A stretch of DNA of 64,000 bases, taken from positions 1 to 64,000 of the forward strand of contig NZ_WTVA01000002.1 in NCBI RefSeq assembly GCF_009882935.1. Direction: 5' to 3'. This stretch comes from Sneathiella chungangensis (GTDB taxonomy: Bacteria; Pseudomonadota; Alphaproteobacteria; Sneathiellales; Sneathiellaceae). The notes below the pieces were generated by a model. The model was not told the origin of the DNA. It saw only the letters and a list, made by a program, of their open reading frames with translations, and made no database searches. The first letter of the stretch is position 1; every line of letters starts with the position of its first letter. The translations under genes were made by a program, and so were the position numbers. Positions 1 through 64,000 of this stretch are shown piece after piece.

Positions 1-2
1 AC

Positions 3-81
<79 letters not shown>

Positions 82-107
82 AATCCATGAATATATTCCG
101 TAAAAGA

Positions 108-139
108 TAGCCACCGAAAGAGGAATACTTCGATGGCTA
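108..139 (-). terminator. Probable intrinsic terminator for the minus-strand GT-C-like genes
   Basis: An inverted repeat pairs TAGCCA (108-113) with TGGCTA (134-139), then, after one mismatch, CGAA (115-118) with TTCG (129-132), around a ten-base loop. Read on the minus strand it ends in a TCTTTT run. It sits about 20 bases past the stop codon of the minus-strand gene that ends at 161, so it fits as that gene's terminator and separates it from the tRNA. Confidence 0.55.
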
Positions 140-160
140 GTCGCCTGTCCAATTCAGCGG

Positions 161-1891
161 TTAATCTAATTCATCGATGACAATGCACCAGTAGATGCCG
201 CCGTTTAGATAGTCCGCCATATCGCAATCAAACTGGTCGCGTTCTCTGGATATCACTGTCGATATCTGTCGGTCGGCGAGTAGACGGCTCCAGACGGAAA
301 GCCCATCCTGCGTCGAGGTGGACTGAAAGTCCTGGATTGCGGGAGGGTCGTAGAACATGAGGAGCTTTACTTCGGGAAACCTGGCCAGGAATTCGATTTT
401 TTCGGTTCGCTCGAAGAGTAGCTTGCTTTCCCGAATTGCGCCGAGACCGCTGGCCAGAATGCAGCCGATAAATGACAAGAGAGCAATGCCGACAAGTATG
501 CGGCTAACCATCTGCATCCGACCTCTACCTTCCAGAAAAATAGCCGCGACGGATAAGAATAAGACGCCCGGCCAGGCGAAGGGGACGTATCGAGCCCACC
601 AGGATTCTGGAAAAAACATGGAGATCGCGATCATGGCGATGCCAAATAGCGCTAAACTATCTCCCGTGCGATGCCATTTGTATTTGGATTTGTCGCGGCT
701 GGCCAGCTTGACTATTCCATACGAGGCGATCGAAACAATAAGTGCAAGACTGAAAAACGGACCAAAGCCGCCCCGCCTCGTGTCGAACCGCATAAATTTA
801 AATTCCGAGACATGAAAAGTCCCCGGAACTTTTATTTCAATTGGGGCGTCGATGGGCCATTCACTATGATCCGTCCGGGCAAAAATGCCATATATGAACT
901 TCATCGGCGCAGATAGCGGTATTACATTTGACGGTTCATTGCCTTTCATAATTTGTTCGACGGGCGGATAAAGAAGGTCCCCGTGATCTGCGATATTCGT
1001 CACATAGGGTTTGTAACCAACGGCAACAACACTGAAAATGAAGGCAAAGCCATATAGGATTCCCTTGTGTTTTATCCAGACGAAAACCTCTGTGAATGGG
1101 CTGTTATTGGAACTTCTATACGCAATTTCAGCAATAAAGCCGCCGAAGACGAGCAGAGGTGCGTAATAAAGCGCAGCCGTCTTGGTGTTGACCATCAAAA
1201 TTATGCAAGCCACGATGCCGAGGCGGGTCAACCAGTTGGGTGAGACGGTGTCTGACAACAGGAAAAGAACGAGGGCCGCTCCAAAAAGATAGAGCGGAGC
1301 ATCAACGTAATGGGTTAGGAGTTGTCCGATCACCACCGGATTCCCGGCGATTATACCGGCAAACAACAGAGCTAAAACCTGATTACGGTACGGTAGAAGA
1401 GATTCGAACCTTTCAATGAAAAAACTGTAAGCAAGAAGAAAGACAGCTGCCGTCAGCCCGGCAATCAGGGATTGGCCCGACATCAGTAGTCCGGTGGCGC
1501 CGACGATATAGGATTGAAGAACCCAGTATCCGTTGGGATAGGAGTCCACCCAAATATTGGAATGGGAAGAGAGAAACGGGTTCCAGCCCGCCGCAATTTC
1601 CCAAATTGCACTCAAATGATACGCATAGCCGTCGAATCCGGGGTCGTAAAAGGACCTGGTCGCGAAACTCCAGACCAGGAGAATGGCAAAAAAAGACAAT
1701 ATGCTTGACAGGCCGATGATTACATCAGTGCGTTTGCCCATGAGGGCAACAATTCCAAGCGAAAGGACCACCGATGCCGAAATAAAAACCGCACCGGGAT
1801 GCCATGTTTGAGTTGAAAGGCGGCTAAGTATGAGAAGAATTGCCAGAAATAAGAAGATCGATGACGCGCCAATACGTGCAAATCTCGTCAT
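161..1891 (-). CDS. GT-C-like multispanning membrane protein, paralogue 3 of 3
   Basis: I do not recognise a named family. The 576-residue protein has about ten to twelve hydrophobic segments, a long extracytoplasmic loop after the third with FDGYAYHL (about 86-93) and DSYPNGYW, then HYVDAPLY (about 194), NTKTAALYY (about 235), DTRRGGFGPFFS (about 370) and ESWWARYVPFAW (about 430). The C-terminus is a small soluble tail ending in a C-x12-C pair with Trp before the second Cys. Acidic residues in the first large outer loop are typical of GT-C transferases that use polyprenyl-phosphate sugars, so a glycosyltransferase role is inferred. The two upstream genes are paralogues with the same landmarks. 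The start has GGGGAAAA upstream. DNA here is visibly AT-richer than most of the window. Confidence 0.8.
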   Translation of the reverse strand: MTRFARIGASSIFLFLAILLILSRLSTQTWHPGAVFISASVVLSLGIVALMGKRTDVIIGLSSILSFFAILLVWSFATRSFYDPGFDGYAYHLSAIWEIAAGWNPFLSSHSNIWVDSYPNGYWVLQSYIVGATGLLMSGQSLIAGLTAAVFLLAYSFFIERFESLLPYRNQVLALLFAGIIAGNPVVIGQLLTHYVDAPLYLFGAALVLFLLSDTVSPNWLTRLGIVACIILMVNTKTAALYYAPLLVFGGFIAEIAYRSSNNSPFTEVFVWIKHKGILYGFAFIFSVVAVGYKPYVTNIADHGDLLYPPVEQIMKGNEPSNVIPLSAPMKFIYGIFARTDHSEWPIDAPIEIKVPGTFHVSEFKFMRFDTRRGGFGPFFSLALIVSIASYGIVKLASRDKSKYKWHRTGDSLALFGIAMIAISMFFPESWWARYVPFAWPGVLFLSVAAIFLEGRGRMQMVSRILVGIALLSFIGCILASGLGAIRESKLLFERTEKIEFLARFPEVKLLMFYDPPAIQDFQSTSTQDGLSVWSRLLADRQISTVISRERDQFDCDMADYLNGGIYWCIVIDELD

Positions 1892-1964
1892 AAATACTTT
1901 TCCCCTAAATCCTCTAAATTATAATTCAGGATCTTTTGTTTCTCATACTCATATAAAGGTCGCG

Positions 1965-3716
1965 TCATTTGCGGACGCACCATAGAACATTTCCATCGAA
2001 AAAGCCAAAATGCTCGCATTCTTCTTTATTGATTTCCTGTACTATCGTCGTATTGACCCCTCTATCCTCCAGAAGCCGGGTCCAAGTCTTGTCAGAAGAG
2101 GAAATCAATGTCGATTGATGGTCTGCAATAGTGCGTGGATCTTCAATGAGAGCGAGTTCCACGACGCGGAAGGATTTCATTTGTTCAATTACGGCGGTTC
2201 GTTGGTATGTATGCCAGCTCTGTCGAAGAGCGCCGAGGGCGCCGGCCGCGATATTGACTACAAAACATATCACCACGAGGCCAAATAAGATGCGTGAAAG
2301 GGAGATGATTTTTCCATTTTCCGCCATGCGCATCGCGGAATAGGCGATGAGAAAGACACTCAGCCAAATGAACGGGATATAACGGGCCCACCAGGATTCT
2401 GGAAAAAATGCCGATGCACCGACCAGGACGAAGCCAAACAATGCGAAAGCATCTTCTTCCTTGCGCCAGATGCCGGCACCATTTTTCCGGCGAGCTAATT
2501 TCCCTATGGCATAGGCGGCCAAGGCCAGAATAAGCGATAAACTAAATAACGGACCAAATCCGCCACGCCGCGTATCGAAATCGAGATCCTTGAACTCAAA
2601 CAGCTTTACTGATCCGGGTATCTTTAATTCAACAGGCGCCGTCACCGGTACGGGCCAGACACTATCTTCCGTTCGCGAGAGAATTCCATACACAAATTTC
2701 ATGGGGACGGAAAGCGGCTCAAGATTGACGGGGATATTCGTATCCATAATCTTGTCTACGGAAGGATAAAGAAACTGTCCGTGATCGCTGACATTTGTGA
2801 CATAGGGCTTAAAGCCGATCAGCAGAATACCGATAAAAAATGCGAGGCCGTAGGGGATGCCTTTTGATCTGATTAATACAAAAAGATTTTGAAAACGGGA
2901 AATTCTGGTGTCGCTAAATATCCACTCTATTGCCAGCGCCCCGAGCACAAACAACGGGACGTAATAGAGAGACGCCGTCTTCGTGTTGACCATCAGAATA
3001 ATGCAGCTCATAGCGGCCCAGCGGGTCAGCCGGTTGCCGCTAAATGCGTCGGAGAGCAGAAATAAAATGAGGGCGGTACCAAGAAGATAGATTACGCCGT
3101 CCACATAGTGAGTCATGATCTGGGTGAGAACGACGGGATTGGCCACGACAATAGCGGAGAAAAGCGCGGCTTGGAGTAATTGCGAAAGCGAGGATCGATA
3201 TGTCGAGCGATCCAGAAAAAAGCCGAAAGCCAGTAAATACACAGCGGCGATAAGACCGACTGTAAGGGCCCGTCCTGACAAAAGAATTTCCGTCATTGCG
3301 ACAATATAGGATTGCAGCGCCCAATAACCGTTCGGGTAGGAATCAACCCAGATATTGTCGTGCGAGGAAAGGAATGGGTTCCATCCCTCCACAAACGCCC
3401 AAATCGCCGGAAGATGATATGAATGGCCATCGTGGCCGGCGTCATACAGGATCTGTGTCGCAAATGCCCATATTGCTATGACAGCAAGAAAGCCGGCAAT
3501 ACTCAGTATTGCCGGTAATGTTGCTTTTTTTGTCCCGGCCAAACGCATTATTAAAATGGTGATTAAGACCGAAAACAACAAAAGAAAGGCAGGGGGGGCC
3601 AGGTTGAAGTATGGCGGCCGACCTGCTGCGAGCAATATCGTCAGAAATAGAAAAATCGCTGCCGCCCCCATGTTGGCGGACCGGCCAATGGGAATATTGT
3701 TTGAGGTTCGTTCCAT
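1965..3716 (-). CDS. GT-C-like multispanning membrane protein, paralogue 2 of 3
   Basis: This 583-residue membrane protein is colinear with its two neighbours. It shares GHDGHSYHLPAIW and DSYPNGYWALQSYIVA in the first large loop, NTKTASLYY, DTRRGGFGPLFS, and PESWWARYIPFIW near the last membrane segments. Its C-terminal tail also ends with a C-x12-C pair (CEHF...LWC). The gap to the next gene downstream is 73 bases and the strand is the same, so co-transcription is likely. A periplasmic-face glycosyltransferase of the GT-C fold is my inference from topology and the conserved acidic loop. Acceptor and donor are unknown. The Shine-Dalgarno sequence is weak. Confidence 0.8.
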   Translation of the reverse strand: MERTSNNIPIGRSANMGAAAIFLFLTILLAAGRPPYFNLAPPAFLLLFSVLITILIMRLAGTKKATLPAILSIAGFLAVIAIWAFATQILYDAGHDGHSYHLPAIWAFVEGWNPFLSSHDNIWVDSYPNGYWALQSYIVAMTEILLSGRALTVGLIAAVYLLAFGFFLDRSTYRSSLSQLLQAALFSAIVVANPVVLTQIMTHYVDGVIYLLGTALILFLLSDAFSGNRLTRWAAMSCIILMVNTKTASLYYVPLFVLGALAIEWIFSDTRISRFQNLFVLIRSKGIPYGLAFFIGILLIGFKPYVTNVSDHGQFLYPSVDKIMDTNIPVNLEPLSVPMKFVYGILSRTEDSVWPVPVTAPVELKIPGSVKLFEFKDLDFDTRRGGFGPLFSLSLILALAAYAIGKLARRKNGAGIWRKEEDAFALFGFVLVGASAFFPESWWARYIPFIWLSVFLIAYSAMRMAENGKIISLSRILFGLVVICFVVNIAAGALGALRQSWHTYQRTAVIEQMKSFRVVELALIEDPRTIADHQSTLISSSDKTWTRLLEDRGVNTTIVQEINKEECEHFGFFDGNVLWCVRK

Positions 3717-3829
3717 GGGCGGAAATTCTCACATTAAGTACGCAGCGACGCAACCACAAACGGCCGGATCTTAGATAGCGGGCTGACCTCTCGCCAAATA
3801 ATCCGGACCGCCCAAACGGTTATATTTTT

Positions 3830-5605
3830 TTATTCAGCCGTTGTTCCGGATTTCTTGGTCGCCTCTTTTGGAACACACCATATAACGCCGCCAAGAAAAT
3901 ATCCGTCCAGCAAACATTTTTCATGATTGAAATTGGGTTGCTCGATCGTATTTACACCCCGCCGCTGTAAAATCGAGGCCCAGACGGCCACTGCGTCGGA
4001 TTGGCTTTTTGACTGATAATCTTGGAACACTCGTATATCTTTTACCAAGGTAAGTTCGACGACCGAATACTCCTCCATTACGTCAATTGGAAGAGTGCGG
4101 TTGTAACTGTGATAATGCTGGCGAAGCGCGCCAAGGCCACCTGATAAAACGCATCCAATCAACGAGAGAACAGCAATGACAGACAATGTCCTTACGATTA
4201 CAACGGATTTTTTAGCGCCTTTCAAATAAAAGGCAGGAAGGACAAAGAATATACAGCTAAGCCATGCAAACGGGATATACCGGGCCCACCAAGATTCAGG
4301 AAAGAACATTGACGACACTAGCAGTACTCCGCCAAGCCCCGCAATCGCGTCACCTTCCCTGCTCCAAGAATATAATTCGGTATTTCGAGCTACAATGCGG
4401 CACGCAGCATAGGAAATTAGCGACAGTATCAACGCAAGGCTGAAAAACGGACCAAATCCGCCACGGCGAATGTCAAAGTACGGGGCGATAAATTCCTTAA
4501 TTTGAAATGTACCGGGGAACTTTAGATGAATTTCTTCTTCGGTTGGTACACCCCAAAGATTGTCTTCCGTTTTCGCAAAAACACCATAAAGAAACTTCAT
4601 CGGCGCCGGCATCGGTCCCTTAACGTTCATCGGTGTATTCCCGTCCATAATCTCGTCACTCTGCGGATAGAGCAAAGCCCCGTGATCCAGGATATTCGTT
4701 ACATATGGCTTGTAACCGATCGCGACGATAGCGAAAATGCCGGCGGCCGCATACAAAATGCCTTTAGATTTGAACCAGTCGATCACGCGCGGGAATAACC
4801 GTAAATTCGCTTTGTTTAAAATCAGCTCCATCACAAAACCGCCAAAAATGATCAACGGTCCGAAATAGAGTGCACTGGTTTTGATGTTTAAAAAAAGGAT
4901 GATGCCGCCGCAAACTCCCCATTTTGCCAATCGATTAGGCTCAATAGCGTCCGTCAACATAAAAAATACAATGGCAGTTCCGACAATATAGAGTGGGGCA
5001 TCGACATAATGCGTCTGAATTTGTATAAGGACGACCGGATTTGCGATGACAAGGCCGGCAATTATAAGCGCCGCGACAAAGCGAACTCGCGGGCGTTGAG
5101 ACGACAGACGTCCGTTGAAAAAGGCGAATGCCTGCAATCCGACAAAAATTGCCAACCCGCCTAGTAAGGCCAGTCCGGCAAAGGGAAGCCCGGTTGTCGC
5201 AACGATATAGGACTGCAGGGCCCAGTACCCTGTGGGATAGGAGTCGATCCAGATATTATTATGCGGGGTGAAAAACGGATGCCAGCCAGCGGCTAAATCC
5301 CATATCGCGGGGAGATGATAGACGTAGCCGTCGTGACCGACCGGATATAAGGACTGGGTGCCGAAAGCCCAGATCGCGAGAACCGCAAAAAAAGCAAGAA
5401 GCGCATATAAGGCAACACGCGTAGACCTCCACCCATCGCTTGCGAAAACCAACAAAAGCGTCACGCCGGCCGAAATAGGAACTATAATCGCCGCCGATAG
5501 GACGCCCTGCACGGGAAGCCTGTTGGCAATCAGTAACAAGGCGGCGAAAGTAAAAATCGAGGCGGCAACCGTATTGGCAGTTCGTATCGAAAATTGATCG
5601 ATCAT
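3830..5605 (-). CDS. GT-C-like multispanning membrane protein, paralogue 1 of 3
   Basis: This is the first gene of the tandem trio. The 591-residue protein has GHDGYVYHLPAIW and DSYPTGYWALQSYIVA in the outer loop, HYVDAPLYI, NIKTSALYF, DIRRGGFGPFFS and ESWWARYIPFAW. The tail carries RRGVNT and ends in a C-x12-C pair (CLLDG...IWC) plus a short Lys/Thr-rich extension its paralogues lack. The shared landmarks show the three arose by tandem duplication. The function is probably transfer of a lipid-linked sugar on the periplasmic side, by analogy with GT-C enzymes; nothing in the sequence fixes the substrate. A poor ribosome site precedes the ATG. Confidence 0.8.
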   Translation of the reverse strand: MIDQFSIRTANTVAASIFTFAALLLIANRLPVQGVLSAAIIVPISAGVTLLLVFASDGWRSTRVALYALLAFFAVLAIWAFGTQSLYPVGHDGYVYHLPAIWDLAAGWHPFFTPHNNIWIDSYPTGYWALQSYIVATTGLPFAGLALLGGLAIFVGLQAFAFFNGRLSSQRPRVRFVAALIIAGLVIANPVVLIQIQTHYVDAPLYIVGTAIVFFMLTDAIEPNRLAKWGVCGGIILFLNIKTSALYFGPLIIFGGFVMELILNKANLRLFPRVIDWFKSKGILYAAAGIFAIVAIGYKPYVTNILDHGALLYPQSDEIMDGNTPMNVKGPMPAPMKFLYGVFAKTEDNLWGVPTEEEIHLKFPGTFQIKEFIAPYFDIRRGGFGPFFSLALILSLISYAACRIVARNTELYSWSREGDAIAGLGGVLLVSSMFFPESWWARYIPFAWLSCIFFVLPAFYLKGAKKSVVIVRTLSVIAVLSLIGCVLSGGLGALRQHYHSYNRTLPIDVMEEYSVVELTLVKDIRVFQDYQSKSQSDAVAVWASILQRRGVNTIEQPNFNHEKCLLDGYFLGGVIWCVPKEATKKSGTTAE

Positions 5606-6044
5606 TGAGTTAAGCTGTCTTTTTTAATAAGGAAACTCAGACTATTCACCGGGATCATGTCAATTTATGAATATATGTAAAGATCAAAGTTAAAATGCGT
5701 CGCAGAAATAGCGGCATTCGAAAAATATCTGATCTCCAGTTGGCATTTGGTCAACAAGCAAAATGGCTAAATGAATGCCTTATTTACCGCCTGTCTAGGC
5801 GCGCAGAATTACACCTAATTTCCGACAAAATATAACTAGCGCCGCGTCGCCGACATTGGTTTGATATTTTTTGCTGCATGGCAAAGAGTTGCAATAAAAA
5901 ATTTGCTGACGTAAGTGATACTACGATATTCGTGAAAGAACGCATTTTCTTGGCACTGGTTTTTTTGGCCGTTTAATGGCAGGTTGATCGCTGTTCTTGA
6001 ATGGATTTTATCGTGTATTATTAACTCACTGCGACGGAAAACAA
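5606..6044. other. AT-rich divergent intergenic region without a gene
   Basis: These 440 bases separate the minus-strand GT-C-like trio from the plus-strand GT87-like gene, so they should hold both promoters. I see no convincing -35/-10 pair, RNA gene or clear dyad, and no open frame that looks coding. An in-frame TTG at 5997 could extend the downstream gene. Confidence 0.5.
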
Positions 6045-7430
6045 ATGCAGCGTTCCTATTTTGACGACAAAAAGCAAAATACTGTCTTAGTCTTTTTAGT
6101 GATTGTCAGTGTTCTGATAATACTTAGCCTGGCCTCAGATGTTTTGCTCTGGGTATTAAATTTAGACAGATTTTCGCTCGGCTTGGTCAGAATTTATTTT
6201 GCCTTTACGCTGGACAGTGCGGATTCATGGTGGCCCATTAATGAGGCTGTACAAGTCTACGCGGCGGATCCCGAAGCCGGCATTTATCAGACGGTATTTT
6301 TTGAAAAGAAAATCAAGTTTCAATACCCTCCCATGTCTTTGCTGCCGTTTGTTGCGTTTGAGAAAATGGGGTACGGCTTTCATGCGGTGGTCAAGCTGAT
6401 GATGCTGCTGTCGTTCGTGTCGATTATTGGAATAATTCTAAGCCTTTATCGCACGGTGGTGACCAGCTGTTCGGCCATCGGGGAGGGCGAGTTCATCAAG
6501 GGAAGGTCGATGAAAGTGGCGCTTCTGGCGATGCTTATTATCGGCACATTGACCTTTTATCCGGTCGTTAATGGGTACCGGCTTGGCCAAGTTCAGGTTT
6601 TTATCAATCTGGCGATTTGCCTGATGTTCATGTGCTGGCTGGAAAACTGGAAATTGCTGGCGGGCATCATGGTCGCGCTTGCGGCAATCGTGAAACCGCA
6701 GTATGGACTTATCCTGATCTGGGCCTTGTTCCGAAAGGAGAAGGACTTTTTGATCGGGATGTTGCTTGTGCTGATCCCGACAGGGATTGCCTCGCTGATT
6801 GTATTCGGTTTTCAGGAGCATCTCGATTATCTGTCCACACTTTCGGTCATGGGGCAGCATGGCGAGGTCTATCGCTCTAATCAAAGTATGAACGGTCTGC
6901 TTAATCGCCTTCTATCTGGGATGAGTACGATTGAATTCCAATTTTATTCTTTTGCCCCCTACAACGTCATTGTCCACGCCGGTACCCTAATATCGACCAT
7001 ATTGCTTCTTTTATTCGGGATGTTCTATCGGCCCGGAAGCAATAAAAGTGTTTCTGCGGGTGAACTGAACCTTAACTCGGCGCTGGATTTGGCGACGATG
7101 GTTATCATCGCGACTATTGTGTCACCCATCGCGTGGTCCCATCATTACGCGACCTTTTGGCCAATTCTGATTTTGGGATTTTTGGTTGCGATCAAGATCT
7201 TCCAGAAACAACGCAATTGGCTCTCAGTTGTCAACCTAGTGCTGCTGAGCGTAAGCTATCTTTTTGTCTCGAACTATTTCTATTGGGCGTTGGATGACGC
7301 GTCGGTAATTGACCCGCCATGGAATCTCCTACAGTCCTATATATATTTCGGGGGTCTGATCCTGCTGATCTCTCTGACGGTCATGCGAAGAACGATCAAG
7401 ACGGGATTCGCAAATGTTATTTCGAAATAA
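6045..7430 (+). CDS. GT87-like (DUF2029) polyprenol-sugar-dependent glycosyltransferase
   Basis: The 461-residue integral membrane protein has about ten hydrophobic segments. Signs of the GT87/DUF2029 family, whose known members are mannosyltransferases using polyprenyl-phosphate mannose, are FQYPPMSLLP (about residue 92), NGYRLGQVQVF (about 176) and the segment AAIVKPQYGLILIWALFRK (about 213), followed by a late SHHYATFWP motif. The ATG at 6045 (preceded by GACGGAAA) is preferred; an upstream TTG at 5997 would add 16 residues with no signal-like character. It is transcribed divergently from the GT-C-like trio and probably belongs to the same glycosylation locus. Substrate and acceptor are not visible. 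Confidence 0.8.
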   Translation: MQRSYFDDKKQNTVLVFLVIVSVLIILSLASDVLLWVLNLDRFSLGLVRIYFAFTLDSADSWWPINEAVQVYAADPEAGIYQTVFFEKKIKFQYPPMSLLPFVAFEKMGYGFHAVVKLMMLLSFVSIIGIILSLYRTVVTSCSAIGEGEFIKGRSMKVALLAMLIIGTLTFYPVVNGYRLGQVQVFINLAICLMFMCWLENWKLLAGIMVALAAIVKPQYGLILIWALFRKEKDFLIGMLLVLIPTGIASLIVFGFQEHLDYLSTLSVMGQHGEVYRSNQSMNGLLNRLLSGMSTIEFQFYSFAPYNVIVHAGTLISTILLLLFGMFYRPGSNKSVSAGELNLNSALDLATMVIIATIVSPIAWSHHYATFWPILILGFLVAIKIFQKQRNWLSVVNLVLLSVSYLFVSNYFYWALDDASVIDPPWNLLQSYIYFGGLILLISLTVMRRTIKTGFANVISK

Positions 7431-7505
7431 AGCGTTTATCGACTGTCCCGGGCCTTTGACTTGACGGATTGCCGGTTGATAACCCGCGATCGCTATTGGG
7501 CGCCG

Positions 7506-8393
7506 CTATTGTGCGGCATCCCTTCGCCAGAGGGAAATAACCAGTCCGGCGATAACCAGGAAGGTTCCGATGAAATCGGCAACGGCGAGCGGCTGGGCAA
7601 TAAATATTGCACCAAGAATAGTTGCCGTGATCGGACTGAGGCCCAGGAACACGGTCACATTCGAGGGCGGGATATGCGCGAGTGCATAGAGCCAGCAAAA
7701 ATAGCCGACAGCGCTCGCCAGGCCGACGAATAGCAGGACGAGCCAGATGTTGAGCGAGTAACTTGGAAGTGCGCCAAGCTCGCCTTCCATCAGGGCCAAA
7801 CCAAACAGAAATACGACAGCGCAGCCCATCGCCATGGTGCTGATTTGAAGAGTTGGATAACGGGGCATGTAGGCCGCGTATAATACTGAGCAGAGGGCCC
7901 CTACAAAGGCGCTTGAAAAAGCGGCGCCGACCGCAACCCAGCCCATGGTGTCAATTTCCCCTGTAAACGCGGTTGCGCCGACGGCAAAGCCAACCCCGGC
8001 GATCGTGAGGACAATCCCTATCAGTTTGCGGAGAGTAAATGTCTCGCGTCCGAAGAGAATGGCGAGGGCCATCGTCTGCAGCGGGAGGCTCGCGAAAATC
8101 AGAACAGCAAGGCCGGCGGCAATGTAGATTACCGAAAAATTCAGAAGGGTAATGAGGACGGCGAACTGGAAAGTGCCAAAAAGAAAGATCGCTATAAATT
8201 CTTTAGGGGAAACCGGGTTCCATTTTATCCGAAGGGCAAGCGGCAGCAATAGGAGGACACCAATCAGATAACGGATAAAAGCAATCGTCACCGGACCGAT
8301 CTCGCTGACGATCGAGCCGGTAGCGACCGTCGCCGCCCCGACAATGGCGCCGCTAATCGCAGCGGCGAGAAGTGCTGCCCACTCCCTGCTCAT
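7506..8393 (-). CDS. EamA/DMT-family transporter
   Basis: The 295-residue protein is almost wholly hydrophobic, with ten predicted membrane segments arranged as two five-segment EamA repeats, the usual drug/metabolite transporter layout and length. The second repeat ends with the typical SNVTVFLGLSPITATILG segment and a basic tail. The start ATG overlaps the stop of the upstream MarR-GNAT gene as ATGA (8390-8393), so the two are translationally coupled. It is probably an exporter of a small metabolite or toxic compound sensed or acetylated by the regulator. The substrate is unknown. Confidence 0.9.
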   Translation of the reverse strand: MSREWAALLAAAISGAIVGAATVATGSIVSEIGPVTIAFIRYLIGVLLLLPLALRIKWNPVSPKEFIAIFLFGTFQFAVLITLLNFSVIYIAAGLAVLIFASLPLQTMALAILFGRETFTLRKLIGIVLTIAGVGFAVGATAFTGEIDTMGWVAVGAAFSSAFVGALCSVLYAAYMPRYPTLQISTMAMGCAVVFLFGLALMEGELGALPSYSLNIWLVLLFVGLASAVGYFCWLYALAHIPPSNVTVFLGLSPITATILGAIFIAQPLAVADFIGTFLVIAGLVISLWRRDAAQ

Positions 8394-9313
8394 AGCGTGA
8401 GATCCCAGGTCTGGCCGATCAAATCCTGTCCGAAACTGTGATGCGGTTCTTCGTTGACGAGTTTAAATCCGGCATCTTCATACAAATGTATCGCGGCATG
8501 AAGAATGCTGTTCGTCCATAGGGTTAGCGTCTTGTATTTTTTTTGGCGGGCAAAGGCGATGCATTCATTGACCAGGTTGCGGCCGACACTGAGACCGCGG
8601 GCTGACGGCTCGACATAGAGTAGTCTCAATTGCGCAGTCGTCTTGTCTTTTTTCACGAGAAAGACGGAGCCCAGAATGCCGCCATTCCGCTCTGCTATCC
8701 AGCAATGTTCAAAGGCGGGATCGAATTTTTCAAGGAACTCGCCCGCGACTTTGGCGACGAGGGCTTCGAAGCTGTCATCAAAGCCATATTCACTTGCGTA
8801 AAGAGAGCCGTGCCGGTGAATGACCCATCCAATGTCGCCTGGCCGGTGAGCGCGGATAATGACAGGCGTTGCTTTTTGACGGGCCCCGTCCAAAGTCGAT
8901 AATATAGCCTGCATGGCGGTGAGGAGTTTCGTCTGTTCGGCTTCCGAGAGTGCGTCAAGAACAGCCGCTACTTCATCACGCGACGCCTTGATATAGGGGG
9001 CGAAGACACGCCTCCCTTCTTCCGTAAGGGTTAGGACCCGTTGTCGTCTGTCCGTCACGCTTCGGAGGGTTTCGATAAGGCCGGCTGATTTGAACCGCTT
9101 CAATATCCGGCTCAGATAGGCGGGATCAAGGGACAGGCTCTTGGCTAGATCGGCGGCCATCAATTCGTTGGCGGTATGCAGTTCATATAGGATACGCATT
9201 TCGGTCAGGGAAAAAGGGCTCTTAAGGAGCCCTTCGTTAAGTGCACCGACATGTTTGGTATAAAAGCGATTGAATTCTCTCACCGCGTCAATTCGGTCCT
9301 CGGAAACAGCCAT
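8390..9313 (-). CDS. MarR-type regulator fused to a GNAT acetyltransferase
   Basis: Residues 1-145 form a MarR winged helix (ADLAKSLSLDPAYLSRILKRF recognition region; DRRQRVLTLT wing). Residues 150-307 form a GNAT domain with the acetyl-CoA loop region around EPSARGLSVGRNLVNECI and a C-terminal LYEDAGFKLV. This two-domain layout is a known family. The start at 9313 is chosen because AAAGGAGG lies just upstream; an in-frame ATG at 9334 would translate the Shine-Dalgarno sequence itself. The gene overlaps the EamA exporter by four bases, suggesting control of that exporter. The acetylated substrate is unknown; self-regulation is inferred. Confidence 0.92.
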   Translation of the reverse strand: MAVSEDRIDAVREFNRFYTKHVGALNEGLLKSPFSLTEMRILYELHTANELMAADLAKSLSLDPAYLSRILKRFKSAGLIETLRSVTDRRQRVLTLTEEGRRVFAPYIKASRDEVAAVLDALSEAEQTKLLTAMQAILSTLDGARQKATPVIIRAHRPGDIGWVIHRHGSLYASEYGFDDSFEALVAKVAGEFLEKFDPAFEHCWIAERNGGILGSVFLVKKDKTTAQLRLLYVEPSARGLSVGRNLVNECIAFARQKKYKTLTLWTNSILHAAIHLYEDAGFKLVNEEPHHSFGQDLIGQTWDLTL

Positions 9314-9367
9314 GATCCCCTCCTTTATTGACATATGACAATAAATTAATGGACTAAGTCAAGTAAA

Positions 9368-10273
9368 TTAAGGCGATTTGTCGGGGAGGAGAAATGGCGC
9401 AAGGCTGTCACGGAATTGTACGATAAATTCCTGCATCAAAAGCGACCGCGGATGGTACTTCGGATAAAGAATATCGAGGCGAAACGGTAATTGCGGCTCG
9501 AACGTTCGGGTGACCAGCCCGCGGCCTATATATTCTGCCGCATCGATGGAGCTGACGATCGCGATCCCCACCTCCTGCTCCGCCAGCAGGCAGGCGGTGG
9601 CGAACTGACGAACTTCGACACGGTGATTGAGGACGGCGCCGGAGGTATCGAAGGCGGCCTTGACCGCATGGTAAAAGCGGTTCTGCCGGTCCTGGATGAT
9701 CATCGGCAGGCCATCGAGATCTTTTGGCGTAATAGTCTTCTGGCTGGCAAGGGGGTGGCGGCTGGAAATCGCGCAGACGGTCCGGATATTGACCGATTCA
9801 TGATTAACAGCACTATGTCCTTCGAATTCATCTGCGATGCCGATGTCATATTGCTGCGCGGCGATCCATTCGCGTACCCGGGCGGAACTTCGGGTCTGGA
9901 TGGACATGGTTACGTCCGGGCGATCCGCCAGAAATTCAGCGACGACCCGCGGCAACAAAGAGGTTGCGAACCCGGGAAGGCAGGCGATCCTCAGGTGACC
10001 GGCCTTCTGATTTCGGATATCCGCGGCAAGCTGAGCGACATGATCGAGATTGGCAATTGCGCGATCGACTTCCCCATAGAGAAATTCTGCCTCCGACGTC
10101 GGATGGAGTCGCCCTTGACGCCGGTCAAAAAGCGGGATGTTCAGTGACTTCTCCAGACTTGCAATCAGACGGCTGACCGCTGGCTGGGATATATTGAGTA
10201 TATGCGCCGCGGAGGTTACGCCGCCGGCGATCATAACCGCCCGAAAGGCTTCCAATTGTCTCAACCGATTCAT
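9368..10273 (-). CDS. LysR-family transcriptional regulator
   Basis: The 301-residue protein has the standard LysR layout: an N-terminal winged helix (FRAVMIAGGVTSAAHILNIS, then QPAVSRLIASLE) and a periplasmic-binding-like effector domain from about residue 90. The start has AGGAAGG at good spacing. It is divergent from the ugpBAEC operon, and a perfect dyad with the T-N11-A LysR signature sits in the shared spacer, so it very likely controls that operon and itself. In enteric bacteria ugp is under PhoB, so LysR control would be a different input. The effector is unknown. Confidence 0.92.
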   Translation of the reverse strand: MNRLRQLEAFRAVMIAGGVTSAAHILNISQPAVSRLIASLEKSLNIPLFDRRQGRLHPTSEAEFLYGEVDRAIANLDHVAQLAADIRNQKAGHLRIACLPGFATSLLPRVVAEFLADRPDVTMSIQTRSSARVREWIAAQQYDIGIADEFEGHSAVNHESVNIRTVCAISSRHPLASQKTITPKDLDGLPMIIQDRQNRFYHAVKAAFDTSGAVLNHRVEVRQFATACLLAEQEVGIAIVSSIDAAEYIGRGLVTRTFEPQLPFRLDILYPKYHPRSLLMQEFIVQFRDSLAPFLLPDKSP

Positions 10274-10303
10274 GCCATTACCTTCCTCATCTCCCTATTT
10301 TAT

Positions 10304-10318
10304 ATAACATGATGTTAT
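10304..10318. promoter_or_regulatory. LysR-type operator (perfect dyad, T-N11-A)
   Basis: ATAACAT-G-ATGTTAT is a perfect seven-base inverted repeat around a single central base, and within it T-N11-A matches the LysR recognition signature. It lies 31 bases upstream of the LysR start codon and about 200 bases upstream of ugpB. A TATACT element at 10420-10425 could be the ugp -10 box, but no -35 at proper spacing is evident. Confidence 0.65.
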
Positions 10319-10516
10319 GGAGTTATTCGGCAAGATTATCATTAACGACGGAAATTGTGGAATCTTGATTTAGATTGCGGCGCTGTCATCAAACCGTAAT
10401 TGAAGGTCGCACAAATACCTATACTCTGTAGGGAGGGGACGGGTTGCCTCCGACAGAAAGAAATCAGATTCGGGCATCGCCGGCGGCGATGTTTTATAAA
10501 CAACCTATAGGGAAAC

Positions 10517-11836
10517 ATGATGTCTATATTCAAAAAACTAGTTCTACCGGCAGCTTTGGCTGCCTTTATGAGCGGAACCGGTGTCGCCTCGGCGGTCACC
10601 GAAATTCAGTGGTGGCACGCGATGGGTGGCACCAACGGGGAGCGCGTTAACAAGATTGCGGAAGACTTCAACGCGACACAATCCGACTTCAAGGTCGTGC
10701 CGACCTTCAAGGGTAACTACACGGAAACCATGACGGCGGCTATTGCGGCGTTCCGGGCCAAGAAGCATCCCCATATCGTGCAGGTCTTCGAAGTCGGAAC
10801 CGCAACGATGATGGCGGCGAAAGGCGCCGTCTATCCGGTTGAGCAAATGATGAATGACGCCGGGGAGCCATTCGATAAATCCGTTTATCTGCCCGCCGTG
10901 ATCAGTTATTACCAAACCTCTGACGGCCAACTTCTTTCGATGCCGTTCAACAGCTCCACACCTGTTCTTTGGTATAACAAGGACGCGCTGGATAAGGCGG
11001 GCGTCGCCAAGGTTCCCGAAACCTGGCCGGAAATGAAGGCAGCGTCGGAGAAACTTGTCGCGGCAGGTTATAAATGCGGCTTTTCTTTCGGCTGGCAGTC
11101 CTGGGTGATGGTCGAAAACTTCAGCGCCTGGCACAATATCCCCATGGGAACGGAAGAGAACGGCTTCAAAAGCACCAAGACTGATTTTGAGTTCAATAAT
11201 GATACCGTCAAGGCCCATATGAAAAACCTGCAAGACTGGCAGAAAGGCAACCTTTTCATCTATGGTGGCCGCCGCGGCGACAGCCTGCCGATGTTTACCA
11301 ATGGTGAATGCGGCATGTGGATGAATTCCTCCGCCTATTATGGATCCATCAAGAGCCAGGCGAAGTTCAACTTCGGTCAGTCCATGATGCCCTATTATCC
11401 GAACGTCATCGACAAGCCGCAGAACTCCATCATCGGCGGTGCGACGCTTTGGGTGCTGCGCGGCAAGCCGGATGAAGAATACAAGGGCGTGGCCAAGTTC
11501 ATGACCTATCTGTCATCACCGGAAGTGCAGGCCTGGTGGCATCAGGAAACCGGCTACGTTCCGATCACCACGCCGGCATATGAGCTTTCCAAGAAGCAGG
11601 GGTTCTACGATTCCAACCCAGGCACGGATACAGCTATCAAGCAGCTCAGCCTGAATACGCCGACACCAAACTCCCGCGGCATTCGGTTTGGCAACTTCGT
11701 TCAAATTCGTGATATCATCAATGAAGAGATGGAAGCGATCTGGAGCGGAGCGAAGACGCCTGCGCAGGGAATGGACGACGCAGTCAAGCGTGGAGACGTC
11801 CTCCTCCGTAAGTTTGAAGAAGCGAACGGATCGTAA
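10517..11836 (+). CDS. ugpB: ABC transporter substrate-binding protein, UgpB type
   Basis: This is the periplasmic binding protein of a sugar-phosphate-type ABC importer, and it resembles the sn-glycerol-3-phosphate/glycerophosphodiester receptor UgpB. A Sec signal peptide (basic MMSIFKK, hydrophobic core, cleavage near VASA) is followed by the family 1 binding fold. Recognisable parts are EIQWWHAMGG at the mature N-terminus, the PFNSSTPVLWYNKDALDKAG segment, GECGMWMNSSAYYG and IIGGATLWVLRGK. The length of 439 is normal for UgpB. Tandem ATGs at 10517 and 10520 follow AGGGA. It heads a complete ugpBAEC operon. Glycerol-3-phosphate as ligand is inferred from similarity and could be another glycerol-phosphate compound or a sugar. 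Confidence 0.9.
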   Translation: MMSIFKKLVLPAALAAFMSGTGVASAVTEIQWWHAMGGTNGERVNKIAEDFNATQSDFKVVPTFKGNYTETMTAAIAAFRAKKHPHIVQVFEVGTATMMAAKGAVYPVEQMMNDAGEPFDKSVYLPAVISYYQTSDGQLLSMPFNSSTPVLWYNKDALDKAGVAKVPETWPEMKAASEKLVAAGYKCGFSFGWQSWVMVENFSAWHNIPMGTEENGFKSTKTDFEFNNDTVKAHMKNLQDWQKGNLFIYGGRRGDSLPMFTNGECGMWMNSSAYYGSIKSQAKFNFGQSMMPYYPNVIDKPQNSIIGGATLWVLRGKPDEEYKGVAKFMTYLSSPEVQAWWHQETGYVPITTPAYELSKKQGFYDSNPGTDTAIKQLSLNTPTPNSRGIRFGNFVQIRDIINEEMEAIWSGAKTPAQGMDDAVKRGDVLLRKFEEANGS

Positions 11837-11909
11837 CCGTTTGATTTTCTGATTACGGCCGCCGCAGCGCGCTTGCGCTGCGGCGGAACATTCGGAGGGG
11901 TTTCAGTTC

Positions 11910-12791
11910 ATGTTGAAGAACGTTCACTTCGGGCCGTCTGTGCTGCCGTTTCTTCTGGTATTGCCGCAGATAGCCGTTACTCTCGTCTTCTTCATTTGGC
12001 CGGCCAGCCAGGCGCTCTATCAGTCGGTCCTGCTGGAGGATGCGTTCGGGCTTAAAACCGAATTTGTCTGGTTCAGGAATTTCGAGGAACTTTTCAGCGA
12101 TCCGCATTACTGGAGCTCATTCGAGATCACGGTCGTCTTCTCCTTTCTGGTCGCCTTTCTGGCTATGTCCTTTGCCCTGGTCCTCGCCCTTCTCGCGGAC
12201 CGCGTCATAAAAGGTTCCGGCACCTACAGGACGCTTCTTATCTGGCCCTATGCGGTTGCCCCGGTAACAGCGGGCGCGCTCTGGGTTTTCATGTTCAATC
12301 CGACACTCGGGATTGTCGCCTATGCGCTTTCGGCGCTGGGGTACGAATGGAATCATCAACTGAATGGCGGCGAGGCGATGGCGCTGGTTGTGATGGCCTC
12401 CGCCTGGAAGCAGGTGGCCTATAATTTTCTGTTTTTCCTGGCCGGCTTGCAGTCCATTCCGAAATCCTTGATTGAGGCGGCGGCGATCGACGGGGCGGGG
12501 CCCGGCCGCCGGACGATCGATATTATTCTGCCCCTTCTGTCGCCAACAACTTTCTTCCTGCTGGTCATCAATATCGTTTTTGCATTCTTTGAAACTTTCG
12601 GCGTCATACATGCCGTCACCGCCGGTGGACCGGCCGGCGCCACCAATATTCTTGTCTACAAGGTGTTCAATGACGGCTTCGTCGGGCTCGATCTCGGCGG
12701 ATCGGCGGCGCAGTCGGTAATTCTGATGATTATCGTTATCGGCCTTACCGTCGTACAGTTCAAGTATATCGAGAAGAAGGTGTCATACTGA
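11910..12791 (+). CDS. ugpA: ABC transporter permease, UgpA type
   Basis: The 293-residue inner-membrane permease has six membrane segments. The conserved cytoplasmic EAA loop, [21 protein letters not shown] (split here as EAAAIDGAG and RTIDIILPL), couples to the ATPase. The [23 protein letters not shown] start is typical of UgpA/MalF-like subunits. A GGAGGGG ribosome site precedes the ATG. Its TGA overlaps the next ATG by one base, so it is translated together with ugpE. Confidence 0.92.
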
Positions 12792-13639
12792 TGGTAGAGA
12801 ACAGACCCCTACTGACATTATTCTCTCATATTATGCTGATCCTTGGCGTTGCCGTTATCGCCCTGCCAATCTGGATCATGTTCGTGGCGGCCAGTCATCC
12901 GGATATCCGGATGACGCAGGTCCCGCTACCGATACTGCCAGGCGGGTATTTCTTTGAAAATCTGGATATTGCCCTGAACAGGGGCCTTTCCGGGCAGAGC
13001 GGCCAGGGCGTTGCGCATATGATGGTCAACAGTTTGATCATGGCGATGATGATCGCCGTTGGCAAAATTGCGATTTCGCTGTTGTCCGCCTTTGCGATTG
13101 TCTATTTCCGCTTTCCTTTCCGGATGTTCTTTTTCTGGATGATTTTTGTCACGCTGATGCTGCCGGTCGAAGTGCGTATCCTGCCGACTTATGAAGTCGT
13201 CGCCAATCTTGGCATGCTCGATACCTACTGGGGGCTGTCCATTCCCCTCATTGCGTCGGCCACGGCGACCTTCATGTTCCGGCAGGTTTTCCTGACGATT
13301 CCCGACGAAATGCTGGAGGCGGCGCGAATTGACGGTGCGGGCCCGATGCGGTTTTTCTGGGATATCCTGATACCGATGTCGCGCACCAACATTGCCGCGC
13401 TGTTCGTGATCCTCTTCATTTACGGCTGGAACCAGTATCTCTGGCCGCTGCTGATTACATCCGAGCCGCAGATGTATACGGTGGTGATGGGGATCAAGCA
13501 GATGCTGGAGGCGGCGGAGCAGGCGCCGGAGTGGAATGTTATCATGATGACGGCGCTGCTCGCGATGCTGCCGCCGATTTGTGTTGTTATCTTCATGCAA
13601 AGTCTCTTCGTCAAGGGGCTGACGGAAACCGAGAAATAA
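12791..13639 (+). CDS. ugpE: ABC transporter permease, UgpE type
   Basis: This is the second permease of the importer: 282 residues, six membrane segments, and an EAA loop, [20 protein letters not shown]. The [23 protein letters not shown]-like region near residue 205 (here TNIAALF and [11 protein letters not shown]) is characteristic of UgpE/MalG-type subunits. It starts inside the stop of ugpA (TGATG) and is followed 17 bases later by the ATPase gene. Confidence 0.92.
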
Positions 13640-13656
13640 GCGGGGAATATCGGACG

Positions 13657-14739
13657 ATGGCTAGGGTGGTTCTAGAAGGTCTTCGCAAGACATATCCAAA
13701 CGGATTTCAGGCGATCCACGGCGTCGATGTGGAAATCGAGGAAGGGGAGTTCCTGGTGCTTGTCGGGCCTTCTGGCTGCGGTAAGTCAACGCTGCTCCGG
13801 ATGATTGCCGGGCTTGAGTCAATCACGGAGGGTCAGCTCTCTATTGGTGATCGCGTCGTCAATAATCTGGAGCCCTCCGAGCGCAACATTGCCATGGTTT
13901 TTCAGAATTACGCCCTGTATCCGCACATGAGTGTCTACAAGAACATGGCTTATGGTCTCAAAATCATGGGACTGCCGAAAGCCGAGATTGAGGAGCGGGT
14001 CCGGAAAGCCGCGGCCATACTCGAACTCACCGATGAACAGCTCACCCGCAAACCCCGCCAGTTGAGCGGGGGGCAGCGCCAGCGCGTCGCCATGGGGCGG
14101 GCCATCGTCCGCGAGCCGAGCGTGTTTCTTTTCGATGAGCCCCTCTCGAATCTCGATGCGAAACTTCGCGTCCAGATGCGTCTCGAAATAAAAACGCTTC
14201 AGGCTAATCTGGGTATTACGAGTATTTACGTGACACATGACCAGGTGGAGGCTATGACGCTCGGCCATCGGCTGATGGTGCTGAACGCGGGAAATGTCGA
14301 GCAATTGGGAACACCGATTGAACTTTATCAGCGCCCGGCCTCTCTGTTTGTGGCCGGATTTATCGGCTCGCCCGCCATGAATTTTGCCGATGCCAGGATA
14401 GACGCGGCGGGCAAGAATATAACTATCTCCGGTCAGGCGGCGCTGCCGCTTGGGGATGGCGGAATGCTCGAGCATGGCGGCAGGGATGTAATCCTGGGTA
14501 TCCGTCCTGAGCATCTGGAACTGGTCGCGGACGCACCCGACGCGGTGCCGATGACAGTTTCCGTCGTTGAACAACTCGGCGCCGATACGCTGGTGCACGG
14601 TCATTTCGGAGAGAGCAAATCGAACCTGACAGTCCGCCTCGACGGTATTCGCCACATCAAACGTGGTGAGACGTTGCCGATCCGCGTGACCCCTGATCAT
14701 CTTCATGTCTTCGATCCGAAAACTGAAAAGCGCCTGTAA
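13657..14739 (+). CDS. ugpC: ABC transporter ATPase, UgpC type
   Basis: This is the ATP-hydrolysing subunit that powers the ugp importer. In its 360 residues it has Walker [10 protein letters not shown] (about 37), Q-loop [11 protein letters not shown], signature [14 protein letters not shown], Walker [13 protein letters not shown] and the H-loop THD. A C-terminal TOBE/MalK-like regulatory domain follows from about residue 240 ([11 protein letters not shown]). The ATG at 13657 is the natural start; an open frame extends upstream but only as a shadow of ugpE. Confidence 0.95.
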
Positions 14740-14864
14740 CCGCGTTCCTGACCGGATCGACAGATAGCCGGGACAACGCGTCGTGATTTCGCTATGCTGT
14801 TGACGGGTAAGGGGCGGGCTCGGAATCTGCTCCTGTGCGAAACATAAAAAAGGAAAAAGAAGCA

Positions 14865-15653
14865 ATGGCAGGGATAGCACAAAACGGAACCGGAGCGCTG
14901 CGCGACTTGAACGGCAAGGTGGCCTGGATAACGGGCGCAGGCACGGGTATCGGCCAGGCGGGAGCGGTCTGCCTCGCGCGCGCCGGAATGGATGTCGTGA
15001 TTTCAGGGCGGCGGCGTGACAAGCTGGTCGAAACCGAGGCACTGATCAGGGCCGTCGGCAAGGAACCGGTCATCGAGGAGCTTGACGTAGCGGACGCGGA
15101 TCAGGTGGCTGACGTTGCCGCGCGTATTGAAAAGCGCTTTTCCCAGCTTGATGTCGCGGTATTCAGCGCCGGCATCAATGTTAAGAACCGGAGCTGGGGA
15201 GAAGTTGAAACGGACGGATGGGATTCCGTTGTCGACATTGATCTCAATGGTGCATTTTATTGCTGCCGCTCCGTTCTTCCCATGATGCGCCGCCAGAAAG
15301 AAGGGCTGATCATCAATGTTGCGTCCTGGGCGGGCGTTCGTGTATCGAAGCTGACCGGTCCCGCGTACACGGCCGCGAAGCATGGGATGGTCGCCATGAG
15401 CGAGAGCCTGAATATGGAGGAGGCGATCAACGGCATTCGCGCCTGTGCCCTCTGTCCGGGAGAGGTTGCAACGCCGATCCTTGATAATCGTCCGGTTAAA
15501 GTGACGGATGAAGAGAAGGCCGTGATGCTGCAGGGTGAAGACCTTGGCGAAACGATCCTGTTCCTTGCGCAGCTCGATAAGCGTGTCTGCGTCAATCAGT
15601 TGGTGATCAGCCCGACGGCCAACCGGATGTATACAACGCCCGGAATATCCTAG
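14865..15653 (+). CDS. SDR-family NAD(P)-dependent oxidoreductase
   Basis: This 262-residue Rossmann enzyme has the cofactor motif TGAGTGIGQA near residue 23, the NNAG-equivalent FSAGIN, the catalytic Ser in NVASWAG and the YxxxK pair in GPAYTAAKHG. A CPGEV segment follows, as in classical short-chain dehydrogenases. The ATG at 14865, after AGGAAAAAGA, is chosen over an upstream GTG. It follows ugpC by 125 bases on the same strand and may act on the imported substrate or its alcohol product; this is inferred. Its stop overlaps the tail of the convergent photolyase gene. Confidence 0.9.
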   Translation: MAGIAQNGTGALRDLNGKVAWITGAGTGIGQAGAVCLARAGMDVVISGRRRDKLVETEALIRAVGKEPVIEELDVADADQVADVAARIEKRFSQLDVAVFSAGINVKNRSWGEVETDGWDSVVDIDLNGAFYCCRSVLPMMRRQKEGLIINVASWAGVRVSKLTGPAYTAAKHGMVAMSESLNMEEAINGIRACALCPGEVATPILDNRPVKVTDEEKAVMLQGEDLGETILFLAQLDKRVCVNQLVISPTANRMYTTPGIS

Positions 15654-17116
15654 GAAGCAACGCCTGCTTTCCTGGAGTCGTTGAGATCGGAAAAGGCATC
15701 TAGGGCGCGGCGGCGAGACGTTTTCAGGTCGACAATCGGCGCGGGGTAGGTCTGACCGAGAACAATACCGGCACCCTCGAGGATGTCGGTGGGCGCTTCC
15801 CAGGGATTGAACAGCCATTTATTTGGCAGCGCGGCAATTTCCGGAACGTATTTGCGCGTATAGTCGCCGTTTGGATCGAAGCGGGTTCCCTGGGTGACCG
15901 GGTTGAAAATACGGAAATAGGGCGCGGCATCGGCGCCGGTTCCACTCACCCACTGCCAGCTCGCGCTGTTGTTCGCAAGATCCGCATCGACGAGGCAATC
16001 CCAGAACCATCGCGCGCCTTCGCGCCAATCGATCATCAGGTTTTTCGAGAGGAATGAGCTTACGATCATCCGCACGCGATTGTGCATATAACCGGATTGC
16101 CAAAGTTCCCGCATGCCGGCATCAACAAACGGAATTCCGGTGCGCCCCTCCTGCCAGGCTTCAAGCGCCGCAGCATCCGACCGCCAGGGGAAACTATCGA
16201 ACTTCTGCTGCAGATTGACGTTCGAAAGGCCCGGATTGAAGAAAAGCAGGCTGTAAGAGAATTCCCGCCAGGCAAGCTCTGTTTTAAAGTTGCCGATATC
16301 GTCATCAAGCTCAGGCATATGTTCCTTGAAGGAAAGCGCATGCCAGACCTGATGCGGGGATAACTCTCCGAAATGCAGATGTGGAGACAGCCGGGAGCGG
16401 TTTTCCGCCGCCGGGAAATTCCGGCGGATCTTGTAGCCATTGAGGCCATTTTCAAGAAAATACCGCACTTGCGCTTGAGCGCCGGCTTCGCCCGGATGCC
16501 AATCCGGCTCTCGTTTGAGGGTCCAGTTTGACCTCGGCAGCAAATTTAGTTCCGCGAGATCGACGGTTTCCGGATACTTGTCTGCTGGCGCAAAGCTGAT
16601 GGATGCCGGTGCCGCTATCGGCTCTCTTGGCAATCGACCATTGAGACGGCCCTGACTGTAAAAGGGCGTAAATACCCGGTAGGGCGAACCGTCACTCTTT
16701 AGTATTTCCCATGGTTCCCAGAGGAGAGACCCGTTTTCGGTAATAACGGTAATGCCGTCTTCTTTAAGCATCTCCTTTATTGCCGTATCGCGCTTTATCC
16801 GCCAAGGTTCATAGCACCGGTTCCAACTCACCGTTCCGGCTCCGGTTTCAGCGGCTAATTTAGGTAGAATTCTGGTGGCGTCGCCGCGATAGAACCGCAG
16901 ATTTCCCTTCAAGCTCCGGTTCAGTTCCATGAGGGAATGATGCAGCCACCAACGGCTCGCATCGCCAATTTGTGCGTCCTCGGCGTTAACCTCATCCAGG
17001 ATATAGATCGGCAGCAGACGGCCGGATTTCAGAGCCGAGGAAAGCGCCGGGTTGTCCGAAAGCCGTAGATCCTGCCGGAACCAGTGAATGGCAATGGAGT
17101 TGGAAGCAGAACCCAA
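15650..17116 (-). CDS. phrB: Deoxyribodipyrimidine photolyase (cryptochrome/photolyase family)
   Basis: This enzyme repairs cyclobutane pyrimidine dimers by light-driven electron transfer from FAD. The N-terminal antenna domain opens with IHWFRQDLRLSDNPAL. The C-terminal FAD domain shows TGIPFVDAGMRELWQSGYMHNR, here read as TGIPFVDAGMREL and GYMHNRVRM, then NLMIDWREGARWFWDCLVD and ADLANNSASWQW. These are class I photolyase signatures, and the length (about 488) fits. No ATG lies near the N-terminus. A TTG at 17116, with AAAGGACGG upstream, puts the start just before the antenna domain; a TTG at 17146 is the alternative. Confidence 0.93.
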   Translation of the reverse strand: MGSASNSIAIHWFRQDLRLSDNPALSSALKSGRLLPIYILDEVNAEDAQIGDASRWWLHHSLMELNRSLKGNLRFYRGDATRILPKLAAETGAGTVSWNRCYEPWRIKRDTAIKEMLKEDGITVITENGSLLWEPWEILKSDGSPYRVFTPFYSQGRLNGRLPREPIAAPASISFAPADKYPETVDLAELNLLPRSNWTLKREPDWHPGEAGAQAQVRYFLENGLNGYKIRRNFPAAENRSRLSPHLHFGELSPHQVWHALSFKEHMPELDDDIGNFKTELAWREFSYSLLFFNPGLSNVNLQQKFDSFPWRSDAAALEAWQEGRTGIPFVDAGMRELWQSGYMHNRVRMIVSSFLSKNLMIDWREGARWFWDCLVDADLANNSASWQWVSGTGADAAPYFRIFNPVTQGTRFDPNGDYTRKYVPEIAALPNKWLFNPWEAPTDILEGAGIVLGQTYPAPIVDLKTSRRRALDAFSDLNDSRKAGVAS

Positions 17117-17346
17117 TGGCGACCGTCCTTTGTATGATGGTTTCAATAATTACCTGATACGACATCGAACCGGCTGTGGATCACCAGATAACGGCGGCAC
17201 GCAATGATCAGGAGTTTACTCTCGGCTGTTTCGCCCCCGAAATTTCCCAACGAGTGTGATGAAGATGCGGGCCTTGCGAATTCAGTAAATATTTCCTGTG
17301 ATCCCGGGCCGCTCAGGCTTTTGCGGGCGACGCGAAAAGTCCAAGT

Positions 17347-18939
17347 TTAGCGGCGATCGAACCGTTCCACATGAATATTATCCCACTGCTTTACTGTTGC
17401 CGAGGCATATTCTTCGGCGAGTACGCTTCGGGTAACGTGGTTGGGATCGAAAAGCGCTTCTTCCCGGGTAACCAGAAAGACCCGGTCCTTGCCCTTGATC
17501 AGGGATCTGATGCTGTCGGCATCTTCCGGGCGGATGCCGGGAACAGCGGGAAATCCATCTGGATAAAAATCGGAGAATGTCTGCGCCGGATATTCGGCTG
17601 GAACACTTTCGATCTTGGCGGCGAGTTGTGTCTCGTCCACATAGAGGCGCGCCGGCAGATACAGGTCGTTCGGCAATAAGAGAATGACGTCATTTTCCCG
17701 GGCCTCCCCATCGATGCTCGCCATAATTTGATCCCATGGCTCTTTCTCGGCCGCCCGCAGCGTCGCGAACAGCCCGAGCCCGATCACCACAATATACAGT
17801 GCCTTGACGGCGTTTCGAAATGTCGACTTATCAATATATTCTATTGAAATCGACAACAGCAGAAAGTAGGGGATTAAGCCGGGCAACAACGTCCGTTCCA
17901 GAAAGATATTTGGGCCCAGAAAAGAAATAAGCGCGGAAATAACCGGAACCGCGAAGCAGCTCAATACGAAGAAACAGGCAAGCGAGACCTTTTTTTGCTG
18001 AACTAGTTTGCACAGACCCAATAGAACGAGTGCACCGGAGACCAGGCTCACCAAAATTCCCAGACCGATCCGCGCCGCCCAGACAACTGAATAGCCGCCG
18101 AACGCTACATCCATGTATTTGTCGGCATAGCCAAAACCAAAGATCCGGCGCATGATCTGCACAAAACTGGTTAGTGTGGGCTCCGCCACCCAACTCGACT
18201 CTTGCCAGTAAAGCAGCTGCTTCAATATCTGAACGATCAGCGGCGCGGAGACCGCGAGGACGATGATCGTGCAGAAAAGTATCTTTAAGAAAAACCGCTT
18301 TTCGAATTTTCGTTCCACCGTCCAATGCGCAAATAATGACAGGAACAGCACCGCGGAAAATATACCGCCCAGGTGATGTGACCAGTTGGTAAGAACCGCG
18401 CCGAACGTAAAGACGACCCACCCGCGGAGCGTATCGTCTTCACCATCCGAAAGAATTGAAATGAGGCCGAGAACGGTGAGTGAATAGGCGAAGAAGAGCA
18501 GGATGTAGGGACGTGCCTCTATCGAATACCAGACGATGACCGGGCTGAAACAAATAAGAATGCTGTTGAAGAGGGTGGCGCCGGCGTCATCAATTTGCAG
18601 ATAGCGCGCAACTTTCCTTGTCGCGACATAGGTGGTGGCAATGAGGAGGAGGCTAATGAAGATCGATAGCGAACGATGCCATATCCCCGTTTCATCCGCC
18701 TCCACGATCCCCCAAAGCCTGACAAGGGAGTAATAGACTGGCGGGTGCGCTTCGATTTCGGGCAACCAGAACCATATATCGTGGAAGGACAGATTTGCGA
18801 ACCATGCCGTGTATCCTTCATCCAGCCAGTAGGGAAGGGAATGTTCGTTGATAATCTTAATTAACAGGGAAGATAGAATAACGACAGCGAGGGCGAGGAA
18901 ATGTCGTGCTTGAATGTTTCGGTTTTGCTGCCGCTGCAT
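17347..18939 (-). CDS. GT39-family (PMT/ArnT-like) glycosyltransferase
   Basis: The roughly 530-residue integral membrane protein has the GT-C layout of the GT39/ArnT group. The first outer loop carries the acidic pair in LPYWLDEGYTAWFANLS, then EAHPPVYYSLVRLW, matching the DE motif and HPP segment of that family. About eleven membrane helices are followed by a soluble C-terminal domain of about 130 residues (QLAAKIESVPAEYPAQTFSD region). Such enzymes move a sugar from polyprenyl phosphate to a lipid or protein at the outer face. The ATG at 18939 is preferred; a GTG at 18966 lacks a ribosome site. It is divergent from the HAD-UbiA gene, which could make its donor. Confidence 0.85.
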   Translation of the reverse strand: MQRQQNRNIQARHFLALAVVILSSLLIKIINEHSLPYWLDEGYTAWFANLSFHDIWFWLPEIEAHPPVYYSLVRLWGIVEADETGIWHRSLSIFISLLLIATTYVATRKVARYLQIDDAGATLFNSILICFSPVIVWYSIEARPYILLFFAYSLTVLGLISILSDGEDDTLRGWVVFTFGAVLTNWSHHLGGIFSAVLFLSLFAHWTVERKFEKRFFLKILFCTIIVLAVSAPLIVQILKQLLYWQESSWVAEPTLTSFVQIMRRIFGFGYADKYMDVAFGGYSVVWAARIGLGILVSLVSGALVLLGLCKLVQQKKVSLACFFVLSCFAVPVISALISFLGPNIFLERTLLPGLIPYFLLLSISIEYIDKSTFRNAVKALYIVVIGLGLFATLRAAEKEPWDQIMASIDGEARENDVILLLPNDLYLPARLYVDETQLAAKIESVPAEYPAQTFSDFYPDGFPAVPGIRPEDADSIRSLIKGKDRVFLVTREEALFDPNHVTRSVLAEEYASATVKQWDNIHVERFDRR

Positions 18940-19124
18940 GCCCGCTATTCCGGATTGGTTGCCCACAAAAATGTCACAGTCGAGAATGCTAGATTAATAT
19001 GGTTAAAGCAATCCTTATATGCTTCCTGCAAATTATAAAGTATGAAAAATAAACATAAAATTAAGTTTTTTTGGTTAACAAACGAGCAGATGTCGGAACT
19101 ATCAACATTGAGGATGAAAGTCTT

Positions 19125-20561
19125 TTGATTGATAAAATAAAGTATGTCGTTGTTGATCTTGATGGCACGTTGGTTCGAACCGATTTGTTCGTTGAATCCC
19201 TGCTGCGTTATCTGAAGGGTAACCCATTTAAGATTGTCCGACTGCTCCTCTGGATATTGAAGGGGCGCGCCTATGCCAAGCAAAAGGTAGCGGAAAATAT
19301 TGATATCGACGCGGCCTACCTCCCCTATGAAGAGTCCCTGATTGCCTATCTCAAGCAACTGAAATCACAGGGAAAAGAAATCATTCTCGCGACGGCGTCA
19401 CACCGTAACTATGCCGATCGGGTTGCCGAACATCTGGGGATCTTCGATCGGGTGATGGCAACCGAGGAAAATCACAATCTGAAGGGTCGTAACAAGCTGG
19501 CGGCCATCAAGGAATTAATCGGCGACGAAGATTTCGCTTATGCGGGCGACAGTGCAGCCGACACGCCAATCTGGCGGGCGGCCGCTGCAAATATCATGGT
19601 GAATGCGCCGGCCGCGAACGTGGCGGAAGCCGAAAAAGACGGAAAATTGATATGGCAGGCGAAATCGGAGACCTCTGCCGTCAAGTCGTTTGTAAAGGAA
19701 ATGCGGCCGCACCAATATGCGAAGAACGTCTTGATATTCGTTCCTCTGGTTACTTCCCATGAATATTCTGACCCTACCCATATTGTCACCACGTTGCTGG
19801 CCTTTGTGTGCTTCAGCTTTTGTGCGTCCGGCGTTTATTTCCTGAATGATCTCCTTGATCTGCAGGAAGACCGCCGTCATCGCAGCAAGAAATATCGGCC
19901 GATCGCGTCGGGAGCGCTACCGCTTGTGGTCGGTGTCGCCGGGGCAATCGGATTTCCGCTCCTTGCCTTCGCTCTTTCGATCGCGTTTCTGCCGCTCGCT
20001 TTCTGTGGCGTGCTGCTGGTTTATTTCGCTATCACCAACGCCTATTCTTTCCTTTTAAAGCGGATCACGACCGTTGACGTGATGACGTTGGCAATCCTTT
20101 ACACGCTGCGGGTTGTCGCCGGCGCCGCCGCATCGGGCGTGAGCCTGTCATATTGGCTGATCGGGTTTTCGGTGTTCATCTTCGTCAGTCTCGCCTTCAT
20201 GAAGCGCTATATCGAAGTCGCCGCCCTGTCGGACAAGAGCGGGCAGGTGCGCGGTCGGGGCTATTCCAGAGATGACCGCGAAACAATGTTCAGTCTCGGC
20301 ATTGCAAATTTTACCGCGGCCGTCATCATTCTTACACTTTATATAAACAGCCCATTTGTTCTGACATCCTATTCCACGCCTGAATTCCTTTGGCTCCTCT
20401 GCCTGATTGTCCTGTTTTGGGGAAACCATATCTGGGTTTGTGCCCGGCGGGGCGATATACCGGATGATCCCGTCGTTTTCGCCATCAAGGACAGGGCCAG
20501 CCAGCTGGTCGGGGTCAGCTTTGTTATCGTTCTTTTTCTGGCGAAATATATCGAATTCTGA
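19125..20561 (+). CDS. HAD-UbiA fusion, polyprenyl-phosphate phosphoribosyltransferase-like
   Basis: The N-terminal about 200 residues are a HAD phosphatase: VVVDLDGTLVRTD (motif I), ILATASH (II), GRNKLAAI (III) and AYAGDSAADTPIW (IV). The C-terminal about 270 residues are a UbiA membrane domain with NDLLDLQEDRRHRSKKYRP and YSFLLKRITTVDV...RVVAGA. These match the aspartate motifs of decaprenyl-phosphate 5-phosphoribosyltransferases rather than quinone prenyltransferases. Known enzymes of that kind join PRPP to polyprenyl phosphate; the fused phosphatase would remove the 5'-phosphate, giving polyprenyl-phosphoryl ribose (inferred). There is no ATG: a TTG at 19125 after GAGG is preferred, and a TTG at 19071 would add 18 residues. 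The SMR gene follows by 48 bases. Confidence 0.85.
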   Translation: MIDKIKYVVVDLDGTLVRTDLFVESLLRYLKGNPFKIVRLLLWILKGRAYAKQKVAENIDIDAAYLPYEESLIAYLKQLKSQGKEIILATASHRNYADRVAEHLGIFDRVMATEENHNLKGRNKLAAIKELIGDEDFAYAGDSAADTPIWRAAAANIMVNAPAANVAEAEKDGKLIWQAKSETSAVKSFVKEMRPHQYAKNVLIFVPLVTSHEYSDPTHIVTTLLAFVCFSFCASGVYFLNDLLDLQEDRRHRSKKYRPIASGALPLVVGVAGAIGFPLLAFALSIAFLPLAFCGVLLVYFAITNAYSFLLKRITTVDVMTLAILYTLRVVAGAAASGVSLSYWLIGFSVFIFVSLAFMKRYIEVAALSDKSGQVRGRGYSRDDRETMFSLGIANFTAAVIILTLYINSPFVLTSYSTPEFLWLLCLIVLFWGNHIWVCARRGDIPDDPVVFAIKDRASQLVGVSFVIVLFLAKYIEF

Positions 20562-20609
20562 CCTGCCGGATGCGCGGCGCGTGAAATATAACTTAGGAGA
20601 CGATAAAAA

Positions 20610-20984
20610 ATGTCCATGCTCGTTCTCAGCCTGATTTTGCTGACGGTCTTTTCCTCCGCTTGCGCGCAGCTCGTGTTGAAACTTGGCGTAGCGGATCAGA
20701 AAATGCAGGCGGCGATGCAGTCGGGCATTTTTGACTCCCTGATGGCCGCGGCGTTGTCGCCCTTCATCTGGCTGGGGTTGATTATTTACGCCCTCAGCGT
20801 GGCGCTCTGGCTCTGGGTGCTGTCGAAAGTCGATTTAAGCGTCGCCTATCCTTTCGTCGGAATCGGTTTTGTCGTCACGATGCTTTTCGGGATACTCCTG
20901 CTCAACGAGAATGTGACGCCGATGCGCATTATCGGGACCATTCTGATCGTCGGGGGATGCGTTCTCGTTGGTCGGTCAGCTTAG
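20610..20984 (+). CDS. Small EmrE/SMR-type membrane protein, possible lipid-sugar flippase subunit
   Basis: The 124-residue protein has four membrane helices, with a C-terminal pattern SKVDLSVAYPFVGIGFVVT...LLNENVTPMRIIGTILIVGG typical of the SMR/DMT superfamily. It is slightly longer than drug-exporting EmrE, because of an extra loop after helix 1, like the ArnE/ArnF flippase subunits. A GGAGACGATAAAAA ribosome site precedes the ATG. It follows the HAD-UbiA gene by 48 bases and is probably co-transcribed, so flipping a polyprenyl-phosphoryl sugar is the most sensible role. That role is inferred; drug export is the alternative. Confidence 0.85.
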   Translation: MSMLVLSLILLTVFSSACAQLVLKLGVADQKMQAAMQSGIFDSLMAAALSPFIWLGLIIYALSVALWLWVLSKVDLSVAYPFVGIGFVVTMLFGILLLNENVTPMRIIGTILIVGGCVLVGRSA

Positions 20985-21012
20985 GTCGGCGGCGTTTGGG
21001 TCATAACCGCAA

Positions 21013-21041
21013 CGGCGCCCGATTTCATAAATCAGGCGCCG
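21013..21041. terminator. Hairpin between convergent genes, probable bidirectional terminator
   Basis: CGGCGCC (21013-21019) pairs with GGCGCCG (21035-21041), and GATTT with AAATC inside, after one mismatch. The stem is strong but has no T-run on either side. It lies between the SMR gene (plus) and the cysteine synthase gene (minus), whose stops face each other. Confidence 0.5.
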
Positions 21042-21069
21042 CCGCGGAAAAAAGTGACATTGTCGGTGT

Positions 21070-22164
21070 TCAGGCTGCGGGCATATGAAAGCCCGGCGTT
21101 GACAAGGAAAGCGCTTTTTCCTCATCCGTCATGTCTTCGACGATATTCTCAAATAATGGCGATGACAGATACCGCTCCCCCGTATCGGGAAGCATGCAGA
21201 GGATGACCGATCCCGGTGCTGCCTTTTCCGCAATCTTCATCGCGACGCCGAAAGTCGATCCGCCAGAAATTCCGGTGAAAATCCCTTCCTTCTGCGCCAG
21301 CTTTTGCGACCAGTCGATGCCTTCCGCGCCGGCGATCGGGATCAGTTCGTCATAAAAGCCGTTGTCCAGGGCTTCCTGCAGAACCAGCGGAATAAAGTCC
21401 GGGGTCCAGCCCTGAATAGGATGGGGTTCGAAGGATGTATGGCCCTCGCTTGGTGAGCCGCTGGCATCCCGCTTTTGCGCAACGCCGCTGCCGACGAGCT
21501 GGGCATTGGCCGGCTCCGTCAGGATAATCTTTGTCTCCGGGCGCTCTTTTCTCAATACCCTGGAAACGCCGGTCATCGTGCCGCCGGTGCCATACCCGCT
21601 CACCCAGTAGTCCAGGCGATGGCCCTTGAAATCAGCAAGTATTTCGCGCGCCGTCGTGTTCTCGTGAATGAGCGCGTTGTCATCCGTCTCAAACTGGCGG
21701 GCTAGGAACCAGCCATTGGCGTCCGCGAGCTCCTTCGCTTTTTGATACATGCCGAAACCTTTGGCCGCTCGCGGTGTCAGGACGACCTTCGCGCCAAGAA
21801 AACGCATCAGCTTCCGGCGTTCAATCGAAAAGCTGTCGGCCATCGTGACGACGAGAGGATATCCCTTCGCCGCACAGACCATCGCAAGGCCTATTCCTGT
21901 GTTCCCGCTGGTGGCTTCAACCACGGTCTGGCCCGGTTTCAGATCGCCGCGTTTTTCCGCCTGTTCGATAATGGAAATTGCCAGCCTGTCTTTCACCGAA
22001 GCGGCCGGATTGAAAAATTCCGCTTTTACATACATCTCGACGCCATCTGGCGCGAGTCTGTTGATGCGGATACAGGGGGTATCTCCGATTGTCTCGACGA
22101 CGGAATCAAAAAGACGGCCCCGACCTTTTGTGCTTCTTGAGTCACCTTGAGGATTTTGTTGCAT
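21070..22164 (-). CDS. cysK: Cysteine synthase A-like PLP enzyme
   Basis: This enzyme makes cysteine from O-acetylserine and sulfide using pyridoxal phosphate. The Schiff-base lysine sits in ASVKDRLA, the substrate loop is TSGNTGIGLA, the phosphate-binding loop is GTGGTMTG, and GISGGST follows. At 364 residues it is longer than typical CysK (about 310-320), through a polar N-terminal extension and a roughly 45-residue insertion/tail region that includes SPSEGHTSF. It could therefore be a cysteine synthase paralogue using another nucleophile. A GGGAG site precedes the ATG. It appears monocistronic, with a hairpin at its end. Confidence 0.88.
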   Translation of the reverse strand: MQQNPQGDSRSTKGRGRLFDSVVETIGDTPCIRINRLAPDGVEMYVKAEFFNPAASVKDRLAISIIEQAEKRGDLKPGQTVVEATSGNTGIGLAMVCAAKGYPLVVTMADSFSIERRKLMRFLGAKVVLTPRAAKGFGMYQKAKELADANGWFLARQFETDDNALIHENTTAREILADFKGHRLDYWVSGYGTGGTMTGVSRVLRKERPETKIILTEPANAQLVGSGVAQKRDASGSPSEGHTSFEPHPIQGWTPDFIPLVLQEALDNGFYDELIPIAGAEGIDWSQKLAQKEGIFTGISGGSTFGVAMKIAEKAAPGSVILCMLPDTGERYLSSPLFENIVEDMTDEEKALSLSTPGFHMPAA

Positions 22165-22661
22165 TTTCCACTCCCAATTTCAGGTCCGTCGTGTGTGACG
22201 GTGCGTCCTGATTACATCCAAATATTAGAAAAGCAGCCTAGACGCAGCCATTTTAAAAAGCAAACGCAACAGGGGAAAACTGGGAGAAAATCTATATGTT
22301 TTGCAACTGCCATCACGCGCCGCAACATGCTTCTTACCTAATAAACACCCGGTTGTTTTTTCCGACCACTTTTAACCTTGAGTAAAAGTTTTCCCATGAG
22401 GCAATTAAAAAATAAATTCTATACTTCATTAATTCTATTGATAATTAAATAAAAAAACTAAATAATAGATTTTTATTTTAAATCTGAAAAACAGATTTTC
22501 CTTATTGCAGTTGCGAACAAAAAAACAACAGAGTTCCCGAAATGTTTTATTGACGCTCATCAAGCAGCCTGCATATACTTCCGCTTCCACCGCATGGGTC
22601 CGACACGAAATGCGGCGGGGAAAAATAACTAAAAAAAATCGGACAATAGTGGGAGGCTATC
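22165..22661. other. AT-rich divergent spacer between cysK and the liv operon
   Basis: This 500-base region has no plausible gene. From about 22380 to 22500 it is strongly AT-rich and holds a small perfect hairpin (AAATCTG 22480-22486 with CAGATTT 22492-22498). The downstream part holds the liv promoter described separately. No riboswitch fold that I recognise is present. Confidence 0.5.
22550..22579 (+). promoter_or_regulatory. Sigma70-like promoter of the liv operon
   Basis: TTGACG (22550-22555) and TATACT (22574-22579) are near-consensus -35 and -10 hexamers separated by 18 bases, with an AT-rich upstream stretch that could act as an UP element. Transcription would start near 22586, giving a leader of about 75 bases before livH. 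Confidence 0.65.
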
Positions 22662-23555
22662 CTGTTTGAGTTTTTGCAGTTAGTCGTCGGAGGTGTGTCA
22701 ATCGGGTGTATTTACGCCCTTGTCGCTCTCGGTTTCGTCTTGATCTACAAAGCGACAGAGGTCGTCAACTTTGCGCAAGGCGAGTTGATGATGCTCGGTG
22801 CTTTTCTCGCCTATACCTTTATTTCAATTCTGGGGTGGAACTACTGGGTTGGTGCCGCGGCGGCAATTATTTGCATGTTTTTCGCGGGCAATCTTGTCGA
22901 TCGGGTTTTCTTGCGGCCCGTCCTCGGCCAGCCACAGTTCTCAATCGTCATGGTAACCATCGGCTTTGGCTATATGGCCCGAAGCGCCGCTGGCATGATG
23001 CCTGGCTGGGGGACCGAGACCTATGCGATCTCTACTCCCTTTTCAAGCGAGGGAATGCAGCTGATTCCGGAATCGATGGGCTCCCTGGTTATCTCGCAGA
23101 CTGACCTTTCGGTGATTATCGCCACGGTCATTTTATGTGCGGTGCTCTATACCTTCTTCACTCATACGCGGCTCGGTATCGCGATGCAGGCGTCCTCGCA
23201 GAACCAGCTTGCGGCCTATTATATGGGGATCCCGGTGAAAGCCGTGTTTTCCATGATCTGGGGGATCAGCGCCGCCGTGGCCGCTGCCGCTGGCATCCTG
23301 CTCGCGCCCACCACCCTGATCGATACGAGTATGGGCTTTATCGGACTGAAAGCCTTTCCGGCAGCAGTTCTAGGGGGGTTCGGGTCGATCCCCGGGGCTG
23401 TCGTCGGCGGATTGATCATCGGCATTATTGAAACGCTTGCGGGCTTCTACCTGCCGCCCGGCTTCAAGAATGTCGCAGCCTATGTCGTGCTTCTCATCGT
23501 ATTGGTCGTCCGGCCGCAAGGGCTGTTCGGACAGAAAACCGGAAAGCGAGTTTAA
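22662..23555 (+). CDS. livH: Branched-chain amino acid-type ABC transporter permease, LivH
   Basis: This is one of the two permeases of a HAAT-type importer (hydrophobic amino acids or related organic acids), with eight to nine membrane helices. SIGCIYALVALGFVLIYKATEVVNFAQGELMMLGAF near the N-terminus is the family's signature; the parts I rely on are GCIYALVALGF and VNFAQGE. GGFGSIPGAVVGGLIIGIIE sits near the end. I place the start at CTG 22662, six bases past GGGAGG, which restores the usual LFEFLQLVVGG N-terminus. The next in-frame start, TTG 22674, is too far from that site and would trim the first helix. Length is about 297. Confidence 0.9.
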   Translation: MFEFLQLVVGGVSIGCIYALVALGFVLIYKATEVVNFAQGELMMLGAFLAYTFISILGWNYWVGAAAAIICMFFAGNLVDRVFLRPVLGQPQFSIVMVTIGFGYMARSAAGMMPGWGTETYAISTPFSSEGMQLIPESMGSLVISQTDLSVIIATVILCAVLYTFFTHTRLGIAMQASSQNQLAAYYMGIPVKAVFSMIWGISAAVAAAAGILLAPTTLIDTSMGFIGLKAFPAAVLGGFGSIPGAVVGGLIIGIIETLAGFYLPPGFKNVAAYVVLLIVLVVRPQGLFGQKTGKRV

Positions 23556-23557
23556 GA

Positions 23558-24667
23558 ATGCGGTTTTTGTTCAAAACAGACTACGATCAGGACATCCGGA
23601 TCGCGAAGCATTCAGGTTACTACTGGTCTTATGGGTTGTTGCTTCTTGTGGTCATTGCGGCGCCTTTCTTTCTCGAAAGTTATTATATCGGTCAGATGAC
23701 GCAATTATATATCATCGCGATAGCTGGCGTCGGCCTGATGCTGCTCGCGGGATATACGGGACTGGTCAGCCTCGGCCATGCGGCATTTTTTGGCATAGGC
23801 GCCTATACAGAGGCGGTTATGACGGGCAACGGTATTCCGCTTCCCTTCATGGACGAACCGATGGTGTTCTCGTTCCTCGTATCGATGCCGATGGCCGCAA
23901 TTTTCGCGGCTCTGGCGGGCGTCGTGATCGGCATCCCCGTGCTTCGACTGACGGGTATTTATCTTGCCATTGCGACCTTCGCCTTCGCGATCGTGATCGA
24001 GGAAGTGCTCTCGCGCTGGGAAAGTGTCACTAACGGCTATACGGGACTTCTCGTGGAATCGCTCTATGTCGGTGACCTGGAGTTATCGGACGGCCCGCCC
24101 TTTTATTTTCTCTGCCTCGGGTTATTGATTCTCGTGATCCTGATGTCGATCAATTTGCTGCGGTCACCGACAGGGCGCGCGATGATGGCCATTCGCGACT
24201 CGGAAATTTCCGCGCAAAGCATGGGTGTCAACCTCGCTCGGGTAAAAACGACGGCGTTCGCTTTGAGCGCCGGGGTCACCGGACTTGCCGGCGCGTTGTT
24301 CGCCCATAAGCTTGGCTTTCTCTCGCCTGAAAGCTTTACAGTATTTCAGTCTCTCGAGTTGCTGGTGCTTGTTGTCGTCGGTGGGATTGGTTCGCTGCAC
24401 GGAGCGATTTTCGGTGCCATGTTCGTCCTTGCGTTGCCGCAAGGCCTCGCCATTCTCAAGGACTATCTGCCAACGTCGATTGCCGAAACACCGGGTATGG
24501 AGCCATTCATCTTCGGGCTTATTCTGGTGCTTGTGATCATTTTCGAGCCCTATGGCATTTATGGCCGGTGGCTGAAGATAAAACATTATTTCCAGATGTT
24601 CCCTGTCTACAAGCGAGCAACCTTTAAACGCCAGAAAGCCTATATGAAGTCGGAACGGTTGAAATGA
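23558..24667 (+). CDS. livM: Branched-chain amino acid-type ABC transporter permease, LivM
   Basis: This is the second permease of the importer, 369 residues with about ten helices. AGYTGLVSLGHAAFFGIGAYT and LRLTGIYLAIATFAFAIVIEE are typical LivM segments (quoted in parts: GYTGLVSLGHAAFFGIGAY; TGIYLAIATFAFA). A conserved RSPTGRAMMAIRDSEISAQS cytoplasmic loop and VVGGIGSLHGAIFGA follow. The N-terminal soluble stretch and the long basic C-terminal tail (FKRQKAYMKSERLK) are a little longer than in enteric LivM. It begins two bases after livH and overlaps livG by four (ATGA). Confidence 0.92.
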   Translation: MRFLFKTDYDQDIRIAKHSGYYWSYGLLLLVVIAAPFFLESYYIGQMTQLYIIAIAGVGLMLLAGYTGLVSLGHAAFFGIGAYTEAVMTGNGIPLPFMDEPMVFSFLVSMPMAAIFAALAGVVIGIPVLRLTGIYLAIATFAFAIVIEEVLSRWESVTNGYTGLLVESLYVGDLELSDGPPFYFLCLGLLILVILMSINLLRSPTGRAMMAIRDSEISAQSMGVNLARVKTTAFALSAGVTGLAGALFAHKLGFLSPESFTVFQSLELLVLVVVGGIGSLHGAIFGAMFVLALPQGLAILKDYLPTSIAETPGMEPFIFGLILVLVIIFEPYGIYGRWLKIKHYFQMFPVYKRATFKRQKAYMKSERLK

Positions 24668-25422
24668 GTTTATTCAAAGCGGAAAATCTGGCGATTAACT
24701 TTGGCGGCGTCAAAGCTGTCGACGGGGTGAATTTCGAGATCGAAAAGGGCGAATGTTTTACGATTATTGGTCCTAACGGGGCCGGCAAGACGACCATTTT
24801 CAATCTGATCAGCCGGATCTACGATTCGACAGATGGAACTATGACTTTTGATGGTCAGGACATTACGAAGGTGCCGCCTCATGCCATCGCCAGCCTTGGG
24901 ATTGCGCGGACGTTCCAGAATATTGAACTGTTCGAGCATGCCACGGTCCTGCAAAATCTTCTTGTTGGCCGGCATTGTCATTCCAGGACGGGCCTATTCT
25001 CGGAACTTGCGTTTCTGCCATCCGTCCGCCGGGCGGAAGTTGCGCATCGCGAGAAGGTGGAGGAGGTCATCGATTTTCTTGATCTGCAGCATTATCGGGA
25101 AAGCCTTATCTCCAACCTTCCCTATGGCGTCCGGAAGGTTGTCGAACTGGGCCGCGCACTCTGTACCGAACCCAAGCTGATCCTGCTGGATGAACCCTCC
25201 TCCGGTCTCAATGTTGAGGAGACGCAGGATATGTCCTTCTGGATCGACGATATCAAAAAGGACCTCGGCATTACTGTCCTGATGGTTGAGCATGACATGA
25301 AGCTGGTATCCGAAGTGTCCGACCATGTGCTGGTGCTCAATTACGGTCGGATGCTCGCGCACGGATCGCCGCAGGACGTGCAGAACGACCCCGAAGTGGT
25401 CAAGGCTTATCTGGGAGAGTAG
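24664..25422 (+). CDS. livG: Branched-chain amino acid-type ABC transporter ATPase, LivG
   Basis: This is the first ATPase subunit, 252 residues, with Walker A GPNGAGKTT, Walker B LILLDEPSSGLN and H-loop MVEHDMKL. The ABC signature is the degenerate NLPYGVRKVVELGRAL instead of LSGGQ, a form known in LivG proteins. GIARTFQNIELF is the Q-loop region. It overlaps livM by four bases and is followed directly by livF. Because an acyl-CoA ligase sits in the same operon, the imported substrate may be a carboxylic acid rather than an amino acid. Confidence 0.92.
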   Translation: MSLFKAENLAINFGGVKAVDGVNFEIEKGECFTIIGPNGAGKTTIFNLISRIYDSTDGTMTFDGQDITKVPPHAIASLGIARTFQNIELFEHATVLQNLLVGRHCHSRTGLFSELAFLPSVRRAEVAHREKVEEVIDFLDLQHYRESLISNLPYGVRKVVELGRALCTEPKLILLDEPSSGLNVEETQDMSFWIDDIKKDLGITVLMVEHDMKLVSEVSDHVLVLNYGRMLAHGSPQDVQNDPEVVKAYLGE

Positions 25423-25424
25423 TG

Positions 25425-26198
25425 ATGAGTGACACGATCCTGAAAGTCCGGAATATCGAGACATATTACGGCCCGATCATGGCCATTCGGGGCATTTCGC
25501 TCGACGTTCGCGATGGCCAGATTGCGACTGTTCTGGGGGCCAATGGCGCCGGTAAGACGACCATCCTGAAAACCATCAGCGGCATTATGGATCCGCAAAA
25601 GGGGGTTGTCGAATTCGACGGACGGGAAATCCAGAAACGAGACCCCGACTGGGTGATGCGTCAGGGGATCAGCCATGTTCCGGAAGGGCGGGAGGTGTTC
25701 CCCTTCCTGTCGGTTAACGATAATCTGCTGATGGGCGCCTATACACGCAGTGACCGTGACGCGATCGCCAAGGATATTGAGCTTGTCCACAGCTATTTCC
25801 CGATCCTGAAAGAGCGCGCAGATCAACCGGCCGGCCAGCTTTCCGGCGGCGAACAGCAGATGCTCTCGATCAGTCGCGCGCTTATGGCACGGCCGAAAGT
25901 GATGCTTCTCGATGAACCGAGCCTCGGCCTCAGCCCGCGTCTCGTGAAGGAAATTTTTACCATCATCAAGCGGCTCAATGTCGAACAGGGCATGACGATG
26001 CTTCTTGTTGAACAGAATGCCAATATCGCCCTGCATACGGCGGATTTCGGTTATGTTTTGGAAGTCGGCCGGATTGTGATGGAGGATACGACCGAAAACC
26101 TTCTGCAGAAAGAGGATATCCGGGAGTTTTATCTCGGGATACAGGACCATGGGGTTCGCGGCAAGCGCCGCTGGAAAAAACGGAAAACCTGGCGTTAG
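25425..26198 (+). CDS. livF: Branched-chain amino acid-type ABC transporter ATPase, LivF
   Basis: This is the second ATPase subunit, about 257 residues, with Walker A GANGAGKTT, signature LSGGEQQMLSISRAL and Walker B VMLLDEPSLGLSP. It has a basic C-terminal tail (RGKRRWKKRKTW) longer than in typical LivF. The ATG at 25425 follows GGGAGAG; the preceding GTG overlaps the livG stop and is less likely. The acyl-CoA synthetase gene begins 24 bases later. Confidence 0.92.
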   Translation: MSDTILKVRNIETYYGPIMAIRGISLDVRDGQIATVLGANGAGKTTILKTISGIMDPQKGVVEFDGREIQKRDPDWVMRQGISHVPEGREVFPFLSVNDNLLMGAYTRSDRDAIAKDIELVHSYFPILKERADQPAGQLSGGEQQMLSISRALMARPKVMLLDEPSLGLSPRLVKEIFTIIKRLNVEQGMTMLLVEQNANIALHTADFGYVLEVGRIVMEDTTENLLQKEDIREFYLGIQDHGVRGKRRWKKRKTWR

Positions 26199-26222
26199 AA
26201 CAATCTGAGGCTGGAGATAAAA

Positions 26223-28055
26223 ATGAATGCAATGACATATCCCCCGACAGTCATCGACGGTGCCGAAACGACCTGTCAGCTTTTCTGGATTCGCGTCAAG
26301 CAGAATGATCAGAAGATCGCCATGCGCGAGAAAGATTTCGGCATCTGGCAGAGCATTACCTGGGCGGAATATGGTGAAAAGGCACGAGCCTGCGGCCTTG
26401 GCATGGTGGCGCTTGGACTGAAGCGGGGCGAGACCGTTTCGATATTGAGCGAGAATAATCCGGAATGGCTGTATCTGGATATGGGAACGCTCGGCGTCGG
26501 CGGCGTCAGCAATGGTGTTTACACGACGGACAGTTCTAAGCAGGTCGAATATCTCTGCAAGGACTCGCGGACCCGCATTTTCGTGGCGGAGAATGAAGAG
26601 CAGCTCGACAAGATCCTGGAAGTTCGTGAACGGCTTCCCGATCTTCTGAAAATCATCGTCCTCGATATGGAGGGCCTTCGTGATTTCAAGGATGACATGG
26701 TCATTAGCATCGACAATCTCTACGCAATCGGCGACGAATATCACAAGCAGCATCCGGATTTCTGGGAGGAGCAGATTGCGCTTTCGAAGCCGGAAGATCT
26801 GGCGATCCTGATCTATACGTCCGGCACAACCGGGCCGCCCAAGGGCGCCATGATTTCCCATCGCAACTTGATGTTCCAGATTTCCAATCTGACGCCTATT
26901 ATCGGTTATGGTCCTGAAGACGAGCAGCTTTCCTTCCTGCCGCTTTGCCATGTCGCAGAACGCTCATTCAGCGTTTTTCTGCCGCTTTTTGCAGGGTCCG
27001 TGATCAATTTTGTCGAAGGCCCCGACACCGTTCCGGAGAATATCCGCGAAGTATCTCCAACCGTCTTTTTTGCGGTGCCGCGTATATGGGAAAAATTCTA
27101 TTCCGCGATAACGCTGCAGCTCAAGGAGGCAACCAAGCTTCAGCAATGGGCCTATGGCTGGGCGATCGGCGCGGGATATAAACTGGCCGAGCACAAGTTA
27201 AACGGAACGAAGCCGTCGGCATTTGAAAAGTTAAGGTTCTGGCTGGCGGATCAACTGGTGCTGCGAAACATCAAACGGCTGCTTGGCCTGGACCGCGCGC
27301 ATTATCTTGGATCCGGGGCGGCGCCCATCGCGCCTGATCTGATCAAATGGTATCTGGCGCTCGGGCTTGATATGTATGAGGTATATGGCCAGACGGAGAA
27401 TACCGGCGTCGCGACAACCAATCTGCCCGACCAGTTCAAGCTGGGTTCCGTCGGCATTGCGGCCCCCAAGACAGAAGTCCGTATTTCGGACGAAGGGGAA
27501 ATTCTCCTTAAGGGGCCCCATGTATTTCTCGGCTATTTGAACCAGCCGGAGAAGACGGCGGAGACAGTAACGGACGGTTGGCTTCATACCGGCGATGTGG
27601 GGTATGTCGACAACAACGGTTTCGTGAAAATCACCGACCGTATGAAGGATATTATCATCACCGCCGGCGGCAAGAACATCACACCGTCAGAGATTGAAAA
27701 CCAGCTGAAATTCAGTCCCTATATCTCCGATGCCGTGGTTATTGGCGACAAGCGGAAATATCTGACCTGCCTGATCATGATCGATCATGAAAATGTCGAA
27801 AAATATGCGCAGGATCTCGATGTGCCGTTCACGAATTTCCAGAGTCTCTGCAAGGCGAAAGAAGTGCTGGACTTGATCCGCGAGGAAGTCGAAAAGGTGA
27901 ACAAGAATTTTGCTCAGGTCGAAACCATCAAGGATTTTCGACTTATCGAAGAAGTTTTGACGGCGGAGGATGACGAACTGACTCCGACGATGAAATTGAA
28001 ACGTTCCTTCGTCAATCAGAAATACAAGGGAATGATTGACACGATGTATCAATGA
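26223..28055 (+). CDS. Long-chain acyl-CoA synthetase-type AMP-binding ligase
   Basis: This enzyme activates a carboxylic acid to its CoA thioester through an acyl-adenylate. It is a 610-residue ANL enzyme of the long-chain (FadD15/FAA-like) branch. Motifs are the P-loop [17 protein letters not shown] (about 199), VYGQTENTG (about 386), [19 protein letters not shown] (about 455) and [17 protein letters not shown], with the C-terminal lysine domain after it. It is embedded between the ATPases and the binding protein of the liv-type importer, so it probably traps the imported acid as CoA ester. This gene order recurs in proteobacteria. The chain length or aromatic nature of the substrate cannot be read from the sequence. 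Confidence 0.92.
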
Positions 28056-28126
28056 CACGGAATTTCTGGAAATTCGAAAAATAGTGTATCATGTTGTTAT
28101 CAGGGAATAAAATTGGGAGAATAATT

Positions 28127-29320
28127 ATGAAACGGAGAAGTTTTCTACATCTGTCGCTTACGGCGGCGGCGACTGTGGTGGCGGCGTTTGCCGGCTCCAT
28201 GAGTATCGCTTCAGCGGATCAGGGCATTTATGATGACAAGATTGTCCTGGGTTCGCATCAACCGCTTTCCGGTCCGGTCGCGCTCTGGGGTGTACCAGTG
28301 ACCAACGGAATGCGTATGGCCGTTGACGAAGCCAATGAAAAAGGTGGCGTAAACGGGCGCATGATTGAACTCATCGTTGAAGATTCTGCTTATCAGCAGA
28401 ACAAGGCCGCGCAGGCCGGCGACAAGCTGCTCAAAAAGGACAAAGTTTTTGCGCTTGTCGGGGCTCTCGGGACTCCCACCAATATGGTGACCATGCCCCG
28501 TGCGCTGAAAATGGGCGTCATGAATATTTTTCCGGTGACCGCCGCGAATGAAATGTATGAGCCCTATCACAAGCTGAAGTTTGGTGGTTTCACGCCGTAT
28601 AGTGACCAGATGCAGGCCGCAGTCAAATATTTCGTCGAAAACAAGGGGATCAAGAAAATCGGCGTCCTTTATCAGGATGACGACTTCGGCAAGAACGTTT
28701 TGCACGGATGCGAGAACCAGGCCAAGGATATGGGCCTTCCGGAAGTCATAAAAACCAACTTCAAGCGTGGCTCAAAGGATTTTTCCTCGCAGATTGCCCA
28801 GCTGAAATCTGAAGGCGTAGAACTGGTTTGCCTCGGCACGATTATCGGCGAGACAATCGGCAGCATGGCGACCGCGAAGAAAATTGGTTACGATCCCATC
28901 TTCGTTGTCAGCTCTGCCGGTTACGTTCCGGAAAATATCTCGCTGGCCAAGGGCCTGACGGAAGGCCTTTACGGTACCAGCCAGACGCCGATCCCTTACT
29001 ATGATGAGGCGACCCCGGAAGTGAAGGCCTGGATGGACGACTACAAGAAGCGGTTTGGCGACGATGCTGTTCTGCAGTCCATTGCTGGCTATGACGCGAT
29101 GAATGTTTTCATCATGGCCCTCGAAAAAGCCGGCCCTGACCTGACCGCGGAGAAAGCTGCGGAAGCGATTGAAAGCATTAAGGATTATCAAAGTATCTTT
29201 GGTGGCGCACCCTACAGCTTCTCCGCTGAGGATCATTTGGGCCCGGATGCCCGCAACAGCGCGCGTCTTTCCCAGGTTGTTGGGGATCGATGGAAGCTGA
29301 TTGGTCCGATCAGCTATTGA
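28127..29320 (+). CDS. ABC transporter substrate-binding protein (Peripla_BP_6, Liv type)
   Basis: This is the periplasmic receptor of the liv-type importer. The start at ATG 28127, after GGGAGA, gives a signal peptide MKRRSFLHLSLTAAATVV and a cleavage site near SIASA. The mature 370-residue protein has the type I binding fold: YDDKIVLGSHQPLSGPVA, VNGRMIELIVEDSAYQ, ALVGALGTPTN and KKIGVLYQDDDFG are the usual early landmarks. It is the last gene of the operon, 71 bases after the ligase, followed by a clear terminator. The ligand is probably an organic acid, inferred from the ligase. Confidence 0.92.
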   Translation: MKRRSFLHLSLTAAATVVAAFAGSMSIASADQGIYDDKIVLGSHQPLSGPVALWGVPVTNGMRMAVDEANEKGGVNGRMIELIVEDSAYQQNKAAQAGDKLLKKDKVFALVGALGTPTNMVTMPRALKMGVMNIFPVTAANEMYEPYHKLKFGGFTPYSDQMQAAVKYFVENKGIKKIGVLYQDDDFGKNVLHGCENQAKDMGLPEVIKTNFKRGSKDFSSQIAQLKSEGVELVCLGTIIGETIGSMATAKKIGYDPIFVVSSAGYVPENISLAKGLTEGLYGTSQTPIPYYDEATPEVKAWMDDYKKRFGDDAVLQSIAGYDAMNVFIMALEKAGPDLTAEKAAEAIESIKDYQSIFGGAPYSFSAEDHLGPDARNSARLSQVVGDRWKLIGPISY

Positions 29321-29341
29321 TCCTGTACATAATGAACTTAG

Positions 29342-29370
29342 AAAACCCGGCTTTAATGCCGGGTTTTTTT
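29342..29370 (+). terminator. Intrinsic terminator of the liv operon
   Basis: AAAACCCGGC (29342-29351) pairs perfectly with GCCGGGTTTT (29358-29367) around a six-base loop, and a run of seven T follows the G-C stem. It is 21 bases after the binding-protein stop codon and also lies just past the end of the convergent aminotransferase gene, so it can serve both. Confidence 0.92.
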
Positions 29371-29377
29371 ATGCGAA

Positions 29378-30304
29378 CTAACCTTGCGTATTCCTTTCAA
29401 CAAGCTCTTTATAAAGCTCCCGAATTCGTGCGGTCACAGGCCCCATGCCGTCATGGTCGCCGATTTTCTTTCCGTCGATTTGCGAAACGGGCGTCTGGGC
29501 CCCAAAGGTGCCTGTGAGGAAGGCTTCGCTCGCTCCATAGGTATCGACCAACGAATAATTTTTTTCATATACCGGAATATTATTGGCGCGACATAGATCG
29601 ATGACTTTTTGCCGGGTTACGCCGTTCATGCAGTAGTCTCCGGTTGAGGTCCAGACCTCACCCTTTCGGACGATAAAGAAATTACAGGCGTTTGTCGTGT
29701 TCACGAAGCCATGGGGGTCGAGCATCAGTGCCTCATCCGCGCCGGCCTGTTCCGCTTGCAGGCAGGCGATGATGCAGTTCAGTTTTGAATGGGAATTGTA
29801 TTTTGCATCCTGCGACATGGGGAGACCGCGTACCTGCGGCACTGTGGCAAGTGAAATCCCCTTAGCCTGAAGATGTGTCGCGGGTTTCGAATGCTCCATG
29901 ATGATAACAATCGTCGGACCCGATTGCGACAGGGCAGGGTGCTGAAACGGTTTGACCTTCACGCCGCGCGTGATCATCAGACGGCAATGCACATCGTGTG
30001 TCATGTCGTTTGCGGCGGCGGTTCTGGTCAAGGCATCCAGAATGCCGGCGCGATCCATGCCGATATCAATCGACACGGCTTTGCAGCTATCGAAAAGACG
30101 GTCCATATGTTCATCGAAGAAGGCCCATTTGCAGTTATAAAGGCGCATCCCCTCCCACATGCCGTCACCCAGCATAAAGCCTGAGTCATATACGGAAACT
30201 CTGGCTTCGTTTCGGGGAACGATCTCGCCATTTATGTAGATTTTGATGTCTTTGTTGCGCGGATCATCTTCCGCGTCGTGGGTTGTATTGCTGTTATCCT
30301 TCAT
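29378..30304 (-). CDS. Class IV aminotransferase (BCAT/D-amino acid aminotransferase-like)
   Basis: This is a PLP-dependent transaminase of fold type IV, 308 residues. YINGEIVPRNEARVSVYDSGFMLGDG at the N-terminus (seen as ARVSVYDSGFMLGDGMWEG), the lysine in KYNSHSKLNCI (about 183), ADEALMLDPHGFVNTTNACNFF (core EALMLDPHGFVNTTNA) and MNGVTRQKVIDLC are the family markers. The substrate could be a branched-chain amino acid, a D-amino acid or aminodeoxychorismate; the family cannot be split by eye. The start has AAAGGG upstream. It is convergent with the liv operon and shares its terminator. Confidence 0.9.
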   Translation of the reverse strand: MKDNSNTTHDAEDDPRNKDIKIYINGEIVPRNEARVSVYDSGFMLGDGMWEGMRLYNCKWAFFDEHMDRLFDSCKAVSIDIGMDRAGILDALTRTAAANDMTHDVHCRLMITRGVKVKPFQHPALSQSGPTIVIIMEHSKPATHLQAKGISLATVPQVRGLPMSQDAKYNSHSKLNCIIACLQAEQAGADEALMLDPHGFVNTTNACNFFIVRKGEVWTSTGDYCMNGVTRQKVIDLCRANNIPVYEKNYSLVDTYGASEAFLTGTFGAQTPVSQIDGKKIGDHDGMGPVTARIRELYKELVERNTQG

Positions 30305-30364
30305 CGAGATGTTACCCTTTATATTGGCGCTTCCTTGAATTTGCGAGACGAGTGCGACGGCAGA

Positions 30365-30583
30365 TCAGGGCTTCCCTCTGCGTCTGGCGGCGCGCCAACT
30401 GCTTACAAGCAGAATGACGGCGCATCCGACAAACAACAGGGGGGCGGGCCATGCCGGATCACCAATGAGGCTCGGGATCTCTAGAATATCAATGGCGATC
30501 CAACCCAGTAGCGCGATCGAAAACCAGACATCGTCGACGAACAGGGAGAACAATTCAGCCGCGGCAGATTTCAACCAGGTCAT
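30365..30583 (-). CDS. Small two-helix membrane protein, unknown
   Basis: The 72-residue protein has two hydrophobic segments (FSIALLGWIAIDILEIP and PLLFVGCAVILLVSSW), an N-terminal amphipathic stretch and a basic RRRG tail. I do not recognise a family. The start codon overlaps the stop of the upstream membrane-protein gene (ATGA, 30580-30583), which argues strongly that it is real and translated with that gene. It may be a subunit or accessory of it. Confidence 0.7.
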   Translation of the reverse strand: MTWLKSAAAELFSLFVDDVWFSIALLGWIAIDILEIPSLIGDPAWPAPLLFVGCAVILLVSSWRAARRRGKP

Positions 30584-31344
30584 GCGACATCTCCTGTTTT
30601 TTCCACGCTTCGGGCAATTTGAACAGCCGCCCAGGCCGCGACCGCAAAGCCGGCGATCAGTCCTATAATCGACAGGTCCTCCCCCGGCCAGGAAAGACCC
30701 GCCCCTTCGCCAATCCAGAACACGCCGAAGCCGGACAAAAGAATCCCCACAAAAAGCTTGAGAGCATTTTCCGGCACCTGCGCCAGCGGTTTATGGATCG
30801 CTATGCCGGCAACGATAACCAGAAAAAGGGCCGCCCCTGCGCCCGCCGCCGCGGGAACAAGCGCCTCGCCGGTCGCGCCGACCGCTATGACGATGAAAAT
30901 AACCTCCAGCCCTTCAAGGAGTACCGCCTTGAAACTGGTTACCAGCGCAATGGGATCCCAATTCCCTGTCGCTGCCTTGTCCAATTGCATATGCTTCGTT
31001 TCATTTGCGAATATTTTTGTTTCATCGTGAAGGGGCAGAACGCCGGCGGACCGTAAAACAGCTTTGCGCAGCCACCGCATGCCGAACAGCAGCAGCAGGG
31101 TTCCCACAATGAGCTGAAGCCAGCCAAGGGGTAATCTTGCCAATAACGGGCCGGCCACGATCACCAGTATGCAGAGGAGTATCCCGCCCGCAGCGGCGCC
31201 GATCAGCGCCGGCCGCCATCCGCGAACCGTGCCGACGGCTAGAACGATTGTCAGTGCTTCGACGAATTCGACGATTGAGGCCAGAAAGGCGGCCACTGCC
31301 GCAGTTGCCGTCGACGGGTCGGTTATCCAGGAAATAATATGCAT
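30580..31344 (-). CDS. COG4280-like multispanning membrane protein
   Basis: The protein has about 254 residues and seven hydrophobic segments. Two internally similar acidic helices, SIVEFVEALTIVLAVGTVRG (about 20) and LLEGLEVIFIVIAVGATGE (about 145), suggest an internal repeat. Paired Glu motifs in helices occur in cation transporters such as FTR1 (REGLE) and GDT1 families, so metal or proton-coupled transport is possible but unproven. The polar loop between repeats contains KHMQLDKAATGNWDP. I favour the ATG at 31344; an ATG at 31356 is also possible. It is divergent from the VOC gene and overlaps a 72-residue partner. Confidence 0.8.
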   Translation of the reverse strand: MHIISWITDPSTATAAVAAFLASIVEFVEALTIVLAVGTVRGWRPALIGAAAGGILLCILVIVAGPLLARLPLGWLQLIVGTLLLLFGMRWLRKAVLRSAGVLPLHDETKIFANETKHMQLDKAATGNWDPIALVTSFKAVLLEGLEVIFIVIAVGATGEALVPAAAGAGAALFLVIVAGIAIHKPLAQVPENALKLFVGILLSGFGVFWIGEGAGLSWPGEDLSIIGLIAGFAVAAWAAVQIARSVEKTGDVA

Positions 31345-31406
31345 TACGGGCGCCATTCCATGAGATAAAATACGACTATACCTCATATAAAAAATTGGAG
31401 CCAACC

Positions 31407-32135
31407 ATGGAACTTGCGAAATCACATCTGGATATCGGTCTTTTCACCAATAACCGGGAAAAGATGTTGGCTTTCTGGCAGGGAAAAGTTGGCCTCGCAT
31501 TCGACCATCTTGGCAAGCTCGGCGGGGGCGTGCATCAGTTGCGGCATTTTCTTGGCGACGGACCGGCTGGCCCCATTCTTAAGATCAATGACTCCCGCAA
31601 TCCCTTGCCGGCCGCCCCACCCAGCGGTTACCGCGAACTTCTTATCGCGCGGGAGGAAGTTTCCGTTCCCCAAACACTTGTCGATCCCGATGGCAACCGG
31701 CTGGCGCTGGTGCCGCCCGGATATTGCGGTGTCGGAGGAATTGGCATGCGGATGGGTGTGCGGAGCCTGGCAGCGTTTGAAGATTTCTATGGCCGTATTC
31801 TCGGGTTGCCGAAAGTTCCCGTCGCAGACGGTCCCGTCTTTGCCTGCGACGATAGCGTGATTTTGGCCTTTCACGATTCCGATGCAAGCGGCGACGCCGT
31901 CCAGTTTGCACAAGGTTACAGATACCTGACGGTACAGATATTTGACGCGGATCATGAGTATGAGACGGTGCTTCAGCGCGGTGGGAGTGGCGGCATGGCG
32001 CCGAAGACACTTGGCGCAACTGTCCGCTACGGCTTCATCCGTGACCCAGATGGAAACTGGATCGAACTTTCTCAGCGAGCGACCCTGACAGGTTCGATTG
32101 CCTCGTCAAAGGGCGCGACGGGGGAAAACGGGTGA
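31407..32135 (+). CDS. VOC-superfamily protein (glyoxalase/dioxygenase fold)
   Basis: The 242-residue protein has two VOC half-domains. The first starts with LDIGLFTNNREKMLAFWQGK and ends with VDPDGNRLALV. The second runs from VRSLAAFEDFYGRILGLPKV to IRDPDGNWIELSQR, with the metal-ligand Glu in WIEL. Such proteins are metal-dependent lyases, isomerases, epimerases or ring-cleaving dioxygenases. The substrate is not evident. The ATG at 31407 follows GGAG; a TTG at 31395 would include that site in the reading frame. It shares a 62-base divergent promoter region with the COG4280-like gene. Confidence 0.85.
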   Translation: MELAKSHLDIGLFTNNREKMLAFWQGKVGLAFDHLGKLGGGVHQLRHFLGDGPAGPILKINDSRNPLPAAPPSGYRELLIAREEVSVPQTLVDPDGNRLALVPPGYCGVGGIGMRMGVRSLAAFEDFYGRILGLPKVPVADGPVFACDDSVILAFHDSDASGDAVQFAQGYRYLTVQIFDADHEYETVLQRGGSGGMAPKTLGATVRYGFIRDPDGNWIELSQRATLTGSIASSKGATGENG

Positions 32136-32215
32136 CATAACATGGCATTCCCCGGCTCTCTTGTCGCCATTACCAGCCTTCCCTTCGAATGCCGCATCAG
32201 CAGATCATAATATAA

Positions 32216-32229
32216 TTGATATGTGTCAA
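32216..32229. promoter_or_regulatory. FNR/FixK-like box upstream of the cupin gene
   Basis: TTGATATGTGTCAA fits the FNR/FixK/Anr consensus TTGA-N6-TCAA, with one mismatch to the tighter TTGAT-N4-ATCAA form. It lies about 77 bases before the cupin start codon in a non-coding spacer, a position that could activate or repress transcription. A single match of this length could be chance. Confidence 0.4.
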
Positions 32230-32305
32230 TTCTTTTGCCAGTTTGAATGCAACGGCGGGAATTTAAACCTTTCGCCGACTAAAAATAACAGGGAGTAAAT
32301 GAGAG

Positions 32306-32833
32306 ATGGATCACGGATTTGAACTAAGACGCATCGTCACCGGCCACAATGATAAAGGTCGATCGATTGTCACCCTGGATGGCCCGCCCAGTCGGCGTAT
32401 CGGGAACCTCCGCGATATCTGGAATGAAGCCGGGCATGCTGTTAACAGTACGAATATTGAAGATCGCGGCGCGCACCCGGTTACCCTGTCACCGGTTCCG
32501 GGAGGCAGCAATTTCCGCTGGTTTATGGTTCCGCCCGCAGATCCCTCTCTTAGTGAAGAAGAATATGCGCGGGTCGTGAAAGAAAGATTCGCGGCCATGG
32601 GTGCCGCGCACGAGCAGCCGGATACATCCCGCCATCCGGCCATGCATAAAACAGAGACGATAGATTATATTATCCTCCTGTCGGGCAATGTGACCCTGTT
32701 GCTCGACGACGATGAACGGGATCTCAAACCCTATGATGTCGTTGTCCAGCGCGGCACCAACCATGCATGGGTCAACAAGGGGACTGAGCCCGCGCTCCTG
32801 TGCGCCATACTGATAGATGCCGACGTCAAGTAG
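32306..32833 (+). CDS. Cupin-domain protein
   Basis: The 175-residue protein has a single C-terminal cupin barrel: TIDYIILLSGNVTLLLDDDERDLKPYDVVVQRGTNHAWVN, read as SGNVTLLLDDDE (motif 1 region, with few His ligands) and GTNHAWVNKGTEPALL (motif 2 with His). The N-terminal half (VTLDGPPSRRIGNLRDIWNE) is typical of a group of cupins found near catabolic genes in proteobacteria. With a reduced metal site it may be a binding or isomerase protein. GGGAG precedes the ATG. It is flanked by VOC and cyclase genes but stands as its own unit. Confidence 0.85.
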   Translation: MDHGFELRRIVTGHNDKGRSIVTLDGPPSRRIGNLRDIWNEAGHAVNSTNIEDRGAHPVTLSPVPGGSNFRWFMVPPADPSLSEEEYARVVKERFAAMGAAHEQPDTSRHPAMHKTETIDYIILLSGNVTLLLDDDERDLKPYDVVVQRGTNHAWVNKGTEPALLCAILIDADVK

Positions 32834-32984
32834 AAGGGCGCGCGGAAACACCGCGTGAAACGTAGTTTCCGGTTCCTAGTACCTGCAATATTCGTTATAA
32901 TGGATATTCGTTTTGTGGGGGGCGTCGTAGATGCGCCAAGAACCGTTTGACGATGTCAACGCCCTGCGAAATAAGGAAAGCTCC

Positions 32985-34736
32985 ATGGACACTGTTGTGA
33001 ATACGCAGAAACTGGCAGCCATACTTGCGGCTGACATGGTGGGCTATAGCCGCTTGATGGGAGAGGATGAGAAGGGCACGCTAGCGCGCCTTAAAACCCA
33101 CCGCCTCGAACTGATCGATCCGGCATTGGAAAAGAACAATGGCCGCATTATCAAAACCACCGGCGACGGCATGCTGGTCGAATTTACGACCGTCGTCGAT
33201 GCGGTGCAGGCGGCTATCGAAATCCAGCGCCGGATGGCGAAACGCAATTCGGATGTCCCGGCAAACCGGCGGATCGAATTTCGGATCGGCATCAATCTCG
33301 GTGATATTATATTCGAAGATGGCGATATTTTTGGCGATGGTGTCAATATAGCTGCTCGGCTCGAAGCTCAGTCGGATGCCGGCGGCATCTGTATCTCCCG
33401 AAGCGTCCATGATCAGCTTGGCAACAAGCTGGACGTCGCATTTGAAGACATGGGATCGCTGGATCTCAAGAATATCGGGCGGCCGATACAGGCGTTTCGT
33501 GTCCTGATAAACAGCTCGGGCGGGTCCCCTTCCGAACAAACAGCTGCTGAGCAGGAAGCCGATAAGCCCTCTATTGTCGTCCTGCCGCTTCTCAATATGA
33601 GCGGCGATCCGGAACAGGAGTTCTTCACCGATGGCCTGACGGAGGATATCCTGACGGAGCTGTCCCGCTTTCGGGACCTGATTGTGATCTCACGGACATC
33701 CTCCTTTGCCTATAAGGGAAAAAACGTCAGCGTCCAGACGGTTGCCCAGGAGCTGGGCGTGCGTTATGCGCTGGAGGGGAGCGTCCGAAAGGCGGGAAAT
33801 CGTGTGCGGATCACCGTGCAGCTGGTCGATGCGATTGCGGACAAGCATATCTGGGCGGAGAAATATGATCGCGATTATGAAGATATTTTCGCCATCCAGG
33901 ATGAGGTAACGTCGGCGATTGTGGCGACGCTTCCATCCCGGATGGAGGCCGCCACCCAGGAGCGGGCACAACGGAAAAGACCCGAGAATCTTGCTGCCTA
34001 TGAATGCCTTTTGACGGGAAAGCGGCTTCATCACCGATCCAACCGCGAGAGCAACAAACAGGCGCTGGAAATGCTTGGGCGGGCCATCGCACTCGATCCG
34101 AATTACGCCCATGCCCATGCATGGAGGGCGTGCGTTCTGGGGCAGGGATGGGCGCAGAACTGGTATGAGGATAGCGATGCAACTATGCTTGAAATTCAGT
34201 CGGAGCTCGAAAAGGCGCGGGCGCTGGACGACGAAGACAGCGACGTGCACCGCATTCTCGCTGCCGCCAATCTCATACAGAATGAGTTTGACAAGGCGGT
34301 ATATCACCAGAACCGGGCCGTATCTCTTAATCCCAATGACGACCTGATTGTCGTGCAGATGGGGGAAATGCTCTCCTGGACGGGCCAGCCGGATGAAGGC
34401 GTGAAATGGATAAAGAAGGCGATGCGGCTTAATCCGTACTTCCCGGAACGGTTTTGGAATCATCTCGGTCGGGCGCAGTTCATCGGACATCATTACGAGG
34501 ACTCGCTCAATTCCTTCCGTCAGCTCTCGACGCCTGATCATACTCACCACGCCTTTATGGCGGCGAACTATGCCTATCTTGGCGATATGGTGGCGGCCAA
34601 GGGATATGCGAACGAGGTCATGCGGCTTAATCCTGATTTTACGATCACGAGCTATATGGATACCCTGCATTACAAGCATGACGCGGATGCGGATCATCAT
34701 CGCGAGGCGCTTGTCAAAGCCGGTTTGCCTGAGTAA
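32985..34736 (+). CDS. Class III adenylate/guanylate cyclase with TolB-like and TPR domains
   Basis: The 583-residue protein has three parts. Residues 10-175 are a class III cyclase: metal aspartates in ILAADMVGYSRLMG and TTGDGMLVEF, and the transition-state Asn/Arg in NIAARLE, so the site looks intact. Residues 195-320 are a TolB/FlgO-like domain (SIVVLPLLNMSGDPEQEFF, LTEDILTELSRF, YALEGSVRKAGNRVRI). The rest are TPR-like helices. The layout is widespread in alphaproteobacteria. ATP as substrate, giving cAMP, is assumed; specificity residues were not tested. The start at 32985 follows AAGGAAAG. No signal peptide, so it is cytoplasmic. Confidence 0.92.
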   Translation: MDTVVNTQKLAAILAADMVGYSRLMGEDEKGTLARLKTHRLELIDPALEKNNGRIIKTTGDGMLVEFTTVVDAVQAAIEIQRRMAKRNSDVPANRRIEFRIGINLGDIIFEDGDIFGDGVNIAARLEAQSDAGGICISRSVHDQLGNKLDVAFEDMGSLDLKNIGRPIQAFRVLINSSGGSPSEQTAAEQEADKPSIVVLPLLNMSGDPEQEFFTDGLTEDILTELSRFRDLIVISRTSSFAYKGKNVSVQTVAQELGVRYALEGSVRKAGNRVRITVQLVDAIADKHIWAEKYDRDYEDIFAIQDEVTSAIVATLPSRMEAATQERAQRKRPENLAAYECLLTGKRLHHRSNRESNKQALEMLGRAIALDPNYAHAHAWRACVLGQGWAQNWYEDSDATMLEIQSELEKARALDDEDSDVHRILAAANLIQNEFDKAVYHQNRAVSLNPNDDLIVVQMGEMLSWTGQPDEGVKWIKKAMRLNPYFPERFWNHLGRAQFIGHHYEDSLNSFRQLSTPDHTHHAFMAANYAYLGDMVAAKGYANEVMRLNPDFTITSYMDTLHYKHDADADHHREALVKAGLPE

Positions 34737-34886
34737 ACCGCGACCCGCGGTGCCGGCCAAATCCTCCGACCGTTCATTGTCATTGATAATTTCCTCGATT
34801 GGTCCGACAATATCCGGATTGACCCCCATGATTGCGGGGTTGGTTAAGCTCAACAATAAAAGGCGGATAACGCCGGGAGGACGGAA

Positions 34887-36053
34887 ATGAGCGTCGACTT
34901 CACACCCGAACAACAGCAAATCAAGGACAGCGTTAGTCGGCTGTGCCGCAAGTTTGACGACAACTACTGGCTGGCGAGGGATCGGGATGGTGAATTTCCC
35001 GAGGAATTCTGCAGGGCGATCGCTGATGAGGGTTGGATGGGCATTGCCATGCCCGAGGAGTATGGCGGCGGCGGGCTCGGTATCTCGGATGCCGCTGTCA
35101 TGGTCCAGGCGATAACCGAATCTGGCGCCGCCAATGCCGGTTTTGCCGCCATCGCCATCGGGATTTTCGGCCTTAACCCGGTCGTGGTGTTCGGAACGGA
35201 GGAACAGAAAAAGCGATGGCTGCCGCCGATCATCAAACGGGAGGACATCGCCTGTTTTGCGGTGACGGAACCGAATACTGGGCTTGACACCACGCGCCTG
35301 AAAACACGAGCGATCCGCGACGGCGATGGCTATATCATCAAGGGCGAAAAAATCTGGACATCGACCGCGCTGCAGTCGAATAAGATGCTGCTGATTGCAC
35401 GAACCAAAAGCGAGGAAGAAACCGAGCGGCCGATTGACGGATTATCCCTTTTTTATACGGATCTAAACCGCGACTATGTGGAAATCAGGCCGATTGACAA
35501 GATGGGTCGGAAATGTGTCGATTCAAACCAGCTTTTCATAGATGGCCTTCCCGTCCCGAAAGAAGATCTCATCGGGGAGGAAGGGAAGGGCTTCCGGTAT
35601 CTTCTGCATGGTCTGAATGCGGAAAGGATCCTGATCTCGGCGTCGATGGTCGGTCTTGGACGTTGCGCGCTCAACCGCGCGGCCAACTATGCGCGGGAGC
35701 GCGTGGTGTTCGGTCGGCCGATCGGGATGAACCAGTCGATCCAGCATCCGTTGGCGCAATCCTGGGCGGAGCTTGAAGCGGCCAATCTCATGGCCTTCCG
35801 GGCGGCAGGCCTATATGATGCCGGCAAGGAATGTGGTCTTGAAGCCAATGGGGCAAAATATCTGGCGGCAGAGGCGGCTTTCAAGGCCTGCACCAATGCC
35901 GTTATGACTCATGGCGGCATGGGATATGCCAAGGAATTTCATGTGGAACGATATTTGCGCGAATCCCTGATCCATCGTCTGGCGCCGATCAGCCCGCAGC
36001 TTATCCTCAGCTACCTCGCGGAACGGGCGCTCGACCTGCCAAAATCCTATTAG
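34887..36053 (+). CDS. Acyl-CoA dehydrogenase family protein
   Basis: This is an FAD-dependent alpha,beta-dehydrogenase of acyl-CoA thioesters, 388 residues, as usual for the family. Landmarks are AMPEEYGGGGLG, CFAVTEPNTGLDTT (FAD/substrate loop), IIKGEKIWTS, RVVFGRPIGMNQSIQHPLA and MTHGGMGYAKEFHVERYLRE (seen as THGGMGYAKEFHVERYLR). The catalytic base would lie near the C-terminal GGMGYAKEF segment or the earlier Glu, depending on subfamily. It begins 150 bases after the cyclase gene with GGGAGGACGG before the ATG. Confidence 0.92.
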   Translation: MSVDFTPEQQQIKDSVSRLCRKFDDNYWLARDRDGEFPEEFCRAIADEGWMGIAMPEEYGGGGLGISDAAVMVQAITESGAANAGFAAIAIGIFGLNPVVVFGTEEQKKRWLPPIIKREDIACFAVTEPNTGLDTTRLKTRAIRDGDGYIIKGEKIWTSTALQSNKMLLIARTKSEEETERPIDGLSLFYTDLNRDYVEIRPIDKMGRKCVDSNQLFIDGLPVPKEDLIGEEGKGFRYLLHGLNAERILISASMVGLGRCALNRAANYARERVVFGRPIGMNQSIQHPLAQSWAELEAANLMAFRAAGLYDAGKECGLEANGAKYLAAEAAFKACTNAVMTHGGMGYAKEFHVERYLRESLIHRLAPISPQLILSYLAERALDLPKSY

Positions 36054-36081
36054 GTACTGCGGGCGGCAAATTGTTGCGCTG

Positions 36082-38499
36082 TCATTTTTTACCGGACTCT
36101 CGCCGCGACAGTTCTTCTGCAAGGCGCGTGAATTCGTCGGGGATCGACAGTTTGTTCTTTTCAGAGTCAATAATCGACCGGAAAATTCTGGTTTTCAATT
36201 CGTCAATTTTATCATGGCAGGCGTTTCGGTTGTCCTTGGGAATCGCGGAACAGACAATATCTATCAGTCGCTCGGCGCCATGAAGCCGCCCCCAGAGATA
36301 ATCGTTTTCCCGGATAAGGCGGCTGAAGAAACCTGCAAAGCCTTCGAAGGCAAGCCCTTTCAGCGTCACATGCTTTCCGCCGCCCCGTAGCCCCGTCGCA
36401 TCCAGCGGGCTGATCCGGTCGATACGGATTTCATCGAATTCACCTATATTGCGCCAGTTGGTGATCGAGAAAGTCAGAACGTCCCAATAGGCGTAGCCGA
36501 TATACGAATGTAGAAGCGCGCGCCGGATCGTTCGGTCTGCCGCGGCCCCCCGATTGCTGCACAGCAGATCCTCGACGGCGACGCAGGTTTGTCCCAAACT
36601 CATCTGGCCGTTCAACCATTCCACTATGTTGTCGAAGGCGCCAAAGCATTCTTCTTCTTCCGCCGAGAACAGAGATCTTGCGGATTCGCGAATTTTCCCC
36701 CGAAGCTCCGTATCCATAAAGCTTCCGTCGTTAAAGGGCTGCAAAGTATCGAGAATTTCGTACAGGCTCCGCTTTACGATGTTAAGGTCCGCGGCACTCA
36801 CATCCTTGAAGTCGCTTTCCAGCCGGGCATATAGTTCGTTGAGGCTGCGAATAACGAAGCGGATGCGTCGGTCACGAAACCCAAGGTCAAAATGATCTAG
36901 AAATTTGAGCCAGGCGGGGCTGCTGCCTTCGGGCGCCGGTCCCTGAATTTCCCGCCGAGTTATTTTCTTGTTGTCGGCCCAGTTGCGAAACCTCTCTTTC
37001 AACTGATGCGACCGGCGGCTTTCCGCGGCGATGTCAAGCGCGCTGCAGACAAGCTCGAACACATAGTCGAGCGTCGCCTCGATCTTGAGGTCAAGATAGC
37101 CTTCGTAGAAAAGCCCCACCTCGGAGGCAACCGATCGATGGGCCCTTTTTCGCGCATGTCTTACCGCCTCGGGGCCTTCGTCGGCTGCTTCTTCGGCGAT
37201 GGCGGCAATCGCGGAGTCAATGCGCGGGCGGGCAGATTCCATCATCAGCTTTACCCGCCGTATCCTTTCATTATAGCTGCCGATAAAGGCGAGATCGTCG
37301 CGGATTGGCTGATTGCGCGGTAGTGTGGAGAGGGAGCCGAGCAGTGTAATCAGGAATTTCGGCATTTCCCGGTTGGCCGGTTGCTGTTCCTCATCCGGGT
37401 TCGGGTCGATATAGATCAGGCGGCGATCGATATCGCGAAACGCTACCTGTTGCTTGATGGCGCCGATCGCCGCCGAAAACGGCTTGTTGTCGAGGACGCC
37501 GCCATCAATGAAATGGGCGGTTTCCGGATTTATGTCCTGCTGCAGATAGGCCGCGAAATTCTTCTTGATAAAGCTTGTTCTGGCGGGCCAGGAGCGATTT
37601 TTGGACGAGAGAAGGGCGTCAAGTTCGGTAAGCGTCGCCGGCGGAAATGCCCCCGGGTAGGAGGATGTGGCGCGGGCAGCGAAAATGAGACCAGGAAGAT
37701 GATCCCGATCAAACTCACTGACCATGCCGGTCGACGCGCTGACGTAGTCATATTTCAGGAGAAGTCGGTGTTCGCGCTCACTGACGATGGCGGGATCATG
37801 AAGCCGCATTGCCTGCTGGTGACCATAAAAGTCCGTTACGGTCACAAATAGGTGCAGATGCTGACCTGCCGGAATCAGGCTTCGCGTGGGTGTCTTTCCG
37901 CCGTCCATTTTGTCGATCGAACGGAAAAACATGTCCGAGACAATAGGCCCGTCGAACGGTGGCTTGAACCAGCGAGAGCGCAGGAACATCGAGATTTTCC
38001 GCCGCATCTCGGGATCGGGCGCGACCTCGTCCAGTTTCAGCCGGGAGAAGGTATTGATGAAGGGTACGAGCACGGCTTTCGACCATGTGCCGGCCCTGAC
38101 CTCATCGCTCATCAGAAATTCCACATCCGCCTCATCCAGCCAGGCCCGGGTGACCGGCTCGAGATCGAGGTCGTGAGCAATCGCGCGCGAGAGCGTGACG
38201 CCATTAATTCCCCCGGCGGAGGCGCCCGCCATGATATCGACGATGACCCGCAGGTCCATATGCTCCCCGATCATCTTGAACAAGTCGAAGTAGATTTCCT
38301 CACTGTCCACATCATCACCGCGTTCGGGCGCGATGTCCCCGTAGTTCTTCGTTTGTCTCTCACTGTTGGAGGGAATGGCGTGATAGGCGGCGGAGGCGCG
38401 CAGGAGCTTCAGGATTTCCTTGGTAATGCCATGCATATAGATGGCCAGAGACGCACCGCCGTAACATACAAGGGCGAGTCGTAATTCTTTTTCCTTCAT
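36082..38499 (-). CDS. Patatin-like phospholipase with DUF3376-type C-terminus
   Basis: The 805-residue protein starts with RLALVCYGGASLAIYMHGI, the oxyanion region of the patatin/DUF3376 group. The nucleophile Ser is in MAGASAGGINGV (about 91) and the catalytic Asp in FIDGGVLDNKPF (about 337), so the Ser-Asp dyad is complete. The C-terminal half is long and helical, with RRARIDSAIAAIAEEAADE-like stretches. Such proteins are putative acyl hydrolases with no signal peptide, probably acting on membranes from the cytosol. It is convergent with the acyl-CoA dehydrogenase gene and stands alone. Confidence 0.9.
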   Translation of the reverse strand: MKEKELRLALVCYGGASLAIYMHGITKEILKLLRASAAYHAIPSNSERQTKNYGDIAPERGDDVDSEEIYFDLFKMIGEHMDLRVIVDIMAGASAGGINGVTLSRAIAHDLDLEPVTRAWLDEADVEFLMSDEVRAGTWSKAVLVPFINTFSRLKLDEVAPDPEMRRKISMFLRSRWFKPPFDGPIVSDMFFRSIDKMDGGKTPTRSLIPAGQHLHLFVTVTDFYGHQQAMRLHDPAIVSEREHRLLLKYDYVSASTGMVSEFDRDHLPGLIFAARATSSYPGAFPPATLTELDALLSSKNRSWPARTSFIKKNFAAYLQQDINPETAHFIDGGVLDNKPFSAAIGAIKQQVAFRDIDRRLIYIDPNPDEEQQPANREMPKFLITLLGSLSTLPRNQPIRDDLAFIGSYNERIRRVKLMMESARPRIDSAIAAIAEEAADEGPEAVRHARKRAHRSVASEVGLFYEGYLDLKIEATLDYVFELVCSALDIAAESRRSHQLKERFRNWADNKKITRREIQGPAPEGSSPAWLKFLDHFDLGFRDRRIRFVIRSLNELYARLESDFKDVSAADLNIVKRSLYEILDTLQPFNDGSFMDTELRGKIRESARSLFSAEEEECFGAFDNIVEWLNGQMSLGQTCVAVEDLLCSNRGAAADRTIRRALLHSYIGYAYWDVLTFSITNWRNIGEFDEIRIDRISPLDATGLRGGGKHVTLKGLAFEGFAGFFSRLIRENDYLWGRLHGAERLIDIVCSAIPKDNRNACHDKIDELKTRIFRSIIDSEKNKLSIPDEFTRLAEELSRRESGKK

Positions 38500-38679
38500 T
38501 GAAGCCCCCCGAACCCCATGCGCGAAGTGTAACGGATTATCCGGTCAGCAGACACTAAATTTTCATACATTACATTACCGCTCTGCGGCTTTTCTCTTGT
38601 TGTTTTTGATCAAGTCTGCAAGGCTTGTGTTCAAGCGCTTCCAAAGAATAACACGGAGCAAATCCGGAGGGAGGATAAC

Positions 38680-39897
38680 ATGCGTGTCTTGATGATTGGC
38701 TGCGGCATAGCAGGGGCGGCTCTTTCGCTCACGTTGCAGCGGGCGGGTATTTCCCATTTGATACTGGAGCAGGCCGCAAAATTATCCGAGGTCGGCGCCG
38801 GGTTGCAACAGAGTCCGAACAGCATCCGGGTCCTTGAGTATCTTGGTTTGAAGGACGAGCTTTCGCGTATCGGCGTTCCGCCGCAGGCACATCTTTTCAA
38901 GGATTATAAAAGCGGGGAGGTATATCTCAAGACGCCGCTGATGCCAAAAGTCGAGGAATTTTTCGGCGCGCCCTACTATCATGTCCATCGGGCGGACCTT
39001 CTCGATATCATGGTGAAAGCCATGGAACCTGAAAATATCCGCCTGAACAGCAAAGTAGTTGCCGTCAAGGAAAATGCCGACGGTATTGAAGTCCACTTGA
39101 GCGACGGAACGGTTGAGAAGGGGGATGTTCTGATTGGCTCGGACGGGCTTCACTCTCTGGTTCGTGAGACCTTTTTCACTCCCGAAAAACCGCGGCCTTC
39201 CGGCTGTGTTGCCTGGCGCGGGCTCGTGCCGGTGGACGTCGCCCGCGATTTGGGGTTTGAGCAGAATTCCTATGTCTGGATGGGACCGCACCGGTCTGCG
39301 GTGCTCTACTATGTTTGTGGCGGCGATCTTTTCAACTGGGTCGGAATTGGGCCCTATAATGACAATGCAAAGGAATCCTGGTCGCAAACGGGGTCGCGGG
39401 ATGCGGCACTCAAGGAATATGACGGATGGCATGAACAGATCCGGGAGCTTATTGCGGGCACGGAAAGCCTCTTCATGACGAACATGATCGATCGTGAACC
39501 GCTTGACCGATGGGTGACGGACAGGGTTGCGCTGATGGGCGACGCGGCGCATGCGATGATGCCCTATCATGCGCAGGGGGCCGGACAGAGCATCGAAGAT
39601 GCCTGGGTGCTCGGCCGCTGCCTGGAGATGTCACAGAACGACATCGCCGGCGCCCTCAAGAAATATGAAGGATTACGCCTGGACCGGGCAAACCGTGTAC
39701 TCCTGCAATCTCGTGCGGCGGAGCATCTCTTTCATATGACGGACCCCGATGAGATCGCGCGGCGCAACGCCCGTTTCGCCCGCCATCAAAAGGAAGATCG
39801 GGATGGCTTTCCCATCGGTCAGCGCTGGCTTTTTTCCTATGATGCGGAAAAAGCAGTACTGGGAACAGACGACGAATGGCGCCAACTGGCATGGTAG
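38680..39897 (+). CDS. FAD-dependent monooxygenase (salicylate hydroxylase-like)
   Basis: This is a class A flavoprotein hydroxylase, 405 residues. It has the FAD fingerprint MIGCGIAGAALSLTLQRAG at the N-terminus, the DG motif GSDGLHSLVRE (about 156) and the GD motif VALMGDAAHAMMPYHAQGAG (about 287) followed by SIEDAWVLG. Relatives oxidise aromatic acids or heteroaromatics with NAD(P)H and O2, often decarboxylating. A GGAGGATAAC ribosome site precedes the ATG. It heads a four-gene run with MaoC, CoA lyase and PhyH genes, spaced 41 bases from the next. Confidence 0.9.
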   Translation: MRVLMIGCGIAGAALSLTLQRAGISHLILEQAAKLSEVGAGLQQSPNSIRVLEYLGLKDELSRIGVPPQAHLFKDYKSGEVYLKTPLMPKVEEFFGAPYYHVHRADLLDIMVKAMEPENIRLNSKVVAVKENADGIEVHLSDGTVEKGDVLIGSDGLHSLVRETFFTPEKPRPSGCVAWRGLVPVDVARDLGFEQNSYVWMGPHRSAVLYYVCGGDLFNWVGIGPYNDNAKESWSQTGSRDAALKEYDGWHEQIRELIAGTESLFMTNMIDREPLDRWVTDRVALMGDAAHAMMPYHAQGAGQSIEDAWVLGRCLEMSQNDIAGALKKYEGLRLDRANRVLLQSRAAEHLFHMTDPDEIARRNARFARHQKEDRDGFPIGQRWLFSYDAEKAVLGTDDEWRQLAW

Positions 39898-39938
39898 GCG
39901 TAACACTTAATTAAAACCAAAGAAGAGGTAGATTTGTA

Positions 39939-40388
39939 ATGTCGGGTCTTTATTACGAAGAGTTTGAGGTGGGAATGGAGTTCGATCATGCTCTGAGGCG
40001 AACGGTGACGGAAATGGATAATGTCATGTACTGCGCCATGACCCATAACCCGCAGCCGCTGCATCTCGACGAAGAGTTTTCGAAACAGACGGAATACGGG
40101 CAGCGGATCGTCAACAGCCTGTTCACGCTTGGCCTCGTCATCGGCGTTACGGTTGGGGAGACGACGCTTGGCACCACGCTCGGCAATCTCGGAATGACCG
40201 ACATCCGCTTCGCTAATCCGGTTTTTCATGGCGATACCATCCGGGTCGTAACCCGGATCAAGGAGATGCGCGAAAGCAAGTCCCGACCCGACGCCGGTTT
40301 GGTCGTGTTCGAGCATATCGGCTATAACCAGCGGGACCAGGAAATCGCCTATTGCGTCCGCACCGGCCTGATGAGGAAACGCCCATGA
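39939..40388 (+). CDS. MaoC-family enoyl-CoA hydratase/dehydratase
   Basis: The 149-residue single hot-dog domain shows the hydratase-2 pattern: an Asp/His pair in MTHNPQPLHLDEEFSKQTEYGQRIVNSLF (core NPQPLHLDEEF) and LGMTDIRFANPVFHGDTIRV. It would hydrate a short or branched 2-enoyl-CoA, such as mesaconyl-CoA or a beta-methylmalyl-CoA relative. The pairing with the CoA-ester lyase directly downstream (four-base ATGA overlap) resembles hydratase-lyase pairs of C4/C5-CoA metabolism. The exact substrate is inferred, not shown. Confidence 0.9.
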   Translation: MSGLYYEEFEVGMEFDHALRRTVTEMDNVMYCAMTHNPQPLHLDEEFSKQTEYGQRIVNSLFTLGLVIGVTVGETTLGTTLGNLGMTDIRFANPVFHGDTIRVVTRIKEMRESKSRPDAGLVVFEHIGYNQRDQEIAYCVRTGLMRKRP

Positions 40389-41272
40389 AGCTGCTGCGGT
40401 CCTGGCTGTTCGTTCCCGGAGACAGCGAAAAGAAAATGGAAAAGGCGCGCGGTAACGGCGCGGATGCCCTGCTTCTTGATCTTGAGGATTCCGTTGCTGA
40501 CGACAGGCAGGAAATCGCCCGGAAAATGGTGGCGGAATTCCTTGCGGCGAACCCCGATCGCTCCGCGCAGCAACTCTGGGTGCGGATCAATCCGCTCGAT
40601 ACGGAACTGGCGCTTCCCGATCTTGCTGCGGTTATACCGGGCGCGCCAGACGGAATTATCCTGCCCAAAGTCTATTCGGCCGCCGAGGTGAACCGCCTAT
40701 CGGATTTTCTGCTTGCGCTGGAGGCGCGGGAAGGGTTGGCGCAGGGATCGACTAAGATCCTCAGCGTCGCGACGGAGACGGCCGCTTCGCTCCTCACGTT
40801 CGACAGCTATCTCAAGGACGTATCAGACCGCCTTGTCGGCCTCACCTGGGGCGGGGAGGATTTGGCTGCCGCGCTCGGAGCATCAACCAACAGGCATCCG
40901 GTCACAGGGGATTATGACGATCCATTCCTCCTCGCCCGGTCCCTGTGCCTTGCGACGGCCCGCGCCATAGACGTTCAGGCGGTCGGGGTGGTCTATGTCG
41001 ATTTCCGGGATCTGGAAGGTCTCGAAAAGGAATGTCTCCGGGATCGGCGTTCGGGGTTTATCGGTAAAGTCGCCATTCACCCGGCGCAGGTTGAGGTGAT
41101 CAACCGCGCTTTTACGCCGAGTGAGGACGAAATTGCCTTTGCCAGGCGCGTGGTTGACATTTTCGAGAAAAATCCCGGCGTGGGAACGATCGGACTCGAT
41201 GGGAAAATGCTGGACATGCCGCATTTGAAGCAGGCGCGGAACGTCATCGCGCTCGTGGAGCAGCTGCGTTAG
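40385..41272 (+). CDS. HpcH/HpaI family CoA-ester lyase (CitE/malyl-CoA lyase-like)
   Basis: This TIM-barrel lyase of 295 residues cleaves or forms C-C bonds of CoA esters with a divalent metal. RSWLFVPGDSEKKMEKARGN and ADALLLDLEDSVADD (metal/substrate site) are the CitE family opening, with ILPKVYSAAEV, the catalytic Glu in SVATETAASLL and GKVAIHPAQVEVIN at the end. The ATG at 40385 overlaps the MaoC stop. Likely substrates are malyl-, citramalyl- or methylmalyl-type CoA esters. A cytoplasmic pathway enzyme acting after the hydratase is the simplest reading. Confidence 0.92.
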   Translation: MKLLRSWLFVPGDSEKKMEKARGNGADALLLDLEDSVADDRQEIARKMVAEFLAANPDRSAQQLWVRINPLDTELALPDLAAVIPGAPDGIILPKVYSAAEVNRLSDFLLALEAREGLAQGSTKILSVATETAASLLTFDSYLKDVSDRLVGLTWGGEDLAAALGASTNRHPVTGDYDDPFLLARSLCLATARAIDVQAVGVVYVDFRDLEGLEKECLRDRRSGFIGKVAIHPAQVEVINRAFTPSEDEIAFARRVVDIFEKNPGVGTIGLDGKMLDMPHLKQARNVIALVEQLR

Positions 41273-41303
41273 GCCGGCACAATAGAATCTTGTGGGTATA
41301 AAA

Positions 41304-42467
41304 ATGAACGAAGAAATTGCCATACATCACCTTTCTGCCGCCGAACATGCCAAATCAATGGCGGGTTATATCCGCGAAGGCGAAGCCCGGGCCTATGCGC
41401 TTGGAAATCGCGGCCCCATCCGGATGGGACCGGACGGTAAACTTGCGGACGATATTCTCGCGGCATATCGCGCGCACGGGTTTTACGTGTTCGAGAATGT
41501 GGTAAGCGGCGAGGAGTTGGAGGATCTTCGCAGCGATGTGGATTATGTTCTTTCCCGGGCTCCGGTAACCCCGGATTCCGACATCGACGCGGAGGGGCGA
41601 CCTGCAATGGGGCCGGAATTTGTGCGGTCGCCTTACCGGTTCGCGAAACCGCTCAGCGATCCTCTCGGAGGGACGACAAAAAACAAAGGACGTCATCCGG
41701 TAAAAATGCTCGACCCGACGCCGGAGGGGGACGCGCCAAACTGGACGATCGAATTGCTGACTGGCAATTTGCATCTCATGGATTCCTGTCTGCGTCTTTA
41801 TGGGCATCCGGGGTTGCTGGCAGTAGCGGAAGCTATTAATGGCGCTGATTTCGTCCCCTATAATGAAGTGACCTTCATCAAGGAGCCCGGTCTTGGACCG
41901 TCGGTTGCCTGGCACCAGGATGGCACCACCCATTGGGATGCGCCGGATTGGGATGAAAACGCGCATGGCTTCAATTTCATGACGCAGCTTTATCCAAGCA
42001 CTCCCGCCAATTGCGTCTGGGTATTGCCCGGCAGTCACAAGACCGGCAAGGCCGATATTCCTGCGCTGGTTCACGAAAGCGGTTCCGAACAGCTCAAGGA
42101 CGCTGTGCCACTCGTCTGCGGGGCGGGGGATGTCTTCGCCGTCAACCGTCAACTGGTTCACGGGTCATTCGCCAATTCCTCACCAGACAGAAGGGTGACG
42201 ATAAATGCCGGATTCTTTCCGCGAAAACGCGTTCTCAATGTTGCGACGAGCCAGCTTGACGGCCGCGAAGAAGTCTATGACGCGGACCGTATCCATGCGC
42301 GCAGCCGGATCATCGCACTCGGGATCGATGCCCGTCAGCAACGCTATCCGGACGAACCGAGATACGATTATCTTCCCTTGCGAGGCGAGGAAAACGCGAA
42401 CCGATGGGGCGAGGAAAACCGGGAAATGCTCCTGAAAAACTACAACCTCAAGGATATCTACATTTGA
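41304..42467 (+). CDS. Phytanoyl-CoA dioxygenase (PhyH) family protein
   Basis: This is a non-haem Fe(II)/2-oxoglutarate-type oxygenase of 387 residues. The facial triad is visible as HQD in SVAWHQDGTTHWD (about 200) and His in NRQLVHGSFANSS (about 285), with a 2-oxoglutarate-binding Arg in PDRRVTINAGFFPR. A C-terminal stretch of about 60 residues after the barrel includes RYDYLPLRGEENANRWG. The ATG at 41304, seven bases after GTGGG, is preferred to the GTG at 41292. It is the last gene of the monooxygenase operon, 31 bases from the lyase. The hydroxylated substrate is unknown. Confidence 0.9.
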   Translation: MNEEIAIHHLSAAEHAKSMAGYIREGEARAYALGNRGPIRMGPDGKLADDILAAYRAHGFYVFENVVSGEELEDLRSDVDYVLSRAPVTPDSDIDAEGRPAMGPEFVRSPYRFAKPLSDPLGGTTKNKGRHPVKMLDPTPEGDAPNWTIELLTGNLHLMDSCLRLYGHPGLLAVAEAINGADFVPYNEVTFIKEPGLGPSVAWHQDGTTHWDAPDWDENAHGFNFMTQLYPSTPANCVWVLPGSHKTGKADIPALVHESGSEQLKDAVPLVCGAGDVFAVNRQLVHGSFANSSPDRRVTINAGFFPRKRVLNVATSQLDGREEVYDADRIHARSRIIALGIDARQQRYPDEPRYDYLPLRGEENANRWGEENREMLLKNYNLKDIYI

Positions 42468-42544
42468 CGTTAAGGATTTAGGCCGTAAACTTGCCCTCGC
42501 GCCGGTTACTGTCGTGTAAGCGCCCGCCCGAGGAGTAACGTGAT

Positions 42545-43111
42545 ATGATTGCCCTGTTAATTGTCATCGGCTTGATAGTCGCTATCGCCCTTTATGTCAT
42601 CGTGACGTATAACGGCTTCGTCAGTCTGCGCGAGCGGATAAAGGAATCCTGGAGCGGGATCGAAGTGCAGATGAAGCTCCGTTATGATCTCATTCCCAAT
42701 CTCGTGGAGACCGTCAAAGGGTATGCCAAGCATGAGGCCGGAACTTTCGAGGCCGTGGTTCAGGCCCGCAACAGCGCAATGGCCAATCATGGATCCCCGG
42801 CGGAACAGGCGCAGTCCGAGAATATGCTCGCCGGCGCGCTGAAATCTCTGTTTGCACTTGCCGAGAACTATCCCGAACTCAAGGCCAATGAGAATTTTAT
42901 GAGCCTGCAAGGGCAACTCGCCGACGTTGAGAATAAAATCCAGTCCGCGAGGCGCTACTACAACGGCGTTGTCCGCGACAACAATATCAAGATCGATCAG
43001 TTTCCGAGCAATTTGGTCGCCAATGCCTTCAACTTCATAAAGGCGGAGTTTTTCGAACTGGCCGAAGATGAAGATGCCGCCCGTAAACCGGTCCAAGTCA
43101 GCTTCGACTGA
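42545..43111 (+). CDS. lemA: LemA family protein
   Basis: The 188-residue protein has one N-terminal membrane helix (ALLIVIGLIVAIALYVIVTYN) and an antiparallel helical domain with the family's motifs LRYDLIPNLVETVKGYAKHE and VARNSAMA-like VQARNSAM, then ENKIQSARRYYNGVVRDNN. The function of LemA is not established; in many bacteria it is encoded with a DUF2207 protein, as here (nine bases apart). GAGGAGTAACGTGAT precedes the ATG. Confidence 0.95.
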   Translation: MIALLIVIGLIVAIALYVIVTYNGFVSLRERIKESWSGIEVQMKLRYDLIPNLVETVKGYAKHEAGTFEAVVQARNSAMANHGSPAEQAQSENMLAGALKSLFALAENYPELKANENFMSLQGQLADVENKIQSARRYYNGVVRDNNIKIDQFPSNLVANAFNFIKAEFFELAEDEDAARKPVQVSFD

Positions 43112-43120
43112 TCTCGCGGT

Positions 43121-45046
43121 ATGTTGTCGTTGAGGAAAATTTCTGTTGCCGCCCTGCTCCTGCTCACGGGGCTTGTCTTTGCCGGGCAGGCGACGGCACA
43201 GGAAATCATCAGGAATTTCGAGAGCAACATATGGGTCAATCCGGACGCGTCGCTGACCGTGCGCGAAAAGATTACTGTCATAAGCGAGGGACGGGAGATC
43301 AGGCGCGGTATTTTCCGCGATATTCCGACCGATTACACGGACGATAACGGCAATCAGTTCCGCGTCGGCCTCAAGATCGAGAAAATTACCCGTGACGGCC
43401 AGCCGGAACCCTATCATACAGAACGTCGATCCAACGGTATTCGTATCTATATTGGCGATAAGGACGTCTTTATTCTGGACGGACAGCATACCTACGGCAT
43501 TACCTATAGGACGACTCGTCAGATCGGCTTTTTTGACGGTTATGACGAAATTTACTGGAACGTCACCGGAAACGGCTGGTCATTCGAAATTGTGAAGGCA
43601 AGTGCGCGTGTGCATCTGCCGGAGGGCGCGCCGGTCCTGAAATATAGTGGTTACACCGGATTTCAGGGCGATAAAGGAACCGCATTCGCGACCCGTGATT
43701 TTACCGATGGCATGGAGTTCTTCACAACCCGGCCACTGGAACCCTATCAGGGGCTGACGATAGCGGTGGCTTTTCCAAGTGGATATATTACCCAACCTTC
43801 TGAAATGGAAGAAATCGGGTATCTGCTCGCGGATAACCAGATTCTACTCATCGGAACCGGGGGATTGGCTATCCTTGCTCTTTATTACTTTTTAGTCTGG
43901 TGGCGGGTAGGACGTGACCCGGCCGCAGGCACAATTGTCCCGTTATACGAACCACCGGAGGGATATTCACCGGCGGCGATGCGATATATCCGCGAGATGG
44001 GCTTTGACAATAAGGTCTTCTCAGCCGCGATCATCAGCATGGCCGTAAAAGGGTATTTGACGATACGCGAAGACGATTCCGGAAATTACATACTGAAACG
44101 GACAGGCAAGAAAGTTCCACTGTCGCTCGGCGAGAAAGCCGCCGCGAGCTGGCTACTGAAGGGCGCGAATGATCAAATCGAGCTCAAGCAGAAAAACCAT
44201 GCGACTATCCAAAAAGCCAGAGATAATCTAAAGGAATGGCTGCGCACCGAATATGAGAAAACCTATTTTAGTACGAATAGGATCTACTTCATTCCGGGCG
44301 TTGTGATTTCGTTGATTGTGGTCGGACTGATGCTCCTCTCGGCGCGAGATCAGGCCGCAGCATTGTTTATTTCCGTCTGGCTTACCGGCTGGACCGCTGG
44401 TGTGTATTTTATGCTCCGCCGTGGTTACCGGGCCTGGATGGATTTCCTTTCAGGCCGCAATGCCTTGTCGGGTATCGGTGCAATCCTTCTTACCATCATG
44501 GCCATTCCGTTCCTTGGCGGTGAGATCGCCGGGCTGATCTTCTTTATCGATGCGGCGTCGCCGGCGGCGGCCGTGCTATTCCTGTTGTTGCAGGTGATCA
44601 ATCTTGTTTTTTACCATCTGCTGAAGGCGCCGACGCTGCTTGGTCGTAAGATGATGGACAAATTTGCCGGTTTCGCGGATTTCCTGAGCGTTACCGAAAA
44701 AGACCGGATGAATTTTTTCAACTCTCCCGAACGGACACCAGAGTTGTTTGAACGGTATTTGCCGTTCGCAATTGCCCTTGATGTCGAAAATGCCTGGGCG
44801 GACCAATTCTCCAATGCGTTCGCCAATGCCCATGAAGGCCCCTGGCAGCGCGGAAGTTACCGGCCGAGCTGGTATAACGGCCGGCATTTTAATTCCTCGA
44901 ACCTTGCAGGCTTTTCAACCTCTCTTGGGCGAGGCTTTACAAGCGCCATATCTTCCGCCTCGACCGCGCCGGGAAGTTCAAGCGGTTCTTCGGGCGGCGG
45001 GTCTTCCGGCGGTGGTGGCGGTGGCGGCGGTGGCGGCGGCTGGTAA
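43121..45046 (+). CDS. DUF2207 membrane protein with a Gly-rich C-terminus
   Basis: The 641-residue protein has a Sec signal peptide (cleavage near ATAQ), then an extracytoplasmic DUF2207 domain (SNIWVNPDASLTVREKITV, IRRGIFRDIPTDY, EIYWNVTGNGWSFEI). A membrane helix near 245 leads into a cytoplasmic region (GYSPAAMRYIREMGFDNKVF), a cluster of helices around 385-500, and a tail that ends in Ser/Gly repeats and a final Trp. This is the standard partner of LemA. It probably acts in envelope stress or maintenance; no enzymatic site is visible. Confidence 0.93.
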   Translation: MLSLRKISVAALLLLTGLVFAGQATAQEIIRNFESNIWVNPDASLTVREKITVISEGREIRRGIFRDIPTDYTDDNGNQFRVGLKIEKITRDGQPEPYHTERRSNGIRIYIGDKDVFILDGQHTYGITYRTTRQIGFFDGYDEIYWNVTGNGWSFEIVKASARVHLPEGAPVLKYSGYTGFQGDKGTAFATRDFTDGMEFFTTRPLEPYQGLTIAVAFPSGYITQPSEMEEIGYLLADNQILLIGTGGLAILALYYFLVWWRVGRDPAAGTIVPLYEPPEGYSPAAMRYIREMGFDNKVFSAAIISMAVKGYLTIREDDSGNYILKRTGKKVPLSLGEKAAASWLLKGANDQIELKQKNHATIQKARDNLKEWLRTEYEKTYFSTNRIYFIPGVVISLIVVGLMLLSARDQAAALFISVWLTGWTAGVYFMLRRGYRAWMDFLSGRNALSGIGAILLTIMAIPFLGGEIAGLIFFIDAASPAAAVLFLLLQVINLVFYHLLKAPTLLGRKMMDKFAGFADFLSVTEKDRMNFFNSPERTPELFERYLPFAIALDVENAWADQFSNAFANAHEGPWQRGSYRPSWYNGRHFNSSNLAGFSTSLGRGFTSAISSASTAPGSSSGSSGGGSSGGGGGGGGGGGW

Positions 45047-45125
45047 AGTAAATGCGCGGCCATTGCATCTTGTCCCCTATGATGACCCATCGTAGGATAA
45101 AACCCCATTGTGATGAGGTGCGCCC

Positions 45126-45992
45126 ATGAAACATTCACCGCAAAATCCGGCGCCCGCCGATGCGGGCCATCGCAGGTCAGTAAAGCCTGTGATCGTGTAT
45201 CCGACTGAAACCCTTCCGCATGCTGAAACGCATATCTATGCGGAGGCGCGCGCCAATCTGGAGCCGGTCGAGGAGGTTGTCGTCGCCCCGCGCGACGCGG
45301 AGGCGTTTCTTGTTCCAGCCGGGCATTTTTTCCGGATCGTGAGTATGGAAGGGCCGCAGGTCGGTGATCTTAATCTCTGGAATGCCGCGGATCTGAACGA
45401 ACGATTTTTCAGTGGCAAGACACGCGCGCTTCACGGCACCCATGTCGGTGTCGGTGACCGGTTGTGGAGCAATCTGCCCTATATGCGGCCAATGGCAACC
45501 ATCACCCACGACACCCTGGACTGGTACGGATGGGATGACGACGGCGGGGGAATTCATGATGTGATTGGAACACGTTGCGATCCCTATACCAACAAGCTGC
45601 TAAGTGGCGATGAATACCATTATTGCTGCCATTCAAACCTTATACGGGCGCTTGCCAGGGAGCGGGGAATGTCGTTCGACGAGGCAGAACCGCTCGTGCA
45701 TGATGTGCTGAATGTGTTTATGTGCACGGGCTTCACCCGGGACAGCCACCAGTATTTCATGAAGGCAAGTCCGGTGCGTCCGGGGGATTTTCTTGAATTC
45801 TTCGCCGAAATCGATCTGCTGGGGGCGCTTTCCACCTGCCCTGGTGGCGATTGCAGCTCCGGTCATTCCAGTGATGCCGCCAAATGCTATCCGTTGAAAA
45901 TCAAGATCTTTCGGCCGACGAATGGCTTGGCGACGGAATGGAGGCCGGCGCAACTATCGGACTATTCACGCCAGCATATCGCTGGTGATTAG
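45126..45992 (+). CDS. DUF1989 (urea carboxylase-associated family) protein
   Basis: The 288-residue protein carries the DUF1989 core: FRIVSMEGPQVGDLNLWNA, RTRALHGTHVGVGDRLWSN (here KTRALHGTHVGVGDRLWSN), GGIHDVIGTRCDPY and YHYCCHSNLIRAL. These conserved His, Asp and Cys residues suggest a metal-binding or hydrolytic site. Members occur next to urea carboxylase or amidase genes, but none is present here, so the role is open. It begins 80 bases after the DUF2207 gene with GAGGTGCGCCC before ATG. Confidence 0.88.
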   Translation: MKHSPQNPAPADAGHRRSVKPVIVYPTETLPHAETHIYAEARANLEPVEEVVVAPRDAEAFLVPAGHFFRIVSMEGPQVGDLNLWNAADLNERFFSGKTRALHGTHVGVGDRLWSNLPYMRPMATITHDTLDWYGWDDDGGGIHDVIGTRCDPYTNKLLSGDEYHYCCHSNLIRALARERGMSFDEAEPLVHDVLNVFMCTGFTRDSHQYFMKASPVRPGDFLEFFAEIDLLGALSTCPGGDCSSGHSSDAAKCYPLKIKIFRPTNGLATEWRPAQLSDYSRQHIAGD

Positions 45993-46017
45993 CGAATGTT
46001 GGTGAGTGAAGGGAGGA

Positions 46018-47142
46018 TCACTTATTCATGCGTGCCCGTCCGATTTTGGTCAGACGTACGGCGTGAGCGTTGCGCGCGATATTGAGAGATTTTGTGATAT
46101 CACGATAGAGAAGATCAACCTCGGGCCGTCGTGGCGCCGGCATCTTTTCCAATAGGTCCCCGAAGGAGTTCGCGCAGGATTGACATTGTTGATGAAACCC
46201 GAGCTGGAGTTCCAGTAAGAGCTGAACGTTTTCACCCGCCTCATCGGCCATGACGGCGAGGCGCGATGCAATCACGTCAAGCGCCAGCAGCTTCGTCGCA
46301 ACCGCGCCAATATCCGCCGCGAGCGCTTCGGGGGCATCCGTTGCGATATCATCCAACAGACAAAACATCGATCCGACCTGGCCGCCCGCGCCGACGGCGT
46401 CCTCGATTGCCCGCATACGCAAGGAGGTTCGGGCAAACGCCTTGCCCGCGGTGCCGATCATATTCGCGACCGGAACGCGGCAGTCCTTCATTGTTATTCC
46501 ACCGTGCGGGCAAGGGTGAAGGAAGTCGATTTTGACGCCCTCCGTTTTGTGAAGGCCGTCGGTCGTGGCTGGAACTAGAATTGCGCTGAATTCCTTGCGC
46601 GCCTCTTCTTCTTTGGTAATGGCAAGCACAATAAAATGATCGGCAATCGGACCATTGGTGAGATAGGCCTTCTCCCCATTAATTACGAACATGTCGCCAT
46701 CACGTCTGGCCGTGGTTTTAAGAAATTTCGCATGGGCGCCGGCGCCTGGTTCGGATATGGCGACAGAGATTGTCTTGTCGCCTTTTGAAAGTTCCGGCAA
46801 CAGCCGTTCTTTAATATCCGGAGGTGCATCTCCCGCGATATGCAGCCGGGTGATCAGCCAGTGGGACATGAACATCATCGCTGCGCCCGGCACTCCGCCG
46901 ATGCGGTTCAGCAAGTGACCAGCCTTCGAAACATATGTGTAATCAGCGCCAAGGCCACCGAATTCGGCGGGAACGGTCAGCCCGGCGAGGCCACTTGCGG
47001 CAAACGCTGTCCAAAGATCTTTTGGAAACTTACCGGAAGATATGAGCGTTTCACGCCGCGGCCGGATTTCCGATTTGGCAAATTCCGTCAGCCTTCGCGT
47101 TATTTCGTCGGTATGGGCATTGTTGGAGGTCATGTCGTCCAT
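46018..47142 (-). CDS. Acyl-CoA dehydrogenase family protein
   Basis: This 374-residue flavoprotein has the family landmarks LTVPAEFGGLGADYTYV, SVAISEPGAGAHAKFLKTTA (core ISEPGAGAHAKFL), VINGEKAYLTNGPIADHF and the C-terminal helical domain. The last helices are less canonical than in typical family members: the GGxGY segment is missing, as is an RTVFGRxI motif. It is thus a divergent member that may act on an unusual thioester or have lost part of its active site. It is convergent with the DUF1989 gene; a decayed TetR gene lies just upstream on the same strand. Confidence 0.85.
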   Translation of the reverse strand: MDDMTSNNAHTDEITRRLTEFAKSEIRPRRETLISSGKFPKDLWTAFAASGLAGLTVPAEFGGLGADYTYVSKAGHLLNRIGGVPGAAMMFMSHWLITRLHIAGDAPPDIKERLLPELSKGDKTISVAISEPGAGAHAKFLKTTARRDGDMFVINGEKAYLTNGPIADHFIVLAITKEEEARKEFSAILVPATTDGLHKTEGVKIDFLHPCPHGGITMKDCRVPVANMIGTAGKAFARTSLRMRAIEDAVGAGGQVGSMFCLLDDIATDAPEALAADIGAVATKLLALDVIASRLAVMADEAGENVQLLLELQLGFHQQCQSCANSFGDLLEKMPAPRRPEVDLLYRDITKSLNIARNAHAVRLTKIGRARMNK

Positions 47143-47180
47143 TTTTTATTATTAATTCGACAGTCAGATTAGCACAGATT

Positions 47181-47363
47181 CTATGATTTATTCCTGATTT
47201 CGAAAAGCAGATGCAGATAATTGCGATATTCCGCGATCTGCCTTTGCAGCCAGGTGGGGTCACCCATCGCATTCGCCATGATAAACCCGCCCTCAATGAT
47301 GGTTGTAATCATCCCTGCCAGTTGCTGTGCGGTCACCTGCAATACGGGCGGGCGCGCCTTCCT
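47181..47363 (-). pseudogene. Decayed TetR-family regulator, C-terminal remnant
   Basis: On the minus strand a 60-codon open stretch ending at TAG reads like the C-terminal ligand domain of TetR regulators: VTAQQLAGMITTIIEGGFIM, then ANAMGDPTWLQRQIAEYRNY. The same frame is closed by stops just upstream (47364 onward, with three within about ten codons), and no helix-turn-helix part is visible in the 145 bases before the acid phosphatase gene. It is therefore a 5'-deleted remnant, next to an acyl-CoA dehydrogenase gene that a TetR regulator could once have controlled. Confidence 0.65.
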
Positions 47364-47507
47364 TCAGTTTTAAAGGTCGCGGCCCTACAGAAAAATTATG
47401 TTGTGCCGTTATCGATTTTCTGACGAAATAGATGCTTCGGCAAACCGCGGGTTCGTCATTTCATCCTTCGGCAATGCCATCTCAATTTTCTGAAGGGGAG
47501 TTATCCA

Positions 47508-48359
47508 ATGAATATCGACTTTGCTGCGCGTGGTATTCTGACAGGTCTCGTGGTTGCCGGTTTGACGGCGATCTCGACGCCCGCTCAGGCAGAAGAAAAT
47601 GATCTGGTGAATGCGACCCTATGGACGCAAACTTCCGTGGAGTTCAAGGCAACATCCCTTGCCGCCTATAAACTCGCGGAAATCATGCTTGACCGGGCAC
47701 TCGAAGATAAAAACTGGACGGCGGCGACTGAGCAGGGGGAAGCCTATCAGGAAAAGCCTGTCGCTGTAATTCTCGACGTAGATGAAACAGTGCTGGATAA
47801 CACCGCCTATGAAGCCTGGCTTATCAAGGCTAATGCGAGTTACAGTTCAAAAACCTGGGCGCCTTATGTCAATTCCGCGATCTCAAAGCCGATAGCCGGC
47901 TCTAAAGAATTCATTGATTATGCCCGCTCGAAGGGAGTCGAGATATTCTATGTCTCCAACCGCAAGGCCGGCGAAGAGGAAGGCACGCGAAAAAACCTGG
48001 TTGATTTGGGGTACTATGTGAACGACAAGATAGATACTATTCTTGTCCGCGGTGAAAAGGAGGAGTGGGGCTCGGATAAAACTTCGCGGCGCGCCTATGT
48101 CGCCAAGGATTACCGTGTCGCCCTGATTATCGGCGATAACCTTGGCGATTTCGTCGAAGCCAGAGATGCGACCGTCGCCGACCGGGCGGCCCTTATCGAT
48201 ACCTACAATGACTATTGGAGCACAAAATGGATCACCGTCGCGAATCCCATGTATGGCTCATGGGAAGCGGCGACTTTCGGCTACGACTTCAAGCTTCCGA
48301 ACGATGAAAAGCGGAAAATGAAGCTGGACGCGATGGAATATTGGGAACCCAAGGAATAG
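47508..48359 (+). CDS. Class C (e(P4)-type) acid phosphatase, HAD superfamily
   Basis: This is a secreted phosphomonoesterase of 283 residues. A signal peptide (cleavage near TPAQA) leads to EEND. The HAD motif I DVDETVLDN holds the nucleophile Asp (about residue 90), followed by VEIFYVSNRKAGEE (motif II) and ALIIGDNLGDFVEA (motif IV). This is the pattern of the lipoprotein e(P4)/class C acid phosphatases, but no lipobox Cys is present, so it should be a soluble periplasmic enzyme. Likely role: dephosphorylation of nucleotides or phosphoesters before uptake. Confidence 0.92.
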   Translation: MNIDFAARGILTGLVVAGLTAISTPAQAEENDLVNATLWTQTSVEFKATSLAAYKLAEIMLDRALEDKNWTAATEQGEAYQEKPVAVILDVDETVLDNTAYEAWLIKANASYSSKTWAPYVNSAISKPIAGSKEFIDYARSKGVEIFYVSNRKAGEEEGTRKNLVDLGYYVNDKIDTILVRGEKEEWGSDKTSRRAYVAKDYRVALIIGDNLGDFVEARDATVADRAALIDTYNDYWSTKWITVANPMYGSWEAATFGYDFKLPNDEKRKMKLDAMEYWEPKE

Positions 48360-48378
48360 GGACGAGATGATAGTCCTG

Positions 48379-48406
48379 AACGCCCCAGCAACGGCACCGG
48401 GGCGTT
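48379..48406. terminator. Hairpin terminator between convergent genes
   Basis: AACGCCCC (48379-48386) pairs with GGGGCGTT (48399-48406) around a twelve-base loop; on the plus strand TTTCC follows. It lies 20 bases after the acid phosphatase stop and 20 before the tctA stop on the opposite strand, so it may serve both. Confidence 0.6.
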
Positions 48407-48425
48407 TCCTGATATATGGCTTTCT

Positions 48426-49952
48426 TTAATCAAGCGAGGAATCGCGTGTTTGGCGGCGGCTTTTTCGAGGAGCATGAATGCCAAGCCACCAGGTCGACAC
48501 GAGGGCGAGCATAAGCAGCGCAAGGGCGACAGGGTAGTGAATGACGGCCAGCAGATCGCCATCCAGAATGACCAGGGTTTGCGAGAGGGAGAGTTCGAAC
48601 TTGTCGCCGAGAAAAAAGGCGATAATGAATATGACGACCGAATAACCAAACAGGTTCATGAGATAACCCATTACAGCGAACACAAGCATGACGGCGACGC
48701 CGAAAATACCACCGGTCGATACATATACGCCCGTGATGCAAAGGATGAGTGCTGACGAAAACACCAGGGATTCCGGCGCGGAGATAATTTTGGTCCATAG
48801 CCTGAGGCTGGCCTGCCCGATCAGCAGGTTCATCAGATTGGCCATCATCATGGCGCCAAACAGCCCGTAAATCAGCCGGCCTTGCTGTTCGAACAACAAC
48901 GGGCCCGGCTGGATGCCGTGAATCTTAAAGGCGGAAATGAGAAGCGCGGCGCCAATGCTCCCCGGAATTCCGAGCGCCAAAAGTGGAATAAGGTTGGCTC
49001 CCATCACAGCGCTGTTCGCCGATTCCGTCGCCGCGACACCCTGAATATTTCCCTTGCCGAAAGTTTCGGGTTCCTTTGAGGCCTGCTTGGTCGAGGCGTA
49101 GCTCATGAAAGCCGCCGCTGTTGACCCGATTCCGGGTATGGCGCCAAGTAGGGTGCCGATAACCGCACCGCGCAGCATCGTATATCGACAGGACCAGTAT
49201 TCCGCCCAACTGACATTTTTATCTTTCTTTTCCTGCTTTTCCGGGATGGAAATCGTCGGCTTTATTCGACCGGCGATATTTGCGAGACGACGGAAAATCT
49301 CCGCGACCGCCAGCATACCGATGGCGACGGCGGTCAGCGGTAGTCCGTCAAAAAGTTCGAAGTAACCGAAATAAAGGCGCGGGGTCCCGTGTTCGGGGTC
49401 GAGCCCGACCATCGCGAAAAATAGTCCCAGAACAGCGGCAATCAGTCCCTTGATCAGGGAATCGCCAATCAACCCGGCAATGATCGAAAAGGCAAAAATC
49501 ATCAGGGCGCAGGTTTCGACCGGTCCCATTTTAAGGGCAACAACGGCAAGCGGCGCCGAGATCGTGATCAGCACGATATCGCTGAAGGTGTCGCCGGTAA
49601 CGGACGAAAAAAGTGCCATCTTCATCGCTTTCACCGGTTTTCCCTTGCGGGCGAGGGGATGACCGTCAAGCGCAGTGGCGGCGGCATCGGGCGTTCCAGG
49701 CGTATTGATCAGGATGGCCGGAATGGCGCCGCCAAACAATCCGCCCTTATTGACCCCAACGAGGAACGCAATAGCCGCCAATGGATCAAGAACGAACGTG
49801 AAAGGAATGGCAACGGCCATTGCCATCACCGGTCCGGTACCCGGCAGCGCGCCGACGAATTGCCCCATGGCAACGCCCGCGACGACGAATAGAAGGTTGG
49901 TCAAGCTGAAGGCATCGCCGAGGCCGGCCAGGATGATGCTGACATCAATCAT
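48426..49952 (-). CDS. tctA: Tripartite tricarboxylate transporter large subunit, TctA
   Basis: This is the 508-residue, roughly twelve-helix integral membrane subunit of a TTT importer that works with a periplasmic binding protein and an ion gradient. GALPGTGPVMAMAVAIPFTF, GGAIPAILINTPGTPDAAAT and LGAIPGIGSTAAAFMSYA (seen as AIPGIGSTAAAFMSYASTKQ) are the duplicated TctA signature loops. It is the third gene of a tctC-tctB-tctA set. The substrate is a carboxylic acid of unknown type. Confidence 0.93.
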   Translation of the reverse strand: MIDVSIILAGLGDAFSLTNLLFVVAGVAMGQFVGALPGTGPVMAMAVAIPFTFVLDPLAAIAFLVGVNKGGLFGGAIPAILINTPGTPDAAATALDGHPLARKGKPVKAMKMALFSSVTGDTFSDIVLITISAPLAVVALKMGPVETCALMIFAFSIIAGLIGDSLIKGLIAAVLGLFFAMVGLDPEHGTPRLYFGYFELFDGLPLTAVAIGMLAVAEIFRRLANIAGRIKPTISIPEKQEKKDKNVSWAEYWSCRYTMLRGAVIGTLLGAIPGIGSTAAAFMSYASTKQASKEPETFGKGNIQGVAATESANSAVMGANLIPLLALGIPGSIGAALLISAFKIHGIQPGPLLFEQQGRLIYGLFGAMMMANLMNLLIGQASLRLWTKIISAPESLVFSSALILCITGVYVSTGGIFGVAVMLVFAVMGYLMNLFGYSVVIFIIAFFLGDKFELSLSQTLVILDGDLLAVIHYPVALALLMLALVSTWWLGIHAPRKSRRQTRDSSLD

Positions 49953-49964
49953 TTTTTAGGACCC

Positions 49965-50417
49965 TCATGGCAAGGGGCGCCCAAGAAGCGGCACGACGAT
50001 CAGCCATATGGCAAGCGGGAGAAGTATTACGCCGCCGATCAGCCAGCCCGGCCGCCGTTCGCCGACCAAAAGCATAAGGCATCCGGCGAATATCGGGACT
50101 GCCAGCAAGTATCCAAATTGTGTCATTAGCCATATAGCGATGGCCATAATCGCTGCGAAAACGCACGCCTTCAGCATTTCACGCCAGTCGATGGAAATGT
50201 TTCCACGCGGAAATGCGGCCTGCGCAATGCCTAGAAATAGCAACAAATGTGCGCAGGCATTCGGAACGGACTGCGGCCTCATCCAGCCATAATCCACTGC
50301 TTCCGTCTGCTCCGGGATGATCACGAAGTAGAGGAGCAGGCCCAAACCGGCAAAAAATATCCCGGAAAGCCGATCGAGCAGCAACAGTCCGTTCCCTTTC
50401 GTAAAACCAGAGGCCAC
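49965..50417 (-). CDS. tctB: Tripartite tricarboxylate transporter small subunit, TctB
   Basis: This is the 150-residue, four-helix accessory subunit of the TTT importer. LDRLSGIFFAGLGLLLYFVI and FGYLLAVPIFAGCLMLLVGERR fit the TctB fold. The start is GTG (50417), with ATCGGG just upstream. It lies 12 bases before tctA and 33 bases after tctC on the minus strand, giving a tight operon. Confidence 0.88.
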   Translation of the reverse strand: MASGFTKGNGLLLLDRLSGIFFAGLGLLLYFVIIPEQTEAVDYGWMRPQSVPNACAHLLLFLGIAQAAFPRGNISIDWREMLKACVFAAIMAIAIWLMTQFGYLLAVPIFAGCLMLLVGERRPGWLIGGVILLPLAIWLIVVPLLGRPLP

Positions 50418-50450
50418 CCCGATATCTGATGCGGCGGTCTCAGGGTCAAA

Positions 50451-51389
50451 TTACTTCCCGAAAAGCTTCTTAACATTTCCGACGCCATCGACAAGCATCT
50501 TCTGCGTGCCGTCGGGTCCGAGATCACTGGGGTCCGTCTTCAGGGAATTGACAATGGCTTTTTTCGCGACATTGGACGTGATCGCCTTATGCAATGCCGC
50601 CGCAAGGGCCGCCTTGGCGTCGGATGGCAATCCGGCAGGCGCGGCGATAAAGAAGTACGGGTCGACATAAATCTCGTACCCCTGCTCCACGACGGTCGGT
50701 GTTTCCGCCGCATAGCCATGACGTGTTGCGTTGGCGCTTGCGATCATTTTGACATCACCGCTTTCAATATAGGGAATATGCGCGCCCGCCGCGAAGGACG
50801 CAACGACGTGACCGCCCAGCAAGTTCTGAAGGGCTTCAGCGCTGCTCTTGGTGGAGATCAGCTTGAAACCCGCTCCCGCCTCGGCATCCACATACTTCAT
50901 CAAAAGCTCCTGAGGCTTTGCGTCGAAGGCCACCAGCGCGCCGCCGTTCGCCTTGGAATATTCGACAAGGCCAGCGAGGTCGTCAAAGGGCGCATCGGAT
51001 TTCGCAACAATCGCCACCTGTGCCCTTGCGACGGTCGCAAGATAGTCAAAACTGTCGAGCTTGAACGGCAGCTTGTCCCCCCGAAGGACCAGATTTACGA
51101 GGATCGGCATATTGACGCCCATTCCGAGTGTCTGACCGTCCGGCTTGGCAACCGCAAGACCTGTAAACATTGCAATTCCGCCGCCCCCCGGCTTGTTTTC
51201 AACGACGATATCCCAGCCGGTCTGCTTTTCCATTTCACCGGCAATTACCCGGCCAAGCGTGTCGGTTTCTCCGCCCGCGTCAAAGCCGATCTGAAGTGTA
51301 ATCGGCCCCGATGGCGCCCAGTCTGCCTGCGCGGTGAAGATCATCAATAGCGACGCTGTCACGCCTGCAAATAGTGTTTTTAATTTCAT
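50451..51389 (-). CDS. tctC: Tripartite tricarboxylate transporter binding protein, TctC (Bug family)
   Basis: This is the 312-residue periplasmic receptor. A signal peptide ends near TAQA. The binding fold has the Bug-family features PITLQIGFDAGGETDTLGR, VENKPGGGGIAMFTGLAVAK (cut here as VENKPGGGG and MFTGLAVAKPDGQTLG) and VASFAAGAHIPYIESG. The ATG follows AGGAGGATGTC. Typical ligands are carboxylates; the neighbouring amine-oxidase gene suggests an amino or imino acid derivative, but that is inference. Confidence 0.92.
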   Translation of the reverse strand: MKLKTLFAGVTASLLMIFTAQADWAPSGPITLQIGFDAGGETDTLGRVIAGEMEKQTGWDIVVENKPGGGGIAMFTGLAVAKPDGQTLGMGVNMPILVNLVLRGDKLPFKLDSFDYLATVARAQVAIVAKSDAPFDDLAGLVEYSKANGGALVAFDAKPQELLMKYVDAEAGAGFKLISTKSSAEALQNLLGGHVVASFAAGAHIPYIESGDVKMIASANATRHGYAAETPTVVEQGYEIYVDPYFFIAAPAGLPSDAKAALAAALHKAITSNVAKKAIVNSLKTDPSDLGPDGTQKMLVDGVGNVKKLFGK

Positions 51390-51419
51390 GACATCCTCCT
51401 CTTCCTGTCGTTTCTGGTT

Positions 51420-52586
51420 TTAATGCGGCTTTACTGTCAAGCTGTCTCTTCCTGGCGCAAGGTCCGCGAGCGACACCCCCTCTTCGAGTATCTCCGGGGG
51501 CACTGCGCGCCGACGCACAAGGTGGGCGGCGGCCTTCGCGAGTGCCGGAGCGGTTTGAATGCCGTATCCACCCTGACCGGCCAGCCAGAAAAACCCAGGC
51601 ACCTCCTGATCAAATCCACATACAGGGCATTTATCGGCGACAAAGCTGCGAAGGCCGGCCCATTTATTCTCGATTCTCCGGATGGAAAGATCGAATGCTC
51701 TTTCAATCCGATCGACGCAAATCGCGATATCAATTTCGTCAGGCTGAACGTCGCTTGGCGTTGCTGCCGTTTCATCGGCGGGTGAAATCAGCAACTTGCC
51801 GGCATCTGGTTTGAGATAGAATAGTTCGTCGATGTCGATCACCATTGGCCATTCATCGGTCCGCACATCGTCCGGGGTCGCGATGATCATGGCTGTCCGG
51901 CGCTTCGGGATAAGGCCGATACTGGCTGTACCGGCGAGCGCTCCGATCCTGTCCGCCCAGGCCCCCGCCGCATTGATAACCGTCTCGGCTTCATAAACGC
52001 CGGTTTTCGTGGTGATCAGCCAATGGTCCGCGACCCTCTCAAGCGCCTGAACTTCGCTAGCCGATTTAATGTCACCTCCGTTCGATCGGAACATTCGGAG
52101 ATATCCCTGATGGAGGGCATGAACATCGATGTCACGCACCCGATCATTGGCGAATCCCGCAGCGGCGTATCCCTTCCGGAGAAGCGGTAGGCGGGCCTCG
52201 ATCTCCGCTGCGGTGAGCAGATCCAGTTTCCCGGTGTCGGATAGATCGACCATTAATTGGTCGAGAGACCCAAGCTGGTCTCTTCGCGCGATCATGATCA
52301 CGCCGCGATCCGTGAGTAAGGGAACATCCGCGAATCCGGGCGGCGGATTATCAAAGAAGGAAGATGAGGCCCGAGTAAGCGCGCGGACCGGCGCCGGTCC
52401 ATATGTATCGACAAACATCGCCGCCGAGCGTCCCGTCGAATGGTACCCGGGGTGGTTTTCCATTTCGAGCAATAGCACCGCCGTGTCATCTGATAATTCG
52501 GCTGCCGCTGACGCGCCGGCAATGCCTGCGCCGATAACGGCAACATTATATAATTTTCTTTCCGTCACTTTGCCGCCCGATCCCAT
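51420..52586 (-). CDS. FAD-dependent amine/D-amino acid oxidoreductase (DAO family)
   Basis: This is a 388-residue GR2-family flavoprotein with the dinucleotide fold VAVIGAGIAGASAAAELS at residue 14, LLEMENHPGYHSTGRSA, AETVINAAGAWADRIG and the C-terminal GQGGYGIQTAPALAKAAA. Close relatives oxidise sarcosine, D-amino acids, glycine or cyclic imino acids. It lies 30 bases after the tct operon's first gene in reverse order, is transcribed toward tctC, and is divergent from an XRE-cupin regulator. Import plus oxidation of one amino compound is a plausible unit. The start at 52586 lacks a good ribosome site; GTG 52568 is an alternative. Confidence 0.88.
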   Translation of the reverse strand: MGSGGKVTERKLYNVAVIGAGIAGASAAAELSDDTAVLLLEMENHPGYHSTGRSAAMFVDTYGPAPVRALTRASSSFFDNPPPGFADVPLLTDRGVIMIARRDQLGSLDQLMVDLSDTGKLDLLTAAEIEARLPLLRKGYAAAGFANDRVRDIDVHALHQGYLRMFRSNGGDIKSASEVQALERVADHWLITTKTGVYEAETVINAAGAWADRIGALAGTASIGLIPKRRTAMIIATPDDVRTDEWPMVIDIDELFYLKPDAGKLLISPADETAATPSDVQPDEIDIAICVDRIERAFDLSIRRIENKWAGLRSFVADKCPVCGFDQEVPGFFWLAGQGGYGIQTAPALAKAAAHLVRRRAVPPEILEEGVSLADLAPGRDSLTVKPH

Positions 52587-52616
52587 TAAAAACCGGCGGA
52601 AAGACTAACATAAAAA

Positions 52617-52651
52617 TTTCCGATCGGAAAACTATTTTTCCGATTAGAAAA
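52617..52651. promoter_or_regulatory. Two stacked dyads, probable XRE-cupin operator
   Basis: The perfect palindrome TTTCCGATCGGAAA (52617-52630) is followed by a related imperfect dyad TTTTCCGATTAGAAAA (52636-52651). Their centres are about 20 bases apart, that is two helical turns, so a regulator could bind both on one face. They fill the spacer between the divergent FAD-oxidase and XRE-cupin genes and run right up to the upstream ATG of the latter. Confidence 0.65.
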
Positions 52652-52652
52652 T

Positions 52653-53288
52653 ATGGACTTGCCGCGCGCAATTCATTATCGTTTGATCATGACATTGCCG
52701 AACTCAGAGGAAGAACCCAATGGCGAGAACAGCCGCGCGCGCGTCGCCGAGCGGCTGCGCGACATTCGGCGGCGGAAGGGGCTCACCATACAGGAAGTCG
52801 CAACACGGTCCGGATTGGCTATCTCAACCGTCTCCAAGATTGAGCGAAACCTGATGGCGCCGACTTATGACAGGTTTAGCCGCCTGGCGGAGGGGCTCGG
52901 CGTGGACGTCTCGGAACTATTCGCGGCACAAGGCGAGCAGTTCGCGCCGGGGGAATTCTCGCTGGCGCGAGTGGGTGACCACAGCTTTCATCAAACCGAA
53001 AACTATATTTATGAAATGCTGTTCCCGCATTTGCGCGGCAAGGCCATGATTCCGATGCTTGGCACATTAAAACCCTTTGAGCAGATGCGCTTCGACAGGT
53101 TGGTCAGCCATGACGGCGAGGAATTTTTCTTTGTCCTGAAGGGGCGGGTGATTGTTCAACTGGAGGGCAAGGATCCGGTTATTCTCGAAACAGGCGAGAG
53201 TATCTACTTTGACAGCCGCCGCGGCCATCTATATGCGTCGGCCGGCGACTCTGATGCGCGCATCCTTTGTGTCTGTACGAAGATGTAG
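52653..53288 (+). CDS. XRE-family regulator with C-terminal cupin sensor domain
   Basis: The 211-residue protein has a Cro/XRE helix-turn-helix (RLRDIRRRKGLTIQEVATRS, then GLAISTVSKIERNLMAPTYD) at 30-85 and a cupin ligand domain (MRFDRLVSHDGEEFFFVLKG, VILETGESIYFDSRRGHLYA, AGDSDARIL) at 125-205. This layout is used to sense small metabolites such as amines or polyols. ATG 52653 abuts the operator and would be nearly leaderless; ATG 52689 (MTLPNSEEE) is an alternative start. It probably represses or activates the divergent oxidase-tct unit. Confidence 0.9.
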   Translation: MDLPRAIHYRLIMTLPNSEEEPNGENSRARVAERLRDIRRRKGLTIQEVATRSGLAISTVSKIERNLMAPTYDRFSRLAEGLGVDVSELFAAQGEQFAPGEFSLARVGDHSFHQTENYIYEMLFPHLRGKAMIPMLGTLKPFEQMRFDRLVSHDGEEFFFVLKGRVIVQLEGKDPVILETGESIYFDSRRGHLYASAGDSDARILCVCTKM

Positions 53289-53395
53289 CGACACTGCCGA
53301 AGAGAATTAGTTTCGGGCCGGAGTTCCCTGATCTAAAAAAGTGTAGTGCTCTTGCTGTTTTCGCGCGTCATTCAATTGGCGGTTTTTCCTCGCTT

Positions 53396-54307
53396 TCAGG
53401 TTGGTTTGGCATCCTTCTGTTGCGCCATCTTAGCGGCATCCAGCACGGCTTTTGCCCACATTTCGGGTTCTTCTTGCGGCAGATTGTGGCCGGCATTGGC
53501 AAACAGGCGATAATCGAATGGGCCGGTGAATTTCTTCTTATGATGGGATGTGCCCGTGTTCACGCCGTCCCGGCCTCCGTCAATGGCAATGGTCGGCACG
53601 CTGATTTCGGGGCCATTTGCGAGCCTCGCCTCGATCGCGGCAACAGCCGGATCGCCGGCGACGAGGCCAAACCGGTGACGGTAAGAGTGAATGACGACAT
53701 CGACGAAATCCGGATTGTCGAAGGCTTTGGCGGATTGATCGAAGGTCGCATCATCGAATTTCCATGTCGGCGACCACATTTCCCAGAGAAGGCGGGCAAT
53801 GCCGGCGCGATTTTTTTCAAGACCGCGTATGCCCCGCTCGGAATGAAAATAATACTGGTACCAGAGCGAGGCTTCAACGGCCGGTGCGGCGGGTTCCATC
53901 GCGCTCGCAATATCCTGAATATTATAGGAGTTTCCCGTAACCAAGGCTGTTACCCGATTCGGCCAGAGGGCCGATACGATACAGGCAGCACGTCCGCCCC
54001 AGTCATAACCACCGACAATGGGTTTATCCAGATTCAGGGCATCCATAAGGGAGAGAAGGTCAAAGCCAAGCGCTGCCTGCTCGCCCGAACGAGGTGTGCT
54101 GCGTGATAGGAACCGTGTCGGGCCATATCCCCGTAAATAGGGAACAATTACTCTCGCGCCTTCTTTAGCCAATAAGGGCGCCGCCTCGCCATAGGTGTGA
54201 ACATCATAGGGAAATCCGTGGTTCATGATAACCGGCCAACCGTCCGCCGGACCGAATTCCAGATAAGCAACGTCCAGAACACCGGCGCGAATTGATTTCA
54301 ACTCCAT
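53396..54307 (-). CDS. Alpha/beta hydrolase, epoxide hydrolase/dehalogenase-like
   Basis: This is a 303-residue alpha/beta-fold hydrolase. The oxyanion motif is NHGFPYDVHTYGE (about 34), the nucleophile elbow GGYDWGGRA uses Asp rather than Ser (about 106), and the C-terminal His is in NAGHNLPQEEP. An Asp nucleophile with HGFP is the mark of epoxide hydrolases and haloalkane dehalogenases, so hydrolysis of an epoxide or C-halogen bond is likely. The ATG at 54307, with AAGGGAG upstream, is the true start; the frame runs open further upstream without sense. The Tyr lid residues were not verified. Confidence 0.92.
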   Translation of the reverse strand: MELKSIRAGVLDVAYLEFGPADGWPVIMNHGFPYDVHTYGEAAPLLAKEGARVIVPYLRGYGPTRFLSRSTPRSGEQAALGFDLLSLMDALNLDKPIVGGYDWGGRAACIVSALWPNRVTALVTGNSYNIQDIASAMEPAAPAVEASLWYQYYFHSERGIRGLEKNRAGIARLLWEMWSPTWKFDDATFDQSAKAFDNPDFVDVVIHSYRHRFGLVAGDPAVAAIEARLANGPEISVPTIAIDGGRDGVNTGTSHHKKKFTGPFDYRLFANAGHNLPQEEPEMWAKAVLDAAKMAQQKDAKPT

Positions 54308-54831
54308 TTTCGTATTCTCCCTTGATACGGGTTCGACACAGTAATTTACTTTACCGCAGGTCCGATTTTTTGACAGATGAAATGAAACGAGATTTGGTCG
54401 CCGATTTATCACATTGAAAAATAGAGATCCTTTAAATTTCTCCGACTTTAACGGAAGCCCTCCTTTTTCCATTCTGCCCTTGATACATATTTCTTTTTCA
54501 TGAACGCGGCCTCCAAAACGGCTTGATGAGTTTAAGAAAAGTTGGAATGGAAAAGAAGAGAATGAGTGACAAGATGACAGTCCGACCGACGATGAAGTCG
54601 GACGCCGACCATACCGGACATCACGCCACATTATGGCCTCGCGCGTAGAAAATGGCATAAGACCGATAATCCCGATAGCTGCGAGTAGACGCTGGCCCAA
54701 CAAGCCGATAATGTGGGTTACGGGAAAACCGTCATCACATTAGATGTAAGCCCTAGGAATTTGGCATGCGAGGGAATTTGCGCCAAACCTTGCCTGAGCC
54801 TGTCGATGAAGAATAAAAAGGAGTTATATTC
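54308..54831. other. Long spacer without an intact gene
   Basis: These 524 bases lie between the hydrolase (minus) and GST (plus) genes. No intact gene is visible. On the minus strand two short hydrophobic stretches in different frames (GLLGQRLLAAIGIIGLMPF near 54700 and VILSLILFFSIPTFLKLIK near 54560) are separated by stops and could be the ruins of a membrane-protein gene. That is weak. The GST ribosome site AAAAGGAG is at the right end. Confidence 0.4.
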
Positions 54832-55440
54832 ATGAAGCTCTATGATCTGCCCGCTTCACCCAATGCCCGCCGGGTACGGATATTTGTCGCCGAGAAGGGG
54901 CTCGATATTCCGAAAATGGAAGTCGACCTGTCGACGGGATATAACAAGACGCCGGAGTATCTTGAGAAAAATATTCTCGGGCTGATGCCCGTTCTCGAAC
55001 TGGATGACGGTACGACGATATCGGAGAGTCATGCGATCTGCCGCTATCTGGAGGAGATCCATCCGGAGCCGCCGTTAATGGGCGGTGACGCGCGGGAACG
55101 GGCGCATGTCGAGATGTGGAACCGCAGAATGGAACATTATCTACTGCTCCCGCTCGTGAGTGCGTTCGTTCATTCGCATCCCATGTGGAAGGGAATTCGT
55201 GAACAGGTTCCCGAATATGCGAAAGTCTGTCAGAATCAAGCAAGAGCGGCGCTGAAATGGCTGGAATCCTCGCTTGATGGCCGGGACTATATTGCGCTTG
55301 ATGATTACAGCGTTGCCGACATCACCGCGCAATGTGCCGTCTTGATGGGCAAGGCCGTAGAGGTGCGTCCTGATGAAAATCACCCCAATATCAATAACTG
55401 GTGGGCCCGCGTCTCGGGACGGCCAAGCGCGCGGGTGTAA
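54832..55440 (+). CDS. Glutathione S-transferase
   Basis: This is a 202-residue GST with the thioredoxin-like N-domain (KLYDLPASPNARRVRIFVAE) and glutathione-binding loop GLMPVLELDDGTTISESHAICRYLE (core VLELDDGTTISESHA, holding the cis-Pro-like and SNAIL-type residues). A helical C-domain follows with SVADITAQCAVLMG. The active residue near the N-terminus (SPNARR) indicates a Ser/Tyr-type bacterial class. It is preceded by AAAAGGAG and stands just upstream of ydbH, but 97 bases separate them. The substrate is unknown. Confidence 0.92.
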   Translation: MKLYDLPASPNARRVRIFVAEKGLDIPKMEVDLSTGYNKTPEYLEKNILGLMPVLELDDGTTISESHAICRYLEEIHPEPPLMGGDARERAHVEMWNRRMEHYLLLPLVSAFVHSHPMWKGIREQVPEYAKVCQNQARAALKWLESSLDGRDYIALDDYSVADITAQCAVLMGKAVEVRPDENHPNINNWWARVSGRPSARV

Positions 55441-55537
55441 CTCTTGCGCGCCCGCAAACCCTGAACAGCATCTCTCCTCGAAGGCTTGCCTTTTAAACCT
55501 CTGCATGTAATTGGATAAATGTATTCGAGGAGAGGCT

Positions 55538-58390
55538 ATGGCGTCAGCATCGAAAGCCAAACTTTACAGGCGGACAGTTCTCATCGGTCTGATGTGCCTG
55601 TTTGCGCTGGCGGTCGTGCTGTATGTAATGCGGGTGCCCCTTCTCGAATTTGCCGGGAAAACCGGATTGTCTGTCGCCGGCTTCGAAGACGTGACTGTGA
55701 CGGTCAAAGAGGTGTCAACGGACCAGATACAAATCTCCGAACTTCTGCTCGGCGATCAGATATCCCTTCAGAATGTGACGCTTCGTTATCAACCTATCGC
55801 TTTGTTGAAAGGCGAGGTGGCGGCGATTGATATCGAAAATCTCTTTGTCGAATTGTCAGATCCGGATGGCGGGGCCATTGGCAGGTTGCGTCAGATCGCC
55901 GGTGACGGCACGCTGGAAGGCGATGGGAATGCGGGTGAACGCACCTTCCCGGCGATCTCCGTCAGGGCGGGAAAAATTGTCGTAAATAACGAAAAACAAT
56001 CTTTTGAGGCGGCTGTCTCCGGCGCGATCACGTCGGAAATGATGCTGAAAGGGGAGGGCAGCTTGAACGGGAGGGTCGTAACGGCTGGCGGACCGATCCT
56101 CATCGAGAAAATGGTGCTTTCGGTAGACGCCGATATCCCGGCCCGATCAGGCGAGTTTTTGCTAGGCGGTGGCCGTATCAGTCACGCCGTGGACACTCCC
56201 GATTGGGCGCCGCTATTGCTCACGGGCGCCGGAAAGCTGGAGGGGGAGCATCTGACTGGCCGGATGATCATCAAAACGACGGCGGGGCAATCTCTGATGC
56301 AGTTTGAAGGCGATTACGACATCGCCTCGAACACCGGTCGCGCGCAGCTGGCATTAGAGGATCTAATTTTTCGCAAGGACGGATTGCAGCCATCGGATAT
56401 CAGTCGATATGCGAAGGATGTGCCGCCAATCGATGGCCGTCTCAACATAAACGCCGCCGCAGATGTGGACGACGCCTCGGTAACTTTCAGGGCCGATATT
56501 TCGTTTGATGAACTGACGGTTGGTCTGTCCGAAGGGCAAATGGCCGCCGCCCGGGTTCCCATTCAGGTTTCGGGGCGTTATGCGCTTGAGGATAATGAAC
56601 TGAACGCGGAGGCGACCCTGACGGAGACGAATATCGATCTCGGATTTAGGGGGCGCAGCTATGCATTGGAAAATCTACGCTCGACGGCGACGTTGAGCGG
56701 TTTCGCCGATAGCCTACAACTCGTTTCACTGGAAGGCGCGCTCAGGGACAGGCCAAAATTACCCGATTTCGCTCCCTTCTTTTTTACCGCACGCGGAGAA
56801 ATGGATGCCGCCCGCGCAATATCCTTCGCTGGGGAGGTGCGGGATGTCACGTCGAAGCTCGAAGTTAATTTCGACGGTACGTACAAGGTGGACGAGGGGA
56901 CCGGCGCGATCTCTCTCCAATTGCCGGAGACGAGGGTCGGTAAGGACGGGATTTCACTCACGGCACTTTCCCGTCATTTAAAAGATATCGGTGAGGCTTT
57001 TTCCGGAACCGTCACCGCCAAAGCGCAGATTGACCGTCTTGCGGATGGAGCCCTCATTGCCTCCTCCGTTTCGGCGGCGGCGAAGGATGGCGGATGGACG
57101 CAGGGTGATATTGTGGCGTCGGGTCTTAGAGTTCAATTGCAGGGCATGCAACCCGGATCGTCCGAGCCGTTTGCCGGCCAGATGAACGGTCAGGTCGACA
57201 AGCTTGTTATCAACGGACAGCCGGTGTCGATTGAGGCGTTTGCCACGACATTTTCAGGCATGCTGCGTAATCTTTCGCTGCCGGAAGACGCCAGCCTTGA
57301 AATCGCAAGACTGAGAATTGCGCCTTTAAGGGGGGCGATCTTCAAGGAAACCCAGACAGCAACGGGTACGGCAACACTGAAAAAGGATGATATACTTTTT
57401 TCAATCAGGCTCGCGTCAGACTACCTGGGTTCCTTCGCACATATAACGGGGGGGCATTCACTTTCCGGTAGTAAGGGCGAGGCGGCAATTCAGATAGATC
57501 CGCTGACTTTCGATAAGGAGGGCCTTCAGCCAGGCGACCTTATCGCGATAGAGGGTGACATTATGGTGGACGGCCGGATATTGCCGTCGGCAAAGCTGCA
57601 CTGGGCGCCTGGCGGGCTCAACGGATCGGCGGATATCGGGGTTCGCAATGTCACCGTTAAATCATCGGGCGGGGAAATTAGCGGGCTGAACGGCGATATC
57701 CATATAGACGAGATATTCCCGCTCTCCATTGCGACGGCACAGGAAATCTCGGCGGGACGTGCAGTTGCCGGAATTCCCATTAAAGAGCCCTTCGTTCGCT
57801 TTCGGGTTCTGACCAAAAATGGCGCTCCCGTATTATTTATTGACAGATTGACCGCCGGAATTGTGGGTGGTGCTGCGTTTATTGAACAGGCCGTTATTGA
57901 TACCGGGGCAAAAATCAATCGGGTGGAGGTTCAATTGACCCATCTTGATCTTGAAGAAGTGATGGCACTCAGTAATGTTGAAGAGTTGGTCGCAACGGGA
58001 AAGGTGAGCGGCCGGATCCCGCTTGTTTTTGGCGGTGAACGGTTAGTCGTCGATGGCGGATTGCTGGCGGCTGAGGGGCCGGGTATCCTGAAAATGACCT
58101 CCGAAGCTGCCCGGCGGGCGCTTGGTGGCGGCGGCGATCAGGCAAAGCTGCTGCTGGATATTCTCGAGAATTTTCATTATTCGGAACTCTCTATTGAAGT
58201 CATGAAAACCGAAGGCGGGGACGATACCGTGAAGTTACATGCCGCAGGCGGTAACCCGGACGTCGAAAATAATCGTCCTGTCGTTTTGAACATCAATCTT
58301 TCGACGAGCTTGGACAAGATATTCAACGCCGTTCTCGATGGCTATCTCTTGTCGGAAAAGGCGCTCCGTGCTACCGTCGGCAACAGGTAA
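55538..58390 (+). CDS. ydbH: YdbH-family AsmA-like intermembrane phospholipid transport protein
   Basis: This is a roughly 950-residue protein with an N-terminal membrane anchor (TVLIGLMCLFALAVVLYVM) and a long periplasmic beta-rich body of repeated lipid-groove units, as in AsmA/TamB/YdbH proteins. In E. coli, YdbH works with YnbE, redundantly with YhdP and TamB, to move phospholipids to the outer membrane. The C-terminal part (DRLTAGIVGGAAFIEQAVID, LDLEEVMALSNVEELVATGK, VSGRIPLVFGGERLVVDGG) is its best conserved region. The ATG at 55538 with GGAG upstream is used; a TTG at 55511 is less likely. It is followed by ynbE and ydbL, the conserved partners. Confidence 0.92.
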   Translation: MASASKAKLYRRTVLIGLMCLFALAVVLYVMRVPLLEFAGKTGLSVAGFEDVTVTVKEVSTDQIQISELLLGDQISLQNVTLRYQPIALLKGEVAAIDIENLFVELSDPDGGAIGRLRQIAGDGTLEGDGNAGERTFPAISVRAGKIVVNNEKQSFEAAVSGAITSEMMLKGEGSLNGRVVTAGGPILIEKMVLSVDADIPARSGEFLLGGGRISHAVDTPDWAPLLLTGAGKLEGEHLTGRMIIKTTAGQSLMQFEGDYDIASNTGRAQLALEDLIFRKDGLQPSDISRYAKDVPPIDGRLNINAAADVDDASVTFRADISFDELTVGLSEGQMAAARVPIQVSGRYALEDNELNAEATLTETNIDLGFRGRSYALENLRSTATLSGFADSLQLVSLEGALRDRPKLPDFAPFFFTARGEMDAARAISFAGEVRDVTSKLEVNFDGTYKVDEGTGAISLQLPETRVGKDGISLTALSRHLKDIGEAFSGTVTAKAQIDRLADGALIASSVSAAAKDGGWTQGDIVASGLRVQLQGMQPGSSEPFAGQMNGQVDKLVINGQPVSIEAFATTFSGMLRNLSLPEDASLEIARLRIAPLRGAIFKETQTATGTATLKKDDILFSIRLASDYLGSFAHITGGHSLSGSKGEAAIQIDPLTFDKEGLQPGDLIAIEGDIMVDGRILPSAKLHWAPGGLNGSADIGVRNVTVKSSGGEISGLNGDIHIDEIFPLSIATAQEISAGRAVAGIPIKEPFVRFRVLTKNGAPVLFIDRLTAGIVGGAAFIEQAVIDTGAKINRVEVQLTHLDLEEVMALSNVEELVATGKVSGRIPLVFGGERLVVDGGLLAAEGPGILKMTSEAARRALGGGGDQAKLLLDILENFHYSELSIEVMKTEGGDDTVKLHAAGGNPDVENNRPVVLNINLSTSLDKIFNAVLDGYLLSEKALRATVGNR

Positions 58391-58409
58391 ATAGGGTGAA
58401 GGAAAATCT

Positions 58410-58610
58410 GTGGAAAGACAACGTCTCCCGATGATCTCAACCATGGCTCTGGTCATGTTGGCGGCTGTTGCCTGCACGCCAACGGTGAAGGTTGAGGCGC
58501 CTCCCGAACCGATTACGATTAATCTCAATATCAAGCTTGATGCCGAAGTGCGCCTCAAGATCGAGGAACAGGCAAAAGATGACATTACAAACAATCCGGG
58601 AATTTTCTGA
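58410..58610 (+). CDS. ynbE: YnbE-like outer-membrane lipoprotein
   Basis: This is a 66-residue lipoprotein. After a hydrophobic leader (TMALVMLAAVAC) comes the lipobox-like AVAC, then PTVKVEAPPEPITINLNIKL and DAEVRLKIEEQ, which is the conserved YnbE sequence. In E. coli YnbE forms beta-stacked multimers that meet YdbH to span the periplasm. The start is GTG 58410 with AAGGA upstream, or ATG 58431. It sits 19 bases after ydbH and one base before ydbL. The lipobox lacks the usual Leu at -3, so lipidation is likely but not certain. Confidence 0.92.
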   Translation: MERQRLPMISTMALVMLAAVACTPTVKVEAPPEPITINLNIKLDAEVRLKIEEQAKDDITNNPGIF

Positions 58611-58611
58611 T

Positions 58612-58983
58612 ATGCCAAATGGAAAATATAATCAGAATCTGAACCGCCGGACGATCCTCCGCGGCATGTTTTTCTCGTTGGCCGTTGTCTCCAGCCTTCC
58701 GCTTCTGTCGGCGACGCCGGCGCGCGCGGATCAGCTTGACGACCTTCGAGCATCCGGAGCGGTGGGTGAAGCTTTTGACGGTTTCGCCCGCGCGCGCGAC
58801 GGGTCCGCCTCTGCCTTTGTGAAAAACCTAAATGATCAGCGCCGCGCAATTTATGTCAAACGCGCGAAGTCGGAAGGTGTCAGTGTTGATCAGGTAGGGC
58901 GGGTCTATGCCGAGCAAATTATAAGAAAAGCGCCCAAAGGAACTTGGTTGCTCGGTGAAAACGGGCAGTGGACTCAGAAATAA
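58612..58983 (+). CDS. ydbL: YdbL family (DUF1318) periplasmic protein
   Basis: The 123-residue protein ends the YdbH-YnbE-YdbL unit. Residues 1-40 are a signal peptide with a twin-arginine-like NRRTILRG motif and cleavage near PARA. The mature DUF1318 domain (LDDLRASGAVGEAFDGFARA, RRAIYVKRAKSEGVSVDQVG, APKGTWLLGENGQW) is the one seen in E. coli YdbL, which modulates the YdbH-YnbE bridge. Tat export, if real, would be unusual; a Sec signal with two arginines is the alternative. Confidence 0.92.
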   Translation: MPNGKYNQNLNRRTILRGMFFSLAVVSSLPLLSATPARADQLDDLRASGAVGEAFDGFARARDGSASAFVKNLNDQRRAIYVKRAKSEGVSVDQVGRVYAEQIIRKAPKGTWLLGENGQWTQK

Positions 58984-59003
58984 GGACGGCGATAACTGAT
59001 CGG

Positions 59004-59462
59004 CTACCTGGCGGTCTTCCGAAAGCGGAAGTCGCACATCCCGTCACCTTTCATACAGGTCTTTTCGCGTTTTAGCTCTAACCCGAGGCCGTCCGCGAGA
59101 GCAAAGTCACAATTGCAGATTAGCAGAGGCCCAAGATCCCGGGCATTCAACTCCTCCATCATCCGGGTGTAGGCGCAGCTATGCACGTCGACGTGAAATT
59201 CGTCTTCTGTCCGCTTGAGGACATTGAAATCAAATTCGACGCCAATCCCGAAAGAGGCGAATTCTGCCTCCAGTTTCGGAATGGTCATCGGTTCTTTCTC
59301 GGCCCGCGCTTCTGAAATCTTGCGATTCCGGCTGTCCAGCGCCTCACGGACCAATGCGTGCGCCTTCTCCCGGCCGAGTTCTTTTTCCATGGCGCGAACC
59401 AGAGGAATCTGCGCTTCGACGGTAAGTTTTATATGTTCATACGGCGTGATCTTGTCGGTCAT
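59004..59462 (-). CDS. L-2-amino-thiazoline-4-carboxylic acid hydrolase-like protein
   Basis: The 152-residue protein resembles the ATC hydrolase family, known for opening a thiazoline in cysteine breakdown. It shows FGIGVEFDFNVLKRTEDEFHVD, CAYTRMMEELNARDLGPLLIC and CDFALADGLGLELKREKTCM, with a closing GMCDFRFR. Several Cys, His and Asp residues are conserved in this layout. Most family members have unknown substrates. The start has AAGGGA upstream. It is convergent with the ydb operon and follows the YghU-like gene on the same strand, 69 bases away. Confidence 0.82.
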   Translation of the reverse strand: MTDKITPYEHIKLTVEAQIPLVRAMEKELGREKAHALVREALDSRNRKISEARAEKEPMTIPKLEAEFASFGIGVEFDFNVLKRTEDEFHVDVHSCAYTRMMEELNARDLGPLLICNCDFALADGLGLELKREKTCMKGDGMCDFRFRKTAR

Positions 59463-59531
59463 TATTCCCTTCCCAATTATTTGCGCCTGCCCGGCGTTAC
59501 TTGCCGGGCAGATGCCTGTTGTCAGGAATCG

Positions 59532-60416
59532 TCAATTCGCGTTTTCAAGGGCTTCCAGCTTATCCTGCGTTTTTGTCTCAAAATCGCTGGCGTCATGCCG
59601 CTCGTGAAGTTGCTCTTCCAGTGGACCTGACATGCGGTTGACCATCCGTCCCCGCTTGACCGCGGCGCGGTTGCCGATTTCTTCGGTCCAACGGTTGACG
59701 TTCTTGTAGGAGCCGGCATCGAGAAATTCCGCGGCTTCATATACGCGGTTGAGAACAAGCGCGCCATACCAAGGCCAGATCGCCATGTCGGCGATCGTAT
59801 ATTCTTCCCCACCTACGTATTTGTTATCGGCCAGCTGCCGATCGAGGACGTCCAGCTGACGTTTAACCTCCATTGCATAGCGGTCGATCGGATACTCGAA
59901 TTTTTCCGGGGCATAGGCATAGAAATGCCCGAAACCGCCGCCGAGGTAGGGGGTCGCACCCACCTGCCAGAAAAGCCATGAAAGGCATTCCGCCCTTTTG
60001 GCTGGATCGGTCGGGATAAAGGCATCAAATTTCTCCGCGAGATGGAGCAAAATGGCGCCGGATTCGAAAACCCGGACGGGTGTCTTTCCGCTACAATCCA
60101 GCAACGCCGGGATCTTGGAATTTGGATTTATCTTGACGAATCCGCTGCTGAATTGTTCCCCTTTTCCAATCCGGATCAGCCATGCATCATATTCCGCACC
60201 TGAGATGCCTTTCGCCAGCAATTCCTCAAGCATGATGGTGACCTTGACGCCATTTGGCGTTCCAAGGGAGTACAACTGCATCGGATGCTGGCCTACCGGC
60301 AGGTCCTTGTCATGGGTGGCGCCGGCGATGGGCCGGTTGATGCTGGCGAATTGTCCGCCGCTCTCCTTAACCCATTTCCATACTTTCGGCGGCACATAGG
60401 CTGCTGTTTCATTCAT
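59532..60416 (-). CDS. yghU: YghU-like glutathione-dependent disulfide oxidoreductase
   Basis: This is a GST-fold protein of 294 residues with the long N-terminal extension and core of E. coli YghU (YVPPKVWKWVKESGGQFASI, INRPIAGATHDKDLPVG). The thioredoxin-like site is LGTPNGVKVTIMLEE, with Thr/Asn instead of Cys, then NPNSKIPAL, and a helical domain FWQVGATPYLGGGFGHFYAY. YghU reduces disulfides with two glutathiones. The ATG at 60416 follows GGAG; an upstream ATG at 60434 is less well placed. Confidence 0.93.
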   Translation of the reverse strand: MNETAAYVPPKVWKWVKESGGQFASINRPIAGATHDKDLPVGQHPMQLYSLGTPNGVKVTIMLEELLAKGISGAEYDAWLIRIGKGEQFSSGFVKINPNSKIPALLDCSGKTPVRVFESGAILLHLAEKFDAFIPTDPAKRAECLSWLFWQVGATPYLGGGFGHFYAYAPEKFEYPIDRYAMEVKRQLDVLDRQLADNKYVGGEEYTIADMAIWPWYGALVLNRVYEAAEFLDAGSYKNVNRWTEEIGNRAAVKRGRMVNRMSGPLEEQLHERHDASDFETKTQDKLEALENAN

Positions 60417-60524
60417 TTGCGAAACTCCATTCACTTATCGCGTATCGCGACTTGTCGCTCTCTTATTTAAGCGCCCGGCAACATTCTGTACAAAATTGTT
60501 GAAAAGGTCCACCAACAGCTTTGT

Positions 60525-60542
60525 GAATTAAAATTTTAATTC
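60525..60542. promoter_or_regulatory. 18-base perfect palindrome in a divergent spacer
   Basis: GAATTAAAATTTTAATTC reads identically on both strands. It sits in the gene-free 350-base spacer between the divergent YghU-like (minus) and haloacid dehalogenase (plus) genes, about 110 bases from the former start. The size suits a dimeric regulator site, but AT-rich symmetry can arise by chance. Nothing else clear is seen in this spacer. Confidence 0.45.
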
Positions 60543-60766
60543 GATTTTCCAGCAAAATTGAGACGTGACCTTCGGCGATTATCTGGCGATTTTTTTTATT
60601 TCTTCTATGTGGTCTGAAATTATTTCAAACCCGAATTCGAGCGTGAAACGGGGGTCGCCCCGGACCTTTTCCGGTCGTTCCGGGAAGCTTGCCGCAAATC
60701 ATAAATCCTCGTCTGTTGTTGAAACTTTTAAGGGCGTCAATTACGCTGGCAAAAAGGGTGCGAATA

Positions 60767-61507
60767 ATGACTAATGTAACTGTAAAAGCCCTCCTCTTCG
60801 ACGTCTTTGGTACCGTGACGGACTGGTATTCTTCCGTGACAAGAGAGGGTGAGAAGATATCGGAGAAGACCGGCATCGACCTGCTTTGGGGGGAATTTGT
60901 CAGAAAGTGGCGAACTGACGGGTATCTTCAGGCGCTTGGTGAGATATCGACGGGCCGGAGGGAGATCGTTCCCACCGCGGAAATTCACAAACAGAAGTTG
61001 CTTGCTTTGCTCGATGAATATGGGGTTGGCGGTTTAAGCGACGCGGAAATCGATGATTTCAACATGGCCTGGAACCGTCTCGACGTCTGGCCCGACGTGC
61101 CGGAAGGGCTGTCGATGTTGAAGGCGGACTATTTGATCATTCCTTTTTCCAATGGCGATTTCCGATGTCTTCTGGATATCAGCCGGCGAAACAATCTACC
61201 CTGGGACGGAATCATCTCCGCCGATTTCTTCAAGAAGGTAAAGCCCGACCCGACGATCTATCATGATGCCGCCGAATTATTGCAGATGCCTCCCGACCAG
61301 ATAATGATGGTGGCCTGCCATTCGCGGGATCTGCAGGGCGCAAAAAATGCCGGTTTTCATACAGCATACGTCAACCGGCCCCTCGAATACGGTCCCGGTG
61401 TGCCGCCGGAAGACAAGCCGGTCCGTTTCGATTTCGATGTCGACAGCTTCGTCGATCTTGCGAAGGCGCTAAATAGTTTGAAAGCAAAGCAGAATAAAGA
61501 ACGGTAG
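60767..61507 (+). CDS. Haloacid dehalogenase type II (HAD-IA)
   Basis: This 246-residue HAD hydrolase of the L-2-haloacid dehalogenase branch has motif I LLFDVFGTVTDWYSSV (nucleophile Asp), motif II IPFSNGDF, the lysine in FFKKVKPDPTIYHDAAELL and motif IV MVACHSRDLQGAKNAGFHTA. The D-x-F-G-T form is usual for type II dehalogenases that hydrolyse 2-chloro or 2-fluoro acids. The ATG at 60767 is preceded by AAAAAGGGTGCG. The true substrate could be another small acid or phosphate ester. Confidence 0.9.
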   Translation: MTNVTVKALLFDVFGTVTDWYSSVTREGEKISEKTGIDLLWGEFVRKWRTDGYLQALGEISTGRREIVPTAEIHKQKLLALLDEYGVGGLSDAEIDDFNMAWNRLDVWPDVPEGLSMLKADYLIIPFSNGDFRCLLDISRRNNLPWDGIISADFFKKVKPDPTIYHDAAELLQMPPDQIMMVACHSRDLQGAKNAGFHTAYVNRPLEYGPGVPPEDKPVRFDFDVDSFVDLAKALNSLKAKQNKER

Positions 61508-61624
61508 AGGCGTTGTCGCGGTTCGCGGCCCTGCTCGTTCATTCGAATTAAAGTGTGCGAGACGTGTCTGCCGAATTCGGCTAAACTGTTCGTTCCATCA
61601 AGAATAACAAAAAAGGGAATTGAG

Positions 61625-62449
61625 ATGGCCTTTGAGCATATAACTTTCGAGAAAAAGAATGGCATCGCCACGGTCACCCTGAACCGGCCGGACAAGTTGA
61701 ATGCCTGGACGCGGATCATGGAACGCGAAGTCAGAAGCGCCATGGAGGACGCGGACAGCGACGAAGCCGTTCGCGTGATCATCCTGACCGGCGCCGGTCG
61801 CGGATTTTGTGCGGGCGCCGACATGGATATTCTGAGCGGTATTGAGGATGGATCGCAGAAACGCGAACCCGGCGCCGTGCAGGGCACGACCGCTTACAAT
61901 GTCGCTATCCGCGCCGATTTTCAGACGCAATATTCCTACTTTCCATCTCTTAGCAAGCCGGTAATCGGTGCGATTAATGGGCCGGCGGCGGGCCTTGGGA
62001 TGGTGATTTCGCTCTATTGCGATATCCGTTTTGCAAGCCGTGAGGCGATCTTCATGACCGCATTTGCCAAGCGGGGCCTTATTGCAGAGCATGGGATCTC
62101 CTGGATGTTGCCGCGGCTCATCGGTCATTCAGCGGCCCTTGATCTGCTGCTTTCATCGCGGAAAGTCACCGCCGAAGAGGCGCTGCGGCTGGGTCTTGTC
62201 AATCAGGTCTATGACGCAGATGCCCTGATGCCCGCCGTTAACGCCTATGCTGCCGACCTTGCGCAAAATGTCTCGCCGCGGTCGATGGCCGTCATGAAGC
62301 GCCAAGTCTATAACGCCGAGTTCCAGACGTTAAACGAGGCCGTTGCCGTCGGAAACGAGGAAATGATCAAAAGTTTCGCAAGTGAGGATTTCAAGGAAGG
62401 GGTTGCTCATTTCCTTGAAAAGCGGCCTGCCCGATTTACCGGACGATAA
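61625..62449 (+). CDS. Enoyl-CoA hydratase/isomerase family protein
   Basis: This 274-residue crotonase-fold enzyme has TVTLNRPDKLNAWTRIMERE, the oxyanion hole segment GAGRGFCAGADMDIL (about 60) and KPVIGAINGPAAGLGMVISL (about 115), then AFAKRGLIAEHGISWMLPRL with a Glu in the position of the second catalytic acid. It hydrates or isomerises an enoyl-CoA. The ATG at 61625 follows AAAAAGGGAA; the longer frame upstream is unlikely. It stands 118 bases after the dehalogenase gene and may be co-transcribed. Confidence 0.92.
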   Translation: MAFEHITFEKKNGIATVTLNRPDKLNAWTRIMEREVRSAMEDADSDEAVRVIILTGAGRGFCAGADMDILSGIEDGSQKREPGAVQGTTAYNVAIRADFQTQYSYFPSLSKPVIGAINGPAAGLGMVISLYCDIRFASREAIFMTAFAKRGLIAEHGISWMLPRLIGHSAALDLLLSSRKVTAEEALRLGLVNQVYDADALMPAVNAYAADLAQNVSPRSMAVMKRQVYNAEFQTLNEAVAVGNEEMIKSFASEDFKEGVAHFLEKRPARFTGR

Positions 62450-62885
62450 TGGGCATAGGTCGATCCCATGAGATTTTCGAAAGAGTAGAGCCCGCCAATT
62501 TTTACGTAGACCAGTGAGACGAAACGCTCGACGCGGCATCGGAGCATTCCGCAGTGTTTAGCGGGTGTATCTATAACTTTCCAGAATTGCGTTGGGGCTG
62601 GCTGGAAAGGGATATCGGTTTCAGCCGACCGACGATATAGAGGCGGTCTTGAAGGCCGGTACCGAGTGGGGCGGAATGTGTCTTGCTATTCCAGGTCCGA
62701 TAGGGATGACAGATGACATCGCCGGATACATATGCGGACGTCTGCCGGTTCTCGACATTTCCTCGGAACTCACCCCCGGGCGCCGCCCGCACAGATCTCG
62801 CGCGCGCGAAATCCTCGCCTGACCGCGCCATCGCATCCCATCTCGATGACAAGGCGGGCGTTGCCGCAGTGCTCACGGCGGGGGA
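62450..62885. other. Spacer without a recognisable gene
   Basis: These 436 bases follow the enoyl-CoA hydratase. Short open frames exist on both strands, the longest about 100 codons, but none has a ribosome site, family motif or signal I can support. One plus-strand stretch (EAVLKAGTEWGGMCLAIPG, near 62650) reads somewhat protein-like and might be a remnant. Confidence 0.4.
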
Positions 62886-62910
62886 GTGGAGCGCCGAATT
62901 GGCGCTCCAC
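62886..62910. terminator. Strong hairpin at the end of the TRAP binding-protein gene
   Basis: GTGGAGCGCC (62886-62895) pairs perfectly with GGCGCTCCAC (62901-62910) around a five-base loop. It sits eight bases past the stop of the minus-strand TRAP gene. No T-run follows on the minus strand, so termination may be weak, or the stem may protect the message 3' end. Confidence 0.6.
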
Positions 62911-62918
62911 CCTTTGTA

Positions 62919-63962
62919 TTAGTTGTAGCGGTAAGGGCGACCTGCCTTTTGCATGTCCGCATTATATTGCTTGAAGATATCCACCACTTTTTTCTTGGTC
63001 TCGGATTCAGCGGCGATTTCATCCCAAAAGATGGTCGCGGCTTTTTCAACCTGGTCCCACTCCGCATCCGGGATTGTCGTCAATTTCATCTTGGTGCCAT
63101 TGACGCGAAGTGACGCTTCGCCGCCCCAGTACCACCACTGACGGTAATAATGCGACGAGTCAAAGGTGACCTTTACCAGTTCCTTCAAATGATCGGGTAA
63201 TTCGTTCCAGCGGTCCATGTTGGCGAAGAACGATCCTGCCCAGGCACCCGAGATATTGTTGGTGAGGAAGTAATTGGTTACATCCGCCCAGCCGACGGTG
63301 TAATCCTCGGTAATACCGGACCAGGCGATGCCGTCGAGTTCACCGGTCTGCACGGCCACCTCAATATCCTCCCAGGGAAGCGTAACCGGAACGACGCCGA
63401 ACTGGCTCATGAAACGACCGGCCGTCGGGAAGGTGAAGACGCGCTTGCCTTTCAGATCCTCAAGACTGTTGATCGGGTCCTTGGTCGCGAAGTGACAGGG
63501 ATCCCATGCGCCAGCGGAGATATGCTTGACACCAAGCTTTGAATATTCCGAATCCCATATCTCATTGAGACCGTACTGGTTGAACAGAACCGGCACATCC
63601 AGGGAATAGCGGCTTGCAAACGGGAAATAGCCGCCGAAAACGGTAACTTCCGTAGGCGAAGCCATGGAGTCGTCATCGGACTGCACGGCGTCGATTGTCC
63701 CTTTCTGCATCGCACGAAAAAGCTCTCCCGTCGGGACCAGCGCGTCAGAGGTATAAAGCTCGATCTGCATTTCGTCGCGGGCGATCTTGTTGAAGCTATC
63801 AATCGCCGGTTTGATGACATGCTCGGCGAGGGCTGGCCCGGCATAGGTCTGCAATCGCCATTTTATCGTCGATTGCGCGTGTACGGCGGGCGCCGCGAAA
63901 GAGGAGGCCGCGGCGACACCGGCGACGCCGGCGCTTTTGATAAAACTACGTCTTGTCGTCAT
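62919..63962 (-). CDS. TRAP transporter substrate-binding protein, DctP family
   Basis: This is a 347-residue periplasmic receptor. A twin-arginine motif RRSFIKSAG and cleavage near VHAQ predict Tat export. The mature protein has TIKWRLQTYAGPALAEHVIK, the carboxylate-binding Arg in FPTAGRFMSQFG (about 178) and IEVAVQTGELDGIAWSGITE, as in DctP proteins that bind organic acids. The ATG follows AGAAGGAGACAG. The membrane subunits (DctQM) are not in the window and may lie beyond its right edge. Confidence 0.93.
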   Translation of the reverse strand: MTTRRSFIKSAGVAGVAAASSFAAPAVHAQSTIKWRLQTYAGPALAEHVIKPAIDSFNKIARDEMQIELYTSDALVPTGELFRAMQKGTIDAVQSDDDSMASPTEVTVFGGYFPFASRYSLDVPVLFNQYGLNEIWDSEYSKLGVKHISAGAWDPCHFATKDPINSLEDLKGKRVFTFPTAGRFMSQFGVVPVTLPWEDIEVAVQTGELDGIAWSGITEDYTVGWADVTNYFLTNNISGAWAGSFFANMDRWNELPDHLKELVKVTFDSSHYYRQWWYWGGEASLRVNGTKMKLTTIPDAEWDQVEKAATIFWDEIAAESETKKKVVDIFKQYNADMQKAGRPYRYN

Positions 63963-64000
63963 TTCTGTCTCCTTCTGCTTGAGTATGGCATTTAAGTAGA

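Follow-up and report, generated by a model that had tools for sequence, protein, structure and literature searches.

Genes for a HAD-UbiA fusion, an SMR-type protein, and a GT-C-fold protein in Sneathiella suggest an extracytoplasmic ribofuranose-transfer system

Results

Gene arrangement at the locus

The DNA analyzed here is a 64,000-nucleotide stretch of the Sneathiella chungangensis genome (assembly GCF_009882935.1, contig NZ_WTVA01000002.1, positions 1 to 64,000), hereafter called the window. Three open frames at the locus of interest are confirmed by the window ORF list. On the reverse strand (17347 to 18966) lies the gene for a polytopic protein of 539 amino acids, which is predicted to have a GT-C fold and is proposed to be a periplasmic pentofuranosyltransferase. 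A divergent intergenic region (18967 to 19124) separates it from a forward-strand gene (19125 to 20561) for a HAD phosphatase-UbiA fusion, the proposed polyprenyl-phosphoryl-ribose synthase. Another forward-strand gene (20610 to 20984) begins 48 bases downstream and encodes an SMR/EamA-type protein of 124 amino acids that might serve as a lipid-pentose flippase. A promoter and terminator scan of the locus performed no better than on shuffled sequences, and a PHROGs comparison was uninformative.

This gene arrangement is not a product of chance, because it recurs at other Sneathiella loci and because HAD-UbiA genes accompany SMR genes in other classes. An SMR gene adjoins the HAD-UbiA gene at all nine of the other Sneathiella loci, and a divergent GT-C gene is present at seven of the nine. 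Among the species with the complete set of three genes are S. litorea and S. sedimenti. Clusters of HAD-UbiA, SMR, and PMT_2 GT-C genes also occur in Methylomonas (L064), Azonexus (L077), Marivita (L136), and Sphingomonadales (L127), and a Chromatiaceae locus (L109) carries HAD-UbiA and SMR genes with no adjoining GT-C-like gene. Locus counts are derived from HMM searches of stop-to-stop frames (the cluster table contains spurious antisense ORFs), and an in-frame stop in each of L086, L120, and L126 was replaced by X in our survey of the 80 best-scoring HAD-UbiA loci.

The HAD-UbiA fusion and its PRPP site

The frame of the fusion gene reaches up to a TTG codon at 19071, which would yield 496 amino acids, and a second TTG codon at 19125 would yield 478. 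The shorter form is favored because all five siblings checked carry TTG at the position matching 19125. Residue numbers for the fusion are those of the 496-amino-acid frame. Pfam and alignment column counts place the HAD domain at residues 23 to 170 (19137 to 19580), with D29/D31, T108, and D160/D164. The UbiA domain (19749 to 20450) carries an NDxxDxxxD motif (N259, D260, D263, and D267; 19845 to 19871) and a loop KRYxE motif (R379 and E382; 20202 to 20216). The Pfam models UbiA, Hydrolase, and HAD all score above their cut-offs, and NCBIfam PRK08238, a HAD-UbiA model named "UbiA family prenyltransferase", matches the whole fusion at 590.5 bits (cut-off 351). Thus, the fusion described in the first-pass annotation of this DNA is genuine.

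The same annotation proposed that the UbiA part has a phosphoribosyltransferase-type site, and this holds up well. Residues 202 to 487 match the Mycobacterium tuberculosis phosphoribosyltransferase Rv3806c (PDB 8j8j) with an E-value of 1.9e-25. Among the 11 PRPP/Mg contact residues of Rv3806c given in the accessible text of PMC10994848, 10 are identical in the window protein by the 8j8j alignment (R22, K28, Y70, N73, D77, K87, R90, Y138, K143, and Y157), and the remaining one, Q135, is replaced by T322. The invariance of the K28 column among HAD-UbiA proteins is partly built in, because one of the two search patterns used for sampling includes the K28/N29 pair. The NCBIfam PRK12324 DPPRS models match the fusion below their cut-offs (151.9 of 207, 132.6 of 234, and 113.2 of 474 bits).

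The GT-C-fold protein and the tandem GT-C-like/GT87 island

The divergent gene had been assigned to a GT39-type transferase. Its product is indeed polytopic and divergently encoded, and a GT-C fold is predicted, but the GT39 assignment is not supported by sequence: the protein matches no Pfam family at E ≤ 1 (hence neither PMT nor PMT_2) and no NCBIfam model. A PDB sequence search with its profile returned a single chance-like match (E 1.2). The AlphaFold model (pTM 0.74) was compared with known structures by VIA-align, yielding Z values of 23.7 for STT3, 22.8 for ArnT, 22.4 for Pmt4, 19.2 for AftA, 18.6 for AftD, and 17.6 for AftB. The ArnT superposition covers 431 residues with an rmsd of 5.4, and Foldseek TM-scores are modest (0.40 to 0.52 by query length for matches with E ≤ 0.001).

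This GT-C family is present in 8 of 24 Sneathiella genomes, every one of which is positive for HAD-UbiA. The exceptions among the positives are one genome (G015) that lacks the family's gene and another (G020) that has a different protein, of 705 amino acids, at this place. The HAD-UbiA system also co-occurs in the genus with an island of tandem GT-C-like and GT87 genes. In the window, this island comprises three GT-C-like paralogues on the reverse strand, of 576 (161 to 1891), 583 (1965 to 3716), and 591 (3830 to 5605) amino acids, and a forward-strand GT87 glycosyltransferase gene (5997 to 7430; Pfam GT87 71.1 bits) that is found in 7 of the 24 genomes. The AlphaFold model of the trio, built from four sequences, has a pTM of 0.57, and its best match, ArnT, has a Z of 10.2, a value that discriminates poorly among helical proteins. 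The trio and GT87 are candidate pentose users on the basis of co-occurrence within one clade. In an rpoB tree that includes 18 of the 24 genomes, the HAD-UbiA-positive genomes fall on one side with one change (support 94, not starred), so the genus-level co-occurrence represents a single event. An independent-pairs test within Sneathiella accordingly had one pair only and gave no statistical support, for which reason Fisher values are not relied on.

Alternative roles for the fusion and the SMR protein

UbiA proteins also act in quinone and haem synthesis, and the fusion might be an aromatic or haem prenyltransferase joined to an unrelated phosphatase. The Pfam UbiA score of 74.1 bits would suit this reading, as would the NDxxDxxxD residues, which are common to the fusion and the genome's quinone UbiA and of which three of four are also present in CtaB. 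However, the fusion scores only 20.9 of 275.45 with TIGR01474 and 27.3 of 210.3 with TIGR01473, whereas the same genome carries separate CtaB and quinone UbiA genes, each over its own NCBIfam cut-off (TIGR01474 gives 382.8 for another gene). Those two proteins keep 5 of the 11 PRPP contacts each, as defined by the accessible text of PMC10994848, and both lack K28, Y70, and K87, the first two of which are phosphoribose contacts kept by the fusion. Therefore, the quinone and haem roles are already taken and the PRPP set is specific to the fusion, and we reject this explanation as very improbable.

The SMR-type protein, whose family and spacing had been called correctly, exceeds the Pfam cut-offs for EamA and Multi_Drug_Res, and a PDB sequence search with its profile found no match. 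Drug exporters occur within both families, and the protein could be an ordinary drug or metabolite exporter that neighbors the fusion gene by chance while another protein flips the lipid. Consistent with this view, the matches to the flippase subunits ArnF (42.9 of 99) and ArnE (39.1 of 92) are far below cut-off, and for this reason we infer a lipid-sugar cargo from gene position. Furthermore, 54 of the 80 best-scoring HAD-UbiA loci have no SMR gene within 2.5 kb. Against it, the other 26 loci, from several classes, do have one within that distance, and of the models listed for SMR drug exporters, all four score lower on the window protein than ArnF and ArnE do. Beyond linkage, the two genes share one distribution: of the 24 Sneathiella genomes, 10 have HAD-UbiA, and precisely these 10 have an SMR orthologue (at least 67% identity). 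On balance, we consider a chance neighbor quite unlikely and favor the SMR protein as the flippase.

Ribose or arabinose

DprE1/DprE2 genes, whose absence was noted earlier for the window, were not found in the whole genome either, and no epimerase gene adjoins HAD-UbiA in the window. The DprE1 model detected no DprE1 in the 24 Sneathiella genomes, 17 of which meet 90% completeness and 5% contamination; the best score was 52.7 bits (51.3 in S. chungangensis), compared with 332 to 385 bits in all four positive-control genomes. The model's cut-off of 500 is undiscriminating, being reached by none of 17 comparison genomes, 8 of which have full-length matches of 332 to 425 bits. Six proteins with FAD_binding_4 domains in S. 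chungangensis were rejected as DprE1 candidates (at most 50.6 bits). Their best models are GlcD (three), GlcE (one), and a BagG/FevA-type oxygenase, all below cut-off, and MurB, which is over cut-off. DprE1 was likewise not found in the six non-Sneathiella genomes, of unstated completeness, in the 14-row branch that includes the window (best 61.6 bits). This DprE1-less branch extends to other Alpha- and Gammaproteobacteria and, with weaker support, to Betaproteobacteria. For DprE2, there were 37 matches in S. chungangensis, none of which qualifies (best 85.6 of cut-off 250), although a DprE2-like protein beside HAD-UbiA at another locus (L069) also remains below cut-off at 203.8 bits.

Given that no DprE1-like protein was found in 24 Sneathiella genomes, the sugar most likely stays ribose. 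It is nonetheless conceivable that an epimerase of unrecognized type, encoded elsewhere, converts the polyprenyl-phosphate ribose made by the fusion to an arabinose or xylose donor before flipping. Among the 80 top-scoring HAD-UbiA loci, 61 include a DprE1-like gene and for that reason probably make lipid-linked arabinose. Moreover, a single SDR epimerase yields xylofuranose in Citrobacter youngae O2 (PMC11127046), and the 37 DprE2-model matches reflect many SDR proteins in S. chungangensis. The low DprE2 scores, the searches of all 24 Sneathiella and six branch genomes, and the absence of a neighboring epimerase gene make such a conversion unlikely, and a ribose product is preferred.

Discussion

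A proposed three-component system

The observed gene anatomy, residue conservation, and linkage, together with the predicted fold and the lack of a detectable DprE1, suggest that these genes probably encode a pentofuranose-transfer system with three components, which would act outside the cytoplasm and use ribose. The activities at every step are inferred from homology. The HAD half of the fusion would strip the 5′-phosphate to give polyprenyl-phosphate ribofuranose, which would undergo no conversion to arabinose. Transport of this lipid across the inner membrane would fall to the SMR protein, which probably acts as a multimer, and a GT-C enzyme (here the 539-amino-acid protein) would then pass ribofuranose to a surface glycan, glycolipid, or protein. 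A thin search of the literature turned up no published pentose glycan for the genus, which counts against this reading.

A bolder proposal is that a ribose-only, SMR-dependent HAD-UbiA branch spans Alpha-, Gamma-, and perhaps Betaproteobacteria, and that the whole polyprenyl-phosphate-pentose transferase island of Sneathiella (the 539-amino-acid GT-C, three to six tandem GT-C-like paralogues, and GT87 copies) builds a polyribofuranosyl or heavily ribosylated surface polymer, akin to mycobacterial arabinan without epimerisation. This idea is doubtful at present.

The DprE1-less branch could help to show what decides between ribose and arabinose as the product. It also bears on the question of whether polyprenyl-phosphate pentoses are flipped by SMR proteins, for which direct experimental evidence is lacking according to PMC11127046. 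The locus further provides a GT-C enzyme that falls in none of the named Pfam families, and it leads to the prediction that ribofuranose is present in the Sneathiella envelope.

Comparison with known systems

The ArnE/ArnF-ArnT system pairs an SMR-type flippase with a GT-C enzyme to transfer a pentose (aminoarabinose) from undecaprenyl phosphate. The window shares this pairing but differs in sugar and donor synthesis, and its SMR protein scores below the ArnE/ArnF cut-offs. The mycobacterial Rv3806c/DprE1-DprE2/Emb-Aft pathway is similar in its PRPP contacts (PMC10994848) and GT-C acceptor enzymes, and an SMR-type exporter, Rv3789, has been proposed there (PMC11127046). However, mycobacteria use a separate, unrelated phosphatase and DprE1/DprE2, whereas the window has a HAD fusion and neither epimerase was found. 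The PPPRS of Pseudomonas for pilin arabinosylation is also UbiA-type, and the P. syringae candidate likewise has a phosphatase domain, but this domain is C-terminal in P. syringae, the phosphatase is a separate enzyme in P. aeruginosa, and arabinose is the predicted sugar (PMC11127046).

The closest parallel is the ORF15/ORF14/ORF12 set of C. youngae O1, which per PMC11127046 comprises an N-terminal HAD plus UbiA phosphoribosyltransferase, a flippase candidate, and a GT-C, and uses ribose without an epimerase. The HAD-UbiA fusion ORF15 makes farnesyl-P-Ribf (m/z 435, with the 5-phosphate form at m/z 513) from PRPP (PMC11127046, 2024), and so one-polypeptide synthesis of polyprenyl-phosphate ribose is not new. 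As judged from the wording of that paper rather than an alignment, the N/D motif and the R-x-x-E residues are spaced alike in ORF15 and the window fusion. The flippase of C. youngae O1 is a MATE protein, whereas Pfam assigns the window neighbor to SMR/EamA and not to MATE; a HAD-UbiA gene with an SMR neighbor is not described in the literature searched, which took in the main text of PMC11127046. Likewise, the window GT-C matches the GT136-family enzyme of C. youngae O1 at the level of GT-C-type fold only, by its similarity to ArnT, and has no named Pfam or NCBIfam family. Relative to Citrobacter, the locus thus differs in three ways: an SMR protein takes the place of MATE, the GT-C belongs to no named family, and the fusion falls in a DprE1-less branch.

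The HAD-UbiA fusion and its substrate site

In the 3.81-Mb genome of Sneathiella chungangensis (99.98% complete; the window lies on contig C13), the HAD-UbiA reading frame is open at 19071-20561(+). Most homologues start near TTG 19125, and TTG occupies that position in all five siblings checked, which points to a gene at 19125-20561 whose product is probably 478 aa long. The first-pass annotation described a HAD phosphatase fused to a UbiA domain, and this is borne out by above-cut-off matches to Pfam UbiA (74.1 bits), Hydrolase (47.7) and HAD (46.9) and to NCBIfam PRK08238 (590.5 bits versus a cut-off of 351). Three NCBIfam decaprenyl-phosphate phosphoribosyltransferase models match below their cut-offs, and the only PDB matches at E ≤0.001 are 8j8j (1.9e-25) and 8j8k (3e-16), of the M. 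tuberculosis enzyme Rv3806c. The SMR gene (20610-20984(+)) indeed starts 48 bases downstream, with AGGAG upstream of it.

The available text on Rv3806c lists R22, K28, Y70, N73, D77, K87, R90, Q135, Y138, K143 and Y157 as contacting PRPP or its Mg, and describes its phosphoribose sites as not conserved across the UbiA superfamily (PMC10994848). Their window equivalents in the PDB-match alignment are R212, K218, Y256, N259, D263, K273, R276, T322, Y325, K330 and Y344, identical at ten of 11 positions (the exception is Q135, replaced by T322). Among 83 homologues (the window, 80 genome_contigs loci, and the G020 and G064 sequences), the R22, K28, Y70, N73, D77, K87, R90 and Y138 columns are invariant, that of K28 partly by selection because it belonged to a pattern used to collect loci. 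The K143 column has K in 82/83 rows, the Y157 column Y in 81 and F in the other two, and the Q135 column T in 82/83. The HAD DxD residues D29 and D31 are kept in 82 of the 83 rows (one gap), and D164 in all.

A quinone or haem function for the fusion was considered and rejected. The genome's other UbiA-family proteins above cut-off are CtaB (337.2; cut-off 210.3) and 4-hydroxybenzoate octaprenyltransferase (382.8; 275.45), and thus both jobs belong to other genes. In the same alignment these controls each keep five of the 11 contact residues, and both lack K28, Y70, K87, Q135 and Y157 (F in the quinone enzyme). Ten contacts in the window enzyme versus five in the controls indicate that its UbiA half carries the PRPP-contact set.

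Ribose or arabinose

DprE1 and DprE2, the epimerase pair converting lipid-linked ribose to arabinose, were previously noted as absent from the window, and searches of the whole genome found neither. DprE1 scores do not exceed 52.7 bits in any of 24 Sneathiella genomes, and the best DprE2 score, sought in the window's own genome only, is 85.6 bits. A genome_contigs profile scan gave at least 595 pattern matches, with at least 523 confirmed. Using HMMs built in this analysis on the best 80 loci, some of them cut by contig ends, we found a DprE1-like protein in 61 and a DprE2-like protein in 47, all 47 also having DprE1. SMR lies within 2.5 kb of HAD-UbiA in 26 of these 80 loci, of which 14 lack DprE1 and 12 carry it, and five of the 80 have neither DprE1 nor a nearby SMR. 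DprE1 followed by SMR, with no DprE2-like match in the locus, is seen in L093, L102, L115, L122, L123, L124, L128, L131, L067 and L104; hosts of such loci are Nitratireductor, Aureimonas, Jiella, Cohaesibacter and a Rhizobiaceae MAG.

Whole-genome DprE1 searches of 17 genomes recovered a full-length protein (332-425 bits) in eight: all four positive controls, and four of the 13 genomes in which the locus itself lacked one (L117, L130, L110, L081). Scores were at most 61.6 bits in the remaining nine: Methylomonas L064, Emcibacteraceae L066, Azonexus L077, Burkholderiales L084, Porticoccus L101, Marivita L136, Chromatiaceae L109, Sphingomonadales L127 and Isosphaeraceae L098. None of the 17 reached the curated cut-off (500), so presence was judged by the break in scores from 332 down to 62 bits; absence in these nine is provisional since most are metagenome assemblies.

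In a quick tree of the 83 HAD-UbiA rows (support is SH-aLRT only), the window's starred branch holds 12 rows, every one with SMR and with no DprE1 found, from Sneathiella, Emcibacteraceae and Marivita (Alpha) and Methylomonas and Porticoccus (Gamma). Adding Azonexus L077 and Burkholderiales L084 (Beta), the latter a cut locus in which SMR was not seen, gives a 14-row side with support of 92 (not starred). A single clade of all 17 DprE1-less rows is neither rejected (p-AU 0.09) nor shown, and the best tree places three of them elsewhere. We consider a ribose-type three-component system to be the best reading of the locus, and a fairly likely one.

The GT-C-fold component and the proposed flippase

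The divergent gene at 17347-18966(-) was originally called GT39-type. Its 539-aa product has no Pfam or NCBIfam match, and what stands of that description is a GT-C fold in an AlphaFold model (seven Sneathiella sequences, pTM 0.74, mean pLDDT 71.4). Foldseek returned 11 PDB matches at E ≤0.001 (TM-scores 0.40-0.52), including oligosaccharyltransferases, AftD, AftA, Pmt4, PglB and a translocon complex. VIA-align gave Z scores of 23.7 for STT3, 22.8 for ArnT (431 residues, rmsd 5.4), 22.4 for Pmt4, 19.2 for AftA, 18.6 for AftD, 17.6 for AftB and 15.1 for EmbB, with further GT-C-like entries to PimE (10.9) before a drop to 5.9. These matches argue for a predicted GT-C fold, which does not tell the protein's donor.

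In other members of the branch, SMR or HAD-UbiA has a polytopic protein as its neighbor; this is PMT_2 above cut-off in L064, L077 and L136, and likewise in L127 outside the branch, and those of L066 and L101 match no Pfam family. L109 has no polytopic protein beside SMR, which counts against this neighbor pattern. The flippase class may vary among HAD-UbiA loci, because a GtrA-family gene adjoins HAD-UbiA in G064 (L050:4208-10861). About 2-5 kb further along the same strand are two large proteins that look hydrophobic and match no Pfam family.

Distribution and the neighboring island

Full-length HAD-UbiA occurs in ten of the 24 Sneathiella genomes, own genome included (17 are ≥90% complete and ≤5% contaminated), and an SMR orthologue at ≥67% identity occurs in the same ten (any SMR match in 12). 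All occurrences of the GT-C gene (8/24), the GT-C-like paralogue family of window 161-5605(-) (8/24) and GT87 (5997-7430(+); 7/24) fall within these ten. Of these three, G015 has the paralogue family alone; in G020 there is only, next to SMR, a polytopic protein of 705 aa whose kind is unproven. This protein (L049:7007-9121) follows SMR, has no Pfam match and replaces the usual GT-C gene.

The window's island (161-7430) has three polytopic paralogues, sharing 45-47% identity with copy c, next to the GT87 gene. Sibling genomes carry as many as six such paralogues and between one and three copies of GT87; where the island and HAD-UbiA share a contig, about 7-26 kb separates them. The GT-C trio and GT87 had been suggested as users of lipid pentose. 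Location and co-occurrence favor this, but an rpoB tree built from the 18 genomes whose rpoB was usable puts its eight HAD-UbiA-positive members together on one side of a branch (support 94), with a single change; the six genomes outside the tree include G007 and G020, which are also positive. Co-occurrence is therefore one evolutionary event, and Fisher values overstate it. Our boldest open reading, based on location and co-occurrence, is that this tandem island also spends the ribose donor, perhaps building a ribose-rich polymer.

On the photolyase side, upstream of GT-C/HAD-UbiA, five of seven sibling loci displayed (L042, L043, L045, L046, L048) carry genes for a GT4 glycosyltransferase, a calcineurin-like phosphoesterase and a YegS-like lipid kinase, and L047 carries two of the three. 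Their Pfam names were checked on L042 only (L042:4298-7170), and the corresponding stretch of the window is only 200 bases long (17147-17346).

The fusion is not rare. By tblastn it matches 102 of 72,556 plasmid records, 82 across at least 80% of the query and all below 60% identity. Among 95 genomes searched, the only full-length match outside Sneathiella is in G064 (39%); the rest are partial.

Comparison with the Citrobacter system

The available text on Citrobacter youngae ORF15 describes one chain with an N-terminal HAD phosphoribose phosphatase and a C-terminal UbiA-type polyprenyl phosphoribosyltransferase, shown to yield farnesyl-P-ribofuranose from PRPP (PMC11127046). The central proposal of the first-pass annotation, that one polypeptide makes polyprenyl-P-ribose, has therefore already been demonstrated for this architecture. 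As compared from that published text, ORF15 residues N247, D248, D251, D255, R366 and E369 have the same spacing as window N259, D260, D263, D267, R379 and E382. The partners given there for ORF15 are a candidate MATE flippase and a GT-C enzyme of the GT136 kind (PMC11127046), whereas the window has an SMR protein and a different protein of predicted GT-C fold. Thus, the window system is a variant rather than a new kind: the fusion and its logic are known, no epimerase was found, and the flippase family and GT-C enzyme differ.
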